In this document: piece by piece, positions 1 through 64,000 of the stretch
Position numbering within the stretch: position 1 is the first letter of the stretch
How the letters are laid out: the number at the start of each line of letters is the position of its first letter
Assembly: GCA_011037195.1 (NCBI GenBank)
Contig: JAAEAF010002642.1
Span: 54,197-118,196, forward strand
Origin: Triatoma infestans
Taxonomy: Eukaryota > Arthropoda > Insecta > Hemiptera > Reduviidae
Direction of reading: 5' to 3'
DNA: 64,000 bases
Notes under the pieces: generated by a model
Told to the model about the DNA's origin: nothing
Seen by the model: only the letters and a program-made list of their open reading frames with translations
Database searches by the model: none
Position numbers and translations under genes: made by a program

Positions 1-100
1 TTGTTTAATGTACTGGCATGTCTTGTTTATACAATTGTGTGTAAAAAAATGAAGATAAATAAAGATGATTATTATTATTATTATTATTTTTAACAGCCAC
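1..100 (+). repeat. probable 3' tail of a non-LTR retroelement
   Basis: An AATAAAG-like signal is followed by a short (ATT)n run at about 66-92. The same kind of AAT/ATT tail closes the non-LTR copies ending near 11205 and 18960. No coding sequence remains inside the window, so the family cannot be named. Confidence 0.3.
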
Positions 101-280
101 ACATATTAGGAGCACTAATCTTTTTTGCTTAAATCTAAAATCAACAGAAATAATTTAAGTTTTATTAAATATTTTACTTCAGATATCTTTTATTTGATCT
201 TTTAGGTTTCCGCGATCATTCTCAAGAAAGCAATTAAGTTTCCGAGGTTGAGATCGCCGTAAAGTAGTTTGCTGCAAAAA

Positions 281-319
281 CCGACGTTTCGCCTATATTG
301 AAATGCCTTTCTTCAGGGC
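281..319 (-). other. degenerate hammerhead-like core
   Basis: On the minus strand a CUGAAGA box is followed after 19 nt by GAAA and CGUC. The 3-nt arm GCC before the box can pair with GGU after CGUC (one wobble), as stem I would. This is the same order of conserved nucleotides as in the hammerhead pair at 26.3-26.7 kb. The intervening segment does not form a convincing stem II, so it is probably an inactive relic. The rest of 101-600 is AT-rich with nothing else recognised. Confidence 0.4.
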
Positions 320-604
320 AATTCCAACCACTTACAAACAACAACACATCTATGGTTTTTACCTAAAACTACCTAAAAAGTAGTCAGGGTGTATTGACAG
401 GAATGATGGTATTAACGGAGAAAACCTGATTTCGAAAATTTGATAATTATCGCAATACTTTCTCTCACAGCAGTAAGAGAATGTAAAAATCATTCAATAA
501 AATTACAATTCAACAAAATAATTCTAACATTGCGATGGGCTTGTTTGCGATACTTAAATGGAATATCAGATACTTAGAATACAATCTTTAATAAAATAAT
601 TTGC

Positions 605-990
605 TAATATATTTGGATATGAGAAGGAGAGAGAGAATTAGAGTTAAAAAGATTGGATTTTAGAGAAACAAACTAGATGATATGCTGATCACTATATAAT
701 GAATAGAACACACAAACTGCAAGGACTTTAGAATAGTAGTTAGGTAGTGAGAGATATATTATATAAACAGAGACTGGCTGAGTGACGAGAAGGTAGTAGA
801 AGATTGCTGACTGATTGTAAACTGATCGTAAACTGTCCTGAACTGTACTGCTGTCCTCTATTTATGTGAATTGAACTGTCCCTTCCTAGTCTGGCCTAGG
901 TGGGGAGTAACTAACTTTTTTGTGTTCATTTTTGTGTTTCTCCGCTCTTCAGAGAACCTATGAATCTTTAATGATTCGGATCCCATTACA
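605..990 (-). repeat. LTR-like repeat, copy 1 of a two-copy family
   Basis: Read on the minus strand it begins TGTAATGGGATCCGAATC and matches the plus-strand copy at about 44452-44890 over several blocks. These include the CATTAAAGATTCATAGG block, the TTAGTTACTCC block, and a late segment with AAAGTCCTTGCAGTTTGTGTG and AGCATATCATCTAG. The TG start and the resemblance of its late part to the LTR at 50157 suggest a solo LTR. The 3' boundary is uncertain and no target duplication was found. Confidence 0.45.
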
Positions 991-1086
991 GCTAAGAAGA
1001 GTATCAATATTGTAGTAACACTTTGTAATTTAGTAATACAATTAGAAATCCCTTAGCTCAGATGGTAAAATGCAGCTCTCCTGGGA

Positions 1087-1615
1087 CCCGGCCATGCGTG
1101 AATGAGGGCATTGAGTGGGCAGATCGGCTGAGAGATCACTAAGAGGTTATATGATAGTCAGATTAGACTTTGGGAGACGAAAGTTTAGGAGGAATATTGG
1201 AAGGACACGCAGGGGTGCCTTCAGGCCAAAAGATTTATCAAAGGGACTAAGTAGGGGGTTTCAGACTACCTCCTGTTCCTTGGTGAGTGTAGTGACTGGA
1301 CACACATGGGTGGTTAGTCATTGCATAATATAGTGAGGATGTTTAGTCCCATTTGTCAGAACTGTGTTGATGGAGTTAGGAAAACGTGTGTCATTATTCA
1401 TATTAGTGTCCCTGTTTTTAGTGTTACTAGGTTTTTGCACTCTCACGGGACTCGCTGGGAGGGTTGGAGCTGAAAGATATTTTAGTATATTGTAGACAAA
1501 CCGGCAGACTCCGAGGGAGATTAGTCAGGGGGTTGATTAGGAGGTGAAATTGGAGTGATAAAAGCCACATAGGCTTAGGTCCCAGGCACCCAGATTTAAT
1601 AATAATAGCAATAAA
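1087..1615 (+). pseudogene. decayed 3' end of an RNase H-bearing non-LTR retrotransposon
   Basis: Three blocks in different frames follow the C-terminal order of the element at 11297-13813. First, VNEGIEWADRL near 1097 resembles the last RNase H motif (GNE..D..A). Second, SVVTGHTWVVSHCII near 1290 resembles the LTGHCGLRRHLYIMG stretch. Third, PICQNC near 1350, followed by a His and a lost Cys, resembles the C-terminal CCHC knuckle. A 3' UTR-like segment then ends in an AATAATAAT tail near 1600. At least two frameshifts separate the blocks, so this is an old 5'-truncated copy. The family assignment to the R1/I/LOA group is by motif order only. Confidence 0.55.
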
Positions 1616-2426
1616 GTTACTTAAATTGCGTTTTTACTAAGTAAGTTTACGTAAACTATTCTTACAAAATAATTTTTCATTTCTTAAGTAATTTTAAAGT
1701 AATTATTATTATAATTTTTTTCTGATTTTTCTAATTATTATTACTTATTTGAGGAATTCCTATGATTAAGCAATTCTTCTACATAGAATTCAGCCTATTA
1801 TATATTCCAAGTAAATATAATATAGTATAGTATAAATAACATATTGCTCATGTATTATTCTATACAGGTAAACAACAGAATTATCTACGTTGGGCCCGAA
1901 GCTTGTGTTAGTATAGTATATATACTTGGAACAGTTTACGACTCCCATAGGGAAGTACTGGCAGTTGGTGATATTTGGGGAAATCTTCCTTTGTTAGAAA
2001 AATAGTACAAAAAGTTAGATACTTGTCATTTAAATTCAGAACAGGATTTGTGAAAATTTTAGCTAGTAAAGTATTTCTAACCAAAATATCATATACAAAG
2101 TGCATGCATATTGTTAGTCACTAGTTTTATATTTTTGTCTTTTTCATTGGGTCAAATATAAATATTCAACTAAATAAAGTACTATTTATTTATAAAATTT
2201 ACACAATCTAAATTAATATGTATTAAGAGATTACAAAATTTGTAGATTCTTCACTTTTTCATATTGGATCTTCACTCATTCTCACGTTCATTGTTTCATT
2301 ACTTCCTGTTACTTCTATGTACAAGTATATATTATGGAAATGTTTGATTTGCAAAGTGGAAATTCATATTTGAAGATATCTGAGACCCTAGACGTGATCT
2401 TTGTAGAACTTGATTTAGAAATATTT
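1616..2426. other. AT-rich stretch, nothing recognised
   Basis: Short open frames here (for example at 1908-2105 on the minus strand) have no recognisable motif, and AT-rich DNA produces such frames often. I see no repeat shared with the rest of the window. Confidence 0.5.
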
Positions 2427-2510
2427 TAAAAACGTGGGTGAACGCCCAAAACCGGTCGATGTTCACGAAAAGAAGCAGGCTATCGTGGAAAATAACTCTG
2501 ATGTTAACCA
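2427..2510 (+). repeat. relic of the hammerhead-bearing repeat
   Basis: The stretch keeps GGGTGAACGCCC, then AAAACCGGUCGAUG and the following AGAAGCAGGC and CGTGGAAAAT blocks. All occur in the same order at about 61630-61690. The CUGANGA box expected upstream is deleted, so it cannot be an active ribozyme. It shows that the 61 kb repeat family has at least three copies in the window. Confidence 0.45.
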
Positions 2511-2759
2511 GTAAGTACACTTTCAATATTCTAGTTTCTATTCTACACAGTGAAATTCTACCCAGCCAATCTGAATTTGATTGTTCGCAAGGCTTTTATT
2601 GACTATCAAAAGCTTTAAGAAGATTTATATCAGGAGTTCACAAACAATTTACATATAAGAGATTACAATATAAGAGAAATAATTTTTATTCCCGTTAGTT
2701 TAATTACTCTTTAAAGTTACATCATTCACCTTATTTTTATATGATTCTTTCTTTTCTTT

Positions 2760-2955
2760 TTTTCTTGCTATGTCCATCATACAGCAGCTTTCTTTGAGGT
2801 CTGCTTTCAAACAGCCATGTTGCTTTTAATATTTTTTTCTATTTTGCAAACATGTCCAAACTATTCAACTTGCCTTTCTTTTATGGCCTCATCTCAGAAA
2901 CTTTAATCTCATCATTTCTCAGCAGTCGCTTCTTGTTTTCCCAAGGATTCTCTTT
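2760..2955 (-). pseudogene. decayed C-terminus of an RTE-type reverse transcriptase
   Basis: The minus strand reads, with stops and frame changes, RQVE.FGHVCKIEKN followed by ESRPQRK. This resembles the 'RRL.WFGHV.RM' and 'GRP.KRW' region that closes many RTE-like and related 'endonuclease-reverse transcriptase' proteins. It lies downstream, in element sense, of the RT block at 4090-4640. The ~1 kb repeat at 2993-4014 sits between them, so the two pieces may be one element split by that insertion. Confidence 0.4.
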
Positions 2956-2992
2956 AGATAACGCAACTTTACTGCCGTAATTCGGATTTTAT

Positions 2993-4014
2993 TACTTTCT
3001 CTTACTCCTAGTAAAAGGAAGCATTTGTAATTGTGTCAAATTTTCGATATCGAGTTTTCAGCGGAAATATCCGTTTTGAAGTCTTCTGAATTTCCAATTA
3101 AGTGGTTTTTAGCGTATGCTCTGTGTGGTATGTGTGTATGTATGTTTGTGACAGCATAGCTCAAAAACAAAAAACCGCAGAAAGTTCAAATTTGATATTC
3201 CGTTTGGGTATCACCATGGAATCTGACAGCACGTCATCTGTCAAAATTCTTCAACCGGAAGTTATCATTTTACTGAATGGTTTTTCACTTATTTTTTTTT
3301 TATTTCCTCAAAAATGGCTTCAACAATTTTCTTTAAATTTGGTATATCAACTACACACACAAAGAACTACTAATTTTTATTTGAAAGATTTTCCCGGGAA
3401 AATGCATTTAAGGGGACTTTTGGAGGAGGGGTGGAGTTAGGTTTTCGTCTAAATTGCTATTTCAGTTAACAATTCTACACAATTCTATCATATAAATAAT
3501 ATTAATTAGAATTAAATGTATTGTTGAAATTCCTAGTTTGAAGAAAATTGGATGACCGAAAGTATGTTTTTACTGAAAAATATTTTTCAATGTTCTGCTA
3601 TTTTTCTAAATCGGTTCCAAGGAATTTCTTTAAACTAAGTATGTGAACTACATATATAATGAGCTAAAACTATTATCTGAAACACTTCTCCGGGTAAACT
3701 CATTTAAGCGGGCTTTTGGTAGAGGCATAGGGTTATGTTTGTCTCTAAAGTGCTATCTTAGTTGATTATACAATTCTACCATCTAGACAAAATTAATTAG
3801 AAGTAAATAGATTGCCAAAATTCCGAGTTCAAGAAAATTATTAAACCGGAAATGTGCTTTAACTGAACAGTTTTTCAGTTTTTGTAATTTTCTCCATAAA
3901 AACATGATGAATTTCGTTAAATTTGGTACACTAACTATAAAGTTTGTCAATTACAATTTTGAAAACTGGAGAAAAAGAAAGTTGTGTGAGTGTTTCACAC
4001 AAGATTTTTTCTAT
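2993..4014 (+). repeat. ~1 kb dispersed non-coding repeat, copy 1
   Basis: Copies at 4906-5889 and 57977-59154 share its start (ACTTTCTCTTACTCCTAG, then AGGAAG and a GTGTCAAATTTTCGATATC block) and its end. Inside are about three diverged ~310-bp tandem monomers, each with 'ccggaag...ttttactgaa', 'tctccgggaaaa' and 'cgagtttgaagaaaat' blocks. The end has a short hairpin (GTGTGA/TCACAC at 3983-3999) and then CTAT; the other copies end CTAG and CTAA. That ending recalls Helitron 3' termini, but the 5' TC end is not clear. The frame at 3102-3440 is not conserved between copies, so I do not call it a gene. Confidence 0.65.
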
Positions 4015-4089
4015 GTTGGGTTGTTTTGTTCAGCTCTCTGCTCCATTGAAAAGTACTGTACGAAGAAGGATTTGAATCGTCTGAGTTCG

Positions 4090-4640
4090 GCATAATTCCT
4101 ATTTCCTATGTGTGTTATTATCAGTGGTGTATTACTTTATAGAAAATACTACTGACCCGCTTCTTCCCAATCAGTATCTGCTGTCTTTTATCTAAATGCT
4201 CTTATCTATCAACCGTTCTCCTATACATTAAAGGTGATGTGTAAAGATGCTTCTACCCTATATGCTTTATCTATCTGCTTTATCTGGCTTTTGTTCGATT
4301 TATCCTCATGCAAGTTCGGCTTAGCATTTTCTACAACTCGTTTACTAATAACTGCAGTATTTCATGGGAGTCTGCTACCAGCATAATGTCATCTTGCCTC
4401 GGAAATAAACAGATACATATTCCAATAATCTATGACATCTCTGGGAATTCTCCGTTTTGTTCATTTCCTATATTTCATCCTTAAATGGTATAAATACGAG
4501 AGGGCTTAGGCTGTCACCCTGTTTAATTCCCTTACCAAAATGAAAGAACCAAACATGAAGATTAAGTCTTAGTACACCTTTTAGGCTAACTATGCCTTTC
4601 TTCATTAACTACATTAGAACAAATTCATAAAGAAGAAAGA
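4090..4640 (-). pseudogene. decayed RTE-type reverse transcriptase fragment
   Basis: On the minus strand GKGIKQGDSLSPLVFI near 4500 matches the RT 'G(V/I)(R/K)QGDxLSP' motif. QDDIMLVADSHEILQLL near 4390 matches the catalytic YADD region (Y-A-D-D read as .QDD) with the usual 'D..E.LQ.LL' continuation. NKMLSR-like and KINKTK-like remnants follow. Several stops and frame changes make it a relic. The pattern fits RTE and related endonuclease-RT elements rather than the RNase H-bearing families nearby. Confidence 0.5.
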
Positions 4641-4905
4641 GAGAATAAATATTGATTTAACATTTCAAAAAACCTGGATTTATTTCCATGTAGTTGGGTG
4701 GGTAATAATAAGCGAATAGCTGAAAATAATGCATCACTATTAGTGTCATTAGGAACAAAATATTTCTTCATAATACTAATTCCAGAGTATTTTTTTTGTT
4801 CAAGTTTAAAGCATTTTGAAAAGGAGTTTAAAGAAAACCGAAGTCATTAGTTTTCGGATATTTAAACTAATGCATGCATTTTTAAGAACCATATTTCCTT
4901 TTTTT

Positions 4906-5889
4906 ACTTTCTCCTAGTAAGAGGAAGTATTGCAATAGTGTGAAATATTCGATATCGAGTTTTCACCGGAAATATCCGTTTTGAGGTTCCCTGAGTACAA
5001 ACAAGTGATTTTTAGAAATGGTGTGTGTGGGTGTGAACATCACAGCTCAAAAACGGAAAACCGTAGAAAGTTGAAACTTGGTATTCCGTTTAGGTATCAG
5101 AATGGGATCCGACCTGACATTAACTGTCTAAATTCCTTAACCGGAAGTACCACTTTACCAGGTGTTTTTTTTATTTTTTGCGATTTTCTCAAAAATGGCT
5201 CCTACAATTTTCTTTAAACTTGTTATATCAACTGCTCATACAAAGACCTACAACTTTTATTTAAAACATTTCTCCGGGAAAATTCATTTAAGGGCACTTT
5301 TGGGGAAGAGGTGGGGTTAGGTTTTCATCTAAAGTGCTGTTTCTGTTTATTAGACAATACTGTCATCTAAATAATGTTAGTTAAAATTAAATATGTTGTT
5401 GAAATTCTGAGTTTGAAGTAATCGATAACAGGAAGTGCGTTTACTTTACCACTTTATAAAATAATATTTTCACATTTTCGCGATTTCTTCAAAAATAACT
5501 CCAAAGATTTTCTTGAAACATCGTAAATAAATTCGTCATCGTAAATCATCTGCAACTTTTATTTGAAGAAAATTCATTTAGCACTTTTTACGGAAGGGGA
5601 AGGGTTATATATTGCACTAAAGTGCTATCATAGTTGATTATACAATTCTATAATCCAAACAAAATTAATTCGAAATAAATAGATGGCCTAAATTCCGAGT
5701 TTGAAGAAAATTAATAAACCGGAAGTGCGCTTTTACTGAACAGTTTTTTTTTTTTTCAGATTTCGACGAATTTCATTAAATTTGGTACACTAACTATAAA
5801 ATTTGTCAATTATAATTTTTAGAACCGGGTAGTAATTTTAAGAAAAGGTTGTAATGAGTGTTTCATACCAGATTTTTTTAAGTATCTAG
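4906..5889 (+). repeat. ~1 kb dispersed non-coding repeat, copy 2
   Basis: It aligns end to end with copy 1 in the same orientation, 0.9 kb downstream of it. The opening block ACTTTCTCCTAGTAAGAGG, the AAAACGGAAAACCGTAGAAAG block, the tandem ~310-bp monomers and the end (hairpin remnant, AGATTTTTTT, CTAG) are all present. The direct-repeat arrangement could allow unequal exchange of the intervening RTE relic. Confidence 0.65.
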
Positions 5890-7077
5890 GCCTTTGTAAA
5901 TGCTCAGCTGTTTTATCCCGAAATACCCAGCCCTTTGTCTAAGGTTACTAATTTGAACTTTTAACGATATTCATGCCTCCTTCATCAATCCTTCCGGGAG
6001 AATGTTATATTATCACATTTGTAGTCACAATGCAAACTTATTGTTGAAAGAGAGAAACTTTACCGCAAATTACATCAAAGTTCTGATATACTGAATTGGC
6101 TTATTAATGAATAACTAATAATGCGGAGGTGTTGTGGTGGTTGGTTCCCGCAGAGCCGCTTACATGGAAAAGTGTCTCTAATATTGCAGAGTATTACAAG
6201 AACTGGAAAGAACAAGATATCTATAGTTGAATCAGTTGAGTGTGAAATCCAGTTAGTAATTTTGAATTCCGTTGAGATTGTTTTAAATAAAACCTTTTTT
6301 TAAATGAAGTTTTTTTAGAAACTGTAAAATTTAATTATCTATAATAAAACAAAAATATAGTTATTATATTTTTAATAATAATATAAATCAAATTCTTTAT
6401 GAATAAATAAATTTATTTATAAAGCGAATTCCGTACAAGTTTTACCTAAATATTTCAAGCTATAAATAATGTTATAAGTACCTGTTTCTATATTAGATTG
6501 AAAGTAATTAATCTTTAGCGAATATAGCGGTTCTCTTACTAGTGCACATTATACCACCTTCTGCACACTAACTCATATCACAATTCACTTAACCGACACC
6601 AAATTGATATGGAGTACTCCTATCTTCCACTAACTTAGTTCTAAGTTATTATCTTCACTTTAATTATATTCATCAATAAAGAATTTACACTTGATTTAAC
6701 ATCCTCTATTATGAATAGAATGAAATTTTATAATTATTTTTAATAAGTGAAATTTATTAATAAACAAAAACAAAAAAATTGAAATTGTTTCCAAAAATAT
6801 TCCCGTAATAAATTAGAAAAATGATTATGATTTGAAATTTTTCCTCAGATACCTGTGATGTTTTGTTTTGTTCAAGCAAAATTGCAGAATAATTGTCGGC
6901 AGTTTGGACATGACTTGTTTGCTTCAGATACTTGGCTAACAAACATTTTATCCAAAAATATTATCCATAATAAATATATTAATGAAATATGTGGCTGTGA
7001 TGGATGCAAGAAATTATATCTATTTTAATTGAAGAAAATTATGAGAAAAATGCGAGCTTATTGGTAAAAGGATAACC
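5890..7077. other. AT-rich stretch, nothing recognised
   Basis: No coding motif or family match was found. A 14-nt stretch near 6140 (GGTTGGTTCCCGCAGAGC) loosely resembles the edge of the 61.2 kb repeat, but it is too short to call. Confidence 0.45.
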
Positions 7078-7503
7078 CAGGTAGAAGAAGTACAGTTACA
7101 GGAAGAGTTCATGAACCTTGTTCGCATTGTCTACCCCTTCTTCTCACAGGGAAAGTTTTGAACGAACAAACAATTAGAAGACATTCCTTCGAAAACAGTC
7201 TAAAACAGACATTCAAGCAGAACACTTGTTTTTCGCTCTCTTAGAAACAGTAGCAGTTTAAATTATAACGTAAGAGTTTATTCCACCTAATTTCAGTAAA
7301 TTAATAAGCATATTGCTGTGTTATTATTGAATAGCATTTAAATATCTTAAAAAAAATGCATTTAATTTAATCTAACCAATGTTTTCTTAATTATTCTTAT
7401 TACTTCTCTCAATTTAAAACTTACAAACACAAGCCCCTTTACAAAATCGCTCACGCCACAAGCTACCACTACACTACAACACAACATCACCAAGAACATT
7501 TCA
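7078..7503 (-). repeat. LTR-like repeat family 2, copy A
   Basis: On the minus strand it begins TGAAATGTTCTTGG and shares the 'TAGCTTGTGGCGTGAGCG', 'GGGGCTTGTGTTTGTAAG' and 'AGAGAAGTAATAAGAATAAT' blocks with the plus-strand copies at 54083 and 54813. The far end is less conserved. Two other family members have TG...CA ends and 4-bp target duplications, so this is probably another solo LTR. Confidence 0.5.
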
Positions 7504-7974
7504 TTGCTAACAAACATTTGTTAGATTCAGTGATTTTTCTTGAGTCAAAATCGCACAACTTTTGTCTCCCATATGAAATGGATACCTTGACCCAATACTA
7601 TTATTATCTTTAAAAATGATGGGAGAAATTGACTTAAAAATTGGTTGTAATCTCAAAGATTCCCTCAATGTGTTCATTTTTTTTTTTTTTTAATTTAGAA
7701 TTCTAGAAAGCACTAATGAACCTCAATATTATATTATCCTTTGAACTGTAAATTGTATCTAAAATGGCACTTTAGAATAAATCCTAAACATGAAACTTCT
7801 CGAAAACCCTCAATTTTGCAGAAAAAAATATGATGGGCCTGTATATCTATATAGTTAGCGGACTGTTTACAGAAAATCGTTGAAATCGTTTTATGAAAAT
7901 CATACGTAAGAACAGAAAAGAAAAATTATGTATAGTTGCATGTCCTATTATATAAATGTTTTAACACTTACAAC
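7504..7974. other. AT-rich stretch, nothing recognised
   Basis: It contains one poly(T) run near 7680 and no recognisable coding or repeat motif. Confidence 0.45.
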
Positions 7975-8150
7975 GGGCCGAGGACGGGTCCCAGCTAGTC
8001 TGGAAAGGGCCCGTTTGGGACGCATTATCACCGATGTAGTACCATAGCAGTGGCCGGGGTGGGCACATACCTGCGAGGGAGTAAGACCTTTTTAGTGGGT
8101 GCGAGTCCCACACTTCGTGCGGAGGCATTTTCCCCCTCCATAAAAAAAAT
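7975..8150 (+). repeat. GC-rich tRNA-like SINE candidate
   Basis: The block stands out by base composition from its AT-rich surroundings. It contains a well-formed T-arm: GTGGG, loop TGCGAGT, CCCAC (8096-8112), with a B-box-like sequence. TAGCAGTGGCCGGGG about 55 nt upstream could be a degenerate A box. No second copy was seen in the window, so the SINE call is tentative. Confidence 0.35.
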
Positions 8151-9230
8151 GTTTGATACTGACATAGTTTATTTAGTGAATTTATTTCATAGTTAAATTC
8201 ATTTTAAAATATTGCGTTTAATATACAAAGGCCTAAACCAAGAACAAATAATTTTTTTTTTTTTTTTACAGACTAAAACAAATATTTGGTATTAATTGAA
8301 ACTCGGTAGCACTCAAATTACTATTATAACTGTAGAAACAGAGAGGAGCCAATGAAGAGAATTTAGGAAAATGTTACTGTAGTTAGGTCCCAGTTCTGTT
8401 TTCTTTTACATGTAAAAGGTATCCTAATGAAGAATTCTAATAAACTTATCATTTTCTAATATTCTTTTAATTAAGTCTCGGTTTAAAAAAATAAAGAAAT
8501 CTAATATGCTGTAATATAAACTTGTAGTAATAATGGAAATAAAATATCAAGTGAAAGAATTATGATCATTACATTTATTCTAAATACTTATTAAATGGAT
8601 TACATATTAATTTAAAATGAATTTTTTAAACTGAATATAAGCGCGAACTAATCAAATTTGGGACATTGAAGAGAGTGACACAGGATTGGTCCAGAAGAAG
8701 GTGTATTGGGTCCATCGCAACTTTCACCTTCTCATAGTTTAAGGGTATTGTGTATTTAGAAGATTTTGTAAATACCCATTTTATTTTATAATATACATAG
8801 AAATAAATAAATAAATAAATATTTGAGTATAATACAAACATGTACATATGTTTGGTATATAATTAATTTCTGAAGATTTATTTTTATACATCTTATATTC
8901 TATGACCAGGCAAATAAAATCCGAATAAATTTTATCCATTGATCCGCACAGTTTTTATTTGATTCCCTAAATGCATCATCAAGTGTTTGTTAATGAATAT
9001 AAACTTGCAAAAATTGAGCGATGTATTTTGCCTTCACGAAAAGTGAAAAATACACAATTGTTACATTCAGTGGTAAGAATTACTGGAAGGCTCAGGTTAA
9101 AACAAGCTATTGACAATTCAGTGCACACACTAATTAAAACTTTGATATAAACTAAATTTGAAAGAAATTTCTCTACATATTATAGGCTTATCTGTATATT
9201 TAATCAAAAGGTACTTGACATTCAGGGGTA
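8151..9230. other. AT-rich stretch, nothing recognised
   Basis: The open frame at 8626-8847 (minus) is low-complexity and contains an AAAT microsatellite near 8808-8820. No family match was seen. Confidence 0.45.
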
Positions 9231-9760
9231 TGTAATGATACTGGCTGAGTGTAGTTGGTAGTGTAATGTGTAGCGTGAGCGGTATTGAAAGGACTTATGT
9301 GTGTACATATATGTTTTAAAGAAGAGAGAAGTATTAAGATATAATGAAGAACTCACCACTGTTAACTATAAATATATTCACTTACATTAACAACTACAAA
9401 TTAATTGTAATAAATGTAAAAAGCTTATATACAGAAATTTTTGCACTGAATGATTTAAACTCAATGTTTAACACTTATAGCTGGCACTGATGTTTTCTCT
9501 CGAATGATACTGATTGAATACTATGAAAATGACGGTTGAAATAATGTTTTTCCTGGTAGTGCTGGTAAACAACCTGCCCGATATATATGATTTCTAGACC
9601 GGGGGTTAAAAGACAATAGTGGCCGTGCTCTCCGACCTCTCTTGTAACGGTGTCTTGTACCTGCGTTTTTACCCTTGTACAAATTTCCTTTAAAAAAAAA
9701 CGATATTATTTTAAAATATAAATTTATTTCCAATTTTTTCTATTGGCTTCTTCCACTCCA
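9231..9760 (+). repeat. LTR-like repeat family 2, copy E
   Basis: It starts TGTAATGATACTGG and shares GCGTGAGCGG, TTTAAAGAAGAGAGAAGTA, 'CACCACTGTTAACTATAAATA', 'TGTAAAAAGCTTAT' and 'TTGTACCTG' blocks with the copy at 56594-57027. It ends near CTTCCACTCCA. The flanks show no convincing target duplication. Confidence 0.45.
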
Positions 9761-10469
9761 ATTACAATTCTTCAGCAAAAATAATCAATAGAGTTAAGAA
9801 AGTGAAATAACAGACATTGAAGATTTTTATTTCAAGATCTAAGTTTTGATTTTGAAGAAAGAGTTTTTTATTCTTGCAAACTAACTAGAGTTTTTTGAAA
9901 TAAACAAATTTAACAATAAATAAATAGAAACAGCCGCTGCAGTTGTACATTGTTGGGTTGGGTAGCGATAAAAACTTTAAAGTACACTTCACTTATAAAT
10001 TCATTAAATTGTATCTGCCTATATATTAAGGAAATCGGAAAGTTATATATTTATTTGAATTAATTTACGATTTACCATGATATCAAATATATAAAGAATA
10101 ATATAAAAATATATAATTCAAATTTTAACAATTAAATGTAAAACACTTTTTAAAAGAACTTACACTTAGACCAACAGATATAGAATTCCGGCCCGATTTT
10201 AGACAGACTAATTTAGCAACGTCCACATATTAATGGTTCAGATTTCTAATGAGTACAATATAACAAGGTGATATGTGAATGGAATAAGTAGGTTTTGGTA
10301 TACCAACTGTTGGATTTAACTTTGAAACAAAAGAGATTAAAAAGAAGGCAGCTATTGGAGTTTTAGTTTTAAGATATTCCATTGTTACGTATTTACTTAT
10401 TTTTGTACCACCTCCCTAATGAATAATCATTACAACTATTTTTAATCATAGTAATTGCTAAAGAATTCA
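9761..10469. other. AT-rich stretch, nothing recognised
   Basis: No coding, repeat or structural signal was found that is not explained by base composition. Confidence 0.45.
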
Positions 10470-10685
10470 GCTTGCAATGATAATATAGAAAATTAGTTTC
10501 AATCTGTCTATCGCGACAATTGCTTTGTAATCTGCATACGTTAGCATTAATAGCCCTCTAGAATTGCTGACACTAATCTCTTGTTTCCTTCTCTGTAAAA
10601 TATTCAACAATGTACAATATAAAAATATTGAACAGTAATGGGCTTAGTTTACTCCTTGGAAAAATCCCTAGTATATCTAGTATAT
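10470..10685 (-). pseudogene. short relic of an APE-type non-LTR reverse transcriptase
   Basis: On the minus strand GIFPRSKLSPLLFNIFI is followed, after a frame change, by LLMLTYADYKAIVAID. These line up with GVLQGEVLSPLLFSLHI and LMLMYADDIVLLA in the element at 34100-34705, at a similar spacing. The second catalytic Asp of YADD is Tyr here, so the copy is dead. Only about 200 bp are recognisable. Confidence 0.45.
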
Positions 10686-11204
10686 AGTATATGTATATAC
10701 AACATAGTATATATATTTATTTGCTTTTGGGGAAATCTCCATACAAAAGAGTCAGGCTACATTTCAGCATATTTACATAAGATCTTAAATTAGTAATTTA
10801 ATAACTACAAATAAAGAAACAGTGAAAATAGAATAGCATCAATTCTATGAAAATAAAAACTATAAGCCAAAAGTTTACAATAAACCAAAGTTTGAACTTA
10901 GAAGAAATAAAGGAAAATACAAAAATGAACGAAAAATTACTAATTTCTGACAGTATAAGTAGATAAGAAAATGATGAGAAGCATTATAAAAGGTGCTATA
11001 AAAAGCAACTTGCATGAGAAGGCGTAAGGAGAAATCAGCGTACTTCGCAGTTATAAGTTAATGATATTAACAATTATATTTTAATAACAATACTGAAATT
11101 TAAGTTCAAGTTCAATAATAACAGAGTGACTTAATGATAGGAGATAGTAATGAAGTTTCTATTGATTATATATTTATTCATTTATAATAAAAGATCTATT
11201 ATTA
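10686..11204. other. AT-rich stretch, nothing recognised
   Basis: It begins with a run of TATA-like palindromes at 10675-10725 and is otherwise unremarkable. It ends at the AAT tail of the non-LTR element. Confidence 0.45.
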
Positions 11205-11296
11205 TTATTCCCAAAAGGGGAGGGAAGTAAACCCTACGCTATCCAAAGCCCCCTCGGGCCCATATAGCTGCCCCTAAAGAATACCTACCACTGGGA

Positions 11297-13813
11297 CTAG
11301 AATGAAAATCCAGGCCCAGGTTTTAACCATCTAAGTTTCACAACAGACCGAACAAATCGGACCAAAACCTTAAAAGGACACAGCTTAAGATCCTCTACCG
11401 ACATCCTATTCCGGCCGAAGGTCCTAAACCTAATCTCCTCACAACCCAAACAATTCGTCATCAAATGCATGGGTGTTTCCTCCTCAGTTTCACAAACTCT
11501 ACAAAAAGGGTCAGGCACAAGTCCCATTATATAGAGATGTCTCCTTAAACCACAATGCCCAGTGAGGAATCCAACCAGATACCTGAGGGAGGTCCGTGAA
11601 AGACATCGGACCCCACTACTCAAAGCTCCGTCCGGGCCCCCAATGAGCATTTTAGACTGCCGACAACCCACTGCACTCATCCATAAGGATGAGTGCTGTG
11701 AGGTCATCCACGTCTGAAAGCCCGACAAACATGTGTCAGAAGACACACCAACAGCAGGCTCTGGACCAATGAAAGGGAGAGAGGCACCTAATTTGGCAAA
11801 CCTATCCACCTCCTCATTCCCAAAAATTCCCATATGACCTGGAACCCAGACCAGAAGCACATCCTTTAATGAAGAAAGATCTTCCAGTCTTCTAGAACAT
11901 TCCAACACCAATCTGGAAGTGAAGACACATGAATTAAGCGCCTTCAACGCAGCCTGGCTATCCGAGCAGATACAAACACCTTTTAAATTAGTGTTACGCA
12001 CCCTCTCATCCAAAATACAGCAAAGAATTGCATAAACCTCAGCCTGGAAAACGGTGGCCCACTCACCAAGAGGCGCTACCAAATGATCTCCCGTCTCAAA
12101 ATAGACGGCAGCCCCAGACCTACCATCCATCCTGGAACCGTCCGTGTAGCATCGGAGATAATTCTCAGGAATCACACCAGACGGACCCAGGGTTAACCAA
12201 TCTTCCCTAGAAGGCAACCTAACCCTGTAGGAATGACCAAAGACAAAAGTCTTCAAATTCCTATCAGAAGGGAAACCTGTAATGGGAATCCTTAAAAGCA
12301 TCTCACGATAAATGGTAGAATGACCATATCGCTTACCCTGCCAAAAACCTGCCTGTTTAATTCTATAACAGGCTTTCATTGCCTGGTTTTTCACCTCCAC
12401 AAAAAGAGGTGGAATCCCTAACAAAGTCTCCATAGATGCGGTCGGTGTCGTCCGAAACGCTCCAGTCACCGCCAGACAAGCCAAGCGTTGGACTTCTTCC
12501 AACAGCTGCCTAGCAGATCGTGTTTCAATGCGACGCCACCACACCAAAGCCGCATATACCAATCTAGGTTTAATGACCATACAATAAATCCAGAACATCA
12601 TCTTGGGAGTGATTCCCCAGTTCTTACCTACAACTCTTCGACATTGCCAAAAGGAGATTATCGCCTTTTGATGTTGTGTCTTAACATGTTCCGACCAGTT
12701 CAATTTACTGTCGAGAACTACTCCAAGGAACTTCACTGATTTGCTAACCTGTATGGAAGTACCTAACAACCTAGGAGGTGTAAAACCTACTATCTTCCTT
12801 CTATGAGTAAATAGAATTGCCTGGGTCTTAATAGGATTAATAGAAAGACCCTTATCCTGTGTCCAACAATATACCATGTTAAGGGCGCTTTGCATTAGGT
12901 CCGAAATAGTGGACAAACAGCGCCCTAACAATAAAATAACACCATCATCGGCATATGCTTGCACATAAAATCCCGATGAATTCATCCTAACCAAAAGGTC
13001 ATCCATGACGACGCACCACAACTTAGGTGAGAGACAACCCCCTTGAGGGCAACCTCTCCCCACTTGTACTATCATGGTGCGCCCGCCAAGGGAAACCTGT
13101 ATAACCCTACTCCTAAGATAGACACCTATCCAATTGATTAAGACGGGATGTATACCTTTTCGTACCAAGGCATCTTCCAGAGCATCAAACGATACTCTGT
13201 CAAATGCCCCCTCAACATCAAAGAAACACCCTATGGCATATTCTTTTATTTCCAAAGCAGATTCTATCCTTCCGACGAGACAATGTAATGCAGTCTCTGT
13301 CGACTTACCCACAATATAAGCATGTTGGTTAGGATGGAGTGGATGATCCCTTAATGGGCCATCAGTAATATACCTATCCACCAACCTTTCCAAAGTTTTC
13401 AAGAGGAAAGACATAAGACTAATGGGTCTAAATGCCTTGGGGTCGGAGTAGTCATTTCTTCCCGGCTTGGGAATAAAGACTACCCTTACTTCTCTCCATA
13501 ATGTTGGTACATAACCAAACATCAAACATCCTTTAAACAATCTTAACAATTCCTTCGTCAGCACGTCCCCACCCTTTTGCAACAGACAAGGATAAATCCC
13601 GTCCGGTCCAGGTGACTTGAAAGGTGAGAAACTTTGTACTGCCCAACTAACTCTATCATGTGTGACAACCTCATCTAAGGTGGATACATCTTCAAGGTCC
13701 CATCTCCTACCACCCAACAAAGACGAAGCAGCATTTAAACCAATATTATCCGGGAAGTGAGTATCAAGCAAAAGCTGCAGTGTCTCCCCTTCCCCCCCCT
13801 GTAAAGGAACCAT
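11297..13813 (-). CDS. ORF2 3' part: reverse transcriptase, RNase H and zinc knuckle
   Basis: This 838-codon frame makes the cDNA-synthesis part of the element. The RT domain spans residues ~105-345, with motif A around D199 (CFFDVEGAFD), the GCPQGG motif at 254-259 and the catalytic AYADD at 286-290. A connection region follows. RNase H occupies ~553-680, with YTDGS (D558), E592, SDSQA (D618) and GNEEVD (D670). A CCHC knuckle at C771/C774/H783/C788 lies in a DPFCRVCETEEE context. All catalytic residues are present, so this part could still be functional. The first ~12 residues overlap the upstream endonuclease frame in another phase. A run of eight G (minus strand, 13792-13799) lies where seven would keep one frame. 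Antisense frames at 12028-13319 are shadows. Confidence 0.92.
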   Translation of the reverse strand: MVPLQGGEGETLQLLLDTHFPDNIGLNAASSLLGGRRWDLEDVSTLDEVVTHDRVSWAVQSFSPFKSPGPDGIYPCLLQKGGDVLTKELLRLFKGCLMFGYVPTLWREVRVVFIPKPGRNDYSDPKAFRPISLMSFLLKTLERLVDRYITDGPLRDHPLHPNQHAYIVGKSTETALHCLVGRIESALEIKEYAIGCFFDVEGAFDRVSFDALEDALVRKGIHPVLINWIGVYLRSRVIQVSLGGRTMIVQVGRGCPQGGCLSPKLWCVVMDDLLVRMNSSGFYVQAYADDGVILLLGRCLSTISDLMQSALNMVYCWTQDKGLSINPIKTQAILFTHRRKIVGFTPPRLLGTSIQVSKSVKFLGVVLDSKLNWSEHVKTQHQKAIISFWQCRRVVGKNWGITPKMMFWIYCMVIKPRLVYAALVWWRRIETRSARQLLEEVQRLACLAVTGAFRTTPTASMETLLGIPPLFVEVKNQAMKACYRIKQAGFWQGKRYGHSTIYREMLLRIPITGFPSDRNLKTFVFGHSYRVRLPSREDWLTLGPSGVIPENYLRCYTDGSRMDGRSGAAVYFETGDHLVAPLGEWATVFQAEVYAILCCILDERVRNTNLKGVCICSDSQAALKALNSCVFTSRLVLECSRRLEDLSSLKDVLLVWVPGHMGIFGNEEVDRFAKLGASLPFIGPEPAVGVSSDTCLSGFQTWMTSQHSSLWMSAVGCRQSKMLIGGPDGALSSGVRCLSRTSLRYLVGFLTGHCGLRRHLYIMGLVPDPFCRVCETEEETPMHLMTNCLGCEEIRFRTFGRNRMSVEDLKLCPFKVLVRFVRSVVKLRWLKPGPGFSF

Positions 13814-14757
13814 CAGGGTATCGTAGGGTACCTAACTGACTGTCCCTATCCTTACTAAGAATCCGTACCAATCTAGATGATTCCTGGAACGAATTTATAT
13901 CCTCACAAAAGGATCTCCAGGAATTCCTCTTGGCTCTCCTCAGAGCATATTTATATGCTCTTTTAATTCTGTTATAACTATCCCATAATTCCGAAGAATC
14001 AGCAAGGACAGCCTTCCTGTATGAGCCCCTTATCTGTCTCCTTAGTTTTTCCAACGAAGAAGACCACCAGGGATTCTTACTATCCTTAACCACCTTGGGA
14101 GGACAAGACTCCTCGAATGAGGATCTAATGTGTTCATGAAGAATACCAGCCTCCCTTTCCAATTCCTCTATGCCATCAGGGGCTTCTGATTGGATAGTCA
14201 GTTTATCTTCAATAATTCTAGAATATAAACCCCAATCCGCCCTCCTGGGATTCCTATAACTAGCCAGGGTAATTGGATCAATCCCCAGACTAAACCTAAT
14301 CATCCTGTGATCGGAGATGGCAGCCTCAGGACTCACCCTCCAATCCTTAATCAGACCACTAAAATTCCTAGAGGCAAGGGAAATATCAATAACCTGTCTT
14401 CTAATCCCAGTAACAAAAGTGGGTTCATTACCCCTATTCAGGACCTCTAATCGCGTGCCCACCAGGAAATCCATGAGAGCGCGACCCCTACCATTGGTGT
14501 CGCTGCTGCCCCAGACAACATGATGTGCATTCGCGTCACATCCTATTATAATAGGCATGTCATTGGTCTCCGAATACCGAACCAAACCCATGAACTCCTG
14601 AGGAGGAGGAGAGGGGCTATCATAGGGGAAGTAAGCCGAAGCCACAACTACGTCGCGACGACGCCCACCAACCCCCAGTCCAACCCTCACCGCCACCAAG
14701 TCCAGAGAGCAGAACTGTCGAAGCAGTTCTCTAAGGGGCCCCCGGCTGACGAATTTA
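13764..14757 (-). pseudogene. ORF2 5' part: truncated apurinic-type endonuclease
   Basis: This frame carries the C-terminal two-thirds of the endonuclease that nicks the target. GCDANAHH..WG lies at residues 53-63 when counting from the TTG codon at 14699. IDISLAS starts at residue 104, and the catalytic SDH is at 129-131. A linker with an 'NPWW..SLEKLRRQIR' stretch then leads to the RT. The open frame extends upstream of 14699 through RELLRQFCSLDLVAVRV to about 14757, where it runs into AT-rich DNA with stops. The N-terminal part, with its metal-binding Asn and Glu, is missing. It ends by frameshift at the G run at 13792-13799 and is best read as the truncated start of the same polyprotein. 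Confidence 0.85.
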
Positions 14758-14769
14758 AAATTAAAAACA

Positions 14770-15569
14770 TATAATAAATAAAATTAAAAATTCATCTCCA
14801 GAGCTCTCCACCCTCCACGGAGCCTCACAATTTGGGACGCTTTGAAGAAGCGCCAGAGCTACCCTAGAGATATAGCGCCCAGGGATTGTGAGCCATGGCC
14901 CACAATACCCAGGAGCTCACCCATGCGTTCTTTACGCTAGCCGATTGACCAGAGCTGGGTTAGGCTCTGGCCGCCTGTTTAGTGGAGTCAGGAACCAAAG
15001 TGGATGGTTGGACTGCAAGGCACGCCGAGGAAACTTGCCTCCAGCGAGAACCTGCATCCTCAACCACCAGGACTTCCCTCCCCCACGACACAGGTATCCA
15101 CACACGGCAAACATGTGGGTGGCACCAGCACGTGCCACTGGCGTGTAAGACTGTAACTATGTAAGTGTATAATGTTAAGGCGTTTAGGTGTAAGTGATGC
15201 AATATGAATTCCCACGGAGGCTCCGCAGCAAAAGAATTCGCTGCAAGAGATTCAGGCCGCACATAAATTATGGCGACCCAAACAGAGGGCAGAAAAATCT
15301 CCACCAACTCACACTCCTAATGGGAAAACCACTGCACTTGTTAGTCTGTAATTGTAGCTGAGGTACGTGGGAGTGCTAGGTTCCCAAATAGCCCGAAGGC
15401 TACCCTCTGCGTTCACCCTCCAACTTAGCCACCCACGCTTCCACAACGTGGAGCGCAGATGTTTCCGGAGCCAGCGACGAGGACGCGTTGGATGGGCTAG
15501 AATGAGGTTCCGCGACGGAATAGCCGTCTCGAGAAACATAGGGAAGTTTCACCCTATGTGAGTACGAAT
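14770..15569. other. GC-rich block of unknown origin beside the non-LTR element
   Basis: Composition is clearly higher in GC than the surroundings from about 14800 to 15560. Several overlapping frames exist on both strands (for example 15309-15539 and 14932-15138, minus) but none has a recognised motif. It could be the 5' UTR or ORF1 remnant of the adjacent element, or a separate insertion. It is separated from the endonuclease frame by ~40 bp of pure A/T. Confidence 0.3.
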
Positions 15570-17539
15570 ACTCCCTCAAACCTTTGGCTCCAATAAAAGA
15601 TCTAACTTTAAGGCAATTAGTAATGTAGCAGTAGAGATTCCTTTTATGGGAGTCACTGTTTGAGTTCACTTTCAAAGGTTTATTACACGCTTTATTTTAC
15701 CGCTCATTTCAAAGTTATATACAATTTATGAAAAAGCAACTCATAGGAACTGTGTCAAACACTCGTTTATAGTTGACAAATAAGTTACAAATTTGCTTAT
15801 CTTTTAGATTCATTATTTTCGGCATTGATTAATTTAATAATTTCATACATATGTTCATCCTAGCCCAACTCTAAAAGTTTATGGACATCAAAAAAAACAA
15901 ACAAAAAATGTGAATATTAGTATCTAAATTAGCAGAAAACATAGTTATAACTCTTTTGGCTTTAACTTGTAAGTTAAGCGATGTTGTAAACCATAACTGA
16001 AAGTAATATACGAATCTTAAAACAAAAACCTCAATAGATGGGTCAATTGATAGTCCTGAACAAAAAAAAAAGGCAATGTTAGTGCAAATGGTGCATAAAT
16101 AATGTACGTTTTATTGCTGTGGATATCAAGTTAACATATATAACGTGATAACAAGCGAAAATGCTATATTTTATGTTCCTATAAATGGGACTTTTATAAA
16201 TCAATAGATTATACATGGATAAATTTATAGATCTGATAAATAAAAGACAAAAATATTGATAGAATAAATTGTAGTTTGCCAGTTTCAAATCCTTTATTTA
16301 TTTTGCATTCAATTATTTGCGAACCTATTGTCTGAATTATTTGCAATCGCCACTGAACTTTCATATCGATTTGCGGCGTAAGATATAGATCTATTTCTGT
16401 AAAATCTAATCCAATTTTAGAGGAGATCCATGTAGGCCACTCAGTTCCATATTTACTCCTAATCTCGCTACATTAGTGAAGAGGCCTTTTCTCATTAATG
16501 AAAGTACCAAGTCTTTTTGCCAACTCGCTCATAAATGGAATAAAGGGAGCTGGAGTAAACAAAAGAATGAATGGAATTAATTATATTTAACATTCCCCGC
16601 AGAGTTCAAGTCATAAAACACAATCTCCCGAAAGAATGGTGAGGTGGAATTTGAATTAGTCCGCAATCCCTCTTCTGGTAAAGTGTATTAATATTCTCTC
16701 AGTATCCAAAGCCCTTAGGAAATTCAATAGGGTATCCTGTTCGAAATTTGGGTACGCATCGGATGAAATTTGGATGGAATTATGAAAGAAACAAGCAAGT
16801 GGTCTGTATCTATAATAAATAGCGGCAGGGTTGCTTTAGAATCATCTGAATTCCACAGATATGAACCATCCTTCTTCATATGACCCATATGACTAATAGC
16901 GGAAACAAGTGTACCGGCCGTGTAACTAGAATGGAAGTCAAGGATCTCTAAGACCTTGTTGGACTGAAAGATATGAAAGGTTATTTTTTGCTTTTTATTT
17001 GTATATTTTATTATTATTGTTATTATTATTATTATATTTATATATTGTATTTCATTATTATTTAATATTATAAATATAAAAGTACCAATACTCTGAATGA
17101 TTTGCAGATGTTCCTGAACTTTCATTTCGATTGGCGAAAATTATAAACCAGTGAAATCGAAAGACAAAATAAATATAAGTAAAATATGGTTAAATATGTT
17201 GCTAAACAACCTTTCGTACTTCTGATCGGTTCATTTTTAATATAATATAAAAGCCTCATCAATATCATATCAACAAAATAACAAATGACTGCAATAACAA
17301 TAGTACGCTGGACATTACATTAGTTATTATTATGACGAAACTAACAACTTCCAGTCTTATTTAAAATGTTCATCACTCCACTTTGTGTATATGTAATCTA
17401 TAAATTCAGAAAATGTTTTTTATTAAAAATCCACTGATGGGTTTAATTTGAAGTATTTCTCACTTAATTGTCTTATTAACGAAATTTTGCAGAACTTACG
17501 AATGGAACTGCAAGATAAATTGATTTATTTTTGAATACT
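15570..17539. other. mostly AT-rich stretch with a short duplicated segment
   Basis: About 50 bp around 16333-16385 (CTGAA..ATTTGCA, then CTGAACTTTCAT and TCGATT) recurs in direct orientation at about 17092-17145. The minus-strand frame at 16724-17125 lies between them and has no recognised motif. An (ATT)n run is at 17010-17035. Nothing else was identified. Confidence 0.4.
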
Positions 17540-18960
17540 TCTTGTCCAAGTTCATTGCGGCTGATTCTGTTGTTAGTATTCAGTTGTTAAGGTCAAGCAG
17601 GTCGGAATCTTGGCCTAGCGAGTGTCAGCTATGTGATTCCTTAGCGATAAGTGTGTCATTATTTGCTGCTGAAGTATGGGGTGCTCCATAATATGGTGAT
17701 ATTATTGAACGGGGGGCAATTGAAATTTTTCAAGGCATTTTGAGACTTTCTCCTAATACTCTAAGTGCTTTAGTTAAAATGGAATTCGGGAGGATACATA
17801 TAAAATTTCAAATTTTTAAAAGAATGGTAGGTTGGTGGCATTGTATGTTGAATATGGAAGAAGGTAGAATACCAAGGTTGAGTCTTTCGAGGCTAGCGGA
17901 CTACATACTGGTATGTGTTATGAGTTGCCATATAATTGGTACTCAGAATTACGTTTATTTTTATATGCTATCACGTTTATTGTTATGATTATCTACTATC
18001 ATATCTAGATAATGTTTATATTTCACTTTATAAGGGTTTCTTCATTAAAGCTTATCGAAACCATTTAATATCCTGTGATATAGAGTTCGTTTTGAACTCC
18101 TCATATAATATAGGAGAATTAGTTCTCTAATATTCGGAGAGAAGTATTTGAATATTAATTGTGCTATTGATAAGCTGGGAGTGTTGGCTCAGCTAAGACT
18201 GGAGAGCATGAAATATTTTTCAATAAAAATTGGCTGAGAAAGGTCCACATTCGCAACAGATATGCGATGTAAATTGTGTGTTGAAATGATAGAGACAGCA
18301 GGCAACACAATGTTATTTGTATGTCCTTCACTGGCAGAAGAAAGGAGGAAATTTTCATCTCAATATATTCTGTCAAATAGTTCTAACACTGATGTTCCCG
18401 AAGATCTGTTAATTGTGGGGGATATAAATAAGTTGAATTCTATCTATCTGTTTTGTGTTAACAATCTGAGATTAAGAAAATTAAATGAGTAATTGATTTA
18501 TTGTTAGAAATTTCATTTCTTTTTTTTTTTTTTTGGACTTAAAACAAGACACATTTATGTTAGAAGTAAATTTATTTAGCTTCTGGTTAATTAGAAATAT
18601 TTGAAATCTGTTGTCATTAGATGGGCCACTCCCAGAATGATATTGTTTTGTATTTTGTTTTTTCTTTTGTTTTTATTATTATTAATAATTATAAAATTTT
18701 CTAGATATTTAATAGTAATCACTTTCAAGTTTGCTAATTATTTTTTTGTATGTATTTTAAATTTTTCTCCATCTTTTTCTTTGGTATGAAAATATTTCAA
18801 TTGCTTGTATTTATTTGGATTTATACTTTCGTTTCAAAGTTAATATTTAATTTTTCTATCTAGCTTTATATTAGCTATAATAAATTTATATAAAGCCGAC
18901 TCTCTGCTATAAGTTCATAACTTTGTAAGCAGTAATAAATAAATAATAATAATAATAATT
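17540..18960 (+). pseudogene. decayed 3' half of an APE-type non-LTR element
   Basis: Plus-strand fragments follow the C-terminal region of the 33-36 kb element in order. Near 17690 'AAEVWGAP' matches 'MAEFWGSQ'. ERGAIEIFQGILRLSP and FKRMVGWWHCML (17710-17850) match GQINFFKLLLNLP and LKKMLGWWIGLL. CKLC....ET...FVCP with DINKLNSIYLFCVNNLR (18262-18490) matches its C-terminal knuckle and tail. The His of the C-X2-C-X9-H-X4-C knuckle is Asn here. Several frameshifts show it is inactive. A 3' UTR runs to an (AAT)n tail at 18930-18958. The ORFs at 17740-17988 and 18262-18492 are pieces of this relic. Confidence 0.65.
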
Positions 18961-19740
18961 GTCTTATTCCTGAAGGATTTTTTTTTTTTTACATATTTTT
19001 GCCGATATAACACTGGAATTAAAGTCAAACATCACTAGTGTTTTAAAACGTACGCATAAATTATCTTTATTATGTAGATTGTGAGTATGCTCTAGTACCT
19101 ACTAACGAATGCTTAAAGATGAAAACTGAGGGTAGCTCATATAGCTGTTTGATAATTCTTAAACCTTGCGATTGCGACAATTTAAAAAGCTCCGAATTCA
19201 ATATAAGTTCCGCAGTGAAATTACGATAAAGAACAAAAAACATTTTTATTGCAGGTAGCTTTGAAAAGAAGCTTCAACATATTTTAGGATCATAAAAGCA
19301 AATGAAACATTACTAAATACAAATTAGATTAGTTTTGTTAGTTGCATAATGAGAAAATCCTGGATATTTTTGCAAAAAAAGTTACGGCTCAGATATTTAA
19401 TCCACTTAGATACGTAGATCTGAGGATTGAATGACCTAATCCACAGCAACCTAAAAAATTTATTAAGCATTCCTTGGATACGTTATTATTATTATTATCA
19501 TACAGTTTTCCTGATAACAAAAAAGAAGCACACGTCAATTACTTAACTATATAATGTCAGAGTTCGTACATTTATCTCATTAGGTTGAAATATGTAAAAG
19601 GAAGCCATGATCCCTGAAAAAGTAGCTAATCCACTTCCTATTTAAGGCTGGTAGAGCTGGTAGACTCATTATGGTGAGTCAAATTAGGAAGCTGAAGTTG
19701 ATTGTGATCCCTAGTTAAGAACTGACTTGATGGAGAAGAA
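18961..19740. other. AT-rich stretch, nothing recognised
   Basis: No motif or repeat match was seen. If the exon candidate at 19747-19820 is real, this would be downstream intron on its strand. Confidence 0.4.
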
Positions 19741-19746
19741 ACTTAC

Positions 19747-19820
19747 CTTGTCATCAATTTCCCAGCAAATAACGCAGTCTTTGGAGTTGTTAAACTTAAG
19801 TTTTACTCGTTTCCCGTGGG
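19747..19820 (-). CDS. candidate internal exon of an unidentified host gene
   Basis: On the minus strand a pyrimidine-rich tract ends in TTTTACTTCAG, followed by 74 nt, then AAG|GTAAGT, a consensus 5' splice site. The 74 nt are open in the phase that uses the first two bases to finish a codon and ends in phase 0, encoding HGKRVKLKFNNSKDCVICWE plus four more residues (I-D-D-K). The composition and lack of repeat match differ from the transposon relics around it. I do not recognise the protein; the 'VICWEIDD' pattern weakly recalls GOLD-type beta-strand domains, which is speculation. Flanking sequence (19821-20640 and 18961-19740) would be intron. No partner exon was found in the window. Confidence 0.5.
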
Positions 19821-20639
19821 CTGAAGTAAAAGAATAAATATCAGAGAAGAGAAACAAACTCAAAAAGTATATAAAAATAAAATAACTAATAAATAAACCA
19901 AAGTTATTGGCAATGAATATTAATATTCGTGTAGCTTTATTTGTTCTCTTCTTAGCTGTAAAATAGTAAAAATTAAAATATTTATGCATATGTTTCCATA
20001 ATAAAATAAAAGAAAATAAAGTAGATATTTCATATAAATGACAGTAAAAAATATGACGTCTGTTAGTAACATGCAGCCAAAGATAAACTGGTTTATGTTT
20101 TATATCCATTTTAGCGTTTACGTGCTCTAAATTCATGCACTAAAGGTTAACATCAAGTGTGTAACCTCTTTATCGTGGTGATACGTGTTACTAGTATATT
20201 CATATTATATAAATATTTATGTACATCCCTGTCACATTTGCGCAAATAAAGTGACAAAAACAAAATGTATTTTTTTTGTGTGTGTAAACTATCGTACTTT
20301 TATAGAAATTAAACAGCTCTAAAAAGTAGGTTAAACTATAAAGTGTAAAAGAAAAGGATTTCATTTCTTTGGTAAGAGTTAATATTTGTTTGTATAGGAA
20401 ACTGAAATCCTGGCAGTAATTTTGGGCTGATTCTACTGACTAAATGAGTATTTATATCTAGAAAAGTTAATTAGTAGAAATTTTGTACTTCTAGGGGTTT
20501 CAATGTTTATCTTATAATAACTTGAAATTTTTGTGTAACCTTCAAGCAAAATGGATTGTTTTTTTTTTCTTTTAACTAGAAATCATTTAAAGAACGAATC
20601 AATTGAAATATTAGAAGATTCAAAATATATATTAATATT
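19821..20639. other. AT-rich stretch, possible intron
   Basis: No coding motif. The minus-strand frame at 19711-20136 merely extends through the exon candidate into flanking non-coding sequence. Confidence 0.4.
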
Positions 20640-20964
20640 GTTTCAATTCTCTACAGCCCAAAATGGACCAGTGCCTCATCAAGTAAAGCCCAATCATCAG
20701 CTCCTGCTATCCTTTTCCATTTTCTCATATTCTAAAGAGATTCCTATCTTAGATCATCTCTTTCGAGATCTATCTTTTGTTTTAAATCCTTCTGGAATGA
20801 GAGAAATCCATCCACTCGAAATGTTTCAATAACTTCAATCTACGACACTCTATGTTGGCCACAAGATTGCATCCCCCAAAAAGCACATACTATAGTTTTG
20901 TCTGGTGAACCACTGTCTTGGTACCAAACAGTTTTGTCAAAATTTTACGTTTCTGAGCCTTAAA
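20640..20964 (-). pseudogene. C-terminal part of an RTE-type relic, left of the Gypsy insertion
   Basis: On the minus strand KAQKRKILTKLFG recalls the 'FERKVLRKIYG' region. RRLKLLKHFEWMDFSHSRRI recalls 'RRLKWLGHVERMD..R.P+R'. KWKRIAGADDWALLDEALVHFGL then stop recalls the common '.W.RIA.D...W..LV.EAKVHFGL' ending. Frame changes occur between blocks. The upstream continuation (CEIWI) lies at about 22540-22600, on the other side of the LTR element, so the LTR element appears to have inserted here. Confidence 0.45.
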
Positions 20965-20968
20965 ATAT

Positions 20969-21241
20969 TGTTACGTTTTCGCGGTGGGCATACTTACTAG
21001 CTAGCACGTCTAGACTAATAAAGCTAATGAGTCTACAATAAAAACCACTCCAAGGCTACAACTTCCAATATCTTTATTTCCACTACCCAGAGAAACAAAT
21101 ATTCTCACATCAAACACACAGATGAACTCCCAAAATCGTATTTCTTTCTCACTTCTTTTGTTAATTCTTTTATTATTTAAACTAACCATGTGTATAAAAC
21201 ACACATGATTCAAAATATACCTATTTTACCAGCTTGCCACA
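20969..21241 (-). repeat. 3' LTR of the short Gypsy-type element
   Basis: It is the element's downstream LTR because it follows the polypurine tract in minus sense. It matches the other LTR over nearly its whole length, including the 'CCAATATCTTTATT' and 'ACACAGATGAACTCCC' segments. The partner has a small insertion near 22362-22380. Confidence 0.88.
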
Positions 21242-21255
21242 CCATCCCCTTCTTC
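21242..21255 (-). promoter_or_regulatory. polypurine tract (plus-strand primer)
   Basis: The minus strand reads TGAAGAAGGGGATGG immediately before the 3' LTR start TGTGGCAAG. This is the expected position and composition of the plus-strand DNA primer of an LTR retrotransposon. Confidence 0.75.
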
Positions 21256-21499
21256 ATTTTGTTCGTCCCGAACAGATTCCATTTCCGGTAGGCCTGCCAA
21301 GCTGCTACTCTTGCAATTTTCGTTTTTTCCCTTCGTCTTTTTCTTCTTCTTCCTGTTCGCCCCAACCATGGTGGCCGCAATTTCTTTTCTTGCTCTTTCT
21401 CCTACCAACCTTGTACTAGTTAGGATTCTATTTCCATTTATTCCATTGGGCTTTTATTCTGCATCTTCATTTCCGTTGACTTCATCATTCTCTTTTCCG

Positions 21500-22160
21500 T
21501 CAACATTTTTGAGATTTCCTTCTTTGCAAGAGTTTTTTCTTTAGTAACTCTTGTTCTCCAGTTACTTTTAATTTTATCACTCCTTCTTCTTTTATGGATT
21601 CTTTATCATCTTCAACTTGGTCTTTGTCTTTACCAATTTCTTCATCCTCCTCATTATTATTCACCATTTATCGCCCCTGCTTCTTTTATCGATTCTTTAT
21701 CTTCTTCCTCTTGGTCTTCGTCTTTACCAATTTCTTCATCATTATTATTCGCTATTTTTATCGTTCCTCCTTCTTCTTCAGATTCTTTATCATATTCCAC
21801 TTGGTCTTCGTCTTTACCAATTTCTTCATCATTATTATTCACTATTTGTATGGTTTCTTCTTCTTCTTCTTCAGATTCTTTATCATCTTCCTCTTGGTCT
21901 TCGTCTTTACCAATTTCTTCATCCTCCTCAATCACTTCCAATTTATCTTTTAAAGTTTCTTCACCCAGGCATTCTTGAATTTTTGTTAAAGAATCATCTG
22001 TTTCGGAATCTTTCATTTTTTCGACATTTTGACAGAGGTTAATATTTTTCTGTCCACTAGTACTCTTCTCTACTACGATTAATAGTAATGCGTTTATTTG
22101 TTTATCAAATTCTTCGCGATATTTTTGAAGTAATTTTGCAAATTCTTCATGCCCGATCAT
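21500..22160 (-). CDS. gag-position ORF encoding acidic tandem repeats
   Basis: The ATG lies about 60 nt downstream of the primer-binding site. The first ~65 residues (MIGHEEFAKLLQKYREEFDK onward) are helix-rich and charged, as in the start of many Gypsy gag proteins. Then come tandem ~30-residue units around the core DEEIGKDEDQ.E.DKES, with Glu runs and NNN spacers. Three units are in frame up to the stop at 21657. A fourth follows in another frame (about 21560-21650), so a 1-nt shift has cut the frame after 167 codons. No Cys-His knuckle is seen. The plus-strand frames at 21594-22042 are antisense shadows of the repeat. Function is unknown; a nucleoprotein or host-interaction role is a guess. 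Confidence 0.6.
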
Positions 22161-22220
22161 GTTTCCTACGTATATTATTTAATATTCACCAATGCCTTCT
22201 CCTGGATCTGCCGTATCTAT

Positions 22221-22239
22221 CCCACTACTTCTGACAGCA
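22221..22239 (-). promoter_or_regulatory. primer-binding site matching tRNA-Leu
   Basis: In plus orientation the sequence reads CCCACTACTTCTGACAGCA. This is the 3' end of a tRNA-Leu (CCCACTTCTGACACCA) with a 2-nt insertion and one substitution. It lies just inside the 5' LTR, where minus-strand synthesis would be primed. tRNA-Leu priming is known from several Gypsy lineages. Confidence 0.65.
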
Positions 22240-22241
22240 GT

Positions 22242-22524
22242 TATTACGTGCTCGCGGTGGGCGTACTTCACTTGCTAGCATGTTTAGACAAATAAACCTA
22301 ATTAGTCTACAATAAAAACCACTCCAGGGCTACAACTTCCAATATCTTTATTGCCACTACTCAGTGTACACATACAAACAAATACTCTCACATCAAACAC
22401 ACAGATGAACTCCCAAAATCGTATTTCTTTCTCACTTCTTTTGTTAATTATTTTATTATTTAAACTAACCATATGTATAAAACACACATGATTCCAAATA
22501 TACCTATTTTACCAGCTTGCCACA
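22242..22524 (-). repeat. 5' LTR of the short Gypsy-type element
   Basis: This is the LTR next to the primer-binding site. It differs from its partner by scattered substitutions and a small indel, which would allow a rough age estimate by alignment. Confidence 0.88.
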
Positions 22525-22528
22525 ATAT

Positions 22529-23149
22529 TTTTATTATACTATAATGGATCCAAATCTCACAAGCGTAGTTTTGTTGTTGGTTTTTTTGCAACACTAGTTT
22601 GCAATTCTGTGACAATATTATAAAACGAATGCTTTAGATAATCGAAATCAACCTCTATTTAGCTATTGTAATCCTTGCTTTTATCACTTACTCCATTGTA
22701 ATGTTTTTGCCATAATTACCCTCAAGTTGTTAAAAGATCCGTTTTGGGAAAAAGCATTCCCTCAATATTTGTACAGTTTTTTGGTTTAAGTATTATAAAT
22801 TAGGTCATTCACCGGGCACTATTGGTTGTGTATTTTGCCCGAAACTGTCATGCCAGTTGAGGTAGTGGTGTTTTACTTCCGGCTATTTTTCGTATTTTTT
22901 TTCTGGATGTTTTTAAGGTGCACAACAGCTATGGTCCTTTGCACCTGTTTCTAATTTGTAAGGGCTCATCCGGGATGCATATCCATACCCACCAGTCTAA
23001 CAATTTCTACAGTAAACCCACAATCTAGGTCTAATCATATTCCTCTACTCCCTTATATCACTTATAAAATAAATACCTATACACAAGACATCAGCAAACA
23101 ACTAAACACATACATAGGTACAGCTAGTTTCACAACAAATGAAATACAT
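22529..23149 (-). pseudogene. upstream piece of the RTE-type relic, then unassigned sequence
   Basis: Near 22540-22600 the minus strand reads NYACEIWI, resembling the 'LLYGCETWTL' block that normally precedes 'FERKVLRKIYG'. The latter lies at about 20900-20960, beyond the LTR element. From about 22650 to 23149 I see no further motif. The end of this stretch is probably the 3' UTR of the next relic. Confidence 0.35.
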
Positions 23150-24230
23150 GAACCTCCCTAAGATATTCTAAAGTCTTATTGATATTGCCCACATTGTCTC
23201 CTAATACATCTGTAAGACTGGTCGGCAAATTTACCTTTCCCCGCGCGTTTACATATTTCGAACATTCCAATAGAAAATGCGGGACCCGTTAATGTCGTAT
23301 TGCAAGCGCTGCATACCGGCTGAGGTTCTCTTCGGAATATGTGGTTGTGTCAACGCGGTGTGAACGAGTCTCATTCTCGCTAGGACAACTTCTTCTCGCC
23401 AGATTCTCGATTTGAGGTTGACCATTTCTTTGTGGTACCCTTGATATTCCTTAGTTTATTTGACAGCTGCACTGAATGCCATTCCTTTTCCCAGTTGGAA
23501 AGATTTTGTTTTTTTAGAAAAGCTTTCCAATCGACTGCAAGGACACGTTCATCTTTACAAGTCATTGATGCCGCTTCTTTAGCAGCTTTGCCAGTACATT
23601 CGTTGTCTCTTATCTCCACATGACCGGGAATCCAAATAAAGGAGACTTCTTTATTTTCTCGCAGGCATAGTTCCAAGAGCGTATGTATGCACTGAATCAA
23701 CAAAGTATCGGAGTCCCGATTGCCTATCATCTCCGGTGAGCTCCTTGAATCGGATATATTTCTTTGGTTCATTGTAGTTCCGAATATGTTCTAGGGCTTT
23801 GTACACAGCGAATAACTCGGCTGTAGATATGCTTGAGATATTGCTTAATGGAAAGTTGTACAGCCTCTCATTCATGACGAATGCTGCTCCTACTCCATTT
23901 ATCGCCTTTGACCTGTCGGTGAATATTTTAATATAATTTTTATATTTAAGCAGTTGTCGCTCTTGTAGAAGGTTTTTGTATACGTAGTTCGGAGTTTTAC
24001 TTTTAATATATTTACCTAGTATGCCCTCAAACTTAAGCCCATTCAGTTTCCAAGGTTCTATTTTTGGAGAGATCGAACATACAGGCATGGGAATGGATAC
24101 ATTGTTTAGCAAACACAAATTTTTAAAACGTATGCCCAAAGATAAAGTGCTTGTATTTGTCTTAGCGTATAAATGTTCAAATTGAGGATTGTAAATGACT
24201 TCATAGGCGACATGATTTTTAACGGCAACA
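23150..24230 (-). pseudogene. decayed RNase H and C-terminus of a non-LTR retrotransposon
   Basis: On the minus strand IFTDRSK..NGVGAAFVMNE (about 23890-23920) is an RNase H start with Gly of TDGS changed to Arg. ISTAELFAVYKALE carries the second catalytic Glu. A frame change near 23770 leads to SDSRSS and VSFIWIPGHVEIRDNE....KAAKEA. Further on, VVLARMRLVHTALT, a CSAC/CNT-like knuckle region, and a C-terminus ending GNINKTLEYLREVHVF then stop near 23150 are visible in other frames. The order fits the RNase H-bearing I/Jockey-related groups. No RT remains. Frames 23651-24139 and 23380-23772 are its longest pieces. Confidence 0.7.
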
Positions 24231-25514
24231 ACCTTGACACATAGTTACACATCAAGATGTACCTTCTAACTTGCAGTGCTGGTTATCCACTTGCAGCTAG
24301 AAGCTTGTTTTCAGCTAGAAGCTAGAGCTTTTTCTTATTTGATAAAATTTTAATCACACACATACAGATACACGCACACACACACATACACATGCATACA
24401 CACTACGTACATACACACATATACAGATCATTTATTTAAAACATTTATTTCGTACGAAACTATTTTTTCGGAGTATGCTCAATTTCGAAAATCCGACACG
24501 ATCACAATTCTTCCTTCTACCAAGCAAAAGAGAAAGTAAATAAAGGATAAAAAAAGAAATAAAATATATATGGTAACCTCTAAGGCTGTCCTATATATAT
24601 CGTAATGAACTGTTGTCCATTGAAAAGCGAAAGATACTTTGGGAAGGTTCATTAGAACATGTGGTTAAAGTTAAGCAAAATAATATTATGTTTTAGTTAT
24701 ATTTATTTTATTGTTAAATAGTTCCAAATTGGTAAAACAAATGTATATTAGAAGAATATCTACTTTATCTCTATATATTATCAATTTATTTTTGACCAGC
24801 TTCATCCAAACCTAGAAAATATTTGTTTTTTTAAAGCGATAATAAATATTATATTTTTGTCAGTCATTTTTTCAGGTAAATTTTCCAGTTTTATACTTTA
24901 TTTATAATATTATTCATCAATTTCATGGAAAACACTTAAAATTGTACTTAATACGAAAGTATCTCTTAGGTTCTCACTTAAGTCTATATCTATGAACTCA
25001 CACGAGATGGCTAGACGTTTTTATCCAAAAGTATACATTTGCAAAGTTAACAAAATAAAAAACGTTATAAATAATAACACTTTAAATATTATGGTTTGTA
25101 ATATAAAACAAGGTGGTTCGCCTATCACGTGTTAGAAATGAAGAGGTGATAAACTTCTCTTCAGTCTATATTAAATTTCAAGTTTACTCTCAAAGTTGCC
25201 CCCACCCCCACCCCCCACCCGAGTTCTTCTTGCCACATGCACTTTCTCTTATAAAGTTCTTTATTAAAATAGTTCCTTAATAAAGTCCTGTTTATTGTTA
25301 TCTACAAAGAAACCAACCAGGAAAAGATATGAATATTACTAAATAAAAAATCTGCATTTTTAAAAATTCATAACAAATAAATGGATAAAATTATATTGTT
25401 TAATCCATAAATAAATTGTGGTTAATTATCATTTGGAAAACTAAACATCAATCCATGCTGTCCAAGAAGTGAGAAACTTGCCTAAAACATGGTTTTCAGA
25501 TAATTTAGCTTAAA
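24231..25514. other. AT-rich stretch with a CA microsatellite
   Basis: A mixed (CA)n/(CATA)n tract spans about 24355-24425 and a C-rich run lies at 25197-25222. No coding or repeat-family match was seen. Confidence 0.45.
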
Positions 25515-26000
25515 ACTATTAGAGAACGCATTCCGGGCCGTATACGCCCAACCTTTCTGGAGGGGACGCACTATGATTCAGATCGCCTTCAATCTACGGC
25601 CATATGTGTAATGTGCTTTCTGGGTTTCTAAAGCTGATCTCCATCCCTATAACCTGTTACACATAGCACACCCCCCCGGATCTGTAGCTAGTTCTATGCG
25701 GGCGGCAGATGTGGGCATAGAGGAAATCATGGCCGGGCATTAGCCTGAAATAGGCCACTCCGCGTTTCCTAGGCAGGTCGCTGGGAATTCTTCCATATAT
25801 ATATATCAATCAGAGATTGGCATCTTTTTCCTTTTGCCTTCCCAGCCAGGCACTCTCATAGCCTATTCCTGGCTCCGGCGCAAATTAATCGGCAAGCTGT
25901 ATTCATGGGGACTGCATTGTTAGGCTGAAACTTTTCCGCTTCTTCTTATGCCAGACGATTAGCAGCTTCATTCCCGTGTAATTCACAATCCTCTGTAGTT
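25515..26000 (-). pseudogene. decayed RNase H end and knuckle of another non-LTR element
   Basis: On the minus strand HGNEAANRLA.EEAEKF (about 25920-25975) matches the final RNase H motif. YFRLMPGHDFLYAHICR (about 25690-25760) matches the 'FRLRTGHD.LA.HL.R' segment that precedes the C-terminal CCHC knuckle of many I-type elements. Cys and acidic residues of the knuckle are partly recognisable in the next ~80 bp with indels. The block is GC-richer than its surroundings. It is a different family from the relic at 23150-24230. Confidence 0.5.
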
Positions 26001-26322
26001 TCTACTTTCTCTTATTTTAAGTCTGTTAAAGGTGTTAGTTAGAAAAATGATGGATTGGCTTGTTTAATGTTTAACCTCGCCCTGGAGAAGGCTATAAGAC
26101 CAGCTGCAGAATATCAGTAATATATTTAATATAACTGTTCGGTTATTGTCTGAGATATTTTCCGTGCTTCATTTTCTGGTCATCAACCGGTTTAGAGCGT
26201 TTGCTGCGTATCTTGATAAACAGACTGATAACATGAAAACAATAATTAGTTGCTTCTCGACCAATTGATGGTAAAAAAACAAAACCAAAAAGTAAATTTT
26301 GTAATTGTTTTTTATTATGACA

Positions 26323-26363
26323 GTTCGACGTTTCGACAAACTTTGTTTGTCTTCTTCAGGAAC
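26323..26363 (-). ncRNA. hammerhead ribozyme motif, left copy
   Basis: Read on the minus strand: stem I arm GUUC, conserved CUGAAGA, a 7-bp stem II (GACAAAC/GUUUGUC) with a 3-nt loop, conserved GAAA, CGUC with the cleavable C, then the stem I partner GAAC. The A of GAAA followed by CGU makes a palindromic ACGU, too short for a hairpin stem III but able to pair between two copies. Such minimal stems are known for retroelement hammerheads that act as dimers. All core nucleotides are present. Confidence 0.7.
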
Positions 26364-26619
26364 AATACAAAACAAAAATAAAGAAAAAACAAAATTATAA
26401 CATGAAACACAAACAAAAAACCAAATACATAGGTGAGATTACAGTAGTAATGCTAAGTCTGTAATCATTACATCATTATATATGTAATGTGCTTTGTTAG
26501 TTTGTAATCATTACATCATTATAGACTTAGCATTGCTACTGTAATCTCACCTATGTATTTGGTTTTTTGTTTGTGTATCATGTTATAATTTTGTTTTTTC
26601 TTTATTTTTGTTTTGTATT

Positions 26620-26660
26620 GTTCCTGAAGAAGACAAACAAAGTTTGTCGAAACGTCGAAC
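26620..26660 (+). ncRNA. hammerhead ribozyme motif, right copy
   Basis: The plus strand has the same elements as the left copy: GUUC, CUGAAGA (26624-26630), stem II, GAAA (26649-26652), CGUC and GAAC (26657-26660). Predicted cleavage is after C26656. The two copies point in opposite directions. Confidence 0.7.
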
Positions 26661-27029
26661 TGTCATAATAAAAAACAATTACAAAATTTACTTTTTGTTT
26701 TTGTTTTTTTTTACCATCAATTGGTCGAGAGCCAACTAATTATTGTTTTCATATTACAACTAACGGCCAACAAGAAAAATCTTCTGACAGTCTGATAACA
26801 GTGATCTGCAACAGTCAAACCAGTTTGTACACTCTGTTCAATTATTGCTCTGGTAAGGGGGAGGGAAGGCTTTGTGGTAATAATCGAGAGCTTTGGAAAA
26901 TTAGAGAGATCTGCAAGGAAAATCTGACTTCAGGTGAATCAGCCGAAAACAAAGTAATTATGAAAAAATAATGGCCGTGAGAGGGAGTTAGTTTTGGCAT
27001 CTACAATTTTGAGTGGGCAATGGTTTCTG

Positions 27030-27260
27030 GATATCTCGGCACTCACATAAATGCTGAAAATAATGTGGAGGAAGAAATAAAGCCAGAATCCGTCTTGCCA
27101 AAAGATGCTTTTATGGATTATAGGTATGCTGGACATTAAGAAAGGCGTATGAGCTTTGTTTTGAAAGAAAAGTTCTCAGGAAAATTTATGGGGCTATAGA
27201 AGATGGTCAGACCTGGAGGCGAAGAACAAACAATATTATAAGAAAAATAATTTATTTGAA
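27030..27260 (+). pseudogene. relic of an RTE-type reverse transcriptase C-terminal region
   Basis: The plus strand reads YLGTHINAENN then EEEIKARIRLAKRCFYGL, then CWTLRKAYELCFERKVLRKI and YGAIEDGQTWR. These match, in order, the 'YLG..I....', 'EI+.RI..ANRC+..L', 'CETWTL' and 'FERKVLR+IYG....W+.R.N' blocks of RTE-related proteins. A deletion between GL and CWTL and several frame changes are evident. The catalytic RT core is absent. Confidence 0.6.
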
Positions 27261-27429
27261 ACGATGCCAAGCTTTGAACATACCTTGATATTTTTTTCCT
27301 TTTTTTTAATAAAGGCGCGTCAAAATCTGAGGTCATTGGCGCTCAAAGACTTCTCAGTGCATCACCAATTTCTGGGCAGTGTTCTTTCTTTAAATACAGC
27401 GCTCAAAACCGGGAGCTCTGTATAAGAAA

Positions 27430-27575
27430 TCCAGGGCTTAGCATTGACCTAATTCCGTCCCTCATGCTTTACGATTAAAATTTTGTTAAATAAATTTAGT
27501 AGTTATATGGTTGGTCTCGAACTGGGAACCTTCTATTTACAAAGCCGTGCACCAGAACCATTCCTCATCTTGAAT
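27430..27575 (-). repeat. tRNA-derived SINE, copy 1
   Basis: On the minus strand a TTTGTAAA..GAAGGTTCCCAGTTCGAGACC head (B box) is followed by TATAACT..AAATTT. The body ends with AATTAGGTCAATGCTAAGCCC. The same order occurs at 43865-44050. The head resembles the anticodon and T-arm of tRNA-Thr. Confidence 0.45.
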
Positions 27576-28200
27576 ATATTAATGGCAATAAATAATATTT
27601 TGATTAAATCGAAATTTTATGTATTTATTGCAAATATATTTAATTGGCGATGAAGTGGGTTGAGTTAATATTATTTGATAATGTTGATATGAATGTCAAT
27701 TGAGAGCTGTTTAATATTCATGTCATTGATATCGCCATTTTTATTACTTTATTATTTTACAACGTGAAATCTCAACGGTATTATGGGCAATGGTTTTTTG
27801 ATAATTTTAATGTTCAATTTCCTATTTTACTTTTCTGCATTTATCTAACAGTTGTAAATAATACTCTTGGGAAGTGTTAAGTTTTATTGGTGCCAAACTC
27901 CGTGAGAGATATCAATGCTCCAGAGAATGAGAGAGTAAAAGAGAGAGAGAACCTAATCCGATACAGTGGATAGGAGTTTGAGGGTGCAAGTTAGGCAGAG
28001 ATGAGAGAGTTGCTGCTTTAGGGAGCTTTCCATATATACAGAAACAGAATGAGATAGCCTCCTAGTGCACCACAGTGTTACTGTAGGAGTTCTGGTACAG
28101 TTGGCCGTGTTACTTACACGCTGGTTACTTACTCGGTTCGTCTCTTCGGAGCCGCAATTCTTCCTGCCTTATACGTGAGTAAACTACACAATATCTCCCT
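27576..28200. other. unassigned, with a GAGA-rich segment
   Basis: A purine-rich stretch (27930-27955) and the following ~200 bp look like transcribed LTR or leader sequence (a TATATAC near 28034), but no partner copy was found. TGGTGCCAAAC at 27887 is a weak primer-site-like sequence and was not accepted. Confidence 0.3.
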
Positions 28201-29357
28201 CAATTTCTACATCCAACAGATTAAATGTGTGCGTAAATGTCTGTGTTTTTGTGTATATAGAGAATAAGGGGTAGTAGAAATGTTTGGTGTTGGTTTCCTA
28301 TATAATGCGCATGTTCAAGTGTACACCCCCCTCCAGTCACACATCGCGGGCCTTAAAAGCTGTAACCACTACCATTCTACATATTTAACCTTACCACAAC
28401 TCTGAATAGTTAAGTGTACCGAACGCCTTGCATTATTTCTCAACCTCTAATGCATTTAAATGTCCTTTTAGTAAGGAAAGCGGTAGTGTGAGATATAAAC
28501 TCCAACATACTAGCAGACTGTCAGTGAAGGGATGGCGGGAGGGGCAACTAAGGCGTGATGGGGTAGTGAAATCGTAAGGTCTTTAACAGGCTACTACTCA
28601 TGACAGTTGTCTTGTATAACTAAACAACTGCAAGCCCTGCACCATGGTATAGACTAACAAACGGCACTAACTGTAACCCAACCTTCTTCTACTTATTTCA
28701 TTAATGTGTGTGTGTGTATGTGTGTGTGTGTGTGGTGTGTGTGTGTGTGTATGTGTGTGTGTGTATGCGTTTATTTACCTATGTGTGTGCAACACACATC
28801 TATTGAACTATGGTTATATAACAAACAAACTAAAGTCAAACCTAATAACATTAATTCAAACTTTGGTAACAACTAATGTTAACTGTGAACAAAACAATAC
28901 AATATGTTATGTACTTACACTTCATACATACATATATACATATATATATATTCTCTCTATTAAACTTTCAACAAATTATGTACCGAAATATTTAATAATG
29001 GTTTCATAAATCTAATTGTCAGCAGTTAATAGGTTAACTAACATCTTGTAACCTACAAATTTACATTATTCCCATTATGTTCGAAAATAATTTCTTACCA
29101 CTAAATAATATTCATCGAATGTTATTGTTATTCACAAATAATTAATAATTATTTGGAAATATTTAAAATTATATAAATAAAAAAAATTAATGTATGTGTA
29201 TCTTTATATTTCAAATTATTAATAAATTTTAAATTGATAAAGTTATAAAAAAAACAAAAAAAAAACAGAAAAATCTTTATGTAAAACTATTACAAAACAA
29301 CCGCACCTTATCTTGTTTTAATTATTGTAATACCAATTTGCAAAGTTCATTCATAAA
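28201..29357. repeat. GT microsatellite in AT-rich sequence
   Basis: A compound (GT)n tract lies at 28704-28768; the 101-codon frame over it is just Cys-Val repeat translation. A TATATA/CATA tract is at 28925-28955. Nothing else was identified. Confidence 0.6.
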
Positions 29358-30148
29358 CAGGGTTTCCCAAGGTATATATGGATAACGACTTTTTCTCGGA
29401 AACTAAGATAGCTAGAAAAAAACTAAAAAAATACGTGTCCCCATAGGTTTTTGGTTAGAAATCCAAATTTAATTTGCAAATTTGTTTTGGTGCTTCCAGA
29501 AGCGAGATACAGGCACCAACTTCATTTTTTCAAATAGGGAGGTGTGGTTTTTATTTAAGAAATAGATTCCTCTATTTTTTGTAAGAAAAATTTACTTGAA
29601 AGGTTTTTTTCTTTGAGCGATATTTTACAAGTTATGAATGAAAACAGGATTCCTAAAGAAATTTCAAAATGATATTTTTACGGTTTTTTGATTGAATAAG
29701 AAGAAAAGTACTATTTTATTATAAATTTTACTCCTTATCAATTACAGATCTTGCTCGAACTGGCCTCCACCATTAGAGATGTATTTCTTTGGTCGTAAGG
29801 TAGGTACAATTGGCAGGAAAAAGCATGTGTATGCATCTCTAATGGTGGGGGCATAGGAATCCTGTTTTCATTCATAACTTGTAAAATATCGCTCAAAGAA
29901 AAAAACCATTCAAGTAAATTTTTCTAACAAAAAATAGAGGAATCTATTTCTTAAATAAAAACTACGCCTCCTCATTTGAAAAAATGAAGTTGGTGCCTGT
30001 ATCTCGCTTCTCGAAGCACCAAAACACATTTGCAAATTGAATTTGGTTTTCTAACAAAAAACTACGGGGACACGTATTTTTTTAGTTTTTTTCTAGCTGT
30101 CTTAGTTTCCGAGAAAAAGTCGTTATCCATATAACTTGGGACACCCTG
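29358..30148. mobile_element. foldback DNA element with ~295-bp inverted repeats
   Basis: Arms at 29358-29654 and 29855-30148 are reverse complements with few differences. Both ends start CAGGGT(T/G)TCCCAAG inward. The ~200-bp centre contains a second, smaller inverted pair (CCACCATTAGAGATG at about 29767 and its complement at about 29834). No transposase is encoded, so it is non-autonomous. The superfamily is unknown because the flanking target duplication is not clear. Confidence 0.7.
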
Positions 30149-30453
30149 TATATATACGTTTCAGTTTTTACATTTGCTAGTTTTTAGATGTAAGGACTAC
30201 CTGTTTAAGGTGTATTCTCGGCTCAAACCCTGAAGTGAATGCATAACTTATTGGGGATGAACTTGTTAATGATAAGTTCATCCAGGGCTTTGGGAAAAAT
30301 TAGCCTACCCGCTAAGTGGAGACCTTTCTTGTACGCTTAAGATAGAGGTAGGGGTTTATATTCCAGCAAAATCAGAGCTAAAAACTCATATTATGCTCTT
30401 TAGGTAAAGGAGATAGTAGATTAAGCTTGTAAGAGAACATCAGGCAGCTGTAA
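30149..30453. other. unassigned stretch
   Basis: No coding or repeat match was seen between the foldback element and the LTR-like repeat. Confidence 0.4.
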
Positions 30454-31174
30454 TGTGATAACAAGAAGGAGTGATAACAGAAGGAAAATATATAATTTTT
30501 AATTATAAAAATTATAACTAGTGGTGCCAGTCAGACCTATTATTCAATACAAGAGCCGCGGTCAGTGCACGGTCAAAGGGACCGCCAAGGACAACCGCCA
30601 AAGACACACTGCCTTCAAAAGGGTCATTATACGGTCAGTACACAGAAGCCGCCTGGCCAATATACAAAAATCAACAAATCACTCAAAAGACCGACCACCT
30701 GGCTAAAGTCTTTTGATAACCACCAACACCTGTTGCCAGACCTATTCAAGACCTAGGGTCAACACACGGCAAGAGATGTTTTAGTGTGACCCGTAATTAC
30801 AGACTTGTCAATGTGTGAGTGATGGCAATATAATTTCTCTCAACAGGAAGTTGGGATGATTATTTTTCAGTATTTTATCAGCGTAACATCAAGATTCTAC
30901 CAGTGACATAATTCATACATCGGAGCGCGTCCCTATCTAAGTATTTAAACATATATTTATTTATCAATCATTATAGTTGTGCATTCTAGTTACAATTTAA
31001 ATCATTTTAAATTAATTGTAGTTATATCTTTTCAAACGTTTGAATTATTGTTAAAATATATATTTATTTTCGAAAATTGGTAATTCATATTCCGAGTAAC
31101 AACTCTCTAAAAATCTCTAACTTTTATTCATTCATCGCATCATAACCCTCTTCAAGACATGTGATTCCATAACA
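30454..31174 (+). repeat. LTR-like repeat family 3, copy 1
   Basis: It begins TGTGATAACAAGAAG and follows the solo LTR at 51904-52786 through the blocks ATAACTAGTGGT, AAGGGTCA, CCACCTGGCTA, AGAGATGT.TTAGTGTG, TGTGTGAGTGATG, GCGCGTCCCTAT and AACTCTCTAAAA. It ends near CCATAACA. It lacks the TCAGTT array of copy 2. No target duplication was found. The frames at 30521-30756 are not conserved. Confidence 0.55.
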
Positions 31175-32863
31175 CAGCCAAGCCTACTAATTTCACGCTC
31201 ATACAGTCTTATGCACAACTAACCACTATTAAGATACTCAAAATAATTCAGAAACTGGATTTGAACTTGCTAAAGTAGTGTTTAAGTGCTGGAAATTCGG
31301 AAAATCAGATCATGTCTAAGCGCGCTATCCTAAAAGCAAAAAAACTCGTAGATTCCTGACGCTATAATGACCCTAGATTTTTGACGCGTCTAAAAAAATA
31401 AATAAATAATATTGTTGCAACTGAGATGTTTTATCCATGACTTAAGTTTCTATAAATTTGCAAGCCATCTGTGTAAAAAAAAATGTTTGTCAATGAGGCA
31501 CAAACAACTATCAAAATATATTAACTAAACCTTATAAACAAAAAATAATATTAGCCCTTATTATAGGTAAATGTTAAAATTAGATTTAAGTAGTTCAAAT
31601 ATTCAGGAATTATGAAAATCCGATTGTCCTTTGTCATAACAAAAACACAAACTGAAATTACTTTTCTTTTTCCCTTTGAGATAAGGTTTGCTAGATAATG
31701 TTAATCCCTAAAATAAAAGTTTAAGACATTAGCAAAAATATAAAGTTACTGAATAGATAGAATGCGCATTGATAAGAAAAAAATGAATGAAAGTTGTGAG
31801 ACAGGAAATAATGATGTCGGTGATGCCAGTGATAAGATGATGTTGCCAGAGGAATATTTACAAAATTCAATTTTGTTGTAATAACTGCAAAAAGTGAGAG
31901 CGGTGGTAAGGTTAAGAAATGTAAGGAGTGGGAGGTTACCTTGAAGGTGGTAATATGAAATCCCCCCCCCCCACACAAACACACGCCTCCATAGCTCGCT
32001 TACTACTTTGCCAGCTCGTTCTATCTACAACTCCATCATACCACAAAAACCTGGAGCAAACTCCACTACATTGTATTTTCTCAAACCTTCTACCGCCTGA
32101 ATTTCACTTTAATACTGAAAACAAAAGTCCCTAGTATAGCACATTTCTAAAGACAAATCACATTCTTCCATTAGTCCATTAGTGAATTATATTTAAATGA
32201 AATGTTTCACAATCTTTTAAAATGGTAATTCACTGTAAACAGATTAACCATTTTCATTGTCAGGCTACAACTAATGTAAATGTTTATATATATAAAAAAA
32301 AATTAACCAAGTGTTTATAAATTTTTCTGAAAGCAAAGAAACTCATACTTTTACTTTCTTTTCCTACTGTAAGAGAATGTAAGTCGTTGTGTCAACTTTT
32401 TGGCTTTAAGTTTTTACCAAAATACATATTTGAGTACCATACAGATTTTAAAAATACCCTGAGTCGGAAGAAACTGTTTTCTCATTGCGTCTTAAGCGGT
32501 TTCCATTCCATCCAGACTTAATTAACTTCTTTCACTTCAAAATGGCGACATTAAGCTTTCTGTAGCCAGTATTTGATTTGAACATTTGCGCTTTTTTTTT
32601 TTTTAATCATTGCCTTCAGATTCCTTCTCCTCACAACCGTCTTTATTTACCTTATAACTGTAGGTTTTGCGATGCCTACAGAAATGATACACCCATATCT
32701 GTGTTTTAGGGGTGCTTGATCGAAATTATACGTCTCTAATAACCCAAGCACAAGCTTGCACTCGGCTCTTTAAATCTCTTAAGCCATTTTGACCATCACG
32801 GTCGTTTCAAATGACATTTTAGGTAGACGTAAAACTGGAAGTGGTATATCACGTGAACTAATT
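31175..32863. other. AT-rich stretch, nothing recognised
   Basis: Overlapping frames at 31721-32134 lie on both strands and have no motif. A C10 run is near 31963-31972. No family match was seen. Confidence 0.4.
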
Positions 32864-33014
32864 TCTTTATGTAATACAGACAGACAATTTATTGTTTAAA
32901 ATGATGAACATTTCGTACAATAAGGAGTTGGTACATTATAATACGTTTTTAATACAAAGAAAACAAAAGTGTCAGCTACAAAAATAAAGAAATAGACTTA
33001 TTAGTCGACGCTGC

Positions 33015-33911
33015 TTAAATTAATAAAGCTCTTACTTTTAAGCTATTTATAAAAAATGCATAAATATTATTTATTTTACTGACATCATTAATATGCAAAA
33101 AATCCTCTAATGTATTAACCAAAGCAAGATAGTTCCTCAGATATTTACTTCTTTGGCCAATAAACATTGGGCAGGAAAATAAGAAATGTGCTACCATGTC
33201 CATCTCACCCCTGAAACAAACTGGACAAAGTGCATGGTCCGAAAACACATACTTTCTGCCCTCAATATATAATGATGTCTTCTTTTTATATGCCAAACGT
33301 AATTGGGCCACCAGTCTTATTTTTTTTATATTCACATTAAAATATAAATATTCGTGCTTTATTCCAAATGTACAAATATTAGGGTAATACAAGTTGTATG
33401 TACCATTGCAAACAGAGTCGATATCCTTACTGATTAAATTATTTTCAAAAGAAATTAACAAATCTTTACACCTATTATTAATAATATCAACACTTCTACA
33501 CTGGTACAAACTTTCCTCTCCTATTATCGTCAAATAGCACCTCAACTCGGAGACCCAATTCAAAGGAATATTTTGATTATCAATTAATTCTAGGAGACTA
33601 TTAAAACATATTTTGGGGAGTTTATCATTGGGCATACCTAGCAAACCAATCCACCATCCTAACATTTTTTTTAAAATTTTAAGTTGGGTGTGAGACCTAC
33701 ATAACTCTAGCCTTATGTAAGCATTTGGAGAATGAAGAGGTAAATTCAATAATAACTTAAAAAAGTTAATTTGACCTCGTTCAACCTGATTTAAACTTTG
33801 CGAACCCCAAAATTCGGCCATATAAAGTAGATTAGTTTGCGAGATAGCGTCAAACAATGAAACTTTTGAACTCCAGGAATCTGATTTACAGGATTTTAAC
33901 AAATTTAACAC
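33015..33911 (-). pseudogene. C-terminal domain with CCHC knuckle (element at 32.9-36.3 kb)
   Basis: This 298-codon piece is the post-RT region. LLYMAEFWGSQ (residues 28-38) corresponds to the 'YG.E.W' segment, and a GWWIGLLGMP stretch is at ~85-94. The knuckle is C229-X2-C232-X9-H242-X4-C247, with ALCPVCFRGEMDMVAHFLF around it. It ends naturally at KVRALLI. The RT thumb lies between this piece and the RT frame, at 33912-34100 in a third phase (recognisable as KFIYLGVPF). The antisense frame at 33196-33387 is a shadow. Confidence 0.8.
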
Positions 33912-34099
33912 GGAGGAGTTGGCTGCAGTACATTTCGTACGAAATAATTACCAGCGTTTGAAAAACGTCCTGATGCCGAAAATGGAACGCCCAAATAAAT
34001 AAACTTATTGTTTGTTTCAATAATTTTATCATCATAATAAAAATTTTTAATTTTACCAAGCCTGCCCCTTTTATGAAATGGTATTATTATTGTTTTTTT

Positions 34100-34705
34100 T
34101 TAATTTACCATTAAATCATTCTCTTTACAATAATCCCTGAGCAAGTTCAATTTAAATTGCACATCCCTCCATGAAGATGCCAACAGCACAATGTCGTCAG
34201 CATACATCAACATTAATACGTCTTCACTATTGCATATATTAATTCCCTCAGCTTTTCTTTCATGAAAAAAGTCCAATATATTTGATATATGTAATGAGAA
34301 TAATAAGGGACTCAAAACTTCTCCTTGCAATACACCCCTTGTTACCCTAATACCTTTAGAAACTTTTAGGCCATCAGAAATTCTTATTGAGGCGGATACA
34401 TAGATATTTTTGATTATGCGAACTAATTTAGCACTGACTCCCATCTGATATAGTTTCAACCATAATTTCGAGTGACTAACGGAATCAAACGCACGCTTGA
34501 AATCTATAAATATGCCGAATATTTTCCTTCTCTTAAGCCTTAAGTTTATATTAATAACAGAGGACAGTGTAAAAATACAGTCTCTGCATCCCATACTTTT
34601 TCTAAGTTCCATTTGCTCCCTTGGTAACAAACCTCTTTCGTCGATCCATCTCGTTAGTCTTGTATTTATGATATTTGTAAATATCTTAATTACTGAATTG
34701 CACAA
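34100..34705 (-). pseudogene. reverse transcriptase core (element at 32.9-36.3 kb)
   Basis: The 201-codon frame contains RT motifs: NIINTRLTRWID, FIDFKRAFDS with catalytic D68, RGVLQGEVLSPLLF at 123-136, and MYADDIVLLA with D170-D171. All catalytic Asp residues are intact. It enters by frame change from the linker piece near 34700 (the DPYNYRGIALCNSV stretch crosses both frames) and leaves at an A8 run near 34090. Confidence 0.85.
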
Positions 34706-35277
34706 AGCGATTCCGCGATAATTATATGGATCTCACCTTTTTTATGCAATAGCATCATTTTGATCGAGGACCAAGCTTTGGGAATTTGCTCATTAAACCA
34801 GATTTTATTTAGCATATTCAATAAATAGTGCAACCAAGGGTTGTTCAGCATTTTGAAAATCTCATTCGGAATCAGATCAAAACCGGGGGCTTTGTTATTT
34901 TTACTATTGTTTATACTCTCTAACAACTCGTCTAAGGTTATATCGCTATCTAAATCTGGATTAAAAGTACTTATAAATAAAGAGTCGTCATAGGGTACAA
35001 CCGGTAACATCCGTTGGTAAAAATTCTCCCACTGTTCAATGCTTAGCTTATTATTACAAACTTTCTTCTTACGAAATTTCCTAATTGCTCCCCAGAATTC
35101 AGAAGAATTATGTATATCTCTAATTACCAGAGTTAAATTATCATAATACAATTTCTTAGAAATTTTAATTACTTTTTTATACATAGTTTTAGATCCCAGA
35201 TACCTATTTAGATATTCCGCACTGAAAGAATTTTTATAGCAGAGTTTTAAAAACTTATTCATATTCTTTTTTGCCAC
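34690..35277 (-). pseudogene. endonuclease-RT linker and RT start (element at 32.9-36.3 kb)
   Basis: The frame carries the linker between endonuclease and RT. DITLDELLESINNSKNNKAP then GFDLIPNEIFKML is the typical 'A...LKNNKAPG.DGI..E..K' region. IPKAWSSIKMMLLHKKG is the first RT block. It overlaps the endonuclease frame by 19 nt in another phase, next to an A6 run (35303-35308 on the plus strand as T). Confidence 0.8.
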
Positions 35278-36275
35278 TTGGCAATCAAAGTTGTACCAGG
35301 GTTTTTTGAACTAAAACTTGTACTACCTAATTTTATTGATTTTAACATTCCACAATCCTTCATAATTAAGTGCATAGATGTAATAAAATTATCATTCAGT
35401 TGGCTCACACAATCACTATTGAAGTAAATACCGGAAGAACCCTCCAGCCTCAAAGTGAATTGAGTACTGCTTATAAAATTTCTATTTAATGAAAGGACTG
35501 GATCAACGCTGTCTAGTGCCACATTAAGTTGTTCTTCTTTTTCATTATTTATCAGAGTTAATAAACAAATAAAATGATCAGATGTGTGGATATTATTTAT
35601 AATTTCGAAATCCTGGATAAATGGAATACAATTTGCGGACAACCAAACCATATCAATAATACTACAACATTGCTTACCCAAAAAAGTGTATTTGGCTGGA
35701 AAATCACCTAGGGTTCGCCCATTACTAATAAACATACCAAAAGATTCAAATACATCAATCAGCTTTTTGCCTCTGACATCAATATCAATATCCAATGAAG
35801 ATCTGTTTCCATATAAATTAGAGTTTAAAAACATATCATCATCTGAATTAAAACTATTTAATAAACCAACTTTAGCATTATAATCCCCGCCTATAATTAC
35901 ATTTACATCATTATAATTCATCATTATATTATTTAATTCAATTTCAAGATCATCAATTAAACAGTTATTATCATTACCGGGCTTCCAATATACCAAACCC
36001 ACCACATATAATTCAGCATTAATATTTATAAGTAAACATAGAAACCAAGGTTTTGAGATTAATACTTGTACAAAAGAACAAAGATCTTTCTTCAAGAAAA
36101 TAATCAGGCCACCTGAAGCTCGCCCTTTTTTATGCACTTTGACAGCGTTCACAAAATAATAATCGTAATTATTTAAAAACCTTGGAAAAATAGCACTATT
36201 CACAGAATTTAACCATGTTTCGGAAAAACATAAAACATCAATATTTTTTAACTGAAAAATTTCAGTTAGAAAATG
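35259..36275 (-). pseudogene. apurinic-type endonuclease (element at 32.9-36.3 kb)
   Basis: Endonuclease blocks in order: LCFSETWLN (E29), the GGLIIFLK strand, VVGLVYWKP, IIGGDYNAKVG (139-147) and HTSDHF with the catalytic SDH at 242-244. These are the metal- and phosphate-binding residues of AP endonuclease-like nickases. The open frame nominally begins at 36305, but its first ~10 residues (MILAKRPRSD) are translated from antisense U2 snRNA and are not part of the element. The element's own sequence starts at about 36275, so the N-terminal Asn-containing block is lost. Confidence 0.85.
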
Positions 36276-36317
36276 ATCGCTTCTCGGCCTTTTGGCTAAG
36301 ATCAAAGTGTAGTATCT
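36276..36317 (+). pseudogene. 5' fragment of U2 snRNA (nt 1-42)
   Basis: The plus strand matches U2 snRNA from its first nucleotide: ATCGCTTCTCGGCC, TTTTGGCTAAGATC, then AAAGTGTAGTATCT, including the GUAGUA branch-point pairing segment. The match stops at nt 42, where sequence becomes the target duplication; the last three bases (TCT) belong to both. Without the Sm site and 3' half it cannot be a functional snRNA gene. It is antisense to the attached retrotransposon. Confidence 0.9.
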
Positions 36318-36329
36318 TTATGTAATACA

Positions 36330-36989
36330 ATATTTACATTTGGCCTTCGTGAGAGTACTACTTGCATAAGTAACATCTCTCTGTTATTTGCTTTGAATCA
36401 ATATTGTCCTCAAGCATAGTTGCTGGCGTCGCAGTCAAAAATAAATCTATTACTCTTTAAAAGCACCAATTTCGGTTTTACCAAGTGCTTGCAATAAATA
36501 CTCGCTAATTCTGCGAAAAAGGATTGTAGTAGTCAGTCAACAGTGCCTAAAAACTGTGTTATATGCTTACATAAACCGGACTGGCCAATTTACAATTGCT
36601 TTGATCTTTGTAAGATTTTAAGCTACCCTTGCGACACAGAATTAAGTTACTATAACACGGAGAATAGACTTTTGTTTTTCGTTTTGAATTATTCTGCGAT
36701 TTATACTTGACTTATACCTATAGTTTTATCACACTATCTTTGGACATTGAACTTTAAAGAGTTGACAGTTCGTACGTAGTGGCCAATATGGCACGTCCTA
36801 TAGTGGGTGCTGACTTTTTTTTTAGCTTATTTTGAAATGTTGGTTGATATTCAAAGTAGATAACTCTTGGAGAAAATCACCAAACTGCTTGTTCAAGGCT
36901 GTTCTGCTCCAGAACTTTCCAGCGCTCAAATTAAATCCATCATTGGTTCTACTATTTACACCGCATATTGGCAGAATTCTCTCACTAGA
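36330..36989. other. unassigned stretch
   Basis: No motif was recognised. The overlapping frames at 36822-37059 on both strands could belong to the Gypsy relic that follows, but I cannot align them. Confidence 0.35.
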
Positions 36990-37190
36990 CTTGATGGCTT
37001 GTCTTAAGAAATTCAGCACGGCATTATATCCGCACCGCCCCTGGCGTGCCCGTGTTTAATAAATCACGACGATTAGCACCTGAAAAAGTTATTAATTGCC
37101 AAAAAGGAAATTGACCACATGATATAGATGGTGATTGCTAGACCTTCCAAAGCCCTTGGTCATCTCCTCTCCAGCTAGTCAAAAAAAAAA
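36990..37190 (+). pseudogene. Ty3/Gypsy relic: start of reverse transcriptase
   Basis: The plus strand reads HYIRTAPGVPVFNKSRRLAP then EK, and after a stop and frame change AKKEIDHMI, then ARPSKALGHLLSS. This follows the 'H.I.T.GPPV..R.RRLAPEKL..AK.E.D.M+..GI.RPS.SPW.SP' entry into Gypsy RT. It is cut off by a poly(A) tract at 37181-37198. Confidence 0.6.
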
Positions 37191-37229
37191 AAAAAAAATG
37201 CTAGTGATTTTAGGTTCTGGACCTCATGA

Positions 37230-37330
37230 AGAGGGCAGGCTTTCTCTACTAGGTATTGAGGGGTTAGCACAATAAGCCTCAACGTGTAGGATGCAGTGCC
37301 TGGGTTTGAGTCCCCCCCCCCTGTGGCATT
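37230..37330 (+). repeat. tRNA-like SINE head
   Basis: GGGGTTAGCACAATAAG could be an A box, and CTGGGTTTGAGTCCC (about 37297-37311) is a good B box with a T-arm-like stem, about 40 nt apart. It is preceded by a poly(A) tract at 37181-37198 and followed by a C9 run. A single copy was seen, so the call is tentative. Confidence 0.35.
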
Positions 37331-38380
37331 CTAATTCTATCTATGTCAATTTCGTTATTTAGATTTCATCACGCAATATGCAACTGATGTTCAACATGTT
37401 CCTAGCTTGCTCAATGTTGTGTCGGATACTCTATCTCCCATTTGAAGCTTATATGCTCTTCTAGCTTCGTCAAACGCATTTCTTCAGCTTCGCCAAATAC
37501 TCCTTTCGGATTGTGATCAACTGTTGCACTGCGATATCTCTACGGCCTCGGCACGTTCTAGAGTAGTGGAAGAAGCAAACGGAAAAATAGAGATAATTGT
37601 GAAAAAGTGTTAGTTTTTGGAGAAGTGAAATGAACAATATTTTAAGTGAATTTTGGTGCAATGAAAAGAGGAAAGTATTATTAATTAAGGATCATTGCTA
37701 TTCAAGAGATAAAGGGACAAGAAACCAACCGTTAGGGCAAGACAATACTACTTGGCTGGTTGTTTTTTTTTAGGAGAAAACCCCCTCTAGAACAAGCAGC
37801 ATTTTTTTCATCAGTCTATTCCAAGCATTCAACCAGCATTCATTCGAGAGAGAACATCAGTGCCAGTTAGTTTACATGAACATTTGAGTTTAAATCAATC
37901 TAGCTAAGAAAGATTTTCTGTATAGTTGTTCTGAATAGTGTCTTAATTCATTATTCAAAATTAACAAATATTTACTATTTGTAAAGTTACTAAATTAATA
38001 TGTATTTTTTTTATATTTACACCTGTTATAAGCATAACAATAGTAATTTTGCTTAATTGTGGGCAATTAATAGAAACCAGAGCAGAGAAGTCACACAACA
38101 GTGAAACTTCAATTCACTCAATAAGTAGATCGCAAGGCCACTGATGTTTTAGCCTTATTGATATTGATAAAACAAAATAAAACATTAAACACAGTAAATT
38201 AAGAATTGAAAAAATATATATTAAAAGTGACAAAATAAATAAATAATAAACTTGAATTTAGAAAAAATTTAAAACTAGTAATATTAAAAAAAAAATAAAA
38301 ATAAAAATAAAAATCCTTATAAAATATTTAAAAAAGGAAAAGAAAAAAATCCTTAAAGTTCAAATATTTTTAAACAAAAT
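37331..38380. other. AT-rich, low-complexity stretch
   Basis: AAAAAT repeats lie at 38285-38320. The minus-strand region 37430-37660 is slightly more complex (open pieces around KKCVDEARRAYKLQMGDRVS) but was not recognised. Confidence 0.35.
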
Positions 38381-38392
38381 AAAATCACTTAC

Positions 38393-38520
38393 CGCAGTGA
38401 CTGACGCTGAAGACAAGGAGCATTGAACACAGAATTCTGACGCTGTTCACACCAAGAGCATTAAACACAGAATGAGAACGCAGCGATGTTCGATACGACT
38501 TGTATAGATATATTTTTAAT
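38393..38520 (-). promoter_or_regulatory. possible non-coding first exon with splice donor
   Basis: On the minus strand a 130-nt non-repetitive segment ends CACTGCG|GTAAGTGATTTT, a good 5' splice site with the donor at 38392. It lies directly beside the TGACGTCA cluster. A nearly duplicated GAGCATT.AACACAGAAT block occurs twice within it. This is a weak inference without an acceptor or protein. Confidence 0.25.
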
Positions 38521-38862
38521 GAATAAGGAAGTGCCTACAAAGCAATGCTGTTGGTTGTGTGACGTCATAGGCCGTCATTATATAATTTGTATATATAAAA
38601 ATAAATCAATATTAACCAATACATATAATCGATATATTTTTAATCAATAAGACAGTGGCTGTTTTAAATGCTATTGACTCTGTGACGTCACTGGAGAGGG
38701 GGTAGTATGTTGAGTTTGACTAGAGCTGAAGGCAATGATTTTGTTATATATAATAAAATCGATATTTATAATCAATAAGGCAGTTGGAGATATAGTGGCT
38801 GCGCATGCCCGAAACTTGCAATGCTATTGGCTGTGACGTCATAGGAGTGAGAATAAGTGTTA
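38510..38862. promoter_or_regulatory. three diverged repeats each with TGACGTCA and ATTGG
   Basis: Three units of roughly 100-150 bp share an AATCGATAT/TTTTTAAT.AATAAG block, a CAGTGG-like block, GCTATTGG (an inverted CCAAT box) and the perfect palindrome TGACGTCA at 38560-38567, 38683-38690 and 38834-38841. TGACGTCA is the CREB/ATF site, and CCAAT plus CRE pairs are common in promoters. Splice-donor-like GTAAGT sequences lie outward on both sides (38392 minus, 38903 plus). The array could be a bidirectional promoter or the enhancer repeats of a lost LTR. Confidence 0.4.
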
Positions 38863-39339
38863 TTATAGTAGTTTGTTTTGCTAGAAGAAGTTCAGTTCTT
38901 TGTAAGTGCGCGTTTGTAAAGTAGTGAAAATAACAGGAGACGCTTGGTAGGGATAAGTCAATATTTTTTTCTTTATTATTTTATGAGTAAGTTAGGTTAT
39001 GATGCCTTTCCACCATATTTTTTTTAATTAGAATTATTTTTGTGATTGATATTTTTGCTTTCGTGAGTGAGGTACAGAAAATAGAAAGTTCGAAAAAAAT
39101 ATGAGAGTGCGGGGGTAGAGAAAATTAAGAACAGAAGTGACTATTGAAACTATAGCAGTGAAAAACCATTAGAGCTGTCTGTTAAGGCGATGAACTTGTT
39201 ATATAAGCATAGTAGGGTCGAATCCCAGGTAAACAAGTTTATTCTTATTAAAATAAGATAAAATATAATTCCCACCCCGCCAAGTGTAATGGTCGTTGAG
39301 TGGTGGTGGGGTTAAGTGGAAGCATTGGATTGGATGAGT

Positions 39340-40216
39340 GTGGTACAGAGCCGTAACCAAAGGGTTGGCGAGTGGGGGAAAGTTGCCCCGCAAAAAAGTG
39401 GCCAAGTTCGTGCATGTCTTCAATGTAAACAATCTAGAATTCATTGCCACGTTAAGGCACCTGTTAACCACGTACATGTCGGTCTAATTGGCCCTTGAAA
39501 ATCATTTAAAATTACTCAACTGTGTAACTGTTATCAGCCGTTTTTCTCGTTTTCCAGGATATATCTGGATAATCCATGCAAAAGAAAGATTTTCTGCTTG
39601 GATATGTCTATATCTAGCACACATTAGAACCGATCGTGGACCCCAGTTAAGGACCGAATTATTTCAATGATTTGGAGTTTTATATCACCGCACTACATCT
39701 TATCACCCCGCTTCGTCATATGAAAGCAGCTTTAATGTGCGACATATCTCATAGACCGGTGCTTTGCCTATTGCTATGTTTGGTATTTGTTCCACTTTCA
39801 AAGTACATATCAAGGCGACTCTTGCAGAATTGGTCTTTGGTCAACCCTTGCGGTTGTCAAAGGAAATTTTAATCCCTAACGTCAAGCCTGTAACCAATCC
39901 ATCGGAATTCGTTGCCAACTCCATAACATTTCAAACAAAAGGAAACATCACGCCGTGGTCTTGTCTAACATTTATCTTTAAACACCTTACTAAATCGGAC
40001 TACGTTTTTGTTAAACAAGATTTGGTGTGGATCTGTATACCAAATAGTTAAACGTGGAGATATTATAACATCACCGCAATGGTAAGATAATGGATATTTC
40101 CATTGAGAGACTTCAACCTGCTTACTTTGTTAATGAAAACAAGGAGCTTCCATTATCTGCAAAACTATTTCACAACCATAACCTGTCCTCCATGAAGAAC
40201 TTGCCAAAGTCTTGAA
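39340..40216 (+). pseudogene. Ty3/Gypsy relic: integrase and pol C-terminus
   Basis: Fragments in three plus frames follow Gypsy integrase. CLQCKQSRIHCHVKAP then VNHVHVGLIGPLE (end of the zinc domain and start of the core) is followed by TVISRFSRFPG and RTDRGPQLRTELFQ (the DRG..F.S..F block with the second Asp). Then come TSYHPASSYE, ATLAELVFGQPLRLSKEIL and SDYVFVKQDL. DISIERLQPAYFVNENKELP is the end. Stops and frameshifts occur every 100-200 bp, so it is long dead. It may belong to the same insertion as the RT fragment at 36990-37190, with ~2 kb of deletions and later insertions between. Confidence 0.75.
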
Positions 40217-41155
40217 CGACACGTTGTGGCAGTGTGGTTCGTTTTTGGCAAGTTTTTGTGACTATTTTTATTAAAAACATTTATTATTTCAATGTCTATT
40301 TAATTCGCTATTGTTCAGGTTTTTATTCGTAAGTTTATTATTAACTATTGCAATTATGAAATCATCGTATAACATCAATCTCTATTGATGTTTCATTATT
40401 TTTTCAATTATTTTTTTTTACTGCCTTCGGGTATAATCGTATGCAATTGGCATTATTAATAGAGGGGCAACAATAGAGAAAGTTTTACTGAAATGTTAAA
40501 ATACAAAAACTAGGAGAATGAACTTTCGTTTTTCGTTGTGATTCATACTGTATTGTACGTTATGTTCAAATATAAAGTTTATTTGTCATTAATTGGCTGT
40601 AATTAATATTATGTACCCTACACCTATATTCATTCATTTCCTTCCAAGAACTTCATATTTCAGTTAATTATTTGTGGAAACCTTTAGGGGTCGTTGTTTT
40701 TATTGTATTCGTATTTCCTTTTTATAAGTAATATAACTTTAATTACTGTTTTAATATTTTAATATTATAACAATATTTTTAAAAATTGTAAAACTGTATT
40801 ATTTGTTTGTCTATTGTTTTTTTAAATAATTCTTTAAACATTTAATACATGAATAAACACCGAATAAAATTTCATTAGATAAAGAAAGACACCTTTTCTA
40901 TTTTGGAATACCACAGCATTATGCAACACCTCATGGTATAGAATTATATAATGGAATACCTAATACCATAAATTTTGATGCATTAAATCAAGATAGTAAT
41001 AATACCTACTTGAATATATATAAATATACATATATATTATGTACATATACAAATGTATGTTTGGTTTCGTCTGTGGCATATCTTAACCACAATAAAATAT
41101 ACAGATATTTGGAAAAGCATAAACTAACAGCAGTTTATATTCTTTTATAATGATA
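40217..41155. other. AT-rich stretch, nothing recognised
   Basis: No motif or repeat match was seen. It could contain the remains of the Gypsy 3' LTR, but no partner copy exists in the window to test this. Confidence 0.4.
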
Positions 41156-41169
41156 TAAACGTTTGTAAT

Positions 41170-42182
41170 TTTTTTTTTTTTTTTTTTTTTTAATTTATTG
41201 TAATGCAGTACCAATACAAAATGTGTTTTGCCTGTAATGCTGTTGTCTGTATGATAATGTACTGACGTGTAGAACGTGTGCAGGTACCCCATCCAATGAT
41301 GGCCCTGTTGGAGTGATTTGTTTATGGAGTGAATAAATGAAATGTGAAGTGAAATGAATGTATGGGTGTGAATGTAATTATGCTAGTTCATAATGTCGTT
41401 CAGTGAGGTCTGTCAGTCAGTATGAAGTTTGTCTACGGTGGATGTAACAAGTCCTATGGCCATCTCCGTTTTAGTCTTCTTCCTGGAACTAGAGTTGTTT
41501 GTAAATTGTTGATTAGAAGATTTGTATGACTGTTCAGTTTGACATGATACTTAGTGTACAGTCGATGTGCTGCTTGTTGTACTGTTTCAGTGTTTGTGTC
41601 TTTATGTATTGTTTCGTTTGTAACATAGAAAGGAGATGAAAGTATAGTCCGCAGTGTGCGAGATTGGAATGTCTGAATTTTTTTCAAATGTGTCTGTTTA
41701 GCCGCTCCCCAAAGCTGAAGTCCGTATGTCCAAATTGGTTTCAATAGAGTCTTGTAAATTAGGAGTTTGTTGTTTATGTTTAATGTGGATTTTGTCTTTA
41801 GTAATCTATATAACTGTTTGAAACGTAAATTAAGTTCAAGTCTTTTAGTTTTTACATGTGTTGCCCAAGTTAGTCGTTTGTCCAAGTGCATCCCTAAATA
41901 TTTTACCGAGTTACTTAACGGTAATGGTTCGTTATCATATTTCACAAGGTATATCTTCCGTCTTTTTTAGAGTAAAATGTACTGTTTTTGTTTTGTTTAT
42001 ATTGAGTTTACTTTTCCATGTGATGTTCCAGTTATGCAAGTTAGTCAAATGCTGCTTCAATATTAATTTGTTGGTTATTATGTCTGTGTTGGTAACAAGT
42101 AGTGCTGTGTCATCCGCATAGGTCGCAGTAACAATATTCGGATGTTCAGGTATGTCGTATATGTAAATATTGTATAGTAGTG
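41170..42182 (-). mobile_element. 5'-truncated Jockey-type element with target duplication and poly(A)
   Basis: The 14-bp sequence TAAACGTTTGTAAT occurs at 41156-41169 and 42183-42196, exactly at the two ends. In minus sense the unit runs from inside the RT, through the thumb and C-terminus and a ~250-bp 3' UTR, to AATAAA and a poly(A) tail of ~24 (plus-strand T run after 41169). This is a textbook target-primed insertion of a 1.0-kb truncated copy and is fairly young, since the duplication is perfect. Confidence 0.9.
41454..42182 (-). pseudogene. Jockey-type RT, C-terminal part
   Basis: The first block (42182 to about 41960) reads NIYIYDIPEHPN then TATYADDTALLVTN, containing the catalytic YADD. 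It continues LNINKTKTVHFTL. After a frame change near 41950, the 163-codon frame 41454-41945 continues NSVKYLGMHLDKRLTWATHV, TLLKPIWTYGLQLWGAAK and TLRTILSSPFYVTN. These are the standard thumb and 'IWTYG.QLWG..' segments of Jockey proteins. No RNase H is present, as usual for Jockey. Plus-strand frames at 41767-42121 are shadows. Confidence 0.85.
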
Positions 42183-42196
42183 TAAACGTTTGTAAT

Positions 42197-43039
42197 ACAT
42201 AAAAAAAATATCACTCAATATGATTTATAAATAAACATATTTATAAAAAAATATATAATTTAACTATTTTAAACAAAAACTATCTACTTGGAAAATATAA
42301 GTGGCATGTGCTGATAGTAATGTGTGTTTGTATGTGTGTATGTGAATGTGTATGCATGGATATGTATCTGTGTTCCCCAGATATGCATTGCTCCTATCCA
42401 TTAAACTCGATCACTTTGTTTTTCAAGATATAGGTTGTATCATATTATGAAATAAACTCTTTGGTCTATGCAATATTTAATATTAAAGAAATATTTTCAT
42501 TGTTTTTATATTGTACGACAAAAAAAATTATTAATAGTCCTTTGTACATACATACATCAATCTCTATATATAGCAATAAATCCGGTCAATAATAAAATGA
42601 GACTACAATGTCTGCCTGTATGCTCTAAACATTTGCTGCTCCGTTGGTTTGAGCAGTGGTTTAGCATTTTAAATATTGTTTTATGGTAAAATTTAAAACT
42701 GAGCTCCTTTGTTTTAAAAATATACAAATATTTGTATGAAGGCGGTGTACAAAAAAAAAATTTTTCATTTGCTGTTGAGTTCACAATACTTTGTGAATTT
42801 CTATTGTATAGACACAAAAAAAAAAAAAAAATCAATTTACTATGTAAACTTTCGTACTAAATAAAATTGTCTCTTTATGTGAAAATTGCATAACATTGGT
42901 TACTACTACATGTCTTTAGGTTTTATATGTCTTTTATAGTGGGATCACTACAATTAATTATATAAATTGAATTTAATAGATATAAATAGTTTTATTAATA
43001 CTGACAACTGAAATATCTTAGCCTACAGCTCGCTACAAT
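42197..43039. other. AT-rich stretch, nothing recognised
   Basis: A GT-rich tract is at 42320-42355. The frames at 42468-42835 are low-complexity on both strands. Confidence 0.4.
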
Positions 43040-43600
43040 TTACTTTTAATTGGAATCGGCACAGAACTTAAAAATTGAGACAGACCTATCAAACCCTTAG
43101 ACAGCTCTATCCATTGATTAACAATCGGACGCCACTCAAACTGCAATTGTTGCAGACTACTCTACTTACCATACCTCTTACTAAGACCTATACTGACTTA
43201 CGCCTGCCCTGTATGGCTAGGAACTTCTAAGATTGCATTGTACAAATTACAAATCTTTCAAAATAAAATCCTACGCATCGCCTTGGGTACGGAACTACCG
43301 AATCCACAGGAAGCTCAACATGCCAACAATGAAAGACTTCGTAGACAAGGCAGCAAACCGCTTTTTAGAAAACCAACTAACTTACAGAAGCTGGAATAGA
43401 TAATCAATCTCGGATAGAGGACAACCCGACGACGCACTGAAACCTAGACTATCACAAGACATCCTCCGTCATCTGACAACAAATCCATAAATAATTATAA
43501 ACTATTAATATTGTTATTTTATTTATGTATATTTTTTGTAAGGCAGAAATAAGCTGGCGGCCAAATAAATGTGAAAATTAAAAAAATAAATCTTATGATT
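43040..43600 (+). pseudogene. decayed 3' end of a second Jockey-type element
   Basis: The plus strand reads LLLRPILTYACPVWLGTSKI then LYKLQIFQNKILRIALGT. After a frame change it reads RKLNMPTMKDFVDKAANRFL then ENQ. These match the 'YK.LI.PI.TY..PVW', 'LQ..QNK.LR' and 'N.LHN.LNMPTVK......F' segments of Jockey proteins. The 3' UTR ends GGCGGCCAAATAAATGTG near 43575 and an A-rich tail. The orientation is opposite to the copy at 41170-42182 and the family is different. Confidence 0.65.
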
Positions 43601-43864
43601 ATGACAATCATTATGTGTACTCAATTGAAAACATTAAGCGACCTCTTGTTTCTGTTTTATAAAGAAAATATATTATCTACTGAAGTGGTCTTGAATTAAT
43701 TTTTGGTGAATTTTCTTTCTGATTCTCTCAGAACATTTGATGAACTTGATGTGATGGTGTTTCTAAGATTGCTCGTAGTTTACTATTTCCATATTAAAAT
43801 ATTCGTGAATGAAGTTTTATGAATGCGCTTATAAGAAGAAAAAGTAAAGTAAAGTAATGCCTAT

Positions 43865-44050
43865 TTTTTCAGGCGGGCTTAACGTCCAACTACCAAATTA
43901 GGTGTCGTGGACGGGGGTGGAAGCACCTACTTCACTATTAACATTTTTTAAACAAATATAAAATTTAGTTATACGCTGGACTCGAACTGGGGTCCTCCCA
44001 CTTACAAGTCCATGCTCATAACCAATACACCAACACCAACACCCGCCCCC
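43865..44050 (-). repeat. tRNA-derived SINE, copy 2
   Basis: On the minus strand GGTGTATTGGTTATGAGCAT, GACTTGTAAG and CCCCAGTTCGAGTCC form a tRNA-Thr-like head with A and B boxes. The body continues TATAACTAAATTTTATAT and ends near TTGGACGTTAAGCCCGCCTG. The copy at 27430-27575 shares this order. Confidence 0.55.
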
Positions 44051-44451
44051 TTATAAGAAGAATGAAAAACCACGGATGGATAAACAGATTAAATTGGATG
44101 ATAAAGAGATGTCTATAAGAAACTCCATCGAGGAACATGAAAAGCAAATGGTCTATATTTGGGAAAAGATAGATAGCATAGCAAAAATTTAGTAATGGAA
44201 GGTATAAAAGTATCTCTATTGGAAAAGCCTGATACAAACAGAAGGAAAATCTCTAGAAGATAGAGATTTTACAAAAATTTGTTCTTGGTGATACAAAACC
44301 TGGAGAGAAATTCCAAGTATACAATTTAGATAGTGTATCAGTTTTTTGTAAAAAGAAAATCAATTTATCATAATGGAAGGATAAGGAATTTTATGTAAGG
44401 TGTATATATGGGTAACAGAGCTAGAAAGATTGTTTGAAGCAAGCTTATCTA
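44051..44451. other. unassigned stretch
   Basis: No motif was recognised. Confidence 0.4.
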
Positions 44452-44890
44452 TGTAATATGATTCGAATCATTAAAGAGCGAAGAAGCAGACATCAAATGA
44501 ATCAAACGTTAGTTACTCCCTACCAGGCCAGACTTGAGGTAATGGGATCTGAGTCATTAAAGATTCATAGGATCCTAGGGCAAACTCTAGGGAGGGAGAG
44601 GTCGATTCATGTAAATACAGCGACGGCAAAACAGTCAGGAAAGTTTTTAATAATACGACAGTACATCCAGTTAGCATCCTATCTACTTACTTTCTATTTA
44701 CTCAGCCAATCTGTCTCTTTATTATTCTCTAGCTACCTAACTTCTATTTTACTATAAAGTCCTTGCAGTTTGTGTGTTCCATTTATTATATATTGTTCAG
44801 CATATCATCTAGTATATTTCTAATCTCATTCCTAAATCCATTCTGTATGTATAATTCTTTCTCCTTCTTACTTCCGTAATAACTGCAACA
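44452..44890 (+). repeat. LTR-like repeat, copy 2 of the family at 605-990
   Basis: It starts TGTAATATGATTCGAATC. Its first ~90 bp are partly repeated (a second CATTAAAGATTCATAGG block near 44545), then it follows copy 1 through AAAGTCCTTGCAGTTTGTGTG and GCATATCATCTAG. The late part resembles the U5-like part of the LTR at 50157. The 107-codon frame 44434-44757 is not conserved in copy 1, so I do not call it a gene. Confidence 0.5.
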
Positions 44891-45017
44891 CTAAAAATTA
44901 TAAAAAAAGTTATATATTGTTTAAACATTTTATTTGTGAAAGATAAATTACAAGCTAATTCTATGTTAGAAATTCTGGGTAATTCTGACATTAAGAATGC
45001 AATGGATTTCAATGACT

Positions 45018-47790
45018 AGAATAGAATAGAATAGAAATGTGTTTATTTAGAAAAAAACATAAAGTTTACATTCATTACAAAATAGCCAAAAAAAACACAT
45101 TCAGACATGGAAAAATCTGTCTGTCGAGATCTGTACTAATAAAACAATAAAAATAACAATTATTAAGATAATAAGCAATAAAAATAAAGATTTTCTTAAA
45201 TATATTGACTTAAAATAAATAAAATATACATATTCTGAATTTTTATTCTAATTTACAATTCTGTTTTGTATTATTATTATTATTATTTTTTTTTTGTATT
45301 CATATTTACTTGTTTGTAATTGTTATTGATTTTTTTATTTTTATTTCCAATTATCAATTGAATTCTTTTACTAATTCTGCGCGATATAAACTCGCTATTC
45401 TTATGTACAAAACTAGTGGCCCCCCCCAATTAGGACCGTTTAGCAAACTTATAATCTCTTCCTTAGAGTTAGGCATTTCTTACCTAACTATTTTGCTCTC
45501 ATTTCTTCCAGTATCGTACATTTGCCTATAAAGTGGTATGTGTCCTCTTTTTCTCGAGGATTGCATAGGGAACAAATATCTGCACTATCTTGGCTCCAAG
45601 GTTTAGAATTTAAATTGAGAAACTCGGTTCTGCACTTAAATATCCACCTCATGGAAAGTAGATCCAGTTCATCAAGTGACTGAATGAAATACTCCAGTTC
45701 ACCAGAGAGTATGGAACGTCTTTCCTTAACATGAAATTATGCCACGTAGTGTCCAAGCCCATTTTGACATAGCTAATTCGTTGTGAAAAATGTCTTCCAA
45801 GTGATAATTTTGGAGTAACAATCAATCCTAGGTATTTATACTTAGACACAACTTCGATCGATTTACCATTTAGACTTCATTTTTCATACCTTGACATCCT
45901 ACCACCATTCCGGAACACCATGACTTTAGATTACCCAAATACGGCAGTAGTCATCTAACTTATTTATCATTCTCTGCAATTTGACTGGTGAGGACGTTAA
46001 CATGACTACTTCATCTGCGCACAGGAGGCATCTAATATTAACTCCCGCAATGTCCATACCGTCACCTATTGTTCACATAAATCATTTAAGTACAGACCGA
46101 ATAATAGCGGGCTGAGCAAGTACCCTTGCCATAAACCAGTTGAGGTGTCATAGAAGACAGTAAGCCACTCTTTATGTCAAATTGTGACTCTCGTATCGGA
46201 ATACAAACATTTTAAAAATCCTAATAAATTTTATAAGATAAGCCCAGATAGGCTAATTTAAAAAATAAAGTTCGTCTAACGATGCAATCAAAAGCTTCTT
46301 TAAAATCTATAAAAAAAGGCGTAAACCTTTTGACGTTTTTTGAAATATAATTTTGATTAAGTTGAATAACGTGAAAATGTGTTCCTGTGGAATAGCCAGG
46401 GCGGAAGCCCGTCTGAAATTCATTAAGAATATTATTAGAACTTACCCAGTTCCACAGACGTGTTTACTATAAAATTTCTGAGAAAAGCTTCGCTACAACG
46501 TTAATAAAAGAAATTACTCGATAATTATTTACTGAATGTACAACTCCTTTTTTTGTTTTAGGGATAGGTAACTGATTCCCTGAAGCTTTGAGGGCAACGG
46601 CCATTATTATAAAAATTATTAAAAATACCTACTATTTGTATAAGAACATTTTCCGGACAATTTTTAAAACACTCATACGAAATAGAGTCAAGGCCAGGAG
46701 CCTTGTTTATGCGCTTTTCCTAAAGTATTTTTCAATTCAGAAAGTGTGATATCTCTATCTAGTTCCTTATCTGACCAATGAGGTTCAGCTATTGCTGGAG
46801 CTGTTACCACGGGGTTCAACAGTAGTTAGAAATCATTCCTAAATTGTTCCCCAGAAATTTGAGATTCATTATTAAAATTTGAAGTTTTAAATCTTTTTAC
46901 TAAGTCCCATAAATCTTTAGATTCTTTAATTTTTTGAAATTATTCTTTTAAAGACTTATAGTATCATCATGCTTCAAAATATAGAACTCTTTATATTTGC
47001 TATTTGCTTCTAAATAAAGTTTCTTTTGTGAAATTATTATCCCGCTTTCTAAATATATTTTAGAATCTAAATGATCTTTCCCGATATTTTTTGCATTCTG
47101 TATCACACCACTGATGCTTATTTGGATTAATTTTTTTTACAATTACCCAACTGTGTACCGAAATACGCACATTCAACTATGCTATTAATTATTAAGTTTA
47201 ATTTTATTTCTGAATTACCCGTTGGTCAACAATTATTTGGTTAATTTTATTTTCTAGTTTAGATTTAAAGTGTAATTCATCTTGATGGATCCAGTGTAAT
47301 CTGGAAAGTAGTGGGGAGTTAACGTTATTTCAATTGGCATATGATGCGTATAAGTATTTGGGAGTACTTCGAAAGTGTTGACTCGATTTAAAAGTGACGA
47401 GAGACACAACAAATATCAATTACAGAGCTACCTCTATTAGAAATGTAAGTGTACTCAGGTATAAGAGTCACCCTGACAACGACCATTTAATATTATTAAC
47501 TCTGAATCGTCACACATCTCTAAAAAAATCTAAGCCTCTTCTATTTAGAACGCTATCTTTTGATTGTCTACTACAATTAATAAACATTTCTTCTCATCAA
47601 TAAAATCAGGTGTAACCTGTCTGTCAGCCAAACGTGTATTTATAGCTTCCAATAACACACATCTTTTTTCCAGCATACTCATTAAGTTATTCAATTTGGC
47701 AAAATCATTTTCCCACGAGAAAAATTTAAGGTATACAGGTATTATATAAAATTTATCGGCAGCAACTTCCACTTCTATTGTATCCCAATC
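45018..47790 (-). pseudogene. fully decayed APE-type non-LTR retrotransposon
   Basis: In minus sense all domains can still be followed across many frames. Endonuclease: KFYIIPVYLKFFSWEND and 'INTRLADRQVT' with the aligned D lost, near 47600-47760. Linker: DRDITLSELK and APGLDSISYECFKNCPENVL near 46650-46760. RT: FIDFKEAFD near 46290, SPLLFGLYLNDL near 46090, a CADE in place of YADD near 46010, and a VSKYKYLGLIVTPKLSLGRH thumb at 45780-45850. Knuckle: ICSLCNPREKEDTYHFIGKC near 45520-45580. The 3' end has AAATAAA and a (TTCTA)n tail at 45018-45040. The catalytic DD is lost and stops are frequent. It resembles the 33-36 kb element in layout but is a different family. Confidence 0.65.
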
Positions 47791-48499
47791 ATCTATTTAA
47801 AAAATTTACAGTGAATATTAAGAGGCAAGGTTTCAGTGACTATTGTTCAATTATAATATGATAAAAAAGTTTTTGCTTCAGGTAACTAGGAAACAGTATA
47901 GCTTGCAGAGAATGTTTACACGGAGGTTATAGTTGAAGAAATTATTACCGGAAAAAAGTATGAATTGATTAAGTAATTGGATTGAGTGACTATTTGAACA
48001 AAATCTAAATTTTTGCGCTACGAATAGGAGACAGGAAGACAGAGTGTAGCAAATAGAGTTTGGAGAGAGGATAGAAGATTTAAAAAAAAAAAAATCTCAA
48101 TAATGAATGCAAACTAATAGGCCTATAAATGGTAGATGAACGAATGGATTTGTTTGGTTTGGAAATCATGCGGATTGAAGAGAATTTCCAAAGTATAGAG
48201 AAGCGTGTTGCACTAAGGGTGTTAGGATTTGCGTAGGGATATTAGGAATATATGGCCTTAGATGAAAGTTATCAATTTTATTTGAAATATTTTTCCGATA
48301 GAATTGATGTTAGGGGATACTGAAAAATTGTGACGTTAGATTTCCAATATTATTGGCGCTGACTTCTGTACTTCAAGTGATTCAAGAGGTGCTAACCAGC
48401 ACAAAGTCAACCACTTTTATATTTATGCATGGCGACTGAGTAAAAAATTACAAATCAAAAGAAAATTAATAATTTTTTATTGTATTAATTAAGGTAGAT
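47791..48499. other. AT-rich stretch, nothing recognised
   Basis: No motif or repeat match was seen. Confidence 0.4.
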
Positions 48500-48745
48500 T
48501 TGTACATTGTTGTTAGGGATTATGGCACTGCGACCTGAAAGATCTATTGTGCCCCCCGAAGCTTTTTCCAATGAACAGCCGGCCTCCAAGCAGCATTCTC
48601 TAGCTACTGACAACACTGCCCATCATGACCAGACAGTGAGTTGAAGAGGCTACTAGGAAGAAAAAAATCTAAGGGCAGCATGCTGGATTCGAACCCGGGA
48701 CCTCCGCGTTGCTAGTCCAGTGCCCTACCACTGAACTAATCCCTT
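48500..48745 (-). repeat. tRNA-derived SINE, second family
   Basis: On the minus strand GGGATTAGTTCAGTGGTAGG (A box), CGCGGAGGTC and CCGGGTTCGAATCCAGC (perfect B box) form a tRNA-like head. The body is TGCTGCCCTTAGATTTTT, AGTAGCCTCTTCAACTCA, then 'GTGTTGTCAGTAGCTAGAGAA'. A diverged copy is at 62735-62885. Confidence 0.6.
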
Positions 48746-50156
48746 CCTTCTCCCTTGGCTTTCGTCAATTAACTAGGTTCGGAGACCCTATTTTGGGTAC
48801 TGTGTTTGTCCTTGTCTGTAAAGTGTAGAGTGTATGTAGTTAAAGTGTATTGTGGACTGTTCTGATGAAGTGTATGGAGTAATGAGCTGTGATAACCCGT
48901 GAGGTCGCTACTCCCCAAGTAAATACATGCAACAGATACCCCTTGCGGGCAATTAATTAAGGTAAGAGAAAAACAATGAGTGTTCCATACCAGACTTTTG
49001 TCAAGGTCTAATACAATCTGTAATTATTATTTAATTTCGATGAAGAGCCATGTGAAGTCACGTTTCAGAGGAATTCTGATGGGCCGTGTGTACGAAAAAA
49101 ATTCGTCAATTATTGACAATTATTTTTCAACCTTTTTTGGCTTCTGCAAAAAAACTTCACGAAGCATTATAAAATTCGTAATGACATATGTTTATTTCTT
49201 TAGATATTATTAATAAAATTAATTATTACAGATTTATAGTTCATATTATGATTTTATAAGATTAACTTTAAGCACAAAATATGTGCATAATGTCAATGGA
49301 AATCGTGCTTCCTGGGATTCTTTTTTTTAAAAATTCCACCTTTAGTTGTTAATTTTGTTGAAGCTGGGAGATAGTATTATTCTTGAAGGATTAGCAAGAG
49401 GTGGTTTGTAAAGGTAGGGATTATGTTGAAAATTTCATTTTCTCAGGAATGGGTTAAAAGGGGGGTATGATACTATGTTACTAAGAGGCAGCTGTGTAAT
49501 GTACTGGTGGCGCGTTGAAGACGAAGGGACGTTTGTAAAAGTGCGCCGCCTCCTCCATCCCTCGCACCCAATACCAACCTTGCCGCCTCTCACAAAGTAA
49601 TAAAAATGTTTCTTCAACAACAAATGGCGGTCCTAGCCTGTCTTGTAAGACATTATTAACAATTATCTTGACTATCAAACCTTATTCTTCTATTATCCTT
49701 TTTCATCCTTCACTCCGGGGTTCTTGCCCTCGTATCTGTATTCCACACATGGTCGCCCACTAATGTTTCCTAGTTGAAGGATATATGCATCAACTTATAT
49801 TAATTAATCATTTCTGTTTCCTTATCTTGTTTAGCTTTAGCCATTATATGCCTTTGTAGTTGTCCGTTCATGGGGCAATGTGATGAGTCCGCTGTTGTAA
49901 GAGATATACGGCGACCATGTCAAATTTTCGAAAATGAGTTTCAACGCAGAAACATGTCTTGAGGTCCTTGTGTATAAAACAAATATTTTAATGAATGGAT
50001 AGATAGAGACAGATAGATAGATAAATCATTGTATTTCATGTAAAATTACAATTACAGTGGGATCTGTTTTGTTTTCTAACTTCTAGCATTTATTTAAAAA
50101 GAAAATGAAATGGCGATATCATTGCAATCTGGCCGCCTGCAGATCTCTGGTAGATG
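48746..50156. other. mostly unassigned; one ~1 kb-repeat fragment
   Basis: About 49885-49985 shares the GTCAAATTTTCG..ATGAGTTT and TTGAGGTCC blocks with the start of the ~1 kb repeat family. A GC-richer segment at 49490-49640 and a TAGA microsatellite near 50000-50025 have no recognised content. Confidence 0.4.
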
Positions 50157-50491
50157 TGTAGTAGCACCCATCCACAGCAAAGAGAATGCAACCACAGCAG
50201 AGTGAAGAGACGCCCTCTCTGGTTAACAGAGACTACTCTCTGACTTAGGCAGGCTAGAGTGGGGGAATCTGTGTATATAAGCCAGTGGGAATCTATCTAA
50301 AGGGATCTATCATATACAACCATACAACTGTACACCAGTCGTCGCATCGTATCATATCTCTACTCTCATCATTCATTCTATCATTTTTATTATAAAGTCC
50401 AGTGCAATTAGTGTAAACTTAGCTAAATTATATTAGTGTCAGCATATCTCGTTCATTTAATCAAACCTAATTTCTCTCCTCAACAACCCCA
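50157..50491 (+). repeat. LTR with TATA box
   Basis: It starts TGTAGTAGCACCC and ends CAACAACCCCA, six bases before the primer-binding site. TGTGTATATAAGCC at 50269-50282 is a good TATA box, so U3 runs to about 50300. The following CATACAACTGTACACCAGT lies near the start of R. The late part (AAAGTCCAGTGCAATTAGTG and GTCAGCATATC) resembles the LTR-like repeats at 605-990 and 44452. Confidence 0.75.
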
Positions 50492-50497
50492 TTATAT

Positions 50498-50544
50498 TGG
50501 TGGCAGCGGTGGAATACGAACCCACGCCTCCGAAGAGACTGGTG
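50498..50544 (+). other. primer-binding site extended to the 3' half of tRNA-Leu
   Basis: Reverse-complemented, the segment is CACCAG (anticodon stem 3' strand with position 38), TCTCTTCGGAGGC (long variable arm), GTGGGTTCG then TATTCCAC (T-arm, two differences from the usual tRNA-Leu), CGCTGCC, A, CCA. The terminal CCA is not encoded in eukaryotic tRNA genes, so the source was the mature primer tRNA. A normal primer-binding site is 8-18 nt; this one is 47 nt. Confidence 0.8.
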
Positions 50545-50720
50545 TACAGTTGTATGGTTGTACATCAATGATCCCTTTAGATAGATTCCCACTGGCTTAT
50601 ACACACAGGTTCTCCCACTCTAGCCAGTCTAAGTCAGAGAGTAGCCTCTGTTAACCAGAGAGGGCCTCTCTTCTCTCTGCTGTGGTTGCATTCTCTTTGC
50701 TATGGATGGGTGCTATTACA
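50538..50720 (-). repeat. inverted copy of LTR nt 1-183
   Basis: It matches 50157-50339 in reverse complement at roughly nine in ten positions by eye. It begins inside ACTGGTG, a 7-nt string shared by the tRNA copy (50538-50544) and by the LTR (complement at 50333-50339), which marks the junction. Confidence 0.8.
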
Positions 50721-51899
50721 CATGTCAGTTGAACATTCATGGAGTGACGTACAACACTAATTTTAAAACAGTCTACTTCTATTTATTATTTTACAATTTT
50801 ATTACTCTATGGACAGATGCATTCAACTAATTTAGAAAACGAATAAATATTTGTGAAAAACAAAATTAAACTCCACGGAACAGATTTAATATTTAAATCT
50901 TTTTAAGAATGAGAAATTAGGTTTCATTTGTATGAAATAATGATCATTATTATTTTTAAAACAATCCTAACAAAGTCCTTATTTAGGTTAACATTAAACA
51001 ATTAATAATTATGGTTAATAAAAATATAGCGCAAAACTTTTTCCAAATATAGTTGTTAATAGAAAAAATAAGTTATTTATCATCAGTGGTCGACCTTTCA
51101 AGATATTAGCAGGCTTTCCAGAGAAAGGAAAACCTGTTTTCTTTGAGCTGGTGGCATATAAGAAAAACGAAATGTAGCTTGTACGTATAAGTTGTGTATA
51201 AAAGTCTATTCTTTTCTGTCATGTACTTTACTTCTATTTGAAGCTTAGCAGAGGAAGAAGAAAGAAAGTGGAAAAAAGAGCAAACGGTTTTACTTGGTGT
51301 ACACCCGCCTCAGGCTACTCACCCGTCTCAGTATGTCTGTAGTAGCAACACCATCTCTGGCCCCCTTCATTATTACTGGAGAAGGCAGGCAAGTTCTTGT
51401 AAATATATTCCTTTTCGATGTAAATTGAAAACAAGGATCCCTTACCCTCTGCAACGAGGTCAGCAGTGTTCAAGACTCTCTCTCGCTCTCTCTCTCTCTC
51501 GCCACAACATTTCCCCCTCAGACCTTGTACCATTCACAAAGAAAATATGCTAACTAGATTCAAAGAAAAGATCCTGTCGTTTTAGTCCAGACTTGGCTCG
51601 TTTAGTGTTTGTTGTTCTCTATTCAAATATAAAAGTGCAGGAGGCTACTATTATCCTACCACAGAACTTTGAGTAAATCTTGTTTTGATTATAATAGCCT
51701 ACGGAGATTTAACTAGCAAACTAAAATAATATTACAAAATAAGAAAGGATTACAATAATATAAATCGCTTGAAGTCAATTATGTTATAAAAATAATTAAT
51801 TTCTTTTTTATGAACGATAAAACAAAAAAAAGTAAAAATGATTTGGCTGTCAGTTCGAATATATGAGTATGAGCTTTATCTAAACTTGGCCATCTTTCG
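50721..51899. other. unassigned stretch with a CT microsatellite
   Basis: (CT)n lies at 51476-51501. The region around 51290-51540 is somewhat GC-richer but has no recognised motif. The frame at 51315-51533 runs through the microsatellite. Confidence 0.4.
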
Positions 51900-51903
51900 A
51901 GTA

Positions 51904-52786
51904 TGTGATGGCAAGAAGAAAGAAGATATAATTTTTAAATAATAAATAAATCTAAAAATAATAACTAGTGGTTCCAGCCAGCCGCTCTCTGCAGGTCAAG
52001 AACAGCGGCAAAACCCTTTCAAACAGGGGTCAATATACAGTCAAAAGAACCGCCGCAACACCTGGCCTGTATTTCCTTCATACAAGGGTCAATGTACACT
52101 CAAGAGGCCACCTGGCTACCATCTGTTAACAAACAGCCTTTGTTAATCACCGACCTTCCCAAGGGTCAATATACTACGAGAGATGTCTTAGTGTGGCACG
52201 TACTTACACATCAGCCTATGTGTGAGTGATGAAAATATAAACGTCGCTCCACTGGAGGAGGGGATCAGTTCACAATCAGTATTCCGTCAGTTACACACGA
52301 GTTAAACATCAGTTATACATCAGTATTCATCAGTTAAGTGCCAGTTCACGATCAGTATTCCGTCAGTTACACACGAGTTAAACATCAGTTATACATCAGT
52401 ATTCATCAGTTAAGTGCCAATTCACAATCAGTTCACAACCAGTACGAGATCAGATCACGATCAGTTATGTATCTGTTACGAGTTATCAGTCAGTTAGACA
52501 GCAGTTCACGTCAGTTAAGTTTCACACATCGCGATCGCGTCCCTATTCAAGGTTTTAAACACTATTTCTTTAATATTTATTAATCATTTCATAATTCTTA
52601 TATTCATTTACAATTGTGCATCTTAGTTTATCTATTTCAAAACACTTTAAATTATTTGTTAAAATATAGTTTATTTTCAGAAATCGGTAGTACGTATTTC
52701 GAATAATAATTCTCTAAAACTCTCCAACTAACAATCACTTACTCCTCACTTCAACTCCCGATACCAAGACATCTGATACCAATACA
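51904..52786 (+). repeat. solo LTR, family 3, copy 2
   Basis: It runs TGTGATGGCAAGAAG...CCAATACA and is flanked by AGTA on both sides (51900-51903 and 52787-52790), a 4-bp duplication as in Gypsy. The copy at 30454-31174 confirms the internal order. AAAATATAAACG at 52229-52240 is a TATA box, placing the TCAGTT array just downstream, around the start of R. No interior remains, so it is a solo LTR. Confidence 0.7.
52264..52530 (+). repeat. TCAGTT array with a 76-bp tandem duplication
   Basis: Eleven TCAGTT and four TCAGTA hexamers occur in ~265 bp. A 76-bp unit starting GTTCAC(A/G)ATCAGTATTCC is present twice (from 52268 and 52344) with one mismatch, so part of the array expanded recently. The family copy at 30454 has only a short corresponding stretch. 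TCAGT(T/C) is the arthropod initiator consensus. The frame at 52338-52583 is an artefact of the array. Confidence 0.75.
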
Positions 52787-52790
52787 AGTA

Positions 52791-53324
52791 TATCATTGCT
52801 ACTCCTAGACTTAGATAATTCTTAAAATTATCCATAGGAATAAACCGCCAAATAATCATAACCCAATAATTCCCCCCATATTTATTCGTTCGTTTTCATA
52901 TTTCCAGAGAATGGGTGGTGCCATATTATAAAATATTTGGAAATGAGACCAAACAATATTGTCACATTTATGAATGATTGCAGCGTTAAATTGACCAGTA
53001 TTCGATTAATAAACTAAATATCTCGTTAAATCAACTCCTTCTCCAAGCATTTGCCAATTAATAAATTGTTTTGACCTTAAATATATAGTAATCTATAAAT
53101 AAAGTATTATTAAATATTGGAATAGTTTGATTTGGCTATATTCCAAACTAATTTTGAGTTGAATAATAAAATGCAGACATATTATTAAATTTATATTTTA
53201 TTTTTAGGTTATCTGTTTACAATATGATTTACCATCTGCTAAACATTGTATTTACAAGATTTGAGATTTGTATTTCATATTTACAAGAATCGTTGATTGC
53301 TAGCACCTTATCTTATTGTTTGGT
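52791..53324. other. AT-rich stretch, nothing recognised
   Basis: No motif or repeat match was seen. Confidence 0.4.
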
Positions 53325-53965
53325 AAAAAGCAAGTATTGCGATCGTGTCGAATTTTCCATATCAAGTTTTGAGGTCCTCTGAGTCTGAAAAGAAAAATTC
53401 AAATATCACACCTACCAATTGAAGGAAGACAAGTTTTTTTTTAGAATTGTCATCAGCTATCTTTCCCAAACAAGATCAACGGAAGAAATAAAATATGAAC
53501 TCACTCAACCTGGGGGTATAAGATGAGAAATTTCACTAAGATTATAATACATCCTAGCAGCAAAGTGGAACTGTTTTTCATTGACCTTGAGATATCCCCA
53601 AACAATGAAGAAGTGTTAAGAAATTATTACATTGCAAAAATCAAGATAGAGGAGCCTCATAAACGTATTGTTCTTGTATAATGCATTATTTGTGAACAAT
53701 ATAATTGTACGAAGGCGTACGGTAATCGTCCGTCTAAATGCATGAAGTGTGCAGAACCATCCATTTCTAGTCATTGCCAAAAGAGTCGTGACCCACTGCC
53801 AGTTTGTCTCTTTGTGGATTAGACCACGTTTCATGTGAAATGTGATGCCAAAATTCCGAGGTCGAAGAAAATAGTTTTGCCGGACGTGCAACAACTTTAC
53901 TGAACCTTTTTTTTTTTTTTTCAGTTTTATACGACTTTCTCCATAAAGACATCAATGAATTTCAT
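53325..53965 (+). repeat. two fragments of the ~1 kb repeat with unrelated sequence between
   Basis: 53335-53400 matches the family start (GCGATCGTGTCGAATTTTCC, GAGGTCCTCTGAGTC). 53840-53965 matches a late monomer (AAATTCCGAGGTCGAAGAAAAT, ACTGAACCTTTTTTT, TTTCTCCATAAAGACATC). The ~440 bp between are not family sequence and were not recognised. Confidence 0.5.
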
Positions 53966-54082
53966 CTAACTCTTTCACTTTTGTTTTTGAATTAGTTTTT
54001 CGAGTCAGTCTATTTAAAGGGGGTTTTGGGAATGGGGGTAAGGTTATACTTTTAACGAAAATGTGGTTTGCATAAAGTTTAG

Positions 54083-54659
54083 TGAAATGTTTTTGGTGTG
54101 TTGAGTTGTTGTGTGTTTGTAGTAGTAGTTGGTGTAGCACGAGCGGTTTAATAAAAGACTTGTGTTTGTAAGTTTTAAGAGAGAGAAGTAATAAGAATAA
54201 TTAAGAAAACACTGGTATATTAAATTAAATTATATTCTTTAAAGATATTTAAATACTATTCAATAACCCAGCAATATGCCTATTAATTTACTGAAATTAT
54301 TTGGAATAAACTCTTATTTAATAACTTAAACTGCCACAGATTCTAAGAGAGTGAAAAACAAGTGTTTTGCTTGAAGGTTCTGTTTCAGAAGTGTTCTTGT
54401 TTGAAAGCAGAATGGCAGACTGTGTAAAGAATGCCCTGCTCTTATAAAAACAGTTGGCCAAGTGGCATTGTATTAATTTAACGGATCCTTGTGCCTTTGT
54501 CAAATTTAATAGCAATGACCTTAAATTATAGTACCTGACTCTTTTCACTGCACTAAGATACATTTAAAATATTAACAAAATTCTATTTTTTAAACTATAA
54601 TAATATTCTAAACTGTTTTTCTAAACTATTATTTTCTTTCATTTCTTTCTCCAGCTGCA
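54083..54659 (+). repeat. LTR-like repeat family 2, copy B
   Basis: It starts TGAAATGTTTTTGG and shares blocks with copy C throughout, including TTTGAAAGCAGAATG..CAGACTG, 'ACAGTTGGCCAAGTGGCATTG' and AGTACCTGACTCT. It ends near CAGCTGCA. The flanks (TTAG/GTAG) are an imperfect duplication. Confidence 0.6.
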
Positions 54660-54812
54660 GTAGATTCTCCCCATTCATGTATCTTGAAGATAACTTAACA
54701 TCTAAATTTAGAATACATTAGTCAATTGTAACTATGTAAATTGCATTAAGAGTAAATAATAGTTAATTGTTGTCTGCAGGTATCCATAGGTCCATATCCA
54801 GTATATTGTTTA

Positions 54813-55421
54813 TGAAATGTGTTTGGTGTGTTGTATGTTGTAGTTTGTGGTAGCTTGTAGTGGCGTAAGCGGTTTAGTAAAAGGGCTTGTGTTTGTATAT
54901 AAGTTTAAGAGAGTGAAGTATCAGAAATAAGAAAGTAGTCGCCTCTGCTAACCATAAAATATATTCTATTGAAATAATAACTACAAGTTATTTGCAAGAT
55001 ATTATAAACTTATTAATATGCACTGATGCTAAGAGTGCGAAAAATAAGTGTTCTGCTTCGGTGTCTACAACAAACTGTCTTGTTTATGAAATTAAGTATT
55101 TATCTAGATTAAATGCAAAGCTTTTATGTTTTAACTTAAAGTGGCACCGATTTTTAGAGAGCGATTCCTGAAGGAAGTGTTCTGGCTATGAAAGCAGAAT
55201 GCAGACTGCCTTGAAGGAATGCTCTCTCTAAAGGGGGGATTTTCTCTTACAAAACAGTTGGCCAAGTGGCATTGTTATTTTCCTAACGGATTCCTGTGCT
55301 TTTGTCTCTTTAGCAACAATGACCTTACATTTTAGTACCTGACTCTAAAATACATGCCAAAATTATTTCATTTAAAATATTTTTCAAAACTATTTATTTT
55401 TGTATTTCTTCTTCCACTACA
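54813..55421 (+). repeat. solo LTR, family 2, copy C
   Basis: It runs TGAAATGTGTTTGG...CTTCCACTACA. TTTA flanks both ends (54809-54812 and 55422-55425). With copy B only ~150 bp upstream in the same orientation, the pair could also be the two LTRs of one deleted element. The separate 4-bp duplication around C argues for independent insertion. Confidence 0.65.
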
Positions 55422-55425
55422 TTTA

Positions 55426-56589
55426 TTCCAATTATTTTTTTTTAGAAATGAAATCAATTCCCGAAATAATATTTAACACCTCTGAATTTGAAAAGCTAGG
55501 AATGAAATAATGTAAAAAATACGAGGGTCCTGATATAATCTATTTAAACAAAAACAAAAAAAAAACAGACATTTGAATAACAAGATAAAATTTAATATGG
55601 AATACAAAGTGTAGGAAAGAGAATTGGGCAAACGAGATGTACAAAAACTTTACCAGTTGCCCGACCTTGTTGTATGTATAGTGATCCTATCCCGAAGTGT
55701 GATCATGAAAATATGTGACACAACAACACACCTGCCTTAACAAAATGGGCTGGTACTAACACCGTAAAGTTAGTCCATTTTGTATAGCTTAGATCCACTG
55801 GATTTTTACTGTTTTTTATGGTAGGTACCTAACATAGTAATTGAGTTTATTTCTGACAATAATTGGATCTATTTATTGCTTTGTATTTTTTTTGTTTTGG
55901 TCACCATACCTCTATGAAATATAAAGTTTTATTCTTTTAAAATCTTCTATTTCGTCTTACTGTTAACACCTATTGGAGCATAAAGCATTAAGAGAACATT
56001 CCACGTATTCAAGATTTTTTATTATTTTTATTCCTCAATGACGTTCTCTTTTCCCAACACTCCCCTCTCAATAGACCATATACCTTTTTATTTCCCTTTT
56101 TTCTTATCTTCTTGTGGGTTAACTTGCCTAGAGATACTCCATCTATTCAGCCACTTCCTTAACTTTATTTGCCGAACTATTAGACTTCCTTTGGATGGAT
56201 GCTTACACACACACACAGTATTTGCTAAAATATCTTGATGAAAGCGAATGTTCCAATCCGGGAAATGATTCACGAAATGAACCAAATTTTCAAATGATAA
56301 TTTATGATTATTGAAAAAACATTTCTGCATGTTGTACGATTTGTTTATCCTCGCTAAACAGAAATAAAAATTACAAATATTTCTTTGACTAGTGAGTGTA
56401 GCTAGTCATTTCTATATTTTGAATTCAGGTTGTTCATAAGAGCGTAGGAAAGATAAAATATAAATAAATAAATAAAAAACAAACGCCTATCCAAATAAAA
56501 AAAAAAAGGTAAAAAGACAGGTAGTAGAGTAAATATAATGAACATTGACAAGTGAGTAAGGTGGTCTTCAGGAAAGTCAAAGAACGTTA
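55426..56589. other. AT-rich stretch, nothing recognised
   Basis: No coding or repeat-family signal was seen. The overlapping frames near 56038-56330 on both strands have no motif. Confidence 0.4.
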
Positions 56590-56593
56590 TATT

Positions 56594-57027
56594 TGTAATG
56601 TTATTGGTTTGGTGTAGTGTGAGTAGTGTGTGTTTGTAATAAATAGCACGAGCGTTATTGAAATGGGTTTATATGTGTGTGTATGTTTTAGAGAGAGAAA
56701 TAAGTAAGAAGTCACCACTGTGTACAATAAATATATTCATTTAAGTAATAAATACAACGTAATTGTAATGAATGTAAAAAGCTTATGAATTAAATATTTA
56801 GCTAGATTGATTTAAACTCAAATGTTAAACACTTATATGACTCATTGTATTTTAAAACCTGCTCTTTATGTTTGGTTTCTAGAAGGGGGGTTGAGTGCTT
56901 TGACTTTTCTTCTAACAGTTGTCTTGTACCTGTAATTTGTCCCTTCTGCCAGCCAACTTGCCTTTCTGCTTAAAATTGAATTTATTTAAAATATTTCAAT
57001 TTATTTCTATCTGCTTCATCTAGTACA
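56594..57027 (+). repeat. solo LTR, family 2, copy D
   Basis: It runs TGTAATGTTATTGG...TCTAGTACA. TATT flanks both ends (56590-56593 and 57028-57031), a 4-bp target duplication. It is closest to copy E at 9231, sharing TGTAAAAAGCTTATG and TTGTCTTGTACCTG. Confidence 0.7.
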
Positions 57028-57031
57028 TATT

Positions 57032-57976
57032 AATGCCTAAAAATATTATATATATAACTAGTTCGTTATTCCGTCAAATAACAACGGGAGTTAAGGTACG
57101 AGTATAAAAAGAGTCTACCGGATTATTCTACATTCTTTTCTCTTTTTTTTTACGACTAAATGTGAATTACATATTAATATTTAATGTACAATATTTTTTT
57201 TCCATCTTTTTTTAAAATTTGTTTCTCAACCACCTCACATGAACCCGCCATATTGCATCATAACAGCATAACAGTAAATATATTTTTTGAAGATTATTTT
57301 GGATGATAATATTTTAATTACTTTTTCACTCCCAAAGCATGAACATGTTACATTTGAAAATATTTTAAGGTTTTTAACTAACCTTTCAATCTATATTTCA
57401 TCAATAAATATTTCCAGCTCTGATATTATTTTTTTTTTTAATAGTCACTTAAAGCAAATTTGGTTCCATGGTTACAATAACTATCTTCTGACTGTATTCT
57501 TAATATTTCTGGAAGTAGGTTGGAGGAGTAGAGTACTCTTTCAATATATGATTCTTTAGTTTTTATCTAATCCCAAGAATATGAAACCCAAGTTTCTTCA
57601 GTTGTTTCATTGAAATGCCGATATCTTTTACACACCAGCGTAGCAGCCTTGACCTTCTACTTAAAGTTGATAACAAACTTTTACTTTAAAAGCGAATTAT
57701 TTTTTTTTTTTGTAATCATTGGAACCAATTGTCTTCTTCATTGTTATATTGTTCTATATAAGAACATCAGAAGTTTCTTTCAAGCCATTCTCATTAGACC
57801 TGATAGTTACCCATAACTGGGTGAAACTGTGTACCACATAAAATTCTGTCATTTATCGGTTCAGTTACAACCATTTTATCTACTTTTGTCGAAGCTAATG
57901 AAATGAATCCAATGAAGGTTTTGAAATTCAAGCACAGTAACTTGAAAATCGCAATTATTTGTAAGGTTGTACTTTT
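57032..57976. other. AT-rich stretch, nothing recognised
   Basis: The 90-codon frame 57287-57559 has no recognised motif and normal AT-rich composition. Confidence 0.4.
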
Positions 57977-58137
57977 ACTTTCTCTTACTTCTAGTAGGAG
58001 GAAGTATTGTAATCGTGTCAAATTTTCGCCAGATCGAGTTTTCACCAGAAATATCCGTTTTGAGGTCCCCTGAGTCCAAAAAAGTGTTTTTAGCAAAGGG
58101 TCTTTGTGTGTGTGTGTGTATATGTGTGTGAGTGAGA

Positions 58138-58174
<37 letters not shown>

Positions 58175-59154
58175 GTATGTATGTATTGTACCGTTTTTCC
58201 CTCTAAACTAGCTACTACAACTACTTTTAAGTGGGTTCGTATAGATAAAATTCTCTAAACTTCAATAAAGAAAACACCAATTTATTGTTATACACAATAA
58301 ATTACAAAATACAACACTTAATAATAATTACTTCACAGTTTAAACCACAAAAGTTAACTTTTTATACACTTTTCACAAACTAGTGACTTCGTTTGTAACT
58401 GGAAACCTCTCTCAGCTCTCTGTGGTCCCACTATTTATACCGGTGGGGAATCTTCTAGAACTTCCTCGATTTTTCTAGAGAGAACTAGAGCGCCGCCAGC
58501 ACTTCCTAGCGGCCACTAGGAGAACCTTAGGTACCTGCCTCTTCTCCTAGATGGCACCACTGGCTGCGTTACAGTATGTATGTATGTATGTATGTGAACA
58601 GCATAGCTCAACAACGAAAAATCGCAGAAAGTTCAAACTTGATATTCCGTTTGGGTATCACTATGGAATCCGACACGAGATCAGCGCTCAAAATTCCTCT
58701 ACAGGAAGTACCACTTTACTAAATGGTTTTTTCACTTTTTTGCGTTTTTCTCGTAAATGGGTCCAACGAGTTTCTTTAATCTTTGTGTATCAACTATACC
58801 TGCGAAGGTCTACAATTTTTATTTGAAACATTTCTCCGGGAAAACGCATTTAAGGGCACTTTTAAGGGGGGTGTGTGTGGGTTGTCCTCTAAAGTGCTAT
58901 TTTAGTTTACCATACAATACTGTCATCTAAATAATATTAATTAGGATTAAATGTATTGTTGAAATTCCGAGTTTGAAAAAATCGAATAACCGAATGTGCG
59001 CTTTTCCAGAACATTTTTTTCAGTTTTTGACGAACTCCAACGAATTTCATCAAATTTGGTGAACACAAACTATAAAATTTATCAATGACAATTTAGAAAA
59101 CTGGACTAAAAGAAAGTTGTGTGAGTGTTTCACACCAGATTTTTTATTTACTAA
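57977..59154 (+). repeat. ~1 kb dispersed repeat, copy 3, interrupted by an LTR
   Basis: It opens ACTTTCTCTTACTTCTAG with the GTGTCAAATTTTCG and 'ATATCCGTTTTGAGGTCCCC' blocks. It is interrupted at the GTAT microsatellite by 58187-58573, resumes GAACAGCATAGCTCAACAAC, and ends with the hairpin GTGTGA/TCACAC, AGATTTTTT and CTAA. It has one fewer internal monomer than copies 1 and 2. The frame 58551-58826 is a chance frame. Confidence 0.65.
58187..58573 (-). repeat. solo LTR inserted in the ~1 kb repeat
   Basis: It runs TGTACCGTTTTT...CTGCGTTACA, 387 bp, with GTAT on both sides (58183-58186 and 58574-58577). The target is itself GTAT-repetitive, so the duplication alone is weak, but comparison with copies 1 and 2 shows clean interruption. 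On the minus strand GGTATAAATAGTGGG (about 58431-58445) is a TATA box, which gives the orientation. Confidence 0.7.
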
Positions 59155-60834
59155 AGAAGGGAAGATTTCTTACCAGAAATAGGTCATTCTGTTTAGATGT
59201 CACTATACCCTGGAGTTAACTTGGCTTTCTATGCCTTGCATAGGTCTCTTTATCCACTCATTTTGTGTAAGTTTTGTTACTGCATTCATAACTAGATTTA
59301 CCAATTAATTAACAACAAAAAACTGAAAGATTGCTATCTCTCATTTTGTTTGATTTTATTACTAATTAGAAGAAATGTTCACTTTGCTAACAGAATATAA
59401 AATATAAAAGAATTTGTTCGCCGTTGATGAATTAAGTTACGAAGAAATTTGATGAGGATCGGTCAAGAAATTAGCATAATTGAATGTTTCTTTCTTGACC
59501 GATCTTCATCAAATTTTCTTCATAATAGAACATAAAATTCTGATTTTTGACAGTATATGATTATTAGAGTCTGACAAAATATTTCTTGAACCCCGGCAAC
59601 TGAAGGAAATACAGCCGCTTAGGTCTAAAGTATTCGAAAGTCATCGAGTGTATAAACATTCAAAATACTAGGTAACAAATACTGAGTACTTAGAAAAAAT
59701 GCAATGCTTACAATAACACATGCATTACTTTAAAAAGACTTTTAATATAAAATAAATTAAACGAAACCAGGAATAAACCTAACCTCACACCAGAATAGTA
59801 ATCTACAAGCCCAAGTTCCCAACTTTATTTAGTATGTCTTTGCTTTAACTGTATACTGCCTCTAGCTCACTTATTTCGATTTTCAAGATATTTTGGTCGA
59901 CGATTAAGTAGAAATAATTGATTAGTATGTAGAAAAATTTGCAGAACTGCCCTTTTATATTTGGAGAATTCAATTCTTTAGTTTCAAAATTAAGATTTAG
60001 AGTTAAGACTTAGATTAAGAGTTAAATCATTAATCAATTTGTATGATAAAAACTGATTTTTGTTTCCATATTTTTTAGAATCATTATATTATTTAGACTC
60101 AGTTAATACTTTGTATATTTTAGTTAGCATCAATACTTGCATAAAGATGGCAGTTATATAACACACATATAGACAGACATATAGGCAGCCTATAGCATGA
60201 ATAAAGATTGGTTGTCTTGTCCAATGTTGAAAGCTGTCAACTGTTCAGCGGGTGTTCAGCAAGAGATAAGGTTTGACACCATTCCACCACCACACACACT
60301 CTCTACTTCAGTTTACCACTTCTTGATTCCTGTTACCACTGTCCTCTTATACCGTCCAACCAGTTCAAGCAGGATCAGCCGGGATTAGACTTACTATCAG
60401 CTTGATACCCCTCTTTCATTTTGTGTCTCGAACAGGATTTGGTAAATTTTATTTTTCTGAATTCTACAAATACTTTTTTCTGGATTAAGCGAGTGTGTTT
60501 TTTTGATTATTGTAGTCATTACGTCATTGGAGGAAAAAAAAAATCATCGAATAAAATGTTGCAGTCAAGATCAGATTTTGATTGTTCTTATGATAACAAT
60601 TCCATTGTTAAAGCCTAAATTTATAAATAAATGAAACTTTCTTGAAAACATCACACGATTTTCTAATATAGCAATTGTTTCAATAATAATTGTAAATGTC
60701 TAATACATAGGAATTTATACTACACTTTCTGCATTAGATAAATCAGCTCTTAGCCGTAGATGAATCTAGGTGGAGAAAAAACGTTGATATATATATATAT
60801 ATATACCCCTGAGAACTGACCGAAAAAGTGCAAA
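59155..60834. other. AT-rich stretch with one palindrome and an AT microsatellite
   Basis: A palindrome spans 59437-59526: the left arm AAGAAATTTGATGAGGATCG plus GTCAAGAAA pairs with the right arm TTTCTTGACCGATCTTCATC plus AAATTTTCTT around a ~20-nt loop. This looks like a small foldback element. (AT)n is at 60788-60806. Nothing else was recognised. Confidence 0.5.
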
Positions 60835-61195
60835 GATACTATACTATCCAGTACGCCACATTCACCGAATTACTGACCACAAAGGACAAATCATTGTGGA
60901 AAGCAGCAAGAAAATATTTAAGAGAAGACCACTTCTCAGCCTCATAAATTCACAGACGGGTCTTAGGCCAAATCCGACTAAGAAAAAGTCAAAGTTTTAG
61001 TACAATATCTTTCGTCTCTATTTATCCTTATGAAGATATACATCATCAACTGTATACTCGACGTGTCCTCAGCCAACTAGATTTACCTTTGCCACTCTTT
61101 TCCCCAACTAAAATTTGGCATCAAGGCATTATGCTTAAGCTCAATACAATCCTTCCTAGCACCTTTTACGTTCTCCTAAAATTCTATTTATCATT
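60835..61195 (+). pseudogene. decayed Jockey-type fragment with internal deletion
   Basis: YATFTELLTTKDKSLWKAAR then KYLRE (60860-60935) matches the 'L...D.SLW+..+.+.R' linker of Jockey proteins. VWHQG-like KIWHQGIMLKLNTILPSTFY then VLLKFYLS (61110-61190) matches the RT segment just after motif A ('AFD.VWH.GL..KL....P..Y...L.SYL'). The RT start and motif A between them are missing. The relic ends where the hammerhead repeat begins. Confidence 0.55.
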
Positions 61196-61266
61196 GTGGT
61201 GGTCGATTCCGCAGAGCTGGAAAGCATCAGAGAAATTTTCCGTGGTAGCCTGCTTCATTTTGTAGT

Positions 61267-61304
61267 CATCGTCCGGTTTCGGGCGTTCGCCCATCATCAG
61301 GATG
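61267..61304 (-). ncRNA. hammerhead motif with one core substitution
   Basis: Minus strand: CAUC stem I arm, CUGAUGA, stem II GGGC(GAAC)GCCC, GAAA, CCGGAC, then GAUG closing stem I. The family sequence at the cleavage site should be CCGGUC (palindromic ACCGGU with the preceding A). Here U is A, which removes the A-U pair next to the cleavage site, so activity is doubtful. Confidence 0.55.
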
Positions 61305-61619
61305 CGTTTTTCAGACAGTGTGATAACGCAGACTGGCACAGAGCAAATTCAGTTTACACACTGGAGTGTAGTAGAAGATTTGATTGAAGAAATCGAATAG
61401 CAAGAACAGTGTTCATATTCGAGGATCAAAAGAGTGTTCAAAAGAAGTTCAATAGAGCTAACTGCTGTTTGAGGAAGGATAGTAATCGCATCAGATTTTC
61501 GGGCCAGGAGTGCTACCAGGAGACCTAAGCTCGAGATTATTGAGCACACTCGAGAGTGTTGAGTATGTACACTGAATTTGCTCTGTGCAAGTCTGTGTCA
61601 TCACACTGTCTCAAAAACG

Positions 61620-61657
61620 CATCCTGAAGATGGGCGAACGCCCCAAACCGGTCGATG
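61620..61657 (+). ncRNA. hammerhead motif with GAAA changed to CAAA
   Basis: Plus strand: CAUC, CUGAAGA, stem II GGGC(GAAC)GCCC, then CAAA in place of GAAA, CCGGUC and GAUG. The cleavage site is intact but the first base of the conserved GAAA is changed, so this copy should also be inactive. Confidence 0.55.
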
Positions 61658-61690
61658 ACCACAAAATGAAGCAGGGTACCACGGAAAATG

Positions 61691-62129
61691 TCTCTATTCT
61701 ATTTATCAGTTCGTTTATTCCAAAACATCCAAGATTCTGCTTTCTCTTTGATTTACTTTATGCACTCAGGAGTGCCTAAAGGAATTATACTGGCTTTCCT
61801 CTGGGATTATATCTTCCTCTCAATCCTAACACAACAATTTAATCATGCGCCGGCGAAATACCAATCCTCGAATATGAACACTGTTCTTGCTATTCGATTT
61901 CTTCAATCTAATCTTCTTATCCTGATTCCGCAACTGTTGAATAAAGGTCAATTGTAGCAAATCCAGATACACCCAGCCATTTTTTTCTGAATCACACGAT
62001 AATCACCTTCGGCAGACAACTTGCAGTATCTCTGCCTGTACCTTGCAAAAACCTCTGTCTAGTATTACCACACTCGATTCAAGCGACAAGAAGAACTGTT
62101 CAAAAGAAGATCAAAAGAGCTAACTGGTG
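61691..62129 (+). other. repeat-derived, parts of the 61 kb loop sequence
   Basis: 61860-61920 is an inverse copy of loop sequence (CCTCGAATATGAACACTGTT, CTTGCTATTCGATTTCTTC) and 62085-62129 is a direct one. No protein motif was seen in the frames here. Confidence 0.4.
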
Positions 62130-62420
62130 TTTGAGGAAGGATAGTAATCGTGTCAAATTTTGGAGTGTGTCGTTAAAGTGCTATCAGGAGACCTAAATAT
62201 AAACTTTTCATAAAAATCGTTCTAAGGAAGTGCCACTTTACTTAATGGTTTTTCACATTTTTGCAATTTTCTCAAAATGGGCTCCAACGATTTTTCAAAC
62301 TTTTTCATATTCTGGAGGACACAAAAAATGTATTTCTGGTAAAAACTCAATTATGAAAATCGGACACGATTGCAATATTTCTATTTCAGCAGCAATAGGA
62401 GGAAATAAAATAGCATTTTT
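62130..62420 (+). repeat. fragment of the ~1 kb repeat
   Basis: GATAGTAATCGTGTCAAATT, GTTCTAAGGAAGTGCCACTTT, ACTTAATGGTTTTTCAC and CAATTTTCTCAAAATGGGCT follow the family in order, with deletions. It ends within a monomer. Confidence 0.5.
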
Positions 62421-62559
62421 AGCAAAACTTAGTTTATTGCTAGATATACGCCATTCAATTAGGGAGTTTTAATTTGGTGGTAATATTATTAATTGGAAAT
62501 TGTTCAATGAAGGCAATACCACATTCACAATACTGGGTGTCAACGTAGAAACAACACAG

Positions 62560-62692
62560 TCTAGAAATAAAAATGGGCAGGGAGCTGTAGAAGTTCCTAG
62601 AGCGAGATAATCTATGGGCAATTCTGTTAGACTTGAACTCGGGAACACCACGTTCCCAGTCCATAGGCTACTACTGCACTAATCATGCCTCT
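62560..62692 (-). repeat. tRNA-like SINE candidate
   Basis: On the minus strand ATGATTAGTGCAGTAGTAGCC (A-box-like), GACTGGGAACGTGGTGTTCC and CGAGTTCAAGTCTAAC (B-box-like) form a tRNA-like head, followed by an unknown body. The frames at 62455-62664 run through it. Confidence 0.4.
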
Positions 62693-62734
62693 TAATATTA
62701 TTCATTTTTTTATATATAAGGCGCATCAATATTC

Positions 62735-62885
62735 ATACTCAGTGCATTGTCGGTCTCCGGACAGTGTTTTATCGTTAGAGATAACACTGTCGATCATCCG
62801 ACATGAGCTGCAGAGGCTCCTAGGAAAAGAAAACCTAAGGGCAGCACTACTGGACTCGAACCCGAGACCTCCACGTGGGGAGGAA
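62735..62885 (-). repeat. SINE copy related to 48500-48745
   Basis: On the plus strand GAGACCTCCACGTGG, CTGGACTCGAACCC and AAACCTAAGGGCAGCACT match the other copy in the same order, reading back to GAGATAACACTGTCGATCAT. The A-box end is lost in the sequence after 62885. Confidence 0.5.
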
Positions 62886-62889
62886 TTAT

Positions 62890-63253
62890 TATTATTACTA
62901 GAATTTGATGTAACTCCATGGCTCAAGGGAACAAGCACTACTATGCACTAGTAGGCTCTTATCCTGATATCCTGGTATTTCTGGTCCTGATATCTGAAGC
63001 TTGCAATAGCTGTAGACATTCTCTCTCTCTCTCTTTCTCCCATACACAAACATACACACACACACACACACACACAAAAGCATGCACACAATCACTTTCT
63101 GTAGTAGCAGAATTTTGGGAAAGGGGTAAGCAATAAAGGCTTTCGATGCCGACTGACAGCCTATTGGTTTATCGGTTGATTGTTTTTGCGGTCTGACGCT
63201 GAAAAGAGCGAGTTGTCATGAGCCACTTCTTGCTACTTACACACAGACAGACA

Positions 63254-63290
<37 letters not shown>

Positions 63291-64000
63291 CATAAAATAA
63301 AAATATACACTCTTTTTCTAAATATCTTCGTCTTTCTCTCATACTCACACTAACTTCCTTTTTTCTCTCAGTATTTTCACCACCACCAGGTCAACCTTGG
63401 AAACTCACTGATTCGATTTACTCTTGCCACAAACCATTTCTCCCGGGGATTTAAACTGTACTGCCGTCACCAGAATCAGCTCTCTTCCATTACGTCGACC
63501 ACATCTCTAGATGTCACTCACTCTATTACATTCTTGCCTATTGCTGTTTGACGTTTACAATTTATCTTTTAAATGTTGAATTACTTGCTGGTACATTTAA
63601 ATTTCTTTTTTGTTAAACAAAGTTTTAAAATAAATTAGTCACTCCTGCTGGCATGCAATAATTTCAAAACTTATTCTTTTCTCAAATGTTAATTTGGATT
63701 TTAAAAATGTAATCCCTCTCTATGAAGAAAAAAGAATCTTTTGTGTAACAATCACACGAATTTCTCTTACTGTAAATGTATATCAATGAGATAAGATTAA
63801 GATTAAACATGGATGAGTCATTATACCAGGCATTGCAGCTGGTTAGAGGCTTATTGTGCTACTCCCTTTCTTTCCTTATTTTTGCCCGCTTACTTTCCCA
63901 ACCAGCTCTATTAGCGCTGATATCTCTTCTGGTCTCAAATGTGTTTAAGATTTCGCAGGGCAATTTAGCAATTGCAGCACAATCGAACAACAGTTACGAG
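62890..64000. other. unassigned stretch with CA and CT microsatellites
   Basis: (CT)n at 63020-63035, (CA)n at 63050-63078 and 63235-63290. No coding or repeat-family match was seen up to the window end. Confidence 0.5.

Follow-up and report, generated by a model that had tools for sequence, protein, structure and literature searches.

What kind of event joins a complete LTR to a piece of tRNA and then to an inverted piece of the same LTR? This question is raised by positions 50157-50720 of the window, by which we mean the whole 64,000-nt stretch of Triatoma infestans DNA that was analysed. The first-pass annotation had described there a full LTR, a 47-nt copy of tRNA-Leu reaching to position 38 and, in inverted orientation, LTR nt 1-183, and our alignments recovered these parts: the order is a 340-nt LTR, a single T, the 47-nt reverse complement of tRNA-Leu and the inverted LTR nt 1-183/184. 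The LTR (50157..50496, plus strand, TGTAGTAGC...CATTATA) belongs to a family with many genomic copies. Its U3 contains a TATA-like box recognised by eye (TATATAAG, 50274..50281, plus strand), and the word CACCAGTC at 50333..50340 (plus strand) is identical to tRNA-Leu positions 38-45 and would be the site where the 3' end of the strong-stop DNA annealed.

Regarding the tRNA part, 50498..50544 (minus strand) align to mature tRNA-Leu(AAG) from A76 at 50498 to C38 at 50544, and 11 nt of it, TGGTGGCAGCG at 50498..50508 (plus strand), are the core of the primer-binding site (PBS), as comparison with ordinary relatives indicates. The copy has two mismatches to the tRNA, C61>T and A58>T, the latter at 50516 (minus strand), which may reflect misincorporation opposite m1A58. 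The alignment covers tRNA positions 38-76, so the 5' half with the A box is missing. Genomic tRNA-Leu genes (L029-L032) run past C38 into G37, which the window copy does not, so that the identity stops where it had been said to stop. ARAGORN found no tRNA gene in the window, and all the Rfam matches for 49900-51000 were under the gathering score.

The inverted LTR, nt 1-184 by inverted-repeat comparison, occupies 50537..50720 (minus strand), and its first 8 nt (50537-50544) are common to the tRNA copy. The annotation had placed a shared 7-mer, ACTGGTG, at this junction; the shared word is there, but it is one nucleotide longer, reading GACTGGTG at 50537-50544 and CACCAGTC at 50333-50340. Because of these 8 shared nucleotides, the tRNA end of the window copy, taken alone, can be placed only between positions 38 and 45. 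The inverted arms, 50154-50340 and 50537-50723, are 187 nt long and 93% complementary. Outside the unit, GATG (50153..50156) and CATG (50721..50724, read from the sequence) are candidate target-site duplications that match at three of four bases, which is weak when taken alone.

Since the same architecture recurs in the genome, chance is excluded for the window structure. With the 564-nt unit as query against the 941-Mb assembly, the best 40 of 3450 candidates included near-complete structures in L002-L005 and partial ones in L006-L008. The aligned L001-L008 show a U3 arm, a tRNA 3' half and an inverted U5-R-U3, with two different tRNA-Leu bodies; some arms are shortened (L005, L006, L007 and also L050). 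A tRNA-Leu query found 22 places, namely nine tRNA-Leu genes and 13 places with the 3' half only. The first-pass annotation had advised a search for LTRs joined to more than 18 nt of tRNA, and we could score 39 LTR-joined tRNA-Leu copies in this genome (18 AAG and 21 TAG), in several LTR families, with C38 as the commonest end. We left out duplicate loci (L036, L037, L039, L049), tRNA gene loci, the second rows of L010, L057 and L067, L074, whose tRNA-like piece lacks CCA, and L018, L025, L060 and L063, in which the match spans 18 nt or is due to chance; the later fetches L075-L104 are outside the 39. In all copies but L051 the tRNA 3' half adjoins U5-like sequence, as judged by eye. Two further searches (best 40 of 57 and best 40 of 47 candidates) gave no new copy reaching C38, and therefore the long, C38-reaching class may be near-complete within the reach of such searches. 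A recurrent class over several LTR families, together with the sister class ending at position 59 that is described below, goes beyond what the annotation had foreseen.

Some members of the set have peculiarities. In L010, L028, L056 and L061 the LTR or tRNA pieces lie beside a common repeat (around CTACGAGTTTGTTG or its continuation), in tandem in L010. L043 combines a forward LTR with a foldback, and TAATG flanks the whole at either side. In the tRNA copy of L067 the anticodon loop is inverted (CTGGTGCCTAAAACCAG), a pattern that annealing of two strong-stop ends via the anticodon stem might give.

An extended PBS as the normal state of the parental family would be a simple answer, and the annotation had named it as fatal to its own reading. 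We rejected it on the three ordinary relatives compared, L024, L097 and L098, in all of which the PBS is TGGTGGCAGCG, 11 nt long, and is followed by leader sequence. As a sign of a Ty3/gypsy parent, which would have a gag-pol of gypsy type, L024 offers a 161-aa ORF that looks gag-like by eye, its single Pfam match, SAP, being sub-threshold (15.1 bits vs 23.9). L088 is an exception, an ordinary-looking element in which the PBS matches the tRNA over 18 nt by eye; the primer sequence may be inherited there.

The tRNA copies tell us what was copied. The CCA is complete in 36 of the 39 (coverage of position 76), and hence a mature tRNA was the template. Position 58 is non-A in 22/39 copies (19 T, 2 C and 1 G) and plain A in the other 17. 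Over the rest of 38-76, with the variable arm left out, there were 62 mismatches in 1230 cells, and the binomial P for the excess of non-A at 58 is about 6e-19. The position with the second-highest number of mismatches is 56, in a CpG, with 7/39, six of them C>T. All nine tRNA-Leu genes found keep A58. Some queries carried T58, which possibly biases the set toward T58 copies; in the subsets found with A58 queries, non-A58 was seen in 7/13 places of the first tRNA-Leu search and in 4/9 new half-copies of a later one. An m1A causes arrest of reverse transcriptase (RT) as well as misincorporation, with a low C signal for m1A followed by A (PMC4787781). The misreading signature indicates that the copied tRNA was methylated, and the template was very probably a methylated mature tRNA. 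The proposed read-through of m1A58 is supported in this way across the class. The tRNA copies of L066 and L070, which look like related loci, share an unusual G53>C, and this pair may be one event copied.

Where the copies stop is the second clue. The first aligned tRNA position was C38 in 25 of the 39 copies; the other 14 begin at 39 (4 copies), at 27, 42 and 43 (2 each) and at 34, 37, 50 and in the variable arm (one each). C38 adjoins G37, which in the tRNA-Leu of this species we take to be m1G37, a block to RT. If the LTR itself has CACCAGTC, the tRNA end may lie anywhere from 38 to 45. The C38 end is also found where the partner resembles an LTR terminus (L047 and L069, by eye) and in loci where we found no inverted LTR arm (L053, L059, L065, L066, L068); in L040, L053, L055, L061 and L066 the partner sequence was not recognisable. 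This recurrent end favours the annotation's suggestion of a stop at modified position 37. Two loci depart from it in their own way. In L034 the joint is at about nt 70 of U3, with AAGTCTCACCAG; here RT may have passed position 37 and gone on, making errors, as far as C27. In L052 the tRNA copy ends near 39 and seemingly continues, by eye, in a direct-orientation LTR at GGACTGG, as if there had been a jump to the template of the other strand.

There is also a second class, with only 18 nt of tRNA, which ends at 59, one base from m1A58. A query of tRNA 59-76 plus U5 (best 40 of 1241 candidates) gave 42 rows, of which 13 were known and 21 were fetched; the remaining 8 begin at query 8, that is, at the 11-nt core, and were left out of the fetched set. 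Three of these loci are foldbacks with both arms (L082/L099, L086/L101, L093/L103). In L083/L100 and L089/L102 the left part is forward-U3-like, but we found no inverted arm. L084/L104 forms a tail-to-tail palindrome, and others are tandem LTR-18 nt-LTR joins. L090, L094 and L096 are altered, which makes it difficult to assign them.

A fixed end in the anticodon loop is also what would be expected if the primer were a tRNA 3' half cut in that loop, so that C38 would be a run-off end and not a stop before m1G37. Although tRNA halves are common, their cuts usually fall at 33-36, and the other fixed end, 59, fits a methylation and not a cut. Furthermore, L056 aligns to C27, with 7 nt common to a neighbouring repeat, and L034 seemingly does so too, with gaps. 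We therefore judge a cut primer improbable and go on with a stop of RT at m1G37.

How the tRNA end found its partner can be read from the joints. In 18 C38-type foldbacks we compared the LTR 8-mer at the joint, read by eye, with CACCAGTC. The joint was the best or one of the top five of 363 LTR positions in 14 of them (L001-L008, L035, L038, L043, L048, L070, L071), eight of which (L001-L008) are one LTR family and not independent; L033, L050, L062 and L064 have no good match. The annealing to LTR sequence that the annotation had proposed through ACTGGTG agrees with this. The three joints of the 59 type lie at ATCGCATC or ATTGCATC and match ATCCCACC at 6, 5 and 6 of 8 bases, scores attained at 5, 14 and 3 of 363 positions, which is a weaker resemblance than in the C38 type. 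As the joints resemble the respective tRNA ends, C38 and 59 ends each tend to use their own look-alike site. A nearest-neighbour test of the arms, comparing one molecule with two, gave a star-like LTR family and no separation of the two.

The same strong-stop ends, formed by the same earlier steps, might have been joined by host microhomology end joining of the polymerase theta type and not by RT priming. Tail-to-tail joins of these ends in L025, L084/L104, L047 and L069 (partly by eye) speak for it, as do the tandem LTR-18 nt-LTR joins in L057, L077, L081, L085, L091, L092, L094 and L095 and the ends of L059 and L065, which adjoin sequence where no inverted LTR arm was found. Nevertheless, the CACCAGTC joints lie about 155-335 nt from the PBS and would leave long flaps needing trimming, and the intact foldbacks end at U3 nt 1, 7/16 of them with duplications, as an RT product handed to integrase would. 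We regard end joining as possible and rather doubtful, and RT priming at the look-alike site remains the preferred reading. In most of these tandem joins the 18-nt PBS is followed by a short GA before the second LTR; L081 and L085 have two successive joins. All these loci look like joined unprocessed ends. In L078, L079 and L080 sequence that is pol-like and sense by eye is joined to tRNA 59-76 and inverted U5, with a near-identical joint three times.

Regarding integration, both U3 termini were sought in 18 chosen palindromes, and after L034 and L050 failed 16 were left. Exact direct repeats of 4/5 bp lie outside the termini in seven of these (L003, L033, L035, L048, L062, L071, L072), whereas mispaired flanks gave 0/240 in a cross-pair control. 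The other nine, the window copy with its 3/4 match among them, have no exact repeat. Four of six fetched 59-type loci had both arms by eye; exact repeats are present in L099 (GAGG) and L104 (TATT) and absent in L101 and L103. In loci without an inverted arm, for example L059, no convincing target duplication was found, and the candidates of L047, L054, L055 and L066 were dismissed because no LTR end can be recognised at them. L033 lies within a repeat, and the best 40 of 1752 candidate paralogues all align across its joined flanks. The site is unbroken in eight fetched paralogues. Seven of them have one GTCC, to which L107 adds a further C, and in L109 a triplet is altered. About seven bases of the repeat are missing from L033, slightly upstream of the insertion. 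This unbroken empty site means that the L033 palindrome entered as a single unit.

These results bear on two further explanations. The inverted LTR could come from a later independent insertion or rearrangement, as the annotation had allowed in case it had a duplication of its own, and nested and tandem LTRs do occur in the window LTR family. The duplications found are around whole palindromes, and together with the recurrence and the L033 empty site they make this scarcely credible; for L033 it is refuted by the empty site, for the window copy not directly. The palindromes could also be a single non-autonomous family replicating as a unit. Eight copies have the LTR family and the joint in common, L066 and L070 share G53>C, L078-L080 show nearly one joint, of another kind, and L010 is a local tandem duplication. 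However, L001-L008 contain both isoacceptors and both position-58 states, with no shared tRNA change besides 58, and the same structure with other joints is found in other LTR families. We thus think such a family very improbable, and as a general answer the mixed tRNA copies rule it out, although L066/L070 may be one copied event.

Read from sequence, then, these are tRNA-Leu-primed LTR elements in which LTR and PBS run into a copy of mature tRNA that ends most often at C38, the tRNA end is joined, mostly at a look-alike site, to an inverted LTR piece, and insertion of the units, which have a U3 terminus at either side, duplicated 4-5 bp. We consider it quite probable that the window unit and its class are an integrated dead end of reverse transcription, that is, foldbacks of plus-strand strong-stop DNA. 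Synthesis of this DNA would read through m1A58 and halt at m1G37. In that case the 3' tail of the products extends beyond the 11-nt PBS and cannot pair; plus-strand transfer could thus not be completed, and the products would stay free to fold. The 3' end, ...GACTGGTG, may then anneal by microhomology to CACCAGTC of plus-strand LTR DNA, either its own or a second strong-stop strand, and be extended to the 5' end of the template strand, giving U3 at both ends. That intact inverted copies stop at U3 nt 1 would follow from such extension, and it points to plus-strand DNA started at the polypurine tract, and not genomic RNA, as the probable template. The element's integrase would finally join the two U3 ends. 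Two overlapping strong-stop strands would be the easiest route to a linear duplex with two U3 ends; a single hairpin, which has only one integrable end, needs more steps, one of which would have to yield a linear duplex. The integration of a palindromic product, as first proposed, is supported by the duplications and the one empty site.

In HIV-1, RT copies its primer tRNA-Lys3 and stops mainly at m1A58; a minor strong-stop product, with its end at modified A37, does not act as a template for transfer (PMC13191261). In our class, products of this sort seem to have been folded, integrated and inherited. The Helenus TRIMs are small non-autonomous LTR derivatives with tRNA-related sequence and, in animals, 4-bp duplications (PMC10886601). 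There the tRNA-derived pol III promoter is inside the LTRs, whereas the 3' tRNA half found here, with its CCA, is no part of the LTR and separates inverted LTR pieces. TRIMs, Helenus included, have direct LTRs with PBS and PPT between them, and in the window unit the LTR pieces are inverted with a T and the tRNA copy between. Solo LTRs of the window family, several with short target duplications by eye, have the same LTR without tRNA and without inverted arm, and the window unit is not a single LTR directly flanked by a target duplication. Membership in TRIMs, Helenus-type elements, solo LTRs and tRNA SINEs thus fails on defining features. The window unit does have two of the features of the foldback class, a tRNA copy longer than 18 nt with CCA and an inverted LTR ending at U3 nt 1.

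Retroviral 2-LTR junctions are aberrant joins of LTR ends. The class resembles both these junctions and strong-stop self-priming, in its aberrant LTR-end joins and its foldback priming; the reference list of PMC10986323 includes a title on self-priming of minus-strand strong-stop DNA that depends on TAR. In the open-access literature, from which most older virology is missing, we found neither a report of such products integrated as U3-U3 palindromes nor an account of LTR palindromes that contain primer tRNA and have integrated. Olsen and Swanstrom reportedly described palindromic defective retrovirus DNA in 1985, which may be the nearest precedent. The short PBS of Ty1 likewise leaves part of the tRNA copy on strong-stop DNA as an unpaired tail; Lauermann and Boeke are said to have found, in 1994 and 1997, that its primer tRNA is not inherited, and we know of no palindromic Ty1 insertions. 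We regard the class as a variant of a known sort, an aberrant reverse-transcription product that is here recurrent, integrated and informative on tRNA methylation.

With less confidence, we lean towards a wider reading: dead-end strong-stop DNA would regularly be palindromised via its tRNA-derived tail, integrated by two U3 ends and become heritable, its scars recording, for each copy, how the germ-line primer tRNA was methylated when transposition took place (a stop at 37 and misreading at 58). Past tRNA modification may thus be legible in genomes, like a fossil record, in every case where the strong-stop end does not match the PBS. If this is true, DNA alone would show how the RT of LTR retrotransposons behaves on methylated tRNA in the germ line, dead-end products would gain a fate, and integrase would seem able to use two U3 ends. 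Other primers, which should stop at their own Watson-Crick-face methylations, would offer a test bed. Reverse transcription beyond the normal stop in the primer tRNA seems to have given foldbacks that entered this genome many times, and their apparent legacy is a record of methyl-group positions on an ancient tRNA. Elsewhere in the window, 11297-14699 and 33015-36305 (minus strand) hold two LINE-like elements, with ORFs that appear reverse-transcriptase-like by eye.
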